21,910 nt of DNA. Source: a virus. How positions within the stretch are numbered: position 1 is the stretch's first letter; each line of letters opens with the position of its first letter. Under the pieces are notes generated by a model. The model was not told the origin of the DNA. It ran no database searches and saw only the letters and a list, made by a program, of their open reading frames with translations. Made by a program: the position numbers and the translations under genes. Positions 1 to 21,910 of the stretch are shown here, in pieces. The stretch spans positions 1 to 21,910 of IMG/VR virus record IMGVR_UViG_3300037493_001503; one strand, written 5' to 3'.

Positions 1-14
1 AAAATTAAAAGCTT

Positions 15-251
15 ATGAAAAAGTCATCAGGATTTGGAATGTTATTTTTGTGGACAATAATAACATTCTCAGCATTGTATGCATTAGCATCTTGCAAATC
101 TACTTATCAACATTGTGATGCCTATGGTGTCAACTCTGTGGATAACCCAGAGAATGAAGAGTATGTAAATGAAGTTGCATTCAATCTAAACATAGAACCT
201 GAAGAGGTTACACAAGTTATGTTTGATGCAAGATATGCAGAAGGATATTAA
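15..251 (+). CDS. small lipoprotein with YQHCDAYG motif
   Basis: A 78-residue protein. It starts with a lysine pair, then a hydrophobic helix (about residues 8-26) ending in a lipobox-like LASC with the cysteine near residue 27. This predicts export, cleavage by signal peptidase II and lipid attachment. The mature part begins KSTYQHCDAYG and continues as a short acidic domain. The same YQHCDAYG follows the lipobox of a second gene at 3701-3844, so the two are related. It stands alone, ended by a hairpin terminator directly after the stop. The function is unknown. A surface lipoprotein expressed during infection, for example in superinfection exclusion, is one possibility, but nothing in the sequence proves it. 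Confidence 0.8.
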   Translation: MKKSSGFGMLFLWTIITFSALYALASCKSTYQHCDAYGVNSVDNPENEEYVNEVAFNLNIEPEEVTQVMFDARYAEGY

Positions 252-280
252 GGGTAGGGCTTCGGCCCTTACCTTTTTTT
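252..280 (+). terminator. rho-independent terminator, UUCG loop
   Basis: GGTAGGGC, loop TTCG, GCCCTTACC (one bulged A), then seven T. It directly follows the stop codon of the lipoprotein gene. Confidence 0.9.
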
Positions 281-282
281 GT

Positions 283-295
283 TTACTATCACTCA
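283..295 (+). repeat. recurring word TTACTATCACTC (copy 1)
   Basis: TTACTATCACTC begins a few bases after the T tract of the terminator. The same word follows the T tracts of the next two terminators (734 and 1754), and a variant lies at 2095. Its role is unknown; it could be part of a promoter or a binding site. Confidence 0.5.
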
Positions 296-362
296 ACACA
301 ACACAGGCGCATAAATGTAAATCTAGCCCTGCGGTCTATTAATTAATTAAAACCCTTATATT

Positions 363-698
363 ATGAATTTTATTACAACAACTATCGGTAGGTCAGCTGC
401 ATCTAGATTTCTAAACATTGCTGCAACAGTAACAGCTGCATCTGATATGTATAAACTAATGTGCAACTTAGAAAGATACGAGGAATACAACAACGGACCA
501 TTAGATTATGTTGAACAAGAACTAGAAGAAGTGTTTAACATAGATGTTGCTGTATCTATGTTAAACAAACAATATCTTCCTGACGGTTCAATGAAGTTTG
601 ACTTTCTTGTGATGATTAACAACAATGTAGAACGTCCTGTTCACGCAATGGTACACAGAGCAGTAACACAACGGCTAATCAACCACTTCAACAGTTGA
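363..698 (+). CDS. hypothetical protein
   Basis: A 111-residue protein with no recognised family. The N-terminal 30 residues are rich in Ala, Thr and Ser and mildly hydrophobic. They are followed by a charged, probably helical middle (LDYVEQELEEVF) and a beta-like stretch (MKFDFLVMINNNVERP). The ATG follows an AT-rich leader with no Shine-Dalgarno, as usual in Bacteroidota. The gene is transcribed alone, between terminators at 252-280 and 703-735. The body composition looks like a real protein. No function can be assigned. Confidence 0.75.
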   Translation: MNFITTTIGRSAASRFLNIAATVTAASDMYKLMCNLERYEEYNNGPLDYVEQELEEVFNIDVAVSMLNKQYLPDGSMKFDFLVMINNNVERPVHAMVHRAVTQRLINHFNS

Positions 699-702
699 TA
701 AC

Positions 703-735
703 ATGGTGTCCCTTCGGGGATACCACTGTTTTTTT
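703..735 (+). terminator. rho-independent terminator, UUCG loop
   Basis: GGTGTCCC, loop TTCG, GGGATACC (one G-T pair), then ACTG and seven T. It lies just after the stop at 698. Confidence 0.9.
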
Positions 736-746
736 ACTATCACTCC
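734..746 (+). repeat. recurring word TTACTATCACTC (copy 2)
   Basis: Same 12-base word as at 283, here running straight out of the terminator T tract. Confidence 0.5.
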
Positions 747-1036
747 CACCTCAAATGTATTCACAACAGCTCCCAATCATTCACTCAAACGGTGCGCTGC
801 GCGCGCTCTTTCTATCTTTCTCTCTTGCTCACCGCGAGCAGCCTCATTCTTCGGCACTACGCGGTTCGCACACACCAGTACTCAGCCTCAAATGTAAATT
901 CACCCCTTCGGTGCTTTTTTCCCTTACGGGCTGTCTTACTCTTCGTAGTTTGCTAAAGCATTGGTGTCTACACAGCCAACAGATAAATGTGTTATCCTTT
1001 TTTAAAACCGTGCGGGTATAAAACGCAAAATTTATT
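747..1036 (+). other. gene-free region with short hairpins
   Basis: No convincing gene. The strand is pyrimidine-rich and more GC-rich than the coding DNA. Short hairpins recur: GTGCGC/GCGCGC at 792-806, TGCTC/GAGCA at 826-840, CACC/GGTG with loop CCTTC at 901-913 (followed by TGC and six T, so possibly a weak terminator), CCC/GGG at 921-930 and TGCT/AGCA at 951-960. Words like TCAAATGTA or ATAAATGT recur at 751, 888 and 983, and also at 311. The last 60 bases, AT-rich and before the start at 1037, should hold the promoter or leader of the next gene, but I cannot place it. Confidence 0.6.
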
Positions 1037-1705
1037 ATGGAAACTACTTCCACATTTACTCAAGCAGACGTTGTTGAAACAATCTTTGCTCAAAAAGCTA
1101 TTTGCAAAGCTAACAGTATTACTAAAAAGTCTTTGCAAGCTATGGACGTTGACACTCTTATTGCTTTAGCAACAAGTTTGTCTATCAGTCTTGAATCAGC
1201 TCCTGCTGTCGCTCCTGTTGAGTTAGTTGCTAATGGTATTACACCTCGCAATGCGCTTAACGGTACTGTTGTCTATACTATGGACTTAGAACTTGTTCAT
1301 TCAGACGGTTACTCATTTCACTTCGAGTTCGGAGATAAGAAAGTTGTAATTGCAGGCGACCTTGCTTTATCTGATTGCTTCGCTTCAGGTTCAATCAAGT
1401 TAGGCGACATGGTTCCGTTCCACTACCACGGTGCAGACTCATTCAAGTTGTTGTCTACAAACGGTTCTTATTTGGTTCCTAACAACAATCAAGAAAACCC
1501 TTCGCGTGGTACTATTGCTAAGTCATTCTGCGAACCAATTCAGGCAATGCTTGCTTTGGAGAAACTTGACAAGGCTAAGGACAACCTTGAAATGCTTCGC
1601 ATTGCAAAGGCTTCCAAGTTGAAAGTTAGGGACATTCGTAACCTTGACCGTGAAGACCGTGTTGCTGATGCTCGTGCAATGCTTGCTGAATTACGCAAGC
1701 GATAA
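1037..1705 (+). CDS. hypothetical protein with distinctive codon use
   Basis: A 222-residue protein of unknown function. The N-terminal third is helical and Ala/Ser-rich. The middle is beta-rich (residues about 80-145, with MDLELVHSDGYSFHFEFGD and a GDMVPFHYHG stretch). The C-terminal 50 residues are strongly basic and helical (many K, R, E), ending AELRKR, and could bind nucleic acid. Codon use differs from its neighbours: GCT, GTT and CTT are favoured and Arg is almost all CGT/CGC, whereas surrounding genes prefer A-ending codons and AGA. That suggests strong selection for translation or a different origin. It is monocistronic, with its own leader and a strong terminator. Confidence 0.85.
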   Translation: METTSTFTQADVVETIFAQKAICKANSITKKSLQAMDVDTLIALATSLSISLESAPAVAPVELVANGITPRNALNGTVVYTMDLELVHSDGYSFHFEFGDKKVVIAGDLALSDCFASGSIKLGDMVPFHYHGADSFKLLSTNGSYLVPNNNQENPSRGTIAKSFCEPIQAMLALEKLDKAKDNLEMLRIAKASKLKVRDIRNLDREDRVADARAMLAELRKR

Positions 1706-1714
1706 TAAGATAAC

Positions 1715-1750
1715 GCCTGTTGCTCTTCGGAGTGACAGGCATTATTTTTT
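1715..1750 (+). terminator. rho-independent terminator, UUCG loop
   Basis: GCCTGTTGCTC, loop TTCG, GAGTGACAGGC (11 pairs including two G-T), then ATTA and seven T. Confidence 0.92.
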
Positions 1751-1753
1751 TGG

Positions 1754-1764
1754 TTACTATCACC
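1754..1764 (+). repeat. recurring word TTACTATCACC (copy 3)
   Basis: Third copy placed just after a UUCG terminator. A CACTCCCAAAAAA word follows at 1774 and is repeated at 2074, so the hairpin array between them is bracketed by similar words. Confidence 0.5.
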
Positions 1765-2094
1765 ACACCCGCCCACTCCCAAAAAAGCATTGTGTCGGCT
1801 CATTGAAACCTCCGGTTTCTGCCGCCTGGGCTTCTTCCCGATCAACTCTTATAAGGGCTTCGCCCTGCCGTTGGGCAACCCTTGCTCTCCGAGGGCTGAA
1901 CCCAGGTTCAGACTCCTGGGGATTACTAGCCCATGGTATGCATGGTGTCGGCTAACAGGATCTTGCAGATCCTACGCGCCTGGCTATACCTTGGCTCGCT
2001 GCCGCGGGCAACACTCCGTGGGCTGAAACTCTTCGTTTCAGACTTCCGCGAAATTACAGTCCCACATTCACACCACTCCCAAAAAATTGGTAAG
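1765..2094 (+). repeat. gene-free array of short perfect hairpins
   Basis: No gene is visible. At least eight compact stem-loops lie in about 240 bases: GAAACC/GGTTTC (1805-1819), AGGGC/GCCCT (1854-1866), GTTG/CAAC (1870-1879), TGAACC/GGTTCA (1897-1910), CCATG/CATGG (1931-1945), AGGATCT/AGATCCT with a TGC loop (1957-1973), TGCC/GGCA (2000-2010) and TGAAAC/GTTTCA (2024-2040). Most have loops of 2-5 bases. The region is much more GC-rich than the coding DNA. It may be a structured RNA or a family of small palindromic elements; the sequence does not decide which. Confidence 0.6.
1873..2047 (+). repeat. diverged direct repeat inside the hairpin array
   Basis: Two copies of a unit of about 45 bases, at 1873-1916 and 2006-2047. 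Each reads GGGCAAC, then CTCCG, then GGGCTGAA, a hairpin centre, then TTCAGACT. The outer words are conserved while the hairpin centre differs (CCCAGG against ACTCTTCGT), which fits an element kept for its structure. Confidence 0.55.
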
Positions 2095-2103
2095 TTACTA
2101 TCA
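2095..2103 (+). repeat. recurring word TTACTATCA (copy 4)
   Basis: Fourth copy of the word, at the right edge of the hairpin array. A near copy (ATACTATCAC) lies at 2137, just before the next gene. Confidence 0.4.
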
Positions 2104-2148
2104 TCAGGAAGGGGAAGTGTCTAATTATTCATTAAATACTATCACAAA

Positions 2149-2349
2149 ATGTCACAAAACAAAACAGATTACACAGAAAACTTCATTGTAGAATGTACAA
2201 TGACAAGCAGAGAATACTATGACTTTCGCCTGCAAGCACTAACACACAAAGTACAATTCCTAGCCAAATGGGAAAAGGGTAAGTGTGTAGTAGCATGCGA
2301 AGCTCCATTTCTCGCTAAGTGTGGATACACTGAAGGAGTTGACTTTTAA
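2149..2349 (+). CDS. small hypothetical protein
   Basis: A 66-residue soluble protein. It has the composition of a real gene, with aromatic and charged residues (SREYYDFRLQAL) and two spaced cysteines near the C terminus (KCVVAC and AKCGY). No family is recognised. The ATG lies 12 bases after an ATACTATCAC word. The next gene starts more than 200 bases later, after a terminator, so this is probably a single-gene transcript. Confidence 0.7.
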   Translation: MSQNKTDYTENFIVECTMTSREYYDFRLQALTHKVQFLAKWEKGKCVVACEAPFLAKCGYTEGVDF

Positions 2350-2351
2350 GT

Positions 2352-2396
2352 CCCTATAAGGCCCTATAACGGCTTGATAAGGAGCTTATTAAGGCT
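2352..2396 (+). repeat. short tandem repeats of 10-12 bases
   Basis: Directly after the stop codon come CCCTATAAGG, CCCTATAACGG, CTTGATAAGGAG and CTTATTAAGGC. That is two near-identical decamers followed by two related ones, spaced about one DNA helical turn. It may be a protein-binding array or simple sequence drift. Confidence 0.45.
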
Positions 2397-2435
2397 ATTC
2401 TTGTTTACACGCGAAGAATACCATGCCATTATAGT

Positions 2436-2474
2436 ACCCTAATCTCATCACACAAACAAGATTAGGGTATTTTT
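2436..2474 (+). terminator. rho-independent terminator, 10-bp stem
   Basis: ACCCTAATCT and AGATTAGGGT form a perfect 10-bp stem around a 13-base loop, followed by ATTTTTTAT. It would end the transcript of the gene at 2149-2349. The 105 bases between it and the next start hold no gene; the AT-rich end (ATAATAATATAG) may be part of a promoter. Confidence 0.85.
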
Positions 2475-2579
2475 TATATGTAATGGGTTCTTTTGTGCAT
2501 AAGTAAGATCACCACCCACCTAAATCTTTAAAAGAGCATAAGGCTCAAAATCACTAATTAGTCATAATAATATAGTTAT

Positions 2580-2852
2580 ATGAAAACAATAACCATTCTT
2601 AGCAAAGTCTGTATCAACCTATCCATAGCATTAGGACTACAGCAATTTTTTTACGGTATGAAGAACAACGCTTGGATAGACTTCACTACTTGGTCTACTA
2701 CTACATTAGGGTTTGAAACTTTGTTTCTACTCTCTATAGTATTCTCTTCTATAGTATCTACAAATGAAAGAGCTGTAAGACCAATGAAATCAAGTAAAAC
2801 AATAGTTTCAGAAATCAATACACAAAACAGCTATACTCCTAAAAAAGATTAG
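2580..2852 (+). CDS. small membrane protein
   Basis: A 90-residue protein with two likely membrane segments: about residues 8-25 (VCINLSIALGLQQFFYG) and 42-60 (LGFETLFLLSIVFSSIVS). A Thr/Trp-rich loop lies between them and a polar Lys-rich tail follows. No family is recognised. It stops one base before the start of the next gene, so the two are probably cotranscribed and end at the hairpin at 3071-3107. The likely site is the host inner membrane; the role is unknown. Confidence 0.7.
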   Translation: MKTITILSKVCINLSIALGLQQFFYGMKNNAWIDFTTWSTTTLGFETLFLLSIVFSSIVSTNERAVRPMKSSKTIVSEINTQNSYTPKKD

Positions 2853-2853
2853 T

Positions 2854-3036
2854 ATGTGGACAGTTATCTTACACTTCGGAAGAGGACATGTGGAAATCTT
2901 CAATGACCTCACAGTTCAACAAGCAAAAAATATAATGGAAGTAGTGGTATTCAATAACAAAGATTGTGTTAATGCCAATGTATTTATGCAGAACCAGGAA
3001 GATCCAAGAGATGAACCTGATTATCCTACTGAATGA
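2854..3036 (+). CDS. small hypothetical protein
   Basis: A 60-residue protein of the form MWTVILHFGRGHVEIF, followed by a helix (VQQAKNIMEVVVF) and an acidic proline-containing tail (EDPRDEPDYPTE). No family is recognised. It lies one base after the membrane protein gene. Its stop codon overlaps the left arm of a 6-bp hairpin (GACCTA/TAGGTC, 3035-3052). Confidence 0.65.
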   Translation: MWTVILHFGRGHVEIFNDLTVQQAKNIMEVVVFNNKDCVNANVFMQNQEDPRDEPDYPTE

Positions 3037-3070
3037 CCTACGCATCTAGGTCGGGCTTGTAACCTATACT

Positions 3071-3107
3071 GGAAGAGATGGTGCCGTATATGCTCTTCCA
3101 TTTTTTA
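3071..3107 (+). terminator. rho-independent terminator
   Basis: GGAAGAG and CTCTTCC (7 bp) enclose a 15-base loop and are followed by ATTTTTTAA. It ends the 2580-3036 unit. Confidence 0.8.
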
Positions 3108-3513
3108 ATGCACCATTCTCATGTGGATATAAAGACTTCTTACAGGAAGGTTAACTTGTAATGCTAACAAGGCTCATGGGTTTAACCGCATGAAAGGATG
3201 TAAGATGTGAAACCACAATGATTAAGAAACAGAAACAACACAAGTCATGCTTGTTGGACGTACAGAAACATTTAATCATTCTCCCAAGGGTGAGCAGTTG
3301 TAGGTAAAATATACTAGGAGTTAGGCTTAATTGCTCAGGAACAAAATCTCCATGTTATAGAGAAGTATTGAACTTACAACTGAGTGCAGAGGGGTAGTCC
3401 CTCATATTTTATTCTTAACAGACGCAATCATAGTTCTCAGTGTCGAAGTACCTAGGGATTTGAACTACCCGCTTATCATGCAAACAAAAAAGGTGTAACC
3501 AGTCACCGGCACT
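3108..3513. other. gene-free region, probably structured RNA
   Basis: No gene is supported here. The plus strand has much pairing potential: CTTGT/ACAAG at 3155-3171; a CATGGGT/ACC-CATG hairpin at 3175-3192; a 10-bp long-range helix CAGTTGTAGG (3295-3304) with CTTACAACTG (3373-3382), including one G-T; GAGGG/CCCTC at 3389-3403; and GGGTAGT (3392-3398) with ACTACCC (3464-3470), which competes with the previous one. ACTGAG and CTCAGT could form a pseudoknot. It could be a phage noncoding RNA or a decayed element. No tRNA cloverleaf closes on either strand. Bases 3514-3700 hold a 23-codon reading frame (3514-3585) that I do not consider established. Confidence 0.5.
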
Positions 3514-3700
3514 ATGGATACTAATGTGCGTAACCCCAAAGTATCTAGAATGTATTGGCCAGCAAAGGAAGAAGTATGCATTTGAATCCACTATTGATTG
3601 CTCAAGATTTTTATTAGATTTTGTATCGGAATATGCTGCAAGTGTAGAGCATCAACAAAATCTTTTTTTTATTCACTTCATTTTAAAAACCTTTAGACAA

Positions 3701-3844
3701 ATGAAAACAACTATTGTACCCAGAGTAATTTTACTCACAGCTTTTGCTACCCTAATCTTAATTGCCGTAACATCATGTGCACACAGCAAGTATCAGCACT
3801 GTGATGCATACGGTAAAGTTGACACACAAAACAAATCAATATGA
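3701..3844 (+). CDS. very small lipoprotein with YQHCDAYG motif
   Basis: A 47-residue protein: hydrophobic signal helix (about residues 8-24), lipobox-like VTSC, then AHSKYQHCDAYG and a tail of only nine residues. It shares YQHCDAYG, in the same position after the lipidated cysteine, with the gene at 15-251. I chose the ATG at 3701. The reading frame is open back to 3524, but an upstream start would bury the signal peptide 59 residues in and give a mature part unlike the relative. The stop overlaps the next start (ATGA), so it is coupled to the metallopeptidase-like gene. Confidence 0.72.
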   Translation: MKTTIVPRVILLTAFATLILIAVTSCAHSKYQHCDAYGKVDTQNKSI

Positions 3845-4332
3845 AGACAACACTGTTATTACTAGCAACACTATTCTTTATTCTCTTTTGTGTAAAGACA
3901 ATTACTTCTAAAAAAAGAATGCCTGAAACTATTCTCAGTATAGACCGCGGGCAATATGAATTACTTCTAGGTTGTGATGCCAAGCAAGTGTTCTTACATT
4001 ACCGTGTAACAGGTATGCATGGACTATCCCTTTCAGGAGCTGAAGATAGAATCGCTGAAGGTGGATCGTATATTGACGGTCTATGTAACTACCATCCAAG
4101 AGATAAAAATCTTGACAAGAGTCCTTTACCATTTATATTCCTAAACATAGGTTCATTACAAAATAACTATAGTAATCATGAAGTCTACACCTGCGTGATG
4201 CACGAGTGTATGCACATGGCTGGTAGGTTATACAATGACCAATGGGGTACTCATGAAGAAGAGATGATAACATGGGCGGAAAATGAAGCCAATGAAATCA
4301 TAGTGCTCTTACAGAAAAAAAAGTTTATTTAA
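3841..4332 (+). CDS. membrane-anchored HExxH metallopeptidase-like protein
   Basis: A 163-residue protein. Residues 4-18 form a strongly hydrophobic N-terminal segment (signal anchor or uncleaved signal peptide). The rest is a compact domain with HECMH at 121-125, the HExxH zinc-binding motif of gluzincin/zincin peptidases. It is followed by an acidic helix with several candidate third ligands (HEEEMITWAENEAN, 138-151). This suggests a zinc peptidase facing the periplasm. The substrate is unknown. It overlaps the lipoprotein gene by four bases, so the two may act together at the envelope. It might instead be a zinc protein without peptidase activity, since only the motif identifies it. Confidence 0.72.
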   Translation: MKTTLLLLATLFFILFCVKTITSKKRMPETILSIDRGQYELLLGCDAKQVFLHYRVTGMHGLSLSGAEDRIAEGGSYIDGLCNYHPRDKNLDKSPLPFIFLNIGSLQNNYSNHEVYTCVMHECMHMAGRLYNDQWGTHEEEMITWAENEANEIIVLLQKKKFI

Positions 4333-4352
4333 TTACTTAAAGAAAAAAACAA

Positions 4353-4631
4353 ATGAAATTTCTAATCTTATTACTTGCTGCCTTCGGAATGGAGTCAGGA
4401 GTACCTAAGCATATTGCAACAACAGATCACTTCAGTTTTTCTGAAATGCGCTTTATCAAAAATGTAATCAGAATAAACGGTAAGGAAAAACCATCTGTAT
4501 TTCGTCTACCTAATGGCAAGATTGCAGTAAATTATACTGACCAACGTATGGTTCTTGGTAAGGATGGATTCATCCATGACCTTGAGATCTATGAAGGAGG
4601 TGAGTGGATTGATCTCGGTCCTGAATATTAA
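4353..4631 (+). CDS. small hypothetical protein, probably exported
   Basis: A 92-residue protein. The N terminus MKFLILLLAAFG looks like a short signal peptide, but no clear cleavage site or lipobox follows. The body appears beta-rich, with LPNGKIAVNYTDQRMVLGKDGFI and EGGEWIDLGPEY. It lies 20 bases after the metallopeptidase-like gene, probably in the same envelope-directed operon. No family is recognised. Confidence 0.65.
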   Translation: MKFLILLLAAFGMESGVPKHIATTDHFSFSEMRFIKNVIRINGKEKPSVFRLPNGKIAVNYTDQRMVLGKDGFIHDLEIYEGGEWIDLGPEY

Positions 4632-4654
4632 TACTGTCTGCAACCCAGATGGTC

Positions 4655-4726
4655 GGTATAGTAAGCTCAACTGGCAGAGCTGTAGCAACAACGCTATGTG
4701 TGAGGGTTCGACTCCCTCCTATACCT
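4655..4726 (+). tRNA. tRNA-like gene with abnormal anticodon loop
   Basis: A cloverleaf can be drawn. The acceptor is GGTATAG (4655-4661) with CTATACC (4719-4725) and discriminator T4726. The D arm is GCTC/GAGC with loop AACTGGCA. The T arm is perfect: GAGGG, loop TTCGACT, CCCTC (4702-4718). The anticodon stem GTAGC/GCTAT (4682-4686 with 4693-4697) closes a loop of only six bases, AACAAC, with no U at position 33. Three bases rather than two separate the acceptor and D arm. The anticodon and isotype cannot be assigned. No CCA is encoded. It may be a decayed tRNA, a tRNA mimic or a highly divergent tRNA. Confidence 0.7.
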
Positions 4727-4748
4727 CTAACCCCTAAAATTAATTCCT

Positions 4749-4823
4749 ATGAAGGAAATAGTAATCACAGTATTGTTAATGGCATTGTGCTATTCGCAGT
4801 ACATTTTAAATCAAAAGAGATGA
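4749..4823 (+). CDS. 24-residue membrane or signal-like peptide
   Basis: A tiny frame encoding MKEIVITVLLMALCYSQYIL followed by NQKR. It is a short hydrophobic helix between charged ends. Its TGA overlaps the ATG of the next gene (ATGA), the same arrangement as many gene pairs here, which supports translation. It could be a leader that couples translation of the next gene, or a single-span micropeptide. No homologue is recognised. Confidence 0.45.
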   Translation: MKEIVITVLLMALCYSQYILNQKR

Positions 4824-5011
4824 CAGCAGTAGAATGGTTAGAATACCAATACATAAAACATTCTGGCAACTTATTAGAAATGAGAAAGTCATTTGAACAA
4901 GCAAAAGAATTAGAAAAGCAGCAGATAAAAGATGCTTACATGAAATGGTATGACGGAAGTAATGATTATGCAGATGAAGAATATTACAATCAAACCTTTA
5001 AATCAGAATAA
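4820..5011 (+). CDS. conserved small Bacteroidota-phage protein (AVEWL...YYNQTF)
   Basis: A 63-residue acidic helical protein. It starts MTAVEWLEYQY, has a central FEQAKELEKQQIKDAYMKWYDG and ends YYNQTFKSE. From memory this plan (AVEWL at the start, FEQAKEMEKQQI in the middle, YYNxTF near the end) is very common in Bacteroidota phages and prophages. No function is known to me. I chose the ATG at 4820. An open frame extends upstream to 4649, but it would run through the tRNA-like gene and does not resemble the family. It is coupled to the 24-codon frame upstream. Confidence 0.85.
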   Translation: MTAVEWLEYQYIKHSGNLLEMRKSFEQAKELEKQQIKDAYMKWYDGSNDYADEEYYNQTFKSE

Positions 5012-5012
5012 G

Positions 5013-5312
5013 ATGACAGAAGGAAAGAAAAAAATCAACAAAGCTTTTACAGTTTTAAGAAAGAATGGATACTTTGCAAAGCAAAACTTTTTGTGTTGCA
5101 ACTCATGTGGTTGGCTCGCTGTACCAGATGATAAAGTTGACAAAGTTGTATTCTACCATGAACAAGCAGCAGCCGACCTTAAAGAATCAGGTGAATGTTG
5201 GTTAAGTTGGTCAGGTAACGGCAATGAAATTGTAAAAATATTTCAAGACGCAGGAGTAACTGCTAATTGGAATGGAGAGTTTAGTCAAAAAATTCAAATC
5301 ATACAACCATGA
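5013..5312 (+). CDS. DUF6891-like cysteine-containing protein
   Basis: A 99-residue protein. The N-terminal helix INKAFTVLRKNGYFAKQNF runs into CCNSCGW (C28, C29, C32), then VFYHEQAAADL and WLSWSGNGNEI. The order GYFAxQNFxCCxSCGW, then VFYHxQ, then a WSGxGNEI block is what I recall for the DUF6891 family; that match is from memory. The cysteines may bind metal. The function is unknown. I chose ATG 5013, one base after the previous stop, over an upstream in-frame ATG at 4950 lying inside the previous gene. Its stop overlaps the next start (ATGA). Confidence 0.75.
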   Translation: MTEGKKKINKAFTVLRKNGYFAKQNFLCCNSCGWLAVPDDKVDKVVFYHEQAAADLKESGECWLSWSGNGNEIVKIFQDAGVTANWNGEFSQKIQIIQP

Positions 5313-6106
5313 AAGCATTTCAACCAGTAAAGACCTTGAGTAAAAACAAGGCAAGCATCGGTGATGTATTCAACATTGAAAATGCAGAAAGAACTGTTAT
5401 TAATATCACTACGCAGTATGTGTATTTAGATAACAAAAAGTACTTCTTAAAGAAAATGTTCAACACTTGGATGCGTATTGCTAAAGCTGTAGAAACAAGA
5501 GATGAACAATCTAATAACAAAAACCTTGCATCTCGCCACAGAGAAATCGAATCAATGATCATGCGCAAAGAAGCTAAGGCTATTTATGATGAAAAGTATC
5601 GTCAGCCTGCTATAAACCGTATGGGTAATGACACCGTGCTTAGAAAGTATATTGTTCTTACAGGAGTAGGGACTACAATAAAATTCTATTTCTCTCCAAC
5701 CGATAAGGCTGATGCAGAAGATATGGAACTTTCATACAAATCATTGCATGGTACAGCGTATTCAGCATTTGCATGGGGATACTACATTCAGCACAGAAGT
5801 GACATTGCGCTGTTAGGTATGAACTCATACAAAGAAAGAAACCTTTCAGAAAAACGCCAAGCATTTGCGCTAGATTGCCTATCAAAAGAAACAATAGATA
5901 ACACTAGAGTCAATGTGCGCTTGTATGATGACATGTTCAACATGTTCAATGTCCATGACAAAGAACGCAAGTTACTATCATCACCACAGGAATCCCCAAA
6001 GCCAACAGAACAAAAACATTGGTCAGGACTCAACGGTGAAATTGCTCAAGACATTTGTGACCAAGGTCTTGACCAAATGATTGAAGATGACGGATTTCCA
6101 TTTTAA
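5309..6106 (+). CDS. hypothetical protein, 265 residues
   Basis: A 265-residue soluble protein of unknown family. A small N-terminal beta-rich unit (ASIGDVFNIENAERTVIN, QYVYLDNKKYFLKKMF) is followed by a basic helical region (residues about 55-110, with SRHREIESMIMRKEAKAIYDEKYR). Then comes a domain with YIVLTGVGTTIKFYFS and a C-terminal acidic tail ending DDGFPF. The acidic tail with terminal Phe resembles the protein-interaction tails of ssDNA-binding proteins, but no such fold is evident. It overlaps both neighbours, so it is cotranscribed. Confidence 0.75.
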   Translation: MKAFQPVKTLSKNKASIGDVFNIENAERTVINITTQYVYLDNKKYFLKKMFNTWMRIAKAVETRDEQSNNKNLASRHREIESMIMRKEAKAIYDEKYRQPAINRMGNDTVLRKYIVLTGVGTTIKFYFSPTDKADAEDMELSYKSLHGTAYSAFAWGYYIQHRSDIALLGMNSYKERNLSEKRQAFALDCLSKETIDNTRVNVRLYDDMFNMFNVHDKERKLLSSPQESPKPTEQKHWSGLNGEIAQDICDQGLDQMIEDDGFPF

Positions 6107-6527
6107 GAAACAAGGGTTAGTGCCGGAGATTACATCAAAGGTGCTATCCTATAATTTAAATCCTATGACACAAAAAATCAGATATTGCGGTAGACGGGAA
6201 GATGGACACATGGCGTTCCTAAGTTTAACTCCCAAAGAAGCTTTAAGTAGAGGAAAATCATTTGAACAAAATGGTTATGACATGACACTTACTGAATTAG
6301 ATGAATTATGTTATCACATGCATAATCATTGCCCTCATCTAAATGTAAGAATGAGCGGACATCATGAATTTACAATCAAAGAATTGTACAACATGTGCCC
6401 GGAAATTCTACTAGACCTCCTGGATCTTAATGGAGGAGTTGATTACATAGCTCAAATCTTAATTGGGTATGAAGAATTGTATAACCAAGAACAATCTGTA
6501 ATAGCATGGCGAGAAAATCAAGAGTAG
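6087..6527 (+). CDS. hypothetical protein
   Basis: A 146-residue protein, rich in His and Cys in the middle (CYHMHNHCPHLNV, MSGHHEF), which could bind metal. The C-terminal part is helical and acidic (ILLDLLDLNGGVDYIAQILIGYEELY). No family is recognised. I chose the ATG at 6087; a TTG two codons upstream is possible. Starting at 6087 still overlaps the previous gene by 20 bases, which is common in this cluster. Confidence 0.65.
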   Translation: MTDFHFKKQGLVPEITSKVLSYNLNPMTQKIRYCGRREDGHMAFLSLTPKEALSRGKSFEQNGYDMTLTELDELCYHMHNHCPHLNVRMSGHHEFTIKELYNMCPEILLDLLDLNGGVDYIAQILIGYEELYNQEQSVIAWRENQE

Positions 6528-6694
6528 TTGAACCATTTCCACTAATGTGTTGTCTTCCGGGACATGAAAATGTATGGCCTGAACAAGGTATATTAAAAAA
6601 GTTAACCCGCAAGTTCTACCACAAAAGTGGCACGGAGTTAAGATTAGAACAAGAACAACAAATCAAATTATTACCCACCCTAAAAAACATTTAA
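6506..6694 (+). CDS. small basic hypothetical protein
   Basis: A 62-residue basic protein beginning MARKSRVVEPFPLMCCLPGHENVW, with a Lys/Arg-rich middle (KKLTRKFYHKSG). It overlaps the previous gene by 22 bases and ends one base before the next ATG, so the layout supports translation. No family is recognised; nucleic-acid binding is possible from the charge alone. Confidence 0.55.
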   Translation: MARKSRVVEPFPLMCCLPGHENVWPEQGILKKLTRKFYHKSGTELRLEQEQQIKLLPTLKNI

Positions 6695-6695
6695 C

Positions 6696-7301
6696 ATGGG
6701 AACAAGCAACTTTCACAATGTCAATGCGCGTAATGTTTATGCGGTGTTGATGAACTATGAGCGACCAGTATTGGATTCTGAAGGAGAAGAAACAGATGAG
6801 ATGGAAGATTGTGCTCCTGAATCATGGGAATGTGATGACTTCTTTACCAACTTACAAGAAAACGCTATGGAATTGGCTCCAACAAAGGGATTCAGTTATC
6901 ACCATACATGTGACGAAGATCCACATGAACTCAGAAGTTATGCATCTATACCCCAGTTTCAGTTCTATAAGAACAAGAAGTTTGGTGACATTGATGTTAC
7001 AGTAAACATTAATTGTGTAGTACGAGGTGCATACTATGAAGGCGCAAGTCTTGATTGGTATATTACCTATGATGCATGCGATGTGAACATGGATCAAATT
7101 GATTTCTTAGCAGATGCGCAATGGTATTCAGATATGCCAGCAGGTATGATAAAGATTCAATGCAAAAATGCTGAACGATTTGCTTCCAATATAACAGATG
7201 AATTGATTGAAGTTGTAGAAGATTTCTTCAAAGAAAACTCTATGCCATTAAAAGTCACTGCTAGATTCAGCAGTGGAGAAACACATTACGCAAAAATTTA
7301 A
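6696..7301 (+). CDS. conserved phage protein (MGTSNFHNVNA type)
   Basis: A 201-residue acidic protein. The start MGTSNFHNVNARNVYAV followed by an acidic segment resembles a family I recall from many phages and plasmids, with xSNFxNxNAxxxYA at the N terminus. The C-terminal half alternates strands and helices and ends FSSGETHYAKI. It has no catalytic motif. It lies four bases before the next gene, which also encodes a widespread phage protein of unknown role. Confidence 0.75.
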   Translation: MGTSNFHNVNARNVYAVLMNYERPVLDSEGEETDEMEDCAPESWECDDFFTNLQENAMELAPTKGFSYHHTCDEDPHELRSYASIPQFQFYKNKKFGDIDVTVNINCVVRGAYYEGASLDWYITYDACDVNMDQIDFLADAQWYSDMPAGMIKIQCKNAERFASNITDELIEVVEDFFKENSMPLKVTARFSSGETHYAKI

Positions 7302-7304
7302 AAC

Positions 7305-7841
7305 ATGGGACAGTATTATAAAGCAATCTTGCTAGACAAAGAAAAGAAAAATGTAATTGGTTGGGTATCTTCATACCAATATGGTTCAGGATCCAAGTTA
7401 ATGGAACATTCATGGATGAAAAATGATTTTGTAAAGTCATTTGAAAATTTAATCTACAAAAATCCAATGCCTGTTACCTGGTGTGGTGATTATGCTGATG
7501 CAGTAGACGGTTCTGAAGATGGAGATAATTTTTATAGTCTTTGTGAAGATATAACAATATTAAAACCTAAAACTCCATTATCTAAAACAAAAAGCCGATA
7601 TGTAATCAACCATGATACCAAGGAATACGTTGACAAAACAACTGTTCCTACAGATAAAGATGGTTGGCAAATACACCCGCTTCCATTGTTAACCTGCGAA
7701 GGTAACGGTAGAGGAGGCGGTGATTTCAGGGGGGATTCAGAAATTGTAGGACTATGGTCACGCAATTTGATTTCTGTATCAGAAAAAGTACCTGAAGGAT
7801 ACACTGAATTAGAATTTGATATTGTAGAGCATGTAGGGTGA
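7305..7841 (+). CDS. conserved phage protein (MGQYYKAILL type)
   Basis: A 178-residue protein beginning MGQYYKAILLDKE, then SYQYGSGSKLMEHSWMKNDFV and VTWCGDYADAV. From memory this order (MGQYYK, then KLMEHSW, then WxGDYAD) marks a family common in phages, especially those of Bacteroidota and Firmicutes hosts. A glycine-rich GNGRGGGDFRGDSE lies at about residues 132-145. The function is unknown. It is the last gene of the 4749-7841 run and is followed by a hairpin terminator. Confidence 0.8.
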   Translation: MGQYYKAILLDKEKKNVIGWVSSYQYGSGSKLMEHSWMKNDFVKSFENLIYKNPMPVTWCGDYADAVDGSEDGDNFYSLCEDITILKPKTPLSKTKSRYVINHDTKEYVDKTTVPTDKDGWQIHPLPLLTCEGNGRGGGDFRGDSEIVGLWSRNLISVSEKVPEGYTELEFDIVEHVG

Positions 7842-7847
7842 ATATTT

Positions 7848-7884
7848 GAGCCACCGTTGTAGTCTAACTCGCGGTGGTTCTTTA
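7848..7884 (+). terminator. probable terminator after 4749-7841 operon
   Basis: GAGCCACCG pairs with CGGTGGTTC (9 bp, one G-T) around a 15-base loop. The downstream T run is poor (TTTATT), so termination may be partial. Confidence 0.65.
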
Positions 7885-7934
7885 TTCTAATGACGCTAAG
7901 ACAGCAAGGATAGACTTGCACTGGTTGTACATGA

Positions 7935-7970
7935 GGGTAGGTTTGTGACATTACCTACCCTTTAACTTTT
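7935..7970 (+). terminator. hairpin before next operon, possible terminator or attenuator
   Basis: GGGTAGGT and ACCTACCC (perfect 8 bp) around TTGTGACATT, then TTTAACTTTT. It lies 13 bases upstream of the next start codon. It may be a second terminator or a leader structure controlling the following genes. Confidence 0.55.
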
Positions 7971-7982
7971 AAAAATTAAACT

Positions 7983-8132
7983 ATGAAAAAATTCCACATT
8001 TGCTTTGTCCTTGCTACAGAACTTTGTTCAGGCATTAACATTGTTGCAAAAGATTACATTGAAGCAGTTAAAACTTTTAATATACTTCATGGTGATAAAG
8101 AAATTATTTATGTATCCGCAATGGTAGCGTAA
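7983..8132 (+). CDS. 49-residue hypothetical protein
   Basis: A small protein beginning MKKFHICFVLATELCSGINI and ending YVSAMVA, with a charged helical middle (VAKDYIEAVKTFNILHGDKE). It looks like a compact alpha/beta fold rather than a signal peptide. It ends four bases before the next ATG and starts after an AT-rich leader, so it is probably the first gene of the long operon. No family is recognised. Confidence 0.65.
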   Translation: MKKFHICFVLATELCSGINIVAKDYIEAVKTFNILHGDKEIIYVSAMVA

Positions 8133-8135
8133 CCC

Positions 8136-8543
8136 ATGACAAAAGAAAATCTTGCTGACTTGTTAGAAACAAAGTTTTACAGTGCTCCTAAAGTAACACA
8201 ACAAAGATTACTCAAATTTTTATTAGAGAACGTGTCTGACAAAGACATGCTTGTAGATTTCCTTAATGAAAAGAAACTCAGAAACAATGAGAAACATTTT
8301 CAAGAAGGTGACTACATATATGTACCGCTTACTGTAAGTTCATACCCTGGTCCATACAAAAAATACTATGAAGACAATGCTCTTATAGTAAATGATTTGT
8401 ATATTCGTGTCCTAGTTGAACATATAAATCCAATCACGGGCTATACCGGTTTAGCTTTAATTACTGATAGTTCTGAAATAACAGCAGTAGTTGATGTCTA
8501 CACCAGCTATATTCCAAACCAAAAAGAAATAACAATTATGTAA
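8136..8543 (+). CDS. hypothetical protein
   Basis: A 135-residue protein. The N-terminal half is helical (ENLADLLETKF, TQQRLLKFLLENVSDKDMLVDFLNEKK). The second half is beta-rich with many aromatic residues (GDYIYVPLTVSSYPGPYKKYYEDNAL). No family is recognised. It lies in the operon, three bases after the previous stop. Confidence 0.7.
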   Translation: MTKENLADLLETKFYSAPKVTQQRLLKFLLENVSDKDMLVDFLNEKKLRNNEKHFQEGDYIYVPLTVSSYPGPYKKYYEDNALIVNDLYIRVLVEHINPITGYTGLALITDSSEITAVVDVYTSYIPNQKEITIM

Positions 8544-8550
8544 TTAATTC

Positions 8551-8787
8551 ATGATATATCAACTTCCAAATGGTAAAATTATTAATATTAGCATTGAGGC
8601 TTATCTCAGAATGTCTGACGAAGACTTGCGCTATCTTGATGAATCAAACTTTGGAAGTAGCATAGGAGATACAAATCCTTTTGATGTTGTTGAAGATACT
8701 ACAGAAAACATTCAGTTTGTAGAAGATTACATAGAAGATCTACCAGAGGACATGGAGTTCCCCGATGACATAGATCTTGACGAATAA
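8551..8787 (+). CDS. small acidic conserved phage protein (MIYQLPNGK type)
   Basis: A 78-residue protein. The start MIYQLPNGKIINISIEAYLRMSDEDLRYL and the NPFD box match a short family I recall from Bacteroidota phages (MxxQLPNGK, then a short helix with DE(D/E)xxYL, then a GDxxxNPF segment). The C-terminal 30 residues are very acidic (EDYIEDLPEDMEF, DDIDLDE), as in a DNA-mimic or protein-interaction tail. The function is unknown. Confidence 0.75.
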   Translation: MIYQLPNGKIINISIEAYLRMSDEDLRYLDESNFGSSIGDTNPFDVVEDTTENIQFVEDYIEDLPEDMEFPDDIDLDE

Positions 8788-8812
8788 ATTCACCCCACAA
8801 AAAACATTTAAG

Positions 8813-9382
8813 ATGAAAACAGTTAACAGCTTTGATGGCTTACAGGAATTAATGTATTCCGGCCAGATGGAATCTAAGCAATTCCCAACAACTTCTGTTG
8901 TAGATTACACAACACTTACTCAAGGTCAATACAAAATGTTTAAACATTTAATGGTTGGTCTTGATATGTACACTCCTCAAGAACTTTATGCTATGAACAG
9001 TAGTAAGAAAGCTAAAATCTTTAAGAGAAATAAATTGACACAAACAATTTTAAATCTTTGGAAGCAGGAGATCATGTTAAATAAAACTAACAGCCTTGTT
9101 ACATTTGCAGACACTGAGTTAGTTTCTTTTACAAAAGAACACAAGAATGGTACATGTGCAGCACCAAATAGTTTTACTAAAGAGGTAAGCATTAAAAAGA
9201 ATGAACCATTGTCCAACATTTTTACAACGGCTGCATTGAAAAAGTTATTGTCTGTTGAAGTTAAACCAGATCCTAAATTCATCTGTACTTTATCATTCAA
9301 AGACTTGGGTATTACTAAGACTGACATCATTAAGAAATTGATTCAGGAAAATCTTTTACCTGTAAACTTTGCAGCTGCATGA
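8813..9382 (+). CDS. hypothetical protein
   Basis: A 189-residue protein with no recognised family. A helical N-terminal half (YKMFKHLMVGLDMYTPQELYAMNSSKKAKIF, read as separate helices) is followed by a Lys/Thr-rich part and a C-terminal helix (DIIKKLIQENLLPVNFAAA). Basic patches (KKAKIFKRNK) could contact nucleic acid. I chose ATG 8813; an upstream TTG at 8777 overlaps the acidic tail of the previous gene and is less likely. The stop overlaps the next start (ATGA). Confidence 0.7.
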   Translation: MKTVNSFDGLQELMYSGQMESKQFPTTSVVDYTTLTQGQYKMFKHLMVGLDMYTPQELYAMNSSKKAKIFKRNKLTQTILNLWKQEIMLNKTNSLVTFADTELVSFTKEHKNGTCAAPNSFTKEVSIKKNEPLSNIFTTAALKKLLSVEVKPDPKFICTLSFKDLGITKTDIIKKLIQENLLPVNFAAA

Positions 9383-9780
9383 TTACCAAGATGAAGGAAT
9401 GTAACGGGTGTCATCAACAAAAATACATTTACAAGAATGTAACTGTTGATGGCACTCGCTATAAACTTTGTAAAGATTGTGCATTCAAACAGGATGTAAA
9501 AGTTCAGCCAACGCGAACACAAATCAAAAAGGTTAGCGACAAAAAGAAAAAACTTGATGGACTATATACTAAACTTAGAAAGGTTCAGTTAGAAAAACAT
9601 CCGGTTTGTCAAATCAACACTGCTGATTGCACTAAACAATCAACTGAAATTCATCACGCTGCATATAGAACAGGTGATAACTTTTTAGGAGTTGATACAT
9701 GGTTTGCTACCTGCCGGGCATGTCACCAGTGGGTACATGCTAATCCAAAAGAAGCAAGAGAGTTAGGATTTTTAAAATAG
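9379..9780 (+). CDS. HNH-like zinc endonuclease with N-terminal zinc finger
   Basis: A 133-residue protein. An N-terminal CxxC pair (C8, C11; C31, C34) forms a small zinc finger. A basic linker (about 45-72) leads to an HNH-like domain: C77, C84, EIHH (90-93), a variable segment, then CxxCHxxxH (C112, C115, H116, H120). The IHH with the downstream CRACHQWVH is typical of HNH-fold proteins with structural zinc. It may cut or resolve DNA during replication or recombination. The canonical central Asn is not clear, so activity is uncertain. The start could be the ATG at 9379 (overlapping the previous stop) or 9391. Confidence 0.8.
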   Translation: MITKMKECNGCHQQKYIYKNVTVDGTRYKLCKDCAFKQDVKVQPTRTQIKKVSDKKKKLDGLYTKLRKVQLEKHPVCQINTADCTKQSTEIHHAAYRTGDNFLGVDTWFATCRACHQWVHANPKEARELGFLK

Positions 9781-9786
9781 AATAGT

Positions 9787-10002
9787 ATGTCAGAAGATAA
9801 AGTATTTATTGAAGGGAGAGAAGTAAAGTTTGAAGACTTAGGTGCACCTGTATTATACATGCCACCTCATGCAATAGATGAAGACCATCCTGATTGCGAG
9901 GTAGGATTTATTTCTACAGTAAGAGATGGCGGTATATGGGCGCGTTTCCATGAAGGAGATACCGGAGCTAAATGTCCACCAGAAAATTTAAGATGGCTAT
10001 GA
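9787..10002 (+). CDS. small conserved hypothetical protein (GAPVLYxPxHA type)
   Basis: A 71-residue protein: an acidic start, then GAPVLYMPPHAIDEDHPDCEVG, FISTVRDGGIWARFHEGDTG and CPPENLRWL. I recall this plan (GxPVxYxPxHA, then HPDCExGxVxS, then CxPxDLxW) as a small beta-barrel-like family in phages and bacteria with no known role. The stop overlaps the next start (ATGA). Confidence 0.75.
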   Translation: MSEDKVFIEGREVKFEDLGAPVLYMPPHAIDEDHPDCEVGFISTVRDGGIWARFHEGDTGAKCPPENLRWL

Positions 10003-10124
10003 ATAAATTTGTATGTAGTGAATGCGGTACTAAGTACAGCTCACCCGAAACAACACCACCTCCAGGTATTAAATGGAGTGATGGTCATGTATGTACACCT
10101 GAACCTGTAGAAAAAGAGTTATGA
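9999..10124 (+). CDS. 41-residue zinc-ribbon-like protein
   Basis: The sequence MNKFVCSECGTKYSS is followed by PPPGIKWSDGHVCTPEP. CxxC near the start (C6, C9), plus a later H30 and C32, could make one zinc site. Such minimal CxxC proteins with a PPGxKWSDGHVC segment are known in phages. It is coupled to both neighbours by ATGA overlaps, which strongly supports translation. The function is unknown. Confidence 0.7.
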   Translation: MNKFVCSECGTKYSSPETTPPPGIKWSDGHVCTPEPVEKEL

Positions 10125-10294
10125 AAAAAACATTAATAGTTTTGGATTATGAAACACAAAGAGTAAATGTGTATTCTTATGATGAAAATATATGGGAATC
10201 TCCTGAAGATTTTTTAGATGAAAATAATTGTTATGTTATAACAAGCAACTGTCAATGGATGCTAACAGATACTTTAACAATAAAAATACATTAA
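10121..10294 (+). CDS. 57-residue hypothetical protein
   Basis: Begins MKKTLIVLDYETQRVNVYSYD and has an acidic middle (ESPEDFLDENN), then CYVITSNCQWML. I recall short phage proteins of the form xxxxVLDYxxxxVxxY with an EDFL segment, role unknown. It overlaps the previous stop (ATGA) and ends four bases before the SF2 helicase gene. Confidence 0.65.
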   Translation: MKKTLIVLDYETQRVNVYSYDENIWESPEDFLDENNCYVITSNCQWMLTDTLTIKIH

Positions 10295-10298
10295 TAAC

Positions 10299-11390
10299 AT
10301 GAATAAGAAATCAGAAATTCAAGCATCATGTCTTACAGCTATAGGAACAAGGAAATATTCTGGTGTTATCTTGGGTACAGGTGCAGGCAAAACTTTATTA
10401 GGCCTCAAGCACATGGCAAAAAGATATACAGATACATCATTGTTCTTGGTAGTCGCACCTAAAATATCTATTCATCAAGAATGGATAGGTCAGGCGCAAG
10501 AACATGGGCTTGAGTATCTGATACCACACATGCAATTCATAACGTACATCAGCTTACATAAAGCTAATTACAATTATGATTTTGTTTATCTTGATGAATG
10601 TCACAACGCTAAGAAAAAGCACGGTGATTGGTTGAGATTATATGACGGCCCAATACTAGGGTTGACTGGAAGTTATCCTAAATACAAAACATCTGAATCA
10701 TTTAAAGTTTGTGATGAGTTTTGTCCTGTGATTTATAAGTATGAGATCAGTGATGGTATTGCTGATCACATGCTTAATGATTATCGGATCTATGTTCATT
10801 TGCTTGAGCTAAACAGTAAGCCTTCAGTGCGTACTAAAAGCGGAGGACTTATGTCTGAAGTAGCAAACTACAACATGTGGACTAAGTTCATTGACCAAGC
10901 TAAAGATGAAAAGAAAAAGATGATACAACGGATCATGCGTTTAAAAGCAATGCAGTCATACAAAACAAAGGTTGACTATGCACAAAGATTGCTTAATGAA
11001 CAAACAGAAAAGACATTAGTCTTCACAGACTATACTGAACAAGCGGATCTTATCTGTAAACATGTGTATCATTCTAAAGAACCTAGATCAAAAGAGTACT
11101 TAGATTTGTTTAAGTCAGGAAAAATTAGTAAATTAAGTTCAGTGCTTCAGATAGCTGAAGGTGCAAACATACCCAACTTAAAGGTAGGTATCATAATGCA
11201 TGCGTATGCCAATGAAAAGAAACTCAAACAAAAGATTGGTAGGTTTCTAAGACTTAATCCAAATGAAAAAAGTATTGTACATTTACTGTGCTATGCGGAC
11301 ACAGTGGATTACTATTGGTGCAAGAGTGCATTAAAAGATTTTGATAAAACTAAAATATTCAAGTACAATGGCAAAGCTAGTATTACATAA
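10299..11390 (+). CDS. SF2 DNA/RNA helicase
   Basis: A 363-residue superfamily 2 helicase. Motif I (Walker A) is GTGAGKT at 26-32, motif Ia is VVAPKISIHQEW (51-62), motif II is DECH (99-102) and motif III is LTGSYPK (122-128). In the second RecA-like domain, TLVFTDYTEQAD, AEGANIPNLKVGI and QKIGRFLR (motif VI, with Arg fingers) are visible. It should hydrolyse ATP to move along or unwind nucleic acid, probably in phage replication or recombination. It is short for the family, with no accessory domain. It lies in the dense operon and overlaps the ClpS-like gene by 23 bases. Confidence 0.93.
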   Translation: MNKKSEIQASCLTAIGTRKYSGVILGTGAGKTLLGLKHMAKRYTDTSLFLVVAPKISIHQEWIGQAQEHGLEYLIPHMQFITYISLHKANYNYDFVYLDECHNAKKKHGDWLRLYDGPILGLTGSYPKYKTSESFKVCDEFCPVIYKYEISDGIADHMLNDYRIYVHLLELNSKPSVRTKSGGLMSEVANYNMWTKFIDQAKDEKKKMIQRIMRLKAMQSYKTKVDYAQRLLNEQTEKTLVFTDYTEQADLICKHVYHSKEPRSKEYLDLFKSGKISKLSSVLQIAEGANIPNLKVGIIMHAYANEKKLKQKIGRFLRLNPNEKSIVHLLCYADTVDYYWCKSALKDFDKTKIFKYNGKASIT

Positions 11391-11589
11391 TGATGACAAG
11401 AATAGTTTCATGTTTGTTAAAGCATGTTTGATTAGGTACTGTGAACACATGCCTATTCAAGCGGATCAATGTGTATTGATTGCACATAACAACAAGAAGG
11501 TAACTATTAAGAGTGGAGATTTTATGGAACTACTGGACATAAAAAACAATTTAGAAAATCACAACCTCAAGGTTGAATTAATACAGTAG
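11368..11589 (+). CDS. clpS: ClpS-like Clp protease adaptor, no N-terminal extension
   Basis: A 73-residue protein with the ClpS core: LVLHNDDKNSFMFVKACL, then QADQCVLIAH, then GDFMELLDIKNNL and HNLKVEL. In the family, NDD (here N8, D9, D10) and the His in xxxH (here H40) form the pocket that grips the N-terminal residue of N-degron substrates, and the core docks on the ClpA N-domain. Here the core starts almost at residue 4. E. coli ClpS (106 residues) has about 25 residues before it, needed to hand substrate to ClpAP. I chose ATG 11368, because the frame upstream lies inside the helicase gene. It may redirect or block host Clp proteolysis. Confidence 0.85.
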   Translation: MAKLVLHNDDKNSFMFVKACLIRYCEHMPIQADQCVLIAHNNKKVTIKSGDFMELLDIKNNLENHNLKVELIQ

Positions 11590-11591
11590 AG

Positions 11592-11888
11592 ATGGATGAT
11601 ACATTAATGAATTTAAGACCAAAGACTCCTGAAGAAAAGGTTCTTTGGTTAGAGTTTGAGAAAAAACAATTGGAAGAATCCAATTGTAATCTCAATATGG
11701 AAATTGGAATGCTCCAGTCAGAGATAAGTGAAATGAAAGATCTGATGAAAGCTGAAGAAAAAGGCGCGCTTATTCTTAAAAACAGAAAGTTGAAGGTTGA
11801 ACTTATAGATAAAGATAACCGCATCAAAGATCTGAAAAGAGAGAATGAATTGTTCTTACAGAAGATAATCAAATTGCAAACACCATGA
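11592..11888 (+). CDS. coiled-coil protein
   Basis: A 98-residue, very charged protein that is almost one long coiled coil from about residue 13 (EEKVLWLEFEKKQLEE) to the end, with leucine or isoleucine heptads (NMEIGMLQSEISEMKDLM, LKNRKLKVELIDKDNRI). It probably dimerises. It lies two bases after the ClpS-like gene and overlaps the next gene by ATGA. No family is recognised. Confidence 0.7.
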   Translation: MDDTLMNLRPKTPEEKVLWLEFEKKQLEESNCNLNMEIGMLQSEISEMKDLMKAEEKGALILKNRKLKVELIDKDNRIKDLKRENELFLQKIIKLQTP

Positions 11889-12097
11889 CAATTAAAGTCG
11901 AAGTACCCGATAACATTGTTGCATTACTAAGAGATGACTACGGTTATAGTAAACCGCAATGTGAAAACATACTCAAGACATTCTTAACACAAGTAATGTC
12001 AGGTTGGTATGGTGATTTTGAAACAGATTTTGATTTATGGTTAGCAGAAAAAGATGAAGAAGAGTTAAACCAAATTAAACAAGGAAGACAATTATGA
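11885..12097 (+). CDS. small acidic hypothetical protein
   Basis: A 70-residue acidic, helical protein: VEVPDNIVALLRDDYGYSK, then CENILKTFLTQVMSGWYGDFETDF, then an acidic tail. It overlaps both neighbours by ATGA. No family is recognised. It might bind the coiled-coil protein next to it, but only their adjacency suggests this. Confidence 0.68.
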   Translation: MTIKVEVPDNIVALLRDDYGYSKPQCENILKTFLTQVMSGWYGDFETDFDLWLAEKDEEELNQIKQGRQL

Positions 12098-12375
12098 GTT
12101 TACCAATGAAAATTATGTGCATCAATGATAAGAATAAACCTGCAGAAATCCCACAAGAAAAATGGGTACAAGCAGGTTCTATCTACACATTAGTAGAGGC
12201 ACAGCCGTTACTATCATCAAACTCACTCGGCTTTGTACTTGATGAAATCACCCTCGGAGAAGACTGTTTTCCTTATCACTATTTCAATCCAGACAGATTT
12301 GTTCCTATTGAACAATCAGAATTTGATGCATTAGACGCAGAACTGGATGAAATACTGAATCCTAAATTAGCTTAG
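12094..12375 (+). CDS. conserved small phage protein (MKIMCINDKNKP type)
   Basis: A 93-residue protein: MKIMCINDKNKPAEIPQEKW, then GSIYTLVEAQ, then GFVLDEITLGEDCFPYHYF, RFVPIEQ, and an acidic C-terminal helix. The order (INDKNxPxEIPxxxW, then GxxYTVxE, then GxxLxEI, then RFxP) fits a family I recall from Bacteroidota phages, role unknown. It is beta-rich, possibly an SH3-like barrel. Its start overlaps the previous stop, and its own TAG overlaps the next GTG. Confidence 0.75.
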   Translation: MSLPMKIMCINDKNKPAEIPQEKWVQAGSIYTLVEAQPLLSSNSLGFVLDEITLGEDCFPYHYFNPDRFVPIEQSEFDALDAELDEILNPKLA

Positions 12376-12665
12376 TGCCTGAACTCAGTGCTCGCTCAAA
12401 AAAAAGAATTGGCTTAATGTATGAAACTGGTAGTTCTGTAAAAGACATAGCCAGGTATAAAGACATGAGCATTTTTGAAGTAGAGCAAATCATTATTGAT
12501 GAAGGCTGCATAAAAAGAATAACACCGCGTAGTAGCGGAATACTTGGCAGCAAAACAGAACCATACTATGAGTCTGAAGAACAAATGCTGAATCCACCAG
12601 TATATGAATACAATGAACTAACAAAAGAAGAAAGGAAGTTTTATGAATCACGGAATGATAAATAA
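12375..12665 (+). CDS. small HTH-like protein, GTG start
   Basis: A 96-residue protein. Residues 8-45 (RSKKRIGLMYETG, SSVKDIARYKDMSIFEVEQIIIDEG) look like a helix-turn-helix of the type that follows a short helix with S/T-x-x-x-I-A. The remainder is polar, with many Glu and Tyr. The GTG at 12375 overlaps the previous TAG; an ATG at 12417 is the alternative but would delete the first helix. It could bind DNA as a small regulator. The stop lies inside the next gene, with a 23-base overlap. Confidence 0.6.
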   Translation: MPELSARSKKRIGLMYETGSSVKDIARYKDMSIFEVEQIIIDEGCIKRITPRSSGILGSKTEPYYESEEQMLNPPVYEYNELTKEERKFYESRNDK

Positions 12666-13146
12666 GTTTTTTTACAGCGGCTTGGTTAGTAATGACCAAG
12701 ATTTGTACGAACTCTATCCAGATTTAAGACAATTGCAAAGATACTTTGCTAAAGTAAATAGGAGAGATAGATACTATGTTGCCATGAAATATCATGCTGT
12801 CAAATTAGCTAAGCTCATCTATCCTGAAATAGTATTAGAACAAATTGCAGAAATTATTAATGTTACTAATCATGCAACAGTTTTTTACTATATAAACAAT
12901 TACATTCCAGTTGAAGGACATAAAGAGTTTATCTCAAAACATTTCAACAACTTTGTTCAAAATCAAATTTACCCACTAACAGCTTATGGAAAAGATAGAC
13001 AAGAACATGGATTATTTAAGCAAGTTGCACTTGACGAATACACAGAACAAAATGAAGAGTCCTCTTCAAAGAAAAAGAAAGAAAGAAAGAGGACAGGGAA
13101 TAGCTACGTCTTTGCAGTTAAGAGAGATAAGAAGGAACGCTATTAG
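12643..13146 (+). CDS. DnaA domain IV-like DNA-binding protein
   Basis: A 167-residue protein. Residues 43-88 resemble the DNA-binding domain IV of DnaA: a helix beginning RYYVAMKYHAVKLAKL, then LEQIAEIINVTNHATVFYYI, where NHATV is the place of the DnaA signature (G-R-D-H-S/T-T-V). There is no AAA+ domain. The C-terminal 35 residues are very basic (SSSKKKKERKRTG), fitting nonspecific DNA contact. It may recognise a phage origin or regulate replication. It overlaps the previous gene; 12655 is an alternative start. The match is to a short motif and not to a full family. Confidence 0.68.
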   Translation: MNHGMINKFFYSGLVSNDQDLYELYPDLRQLQRYFAKVNRRDRYYVAMKYHAVKLAKLIYPEIVLEQIAEIINVTNHATVFYYINNYIPVEGHKEFISKHFNNFVQNQIYPLTAYGKDRQEHGLFKQVALDEYTEQNEESSSKKKKERKRTGNSYVFAVKRDKKERY

Positions 13147-13185
13147 ATACATAAACCCAGATGTTGAACCTTAAAAATAAACAGT

Positions 13186-13704
13186 ATGCCAAATTGGTGT
13201 TGGAATAATGTAGAGTTTACCGGAGAACAAAAAAATGTAGAAAATCTTTACAAATTGTTTGAAAAAACAATTGATATGCAAGAAAAAACAGGCCATGGTC
13301 AGTTATTATTTGGACTAGACGGTTCAATTGACGGATACATGTTTGAAATAAGCACCTTAGACCAAGGAGATAACTATCTTACGCTTTCATTTCAATCCAG
13401 ATGGGCACCAATTCCAAATGACATAGTAAGAATTGCAGAGTTGTTTGACTTGCAATTTACTTATAGCTATGATGAACCAGGAATGGATCTATATGGTAAG
13501 TACACATTTGAAATCAGTGACGGAGAAAAAAGTTTGTATGAACAATCACCTACTCAAGATGAAATTGATGAATGTAGATTTCGAGAAGAAGATGATGATG
13601 AAGATTGTCCAAGTGGATTTAACTATGACGCGTTAGAAAACTTTATTGAAAGTTCACCAATGGAAAGTTGTCAAGTAACCAGAGTTAATGAAACAGCCGC
13701 ATGA
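13186..13704 (+). CDS. YubB/Api92-like ferredoxin-fold protein
   Basis: A 172-residue acidic protein starting MPNWCWNNVEFTGEQKNVENLYKLF. The start MPNWCxNxxxxxG is the signature I associate with the YubB/Api92-like (DUF1281) ferredoxin-like domain of plasmids and phages. It is followed by LTLSFQSRWAPIPNDIV (WxPP-like segment) and an acidic tail (EEDDDEDCPSGF). The function of the family is unknown. The stop overlaps the next ATG. Confidence 0.8.
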   Translation: MPNWCWNNVEFTGEQKNVENLYKLFEKTIDMQEKTGHGQLLFGLDGSIDGYMFEISTLDQGDNYLTLSFQSRWAPIPNDIVRIAELFDLQFTYSYDEPGMDLYGKYTFEISDGEKSLYEQSPTQDEIDECRFREEDDDEDCPSGFNYDALENFIESSPMESCQVTRVNETAA

Positions 13705-14096
13705 AAAAGACCTGTGTCATCAAATTCAAAATGGTAAATGGAAAGCTTATTCCTAAAGATGGTCTGATGAAAACTAGATTCAATCAATTCATACGCGAAT
13801 TGACTGAAGATGATGAGATAGAATGCATCATGGAAGCAGTAGAGCCTAACAATACCAAGGCACAACTTGCAAAAATCCATGTAATGATTAAAGAAATCTC
13901 AGACGAAACAGGAGAGGACATCAAGAAAACTAAAAAGGACATCAAAGACCAGTGCGGTTTGACTTATTATGTGGATCAGCAAAAATACTATAAGTCATTT
14001 GCAGATCTATCAAGACAAGACTTGTCCGATGTCATTGAAAAGATGTACTTGATTGGGGACTTCCTCAACATTAACTTTCGGAAGGATCTTCTTTAA
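13701..14096 (+). CDS. possible NinB-like recombination protein
   Basis: A 131-residue basic helical protein. The block NTKAQLAKIHVMIKEISDETG, a Lys-rich helix, then a tail with SFADLSRQDLSDVIEKMYLIGDFLNI resembles the phage lambda NinB/Orf-like layout: SxxQxxxxH/xxI, then a helix, then an S-T-A-x-L-s-xxE...YIE segment. NinB-type proteins bind ssDNA and promote recombination. The resemblance is partial. It shares 26 bases at its 3' end with the minus-strand gene that runs towards it. Confidence 0.55.
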   Translation: MKKTCVIKFKMVNGKLIPKDGLMKTRFNQFIRELTEDDEIECIMEAVEPNNTKAQLAKIHVMIKEISDETGEDIKKTKKDIKDQCGLTYYVDQQKYYKSFADLSRQDLSDVIEKMYLIGDFLNINFRKDLL

Positions 14097-14373
14097 TATC
14101 TAACTCAACATCTGTTGTGTGTTTTTTCAAATCTTTATTTGCTTCGTCTTCAACAGACTTTATAAGCATCATAAAAGTTTGAATAACTGCTTCAGATATA
14201 GTAAGCGGAGTTTCATTGGTAGGAGTATCAATGTTCATCAAAGCTTGCTTCGGATCAGGTTGTTGTTCTAATAACCTTGCCATCAAATCATAGACGCGTT
14301 GATAATAAGCACCAGACACTTCTATGCTTACAACAGTGTCTTCTTTAATAACAGTAACAATTTTTTTAGCCAT
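14071..14373 (-). CDS. small hypothetical protein, the only minus-strand gene
   Basis: A 100-residue protein on the opposite strand to all others. It starts MAKKIVTVIKEDTVVSIEVS, then GAYYQRVYDLMARLLEQQPDP, then a mostly acidic, helical part ending EDPSES. The layout (short beta hairpin, then a GxxYxR helix) looks like a small phage protein I have seen in Bacteroidota phages. It overlaps the 3' end of the previous gene by 26 bases, and its start codon shares two bases with the start of the next gene. Any promoter must lie inside the UDG-like gene. No ribosome site is apparent. The plus strand here has no competing gene. Confidence 0.75.
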   Translation of the reverse strand: MAKKIVTVIKEDTVVSIEVSGAYYQRVYDLMARLLEQQPDPKQALMNIDTPTNETPLTISEAVIQTFMMLIKSVEDEANKDLKKHTTDVELDIKEDPSES

Positions 14374-14968
14374 GAGTTCAAATATTAACTCCAAAGATAT
14401 AATAAATAAACAGAAAGAAAAATACACGGAGTTCCCGTGGAGTAAATTCCTATTACAGGAGTTTGATAAACCTACATTTGAAAAGATGTTGGACAAATTG
14501 ATTGCAGGTGTATCTAATGGTAAACCGTTTACGCCTCCAATGAAATCTTGGTTCAGTGACTTTACTACTATGAGTCCAGCAAATCTAAAAGTATTGGTAA
14601 TTTCTAAAGGACCTGTGGAATTTTCTTCAGAGTTTATATCTCCGGAACTTTTAACCAATCAAGGTGTAATGTTCTACAATCTATCAAGAACAGCTGTAGG
14701 AACAGATCAAATGATGGAAGACTGGCGTATGTTCAACATCTATTTCATTGACTACTTAATTTCAAACATACCTGACATTGTATATGTGTTTGTTGGATTT
14801 GAAGCAAGTGATTTTTCAGAGATGGTAAATGAAGATGGACATGGAAACAAAGTGTTCTTACCAGAACAGTCACATGCTATTTGGAAATCAAATGCATTGT
14901 ACAAATTGTTTGATGAAAATGTAAATTTAATTTTAGAAAGTAAAGGAATTTCTGCCATCAGTTGGTAA
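14372..14968 (+). CDS. uracil-DNA glycosylase-fold protein lacking catalytic motif
   Basis: A 198-residue protein with the family 1 UDG plan. FPWSKFLLQEF (21-31) is the early W/FL region and WFSDF (60-64) precedes the first strand. KVLVISKGPVE (73-83) lies where UDG has KVVIxGQDPYH. GVMFYNLSRT (98-107), DWRMFNIYFIDYLI (117-130) and VYVFVGFEA (137-145) follow. GNKVFLPEQSHA replaces the HPSP loop, and the end LFDENVNLILESKGISAISW parallels HFxxxNxxLxxxGxxPIDW. The catalytic Asp and the HPSP His are missing, so glycosylase activity is unlikely. A structural role, for example in replication as for poxvirus D4, is possible. The ATG at 14372 is preferred to 14324. Confidence 0.72.
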   Translation: MSSNINSKDIINKQKEKYTEFPWSKFLLQEFDKPTFEKMLDKLIAGVSNGKPFTPPMKSWFSDFTTMSPANLKVLVISKGPVEFSSEFISPELLTNQGVMFYNLSRTAVGTDQMMEDWRMFNIYFIDYLISNIPDIVYVFVGFEASDFSEMVNEDGHGNKVFLPEQSHAIWKSNALYKLFDENVNLILESKGISAISW

Positions 14969-14976
14969 AAGTTTTG

Positions 14977-14984
14977 TATCTTAG
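14977..14984 (+). promoter_or_regulatory. possible Bacteroidota -7 promoter element
   Basis: TATCTTAG resembles the Bacteroidota -7 element TAnnTTTG, with one mismatch, preceded by GTTTTG. It lies about 12 bases before the start at 14996. No -33 TTG is found at the usual distance, so this is tentative. Confidence 0.25.
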
Positions 14985-14995
14985 TAGTCCTTTCT

Positions 14996-15535
14996 ATGAA
15001 AAATAATCTCAAACAAAGCAGTCTATTTGAAAGACTAAAGTATCACAAAGTTACTGTAAAACAGTACATTCAAATGTATTTAGAGTACACTACAGGTGAT
15101 CTTCCAGAAGACAGCCGTGAGTTTAAAATTCTAAAAAGCATTGATGAACTATTTGCAACAAAGAAAAAGTTAAAGTTAGATGACTTAATGGGAAAAGATT
15201 ATCCAAATCAAATTGATGATTACATAGAGATATTTCCTACAACCAAGTTACCTAATGGTAAATACGCCAGAGGTAACAAGAAGAACATTGAAACTAATTT
15301 CAGATGGTTTTTTGAGAACTACAATTACTCATGGCAAGTTATTCAAGATGCAACAATCATGTATGTATCTGAATACCGTGCTAAAAACTATCTGTATATG
15401 AGAACCGCCTTGTATTTCATTCGCAAAGATGATGGAACAAGGACTGTGCATTCAGACTTAGCTGACTACTGTGACAAGATAGCTAACAATGAAAGTTATA
15501 CCAAAGAAAAATACTTTAAAACTAAAATCTTATGA
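14996..15535 (+). CDS. conserved protein preceding replicative helicase
   Basis: A 179-residue protein of unknown function. It ends with ANNESYTKEKYFKTKIL and includes ARGNKKNIETNFRWFFENYNYSW and a C-terminal block with SEYRAKNYLYMRTALYFIRK. I recall proteins of this type (NFRWFFxNYxYSW, then a Y-aromatic FIRK segment) next to replicative helicase genes in Bacteroidota phages. A helicase-loader role is a guess from position: its stop overlaps the helicase start (ATGA). Confidence 0.75.
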   Translation: MKNNLKQSSLFERLKYHKVTVKQYIQMYLEYTTGDLPEDSREFKILKSIDELFATKKKLKLDDLMGKDYPNQIDDYIEIFPTTKLPNGKYARGNKKNIETNFRWFFENYNYSWQVIQDATIMYVSEYRAKNYLYMRTALYFIRKDDGTRTVHSDLADYCDKIANNESYTKEKYFKTKIL

Positions 15536-16524
15536 AGTGGAAAAGCCATAAAGAACATTACAAAGATGCATTGAAATACATGAAAGGTAAGCAACAGGGA
15601 TTAATTCCTAGTTACAAAACACCTTGGCCTAAATTCAACAATGCAACACTTAACGGTCTTGAGTTTAATACCATTACTGTTATAGGTGCTAGACCTGCAT
15701 CAGGTAAAACTTTAATGGTAGACCAAATTGTAAGAGAAGGTTTTAAATTAAACCCTGGGCTCAACATAAGAGTGCTGCAGTTTCAATTGGAAATGTTCGG
15801 ACGAACAACAAAGCTCAGAGAGTTTTCATCAGTAACCAAAGAAACTTACAGATACCTATGTAGTGCAGAAGAAGAAGATATTGTTGTATCAGATGATATA
15901 ATTGATCTATGTCACAAGTATGCTAAAGAAGCATCTAAATATCCAATTGACATCATTGATGAATCAGTAACGGTAAAACAATTCAGAACTGAGATTATTG
16001 AATACATGAAAGAGTTTTCAATAACTAATGACGCTGGTAAGATTTCATATCATAACACCGTCATAACCCTTGACCACTCCGTATTAATCAAGAAGGACGC
16101 AGATGAAGCCTCTAAGCAGGAAACATTAGCAAACCTTGGTGAAGTGTGTACAGAACTAAAAAAGAAATTTCCTATTGCATTCATTCTACTTACCCAGTTA
16201 AACAGGGACACGGACAGACCGGAAAGAAATGAGAATGGTAAATACGGTAACTACATTTTAGAGTCTGATATATACGGGGGTGATGGACTTGTCCAACATG
16301 CAGATTTAGTTGTAGGAATCAACAGACCAGCAAAAAGATTTATTAGTTACTATGGACCTGATAGATTTATAATTGAAGATGAAAATACTCTTGTTCTCCA
16401 TTGGATTAAATCCAGGAATGGTGAAGTAGGTATGAGTTTCTTTAAAGCAGAGTTTCATAACATGTCAATTAGTGAAATGGAAACGCCTGGTCAAGATCAA
16501 CAACCAATTCAAACTAAAAAGTAA
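15532..16524 (+). CDS. SF4/DnaB-like replicative helicase
   Basis: A 330-residue RecA-like ATPase of superfamily 4. Motif H1 (Walker A) is GARPASGKT at 52-60, motif H1a is LQFQLEM (80-86), motif H2 (Walker B) is VITLDHSVLI (175-184), motif H3 is LTQLNRD (218-224), and DLVVGINRP (256-264) matches the H4-type region. It lacks the DnaB N-terminal domain, so it is the short phage type. It should form a ring, unwind the phage fork and interact with the primase gene downstream. The C-terminal tail is polar. It is coupled to the previous and next genes by overlaps. Confidence 0.93.
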   Translation: MKWKSHKEHYKDALKYMKGKQQGLIPSYKTPWPKFNNATLNGLEFNTITVIGARPASGKTLMVDQIVREGFKLNPGLNIRVLQFQLEMFGRTTKLREFSSVTKETYRYLCSAEEEDIVVSDDIIDLCHKYAKEASKYPIDIIDESVTVKQFRTEIIEYMKEFSITNDAGKISYHNTVITLDHSVLIKKDADEASKQETLANLGEVCTELKKKFPIAFILLTQLNRDTDRPERNENGKYGNYILESDIYGGDGLVQHADLVVGINRPAKRFISYYGPDRFIIEDENTLVLHWIKSRNGEVGMSFFKAEFHNMSISEMETPGQDQQPIQTKK

Positions 16525-17042
16525 TGAGTATAAACACAAAGAAAAATACAGTAGAAACCTTGGACAAAAAGGCAAAGATTGAAATTTTAAAATCTTATCA
16601 CAAAACTACATTCGCTAAACTAGGCGCAAAAGATCCAGTCTTTTCACCTAAGATGGCTTATTATGATTCAGGTGAGAGAGTTATATCTTTTTTCCCAAGT
16701 GAAATTGAGAAAGGAGAAGACATCTTTACTGAATTTGTGAGCAGAGATTATGATTCTGAAGATGAATCGCGCACATTGTATAAATGGAAATACAATCCGC
16801 ATTACATGCAAGAATATAGAGTTACTGAACCGCATTCAGCAAATCACACAATCAGGTACATCATTCCTGTAGAGGAACTAATTGTATGTACAAGTGAAGC
16901 ATCTGAAATAGATGAGTTTGATATGCCGGATCCAGATCAGGATTTGCCAATTGACCAGTTAACGATTAGGGATTTAGCCGCAATACTTACAGGTAAGCCA
17001 GTGAGTATGAAGAAATGGCTAAACGAAATAGTAAAAAAGTAA
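16524..17042 (+). CDS. hypothetical protein in replication cluster
   Basis: A 172-residue protein between the helicase and the Sak4-like ATPase. A basic N-terminal part (TLDKKAKIEILKSYHKTTFAKLG) is followed by a beta-rich segment (RVISFFPSEIEKGEDIF), an acidic stretch (EIDEFDMPDPDQDLP) and a C-terminal helix (LTIRDLAAILTGKPVS, then KKWLNEIVKK). No family is recognised. TAATG overlap with the helicase gene suggests coupled translation. Its location makes a role in the replisome likely. Confidence 0.75.
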   Translation: MSINTKKNTVETLDKKAKIEILKSYHKTTFAKLGAKDPVFSPKMAYYDSGERVISFFPSEIEKGEDIFTEFVSRDYDSEDESRTLYKWKYNPHYMQEYRVTEPHSANHTIRYIIPVEELIVCTSEASEIDEFDMPDPDQDLPIDQLTIRDLAAILTGKPVSMKKWLNEIVKK

Positions 17043-17054
17043 ACAGTAATTAAG

Positions 17055-17855
17055 ATGAGTGATGAAAATAAAGTAGAAGACTTTATTCTACCGACTAAGC
17101 CTACTAAAAGTAAGCTTATCAACCCTAGTCCATTACTAGTTTTTGGTAAACCAAAGATTGGTAAAACAACAGCAATTGCTGGATTGGAAAACTGCTTAGT
17201 GATTAACCTTGAAGATAAGATTCAAACCGCTGATGGTATGGTGATGTATGTCCCAACATTAAATGATTTGAAAAAAGTCTTACAGAAAATCAAAGCTGCA
17301 GGTAAACCATATCAGTACATTGCAGTTGATACCTTAACTAAATTGGAAGACTTATGTATTCTGGAAGCAGAAAGACTATACATGAAAACTCCAATGGGAA
17401 AAGAAAGCTGGATTAAAAAAGATGAGGCAACAGATAGATTACTACCAACATGTGGTAAATCTAAATACACCAGTATTTTATTCTTGCCAAATGGTTCAGG
17501 GTATCAGTATCTACGCCAAGCATTCAAGCAAATCACCAAGATGATTGAAGAATGTGCTGACAATATTATTTACATTGCGCATGTCAAAGAAACCAACATC
17601 CTAAAAGAAGGTGCGGAATTGACATCACATGATGTAAATTTGATTGGTAAAAACAAACAATCTATTTCAGCAGAGGCACAAGCCATTGCTTATATGACGC
17701 GCATTGGTAAAGCAAACTACTTATGTTTCTTGCCAAGTGATGATGTCTTAGCTGGTTGTAAAATCAAAAGATTAGAAGGAAAGGAAATTCTTATCAGTGA
17801 ATATGATGAGAAAGATAATTTGGTTACTCATTGGGACCAAATCTATATTAAGTAA
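17055..17855 (+). CDS. Sak4-like RecA-fold ATPase
   Basis: A 266-residue P-loop ATPase. Walker A is GKPKIGKTT (31-39), a Walker B-like strand YIAVDTLTKLED (88-99) follows, and IIYIAHVKET (171-180) is the sensor-like region. Glycine and basic residues then lead to a C-terminal domain with IAYMTRIGK. This order is typical of the phage Sak4 family, single-strand annealing proteins related to RecA core. It probably works with the ssDNA-binding-type protein immediately downstream in recombination-dependent replication. It is somewhat longer than minimal Sak4 proteins. Confidence 0.85.
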   Translation: MSDENKVEDFILPTKPTKSKLINPSPLLVFGKPKIGKTTAIAGLENCLVINLEDKIQTADGMVMYVPTLNDLKKVLQKIKAAGKPYQYIAVDTLTKLEDLCILEAERLYMKTPMGKESWIKKDEATDRLLPTCGKSKYTSILFLPNGSGYQYLRQAFKQITKMIEECADNIIYIAHVKETNILKEGAELTSHDVNLIGKNKQSISAEAQAIAYMTRIGKANYLCFLPSDDVLAGCKIKRLEGKEILISEYDEKDNLVTHWDQIYIK

Positions 17856-17890
17856 ACAGTAATTATTAACTAGTAAAAAAAAGAAAAGTT

Positions 17891-18676
17891 ATGTCAGGAA
17901 TTTCAACAAAAGGAGTTAAGAAAAATCACATCTCCAAAGAACTAAAGCCAGGTAATGTTGTGGCAAAAATCAACAACTTGTCTATTGAACAAGTAAAAAC
18001 ACCAAAGGATCCTAAGAATCCTGAATACAAAATCTTTATTGAAGTAGAAAGCCGCCCAATCGGTGGTGACTTTGTAGGATTTGATAAAGTATTTGGTGAT
18101 GCAAGTAAAGGTCAATACCTTGGTCAAACAAAAAAGATTCAGTTTTCTAACTGGCCAATCAGAACAAGTGAAGGCGTTTCAAAAAAAACAGGAAAGCCTT
18201 ACAAGATTTTGGCATCAGCTAAAATTCTTGAGTTTGTTCAAAAACTATTGACTACAGTTGGTGGTGATGCATGGTTGGAAGCCAACGATGGTAAATTTGA
18301 TACATGGGAGCAATTGCTTGCAGGTGTAGTTCGTAGTGGATTACTCAAAGACAAGTATTTCTCTTGGTGTATTGGTGCTACAGAAGGTCAGAATGCTGGC
18401 GGATACACAGTATATTACATGTGGTTGCCAGAGAAAAAAGATGCTGCTGAGCCGTTTGCACTTGAAGGAGGTCTTGTTACCAAGTTTGATGCAAACATTC
18501 ACATCACAAAGTCTAAGTCTGTAACAGAAAATGCAGCTCTTAATGACGGAGTTGATGATGATGATTCAGTTGCAAAAGAGCAAGAAGATGACGATTTTGC
18601 AAATGCACCTACAGACAGTCCGTTTGACAACGATGAGTTGGATGACAGCGAGTTGTTTGACATGGAGGAAGATTAA
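17891..18676 (+). CDS. ssDNA-binding-type protein with acidic tail
   Basis: A 261-residue protein. The N-terminal 200 residues look like a beta-rich core (GNVVAKINNLSIEQVK, YKIFIEVESRPIGGDFVGF, TKKIQFSNWPIRTSEG) consistent with an OB-like phage SSB. The last 45 residues are very acidic (DDDDS, QEDDD, DDSELFDMEED), the classic mark of SSB C-terminal tails, which contact other replication proteins. It is transcribed with the Sak4-like gene. It ends at a strong terminator and is probably highly expressed. No invariant SSB motif is visible, so the call rests on layout and context. Confidence 0.72.
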   Translation: MSGISTKGVKKNHISKELKPGNVVAKINNLSIEQVKTPKDPKNPEYKIFIEVESRPIGGDFVGFDKVFGDASKGQYLGQTKKIQFSNWPIRTSEGVSKKTGKPYKILASAKILEFVQKLLTTVGGDAWLEANDGKFDTWEQLLAGVVRSGLLKDKYFSWCIGATEGQNAGGYTVYYMWLPEKKDAAEPFALEGGLVTKFDANIHITKSKSVTENAALNDGVDDDDSVAKEQEDDDFANAPTDSPFDNDELDDSELFDMEED

Positions 18677-18692
18677 TCTTTTCCAATAACAC

Positions 18693-18726
18693 AAGGCGGG
18701 TTATTAATTTAGCCCGCCTTTTTTAT
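18693..18726 (+). terminator. rho-independent terminator
   Basis: AAGGCGGG and CCCGCCTT (8 bp) around a 12-base loop, then TTTTATTTT. It closes the replication operon, 17 bases after the stop at 18676. Confidence 0.92.
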
Positions 18727-18733
18727 TTTAGTT

Positions 18734-19732
18734 ATGATACACACAGTTTATTACACTAACAAAAACTTTCCTATACCTAGTAACAGGATCATGGAAAGAA
18801 TTTTAAATCTTGAAGAAGCATTAGAAGGACAGTCAGTTAAAATCAAATCTATCTTTAACAAGGCAGACAATGATCCTTCAATGATTTTGTTTTTCTCAGA
18901 TGATGAACAAATATATCGCTTTAAAGATTTTTCTTCAGGGAACTATGGTGATGCTGTTGATATAGTATTAGAACTCTACAACTTATCAGATAGGCAAAAT
19001 GGCTATAGGCAAATCCTAGATCTTTTTAAGAATGATACAGAAATCCCTAAATACATTAATACCGCCTCCAAAGAAATCAGAGAAGTCAACAAGTACACAA
19101 TCCGTAAATGGACTAATGCTGATGCTGCGTTCTGGAAACAATTTGGAATAGGTGGTTCTTTCTTAAAGAACTATAACATAAAGCCACTAGGAGAATATAC
19201 CATTACCATTACAAAAGAAGACGGAGTAGAAGAAATGAACTTTGCTCAGAACATGTGTTATGGTTATTTCAATAATGCAGGAGAGCTATGCAAAATCTAT
19301 CAGCCAACGCGAAAGGTAGCAAAGTTCTTAAAGCTTAGAGAATATACGCAAGGTGAAGAACAACTCACATACAAGGCGCGTTGTCTAATCATTGCATCAT
19401 CTCTGAAAGACATCGGTGCATTCAAGGCACTCAAGTTCAATCAGATTGAGCTTGTAGCTCCCGACAGCGAGAATGTTACTATCACTCAAGCACAGATTGA
19501 CAAGTACCGACAAGAATATGAATTTGTATTCACTCTATTTGACAATGACATCGCAGGCATGAAAGCAATGAAACACTACAAAGATTTGTATGATATATCT
19601 TACATTTATTTCAATGTAGAAAAAGACATTGCAGAATGTGTCAAGCAACATGGTGTTGCAAGCACAAAAGTATTTTTAATCCCAATCCTAAAAAATGCAA
19701 TCGCAGGAGAAAAAAATAAAAAGACTTCTTGA
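18734..19732 (+). CDS. TOPRIM DNA primase
   Basis: A 332-residue primase. The N-terminal part has IKSIFNKADNDPSMILFF and YRFKDFSSGNYGDAVDIV (38-78), the DnaG-type core without the zinc domain. The TOPRIM region has CLIIASSLKDIGAF (217-230), LVAPDSENV and TLFDNDIAGMKAM (268-279, the DxD-type metal site), ending YFNVEKDIAECV. The usual catalytic Glu of TOPRIM (EGxxD) is replaced: ASSLKD. I recall related Bacteroidota-phage primases with KSLKD here, so the change may be normal for this group. It should make RNA primers for lagging strands. It lies just after the terminator, with a short leader. Confidence 0.85.
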   Translation: MIHTVYYTNKNFPIPSNRIMERILNLEEALEGQSVKIKSIFNKADNDPSMILFFSDDEQIYRFKDFSSGNYGDAVDIVLELYNLSDRQNGYRQILDLFKNDTEIPKYINTASKEIREVNKYTIRKWTNADAAFWKQFGIGGSFLKNYNIKPLGEYTITITKEDGVEEMNFAQNMCYGYFNNAGELCKIYQPTRKVAKFLKLREYTQGEEQLTYKARCLIIASSLKDIGAFKALKFNQIELVAPDSENVTITQAQIDKYRQEYEFVFTLFDNDIAGMKAMKHYKDLYDISYIYFNVEKDIAECVKQHGVASTKVFLIPILKNAIAGEKNKKTS

Positions 19733-20117
19733 ATCCAAAGATGTAGAAAACCATAAGCTTGGTCAACTAGCACTGCTATCTGTGTTAGACAAAGACAATG
19801 CTTTATATTGGTATTTGACTTTAGAACCAATCAAAAGTTCAATTAAAGCAGATGAAGACTTGGATAAAAAAATGACAGATCTGTTAGAATGGCCATCTTA
19901 TACTCCAGCGATGGAGTGTTTAGCTAAAATGGTAAGTTACATTCAAAATAATTGTCCTTCACATTCAAGTATAGAAAAATTCTTTGTTTATTACAATGAA
20001 TATCTTTACAGTTTAATGTCAAGTACATGGACTTCAGAGATAAGAAAATCAATTAAATCACAAATACCACAGTTAAATGTCAGTAAACCTCCAACAAAAT
20101 CTCACGAAGATTTGTAA
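19695..20117 (+). CDS. hypothetical helical protein
   Basis: A 140-residue protein overlapping the primase gene by 38 bases. It is helical throughout: QSQEKKIKRLLESK, VENHKLGQLALLSVLDKDNALYWY, TPAMECLAKMVSYIQN. No family is recognised. Because it lies between the primase and the metallopeptidase/VWA gene, and overlaps the next gene by 41 bases, it is translated in the same operon. Confidence 0.65.
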   Translation: MQSQEKKIKRLLESKDVENHKLGQLALLSVLDKDNALYWYLTLEPIKSSIKADEDLDKKMTDLLEWPSYTPAMECLAKMVSYIQNNCPSHSSIEKFFVYYNEYLYSLMSSTWTSEIRKSIKSQIPQLNVSKPPTKSHEDL

Positions 20118-21306
20118 AGACTTAATGCTAGAACAGCCATTTTATGGGCTACTGCTTCTAAATCTTAACAAAGAATGGACAGACAAAGTACCAACAGCCG
20201 GTGTTGGACTAGAAGGAATCAACTACAAGTTGTATATTAATCCGGAATTTTGGCAAACATTGTCTGAAGACCAGAAGAAAGGTTTGCTTCAGCACGAATT
20301 AATGCATATTGCATTCTTTCATATTACAGAATACAAGCATCTCAAAAACCATGAGTTAGCAAATACTGCACAAGATGTTGAGATTAATCAAAAGATTGAT
20401 CCCAATTATTTACCACCAGATGGCTGTACACTTGAAAAATTTAGTGATTATGACTTGCTTCCTGACGAAGGAACAAATGTTTACTATGAAAAACTAAACA
20501 GAGAAAGTGAAAGAAATGGGCCAGGAACAGGTAAAGGTAGCGGACAAGGTCAAAGTTTACTTGATGCCATTAAAGATGCTGTTGCTAATGGATCTATGCA
20601 AGTAACCAATCAAGGTAAAAACAACATGCGTGTTCCTAATCACCAATGGGATGACTTCGATGACCTATCAGAAACACAACAGAAACTCGTTGACAAGCAA
20701 CTTGAAGTCATGTTGGATGAAGTTGTTGAGCAAGTGCAAAAGATGCGGGGTACGATACCTAGAGAGGTCTTACAAAAGTTAGAAGCTTTAAAAGTAATTG
20801 AACCACCAAAGTTTAATTGGAAAGCTTACTTGAGAAGATACATTGGGAACAGTTCTAAAAACAGCATGCGTAAAACCAAAAGAAAACAAAGCAAGCGGTT
20901 TGAATTAGATTTTGGAATCAAAGTTCAGGAATTTTCAACCATCTTAATTGCAATTGACAGTTCTGCTTCAGTATCTGATGATGAAATTAAAGAGTTTATG
21001 CATGAAATTCACCACATGTACAAGTGTGGACATGATTTTACATTGGTTTTTGCAGACACACAGATGCAAGATCCAGTAAAATATAGACCAAACATTCCTT
21101 TGGTTATTAAGAAAAGAGGAGGTACTGATTTCAATCCTGTTGTAGATTATTACATACAACACAGAAAGAAATACACTACACTCATTTATCTTACAGATGG
21201 AGAATGTCCTGCTCCAAATGCGCCAGTTAAAAACATGTTGTGGGTATTATCTACAAAATGTCAGGACACAGATCATTTACCAGGAAAAACAATCAAGTTA
21301 AATTAA
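20077..21306 (+). CDS. metallopeptidase/VWA protein (DUF2201-like)
   Basis: A 409-residue two-part protein. The N-terminal domain has HELMH at 73-77 (zinc HExxH) and a downstream ANTAQDVEIN (96-105) that may supply the third ligand, as in DUF2201_N putative metallopeptidases. A Gly/Ser-rich linker (about 148-160) and a helical section follow. The C-terminal VWA-like domain has MIDAS DSSAS (294-298), GGTDFNPV (348-355) and TDGECPAP (373-380). The partner MoxR-type AAA+ ATPase gene begins 17 bases after the stop. MoxR/VWA pairs act as remodelling chaperones or in metal insertion; the phage substrate is unknown. The start 20077 lies inside the previous gene; 20125 is an alternative. Confidence 0.88.
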   Translation: MSVNLQQNLTKICKDLMLEQPFYGLLLLNLNKEWTDKVPTAGVGLEGINYKLYINPEFWQTLSEDQKKGLLQHELMHIAFFHITEYKHLKNHELANTAQDVEINQKIDPNYLPPDGCTLEKFSDYDLLPDEGTNVYYEKLNRESERNGPGTGKGSGQGQSLLDAIKDAVANGSMQVTNQGKNNMRVPNHQWDDFDDLSETQQKLVDKQLEVMLDEVVEQVQKMRGTIPREVLQKLEALKVIEPPKFNWKAYLRRYIGNSSKNSMRKTKRKQSKRFELDFGIKVQEFSTILIAIDSSASVSDDEIKEFMHEIHHMYKCGHDFTLVFADTQMQDPVKYRPNIPLVIKKRGGTDFNPVVDYYIQHRKKYTTLIYLTDGECPAPNAPVKNMLWVLSTKCQDTDHLPGKTIKLN

Positions 21307-21323
21307 AAGTTAAATTAAGAGTT

Positions 21324-21910
21324 ATGAACAAAGTACAGTTAAACAGCAAAGAGTTAAAAGAAACATTGACTCACTTGATTACAAACAATAGAGCAATCCA
21401 AGAAGATGGATTGAAACCAGTTGCTATCTCAATTTGTGGTGCAGCAGGATTAGGAAAGACATCCGTAGTGGAACAATTAGCTGAAGAGCTAAATATAAAA
21501 CATGTAGAAATTATCAACTTAGCTCAGCTAGATGAGTTAGGTGACTTAGTTGGTATTCCAATTAAGGAATATCAGATGGTTGCTAAGCAAGGCGATACAC
21601 AAGTGGGTAAATGGGTTGATGAAAAAGTCATGGATTCCTTTGCTGCACAGGGATGGAAAGCTAATGGACAAAGCCGAATGAGCTATGCTAAGCCAGCTTG
21701 GATTGCAGGTAAGGGAGAAAACGGTGTACTTATCTTAGATGATTACACTAGAGCAGCACCACGCTTTATGCAAGCTGTAATGGAAATCATTGACAAGCAA
21801 CGCTACATTTCTTGGGCGTTACCAAAAGGGTGGACTATTCTTCTTACAGAAAATCCAGATGACGGTACTTACAATGTAACAGACATTGATGCTGCTGCAA
21901 AGTCAAGATA
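21324..21910 (+). CDS. MoxR-type AAA+ ATPase, partial at window end
   Basis: The first 195 residues are present; the frame is still open at the window end. Walker A is CGAAGLGKTS (38-47), Walker B is VLILDD (135-140) followed by YTRA, and sensor 1 is TENPDD (175-180, the NPxx of MoxR). The DELGDLVGIP stretch (70-79) is typical of the MoxR branch. It should power remodelling together with the VWA/metallopeptidase encoded 17 bases upstream. The spacer is AT-rich with no clear ribosome site. The lid domain lies beyond the window. Confidence 0.9.
   Translation, partial: MNKVQLNSKELKETLTHLITNNRAIQEDGLKPVAISICGAAGLGKTSVVEQLAEELNIKHVEIINLAQLDELGDLVGIPIKEYQMVAKQGDTQVGKWVDEKVMDSFAAQGWKANGQSRMSYAKPAWIAGKGENGVLILDDYTRAAPRFMQAVMEIIDKQRYISWALPKGWTILLTENPDDGTYNVTDIDAAAKSR

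Follow-up and report, generated by a model that had tools for sequence, protein, structure and literature searches.

The 73-residue protein encoded at positions 11368-11589 (+ strand) of the viral DNA analyzed here, a stretch of 21,910 nucleotides that we call the window, is a real ClpS core, and it begins at an ATG with no N-terminal extension (NTE) in front of the core. Comparison with its relatives supports the short start as a trait of a whole phage family rather than as the mis-called start of one genome, and the selection acting on these phage ClpS proteins is purifying. Our preferred reading, to which we assign a probability of roughly 0.42, is that the captured ClpS core would be dominant-negative, shielding proteins that carry N-degrons or competing on the host Clp machinery.

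A ClpS core behind a phage helicase

In a Pfam profile search, the 73-residue protein matched PF02617 (ClpS) at 5.2e-10 with 39.4 bits, where the curated cut-off is 23, and residues 2-68 aligned to profile positions 6-78 of 80. The Clp-type matches returned by the PHROGs profiles (0.0046) and by NCBIfam (0.00074, far below the NCBIfam cut-off) were weak, and a PDB sequence search with the single protein gave seven weak matches, none of them ClpS. The AlphaFold model, built on a 43-row alignment, has a mean pLDDT of 97.6 and a pTM of 0.84, with the predicted order strand, helix, helix, strand, helix, strand; residues 2-7 make up the opening strand. With this predicted model as the query, Foldseek found 35 matches in the PDB at E ≤ 0.001, mostly ClpS entries, and the top match was Mycobacterium smegmatis ClpS (9ayo_A) with a TM-score of 0.95 (query length) and an rmsd of 0.9 Å. 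From the fold match together with the profile match we conclude that the protein is a bare ClpS core. The first-pass annotation of this DNA had proposed a ClpS core with the NDD motif and the pocket His, and this identification stands, since both the profile search and the structural comparison returned ClpS and N8, D9, D10 and H40 are all present.

All 21,910 bases of the window are identical to positions 7,298-29,207 (reverse strand) of a 117,346-base IMG/VR contig with 34.2% GC. The ClpS gene starts within the 3' end of an SF2-type helicase gene (10299-11390, + strand; phrog_16 DNA helicase at 1.7e-32, Helicase_C at 2.6e-8), the two overlapping by 23 bases. A small conserved gene with no assigned function lies downstream of ClpS (12094-12375, + strand), a place that a relative takes in 25 of the 26 loci compared, the exception being the huge-phage locus L094. 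Another small conserved gene, HNH-like by eye from its residue pattern, lies upstream of the helicase (9379-9780, + strand) and has a relative there in 22 of the 26. Further neighbours encode a DnaB-like helicase, a Sak4-like protein and a primase. Two sets of loci, which share contigs, were also collected through the helicase. Among the best 80 of 320 relatives plus five others, ClpS is located 3' of the helicase in 83 of 85 loci and the other two end within 18 bases; among the best 80 of 253 relatives of a more distant helicase, ClpS follows in 73, in some of them 0.5-2.4 kb away. Of the seven loci without ClpS, one had 6 bases of sequence left and two had 2.2 and 3.0 kb, another carries ClpS on the same contig just past the stretch examined (L306, compared with L080), and in L315, L356 and L360 ClpS was absent from the 4.5-6 kb past the helicase. 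By these counts, ClpS comes near to being a core gene of these phages, though it is not universal.

The TerL of the parent contig shows ~25% identity to its counterparts in Flavobacterium psychrophilum phages (FpV4/Fpv3, for example), and the 114 records that match it include 30 Bacteroides phages as well as one named crAssphage. With TerL, portal and major head protein taken as markers of crAss-like phages, the contig also gave phrog_6681, 6547 and 11589. A megablast of the window against named phages gave no match. From TerL and the ClpS tree described below we infer a possible distant crAss-like kinship for the window phage, and the TerL matches and the same tree suggest a Bacteroidota host. 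Two other features of the window deserve mention. A metallopeptidase and VWA-like protein (DUF2201_N/DUF2201) is encoded at 20077-21306, and on the parent contig its gene sits beside one for a phrog_1297 ATPase (L015:6691-7950); the two may form an AAA ATPase/VWA pair. Two small ORFs, at 15-251 and 3524-3844, have in common an SCxxSxYQHCDAYG-like stretch after a hydrophobic segment and look like duplicated lipoprotein-like genes.

Start codons and the missing N-terminal extension

The ATG at 11368 is the sole in-frame ATG of the 73-residue ORF; the alternative start, a TTG at 11341, lies inside the helicase gene and would add nine residues. In the relative L005, which is 81% identical, a stop codon at the third codon 5' of the ATG closes the upstream frame and therefore allows no upstream start. 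Residue 1 of the window protein falls at residue 27 of E. coli ClpS, the core of which comprises residues 27-106 (PMC9663308); no residue precedes the core in the window protein, and four to five residues do in 38 of 43 distinct family proteins.

These family proteins came from two ClpS scans of viral contigs with 13 and 76 loci on partly shared contigs. The 81 rows contained 47 distinct strings, of which 45 were used (L066, near L062, and L081, at a contig end, were omitted), and the 43-protein set includes the window but leaves out its identical protein L002 and the huge-phage protein L094. In 35 of the 43 the pocket Asn comes 12 codons after the nearest ATG, in three it comes 11 codons after and in five seven codons after, so that the short start, which the first-pass annotation had read from one gene, is shared by all 43 by this measure. 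Host proteins gave a different result. Among the best 80 of at least 566 ClpS relatives from a scan of species genomes, which are Bacteroidota by their titles except for one 'uncultured bacterium', the nearest in-frame ATG stands 24-42 codons before the Asn in 73, and it stands 24-67 codons before it in 24 of the 28 parsed among 30 further host loci (L207 and L208 were unparsed), these host starts being read from the DNA only. In many host rows, a GTG or TTG also occurs no more than 14 codons ahead of the Asn. The 108 host rows of this count include three that were picked at the wrong place (L127, L133 and L191), which were dropped before the 105-row residue comparison.

With the helicase-found loci added, the phage collection grew to 235 loci, many on shared contigs, and yielded 112 distinct parsed proteins, with five ORFs unparsed. 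For the loci collected through the helicase, a Met within the core is in some cases the nearest ATG, and minimum distances taken from it place the N-terminus too close. The farthest in-frame ATG before the pocket Asn is no more than 13 codons away in 90 of the 112, 14-19 codons in four and at least 20 codons in 18; if GTG and TTG also count as starts, an N-terminus more than 14 codons ahead of the Asn is possible in 31 of the 112. Fourteen of the 18 proteins with a distant ATG belong to a single clade (L059-L081 and L092), in which that ATG coincides with the helicase stop or is close to it. In 17 rows (L059-L079 and L092), a nearly invariant inverted repeat, TTCCATA-8 bases-TATGGAA, surrounds the later ClpS ATG about 15-40 bases 5' of the core (near 1999-2020 in L075, for example), and some rows have an A-to-G change in its spacer. 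The repeat resembles an operator or an mRNA hairpin that covers the start. Among nine rows of the L067-like clade, third positions vary at 1 of 9 in the leader versus 10 of 21 in the core. The near-invariant leader together with the inverted repeat looks like a constraint at the DNA or RNA level, and we read the leader of the L059-L081/L092 clade as regulatory, though a long start there is possible.

The proteins with an ATG at least 20 codons upstream, most of them in this one clade, are what would be expected if the short start were mis-called, but the closed frame of L005 and the 90 proteins that have no ATG beyond 13 codons argue against it. Both a mis-called start and a decaying gene also have to be reconciled with the low dN/dS, which is 0.09-0.24 across 10 pairs of the window's own clade, with dS saturated in some, and has a median of 0.32 (range 0.04-0.71) across 96 pairs of other clades with dS of 0.2-1.5, as well as with the L067-like leader, which hardly varies and has the inverted repeat round its ATG. 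We regard this explanation as very improbable.

In a 149-row tree, the 43 phage proteins form one clade with support of 96/90 among 105 cellular rows; the tree is rough, with few columns and an unsettled bootstrap, and since all of its cellular rows come from Bacteroidota draws, it leaves another source phylum possible when taken alone. A single phage clade among Bacteroidota ClpS makes one capture of ClpS with loss of the NTE the simplest account. Of 148 genomes sampled from the phylum to which a Flavobacterium genome belongs, 146 have ClpS, and Clp_N ATPases occur in five of five genomes of the phylum, implying that the target exists in the likely hosts; in the control Bacteroides ihuae, a ClpS match was absent.

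Binding pocket, docking helix and possible roles

In the translation, the NDD motif of the pocket is formed by N8, D9 and D10 (11389-11397, + strand), the gatekeeper position is held by F14 (11407-11409, + strand) and the pocket His is H40 (11485-11487, + strand). We take N8, D9, D10, F14 and H40 to be the equivalents of N34, D35, D36, M40 and H66 of E. coli ClpS. In Caulobacter ClpS, the N-degron's amino group is bound by N47, D49 and H79 (PMC12493166, citing a crystal structure); the triad taken here, the Asn, the second Asp and the His, agrees with that paper. The triad is complete in the window protein (N8, D10 and H40) and in 22 of the 43 distinct family proteins. Among the 112 distinct phage proteins, the Asn is invariant and the second-position Asp is present in 111, while the third position is Asp in 80 and another residue in 32, versus 11 of 105 Bacteroidota rows (Asp in 94). 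The pocket His position holds His in 74 of the phage proteins, Asp in 36, Glu in one and Asn in one, so that the His is replaced in 38 of 112, versus 1 of 105 in Bacteroidota. Given these changes at the His and at the third NDD residue, N-degron binding of the Caulobacter type may not hold across the family. The gatekeeper is Phe in 96 of the phage proteins, Tyr in 14 and His in two. The first-pass annotation had suggested that F14 may alter specificity, a reading that we rejected; Phe is the Bacteroidota norm, found in 105 of 105 parsed rows, so that F14 is not specific to the phage and looks inherited.

Helix 3 of ClpS docks on ClpA in E. coli (PMC12493166). At positions 37, 41, 67, 83, 85, 89, 92 and 95, the host residue occurs in more than 60% of host rows and in less than 15% of phage rows, and the last five of these lie in or after helix 3. 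Within the helix, the phage proteins differ from the host at 83, 85 and 89, where the equivalence with E. coli E79/E82/K84 is unsure owing to gap placement. A mapping of the helix onto the E. coli contact residues was dropped, as the ungapped mapping and MAFFT disagree on the gap. The change in the docking helix appears to weaken the proposal, made before this analysis, that the protein sequesters ClpA, and the loss, in or after the docking helix, of residues that are conserved in hosts makes a normal seat on the host's Clp less likely and weakens our dominant-negative reading as well. Searches of phage records, for which completeness is not given, so that absence is not proof, found no match to Clp_N (PF02861) or to L/F transferase (PF03588) in any of 10 records of 112-123 kb, and none to AAA_2 (PF07724) or ClpP (PF00574) in eight of eight records, three of them over 100 kb. 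With PF07724, PF00574 and PF02861 all absent from the records searched, a phage-borne Clp machine was rejected, and any Clp partner of the phage ClpS is therefore probably the host's.

E. coli ClpS without its NTE is reported to bind ClpA and not to deliver substrates, a result attributed to Hou 2008 and Torres-Delgado 2020. The NTE enters the ClpA channel, where the pore loops grip it, and delivery is inhibited when this entry is blocked; with ClpA variants that are impaired in remodelling ClpS, the adaptor hinders the degradation of N-degron substrates (PMC9663308). In E. coli, truncation of the NTE also abolishes the degradation of ClpS by ClpAP (PMC12974527). By this literature, a core without the NTE should be stable and should not deliver, and a non-delivering, protease-resistant phage adaptor is plausible; the premise that delivery needs the NTE rests on E. 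coli and is carried over to Bacteroidota by analogy. According to the dominant-negative reading, an ancestor of these Bacteroidota phages would have taken up a host ClpS that then lost its NTE, and the remaining core would have been kept as a common conserved gene in the phage clade. The core would presumably still bind N-terminal residues of proteins, but the ClpA/ClpC pore would find no tail to pull on, and there would be no hand-over and no degradation of the core itself. It could thus cap N-degron proteins or compete for the Clp ATPase with the ClpS of the host, and phage proteins, or selected host proteins, would be spared N-degron proteolysis during infection. A broader scenario, that the clade turned a captured N-recognin into an inhibitor of the N-degron pathway by deleting the tail and that repeated loss of the pocket His marks lineages in which N-degron capping gave way to a hold on the Clp ATPase or on another ligand, is tentative and in our judgement rather doubtful.

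The same features can be read in other ways. The core might have been re-targeted to a different ligand or partner outside the N-degron pathway, for example a phage replication protein, which would fit the pocket replacements that are more frequent than in hosts, the changed docking helix and the placement of ClpS after the helicase in most loci. However, the first two NDD positions are almost invariant and the window protein has the whole amino-group triad; the other neighbours are conserved too, so the helicase pairing need not mean contact. A natural Leptospira ClpS with His-to-Asp and Met-to-Tyr changes still binds and inhibits its own ClpA (PMC12493166), implying that pocket changes need not mean that the Clp partner is lost. 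We consider re-targeting unlikely; what keeps it alive is the changed docking helix together with a pocket His that a third of the family has lost. The intact triad of the window phage would also suit a working adaptor that, without a long NTE, brings selected proteins of the host or the phage to the host's ClpCP or ClpAP, and a review of jumbo phages states that phage ClpS likely brings targets to host ClpAP (PMC7824862). This possibility seems quite unlikely to us, as the far-upstream ATG that is usual in hosts is absent from most of the phage clade and the NTE takes part in delivery in E. coli (PMC9663308).

Inhibition of Clp that spares N-degrons is conceivable as well, with the protein sitting on the N-domain of the Clp ATPase and altering the use of ssrA-tagged or other substrates, as Leptospira ClpS1 and ClpS2 inhibit the ClpA ATPase and the degradation of ssrA substrates (PMC12493166). 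In E. coli, however, it is the NTE to which the effect on ATPase activity and on ssrA selectivity is attributed (PMC12974527 and PMC12493166, both citing Torres-Delgado 2020), and the altered docking helix would not favour such a seat on the ATPase; we give this explanation little weight.

Comparison with known ClpS proteins

Phage ClpS has been published before, in jumbo phages (PMC7824862) and in Atu_ph07 (PMC6102473). A phage ClpS family without the NTE was not found in the literature searched, with most subscription papers outside its scope, and neither were phages acting against bacterial N-degron proteolysis. As a selected core without the NTE in 112 distinct forms, the family amounts to a natural test of which part of ClpS delivers; it could also test whether blocking the N-degron pathway helps a phage, and its members offer naturally occurring changes at the pocket His and in the docking helix.

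The jumbo- and huge-phage proteins (AMM43882.1, Atu_ph07 gp708 and that of LR756504) are likewise phage-borne ClpS. Three unannotated phage records of 635-642 kb (LR756502.1, LR756504.1 and LR745206.1) encode a relative that is 39-45% identical to the window ClpS. The ClpS of LR756504 differs from the window family in that an ATG stands 24 codons before the core Lys, far enough for an NTE, and it falls outside the family clade in the tree, whereas Atu_ph07 differs in being annotated with its own ClpA and Clp proteolytic subunit (PMC6102473). Among the 50 BFVD matches listed, four of 90-179 residues are named ClpS or Clp adaptor. The BFVD proteins A0A7M1RW86, A0A7M1RVY7, A0A7M1RYC8 and A0A7M1RVW0, which come from uncultured phages with crAss-type names (cr10_1, cr1_1 and cr50_1), show a ClpS- or L7/L12 C-terminal-like fold at weak Foldseek E-values of 0.002-0.024.

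E. coli ClpS shares the fold (TM 0.79-0.83 to the E. coli entries), and the window protein has the equivalents of its N34, D35, D36 and H66. It differs in the 26 residues that precede its core (PMC9663308), in its gatekeeper Met and in a few extra residues between strands 2 and 3, and the identity is 18-20%. Leptospira ClpS1 resembles part of the phage family in its natural His-to-Asp change and aromatic gatekeeper, but it is chromosomal and has a 22-residue N-domain (PMC12493166). The chromosomal ClpS of Bacteroidota shares with the phage proteins the sequence clade, the core length, the gatekeeper Phe, the NDD motif and the QAEQC helix. It differs in the ~18 residues that precede the core when translation is taken from the usual ATG, in having the pocket His in 104 of 105 rows, and in a pattern absent from the phage rows that is mostly Pro83, Cys85, Leu89 and Gly92.
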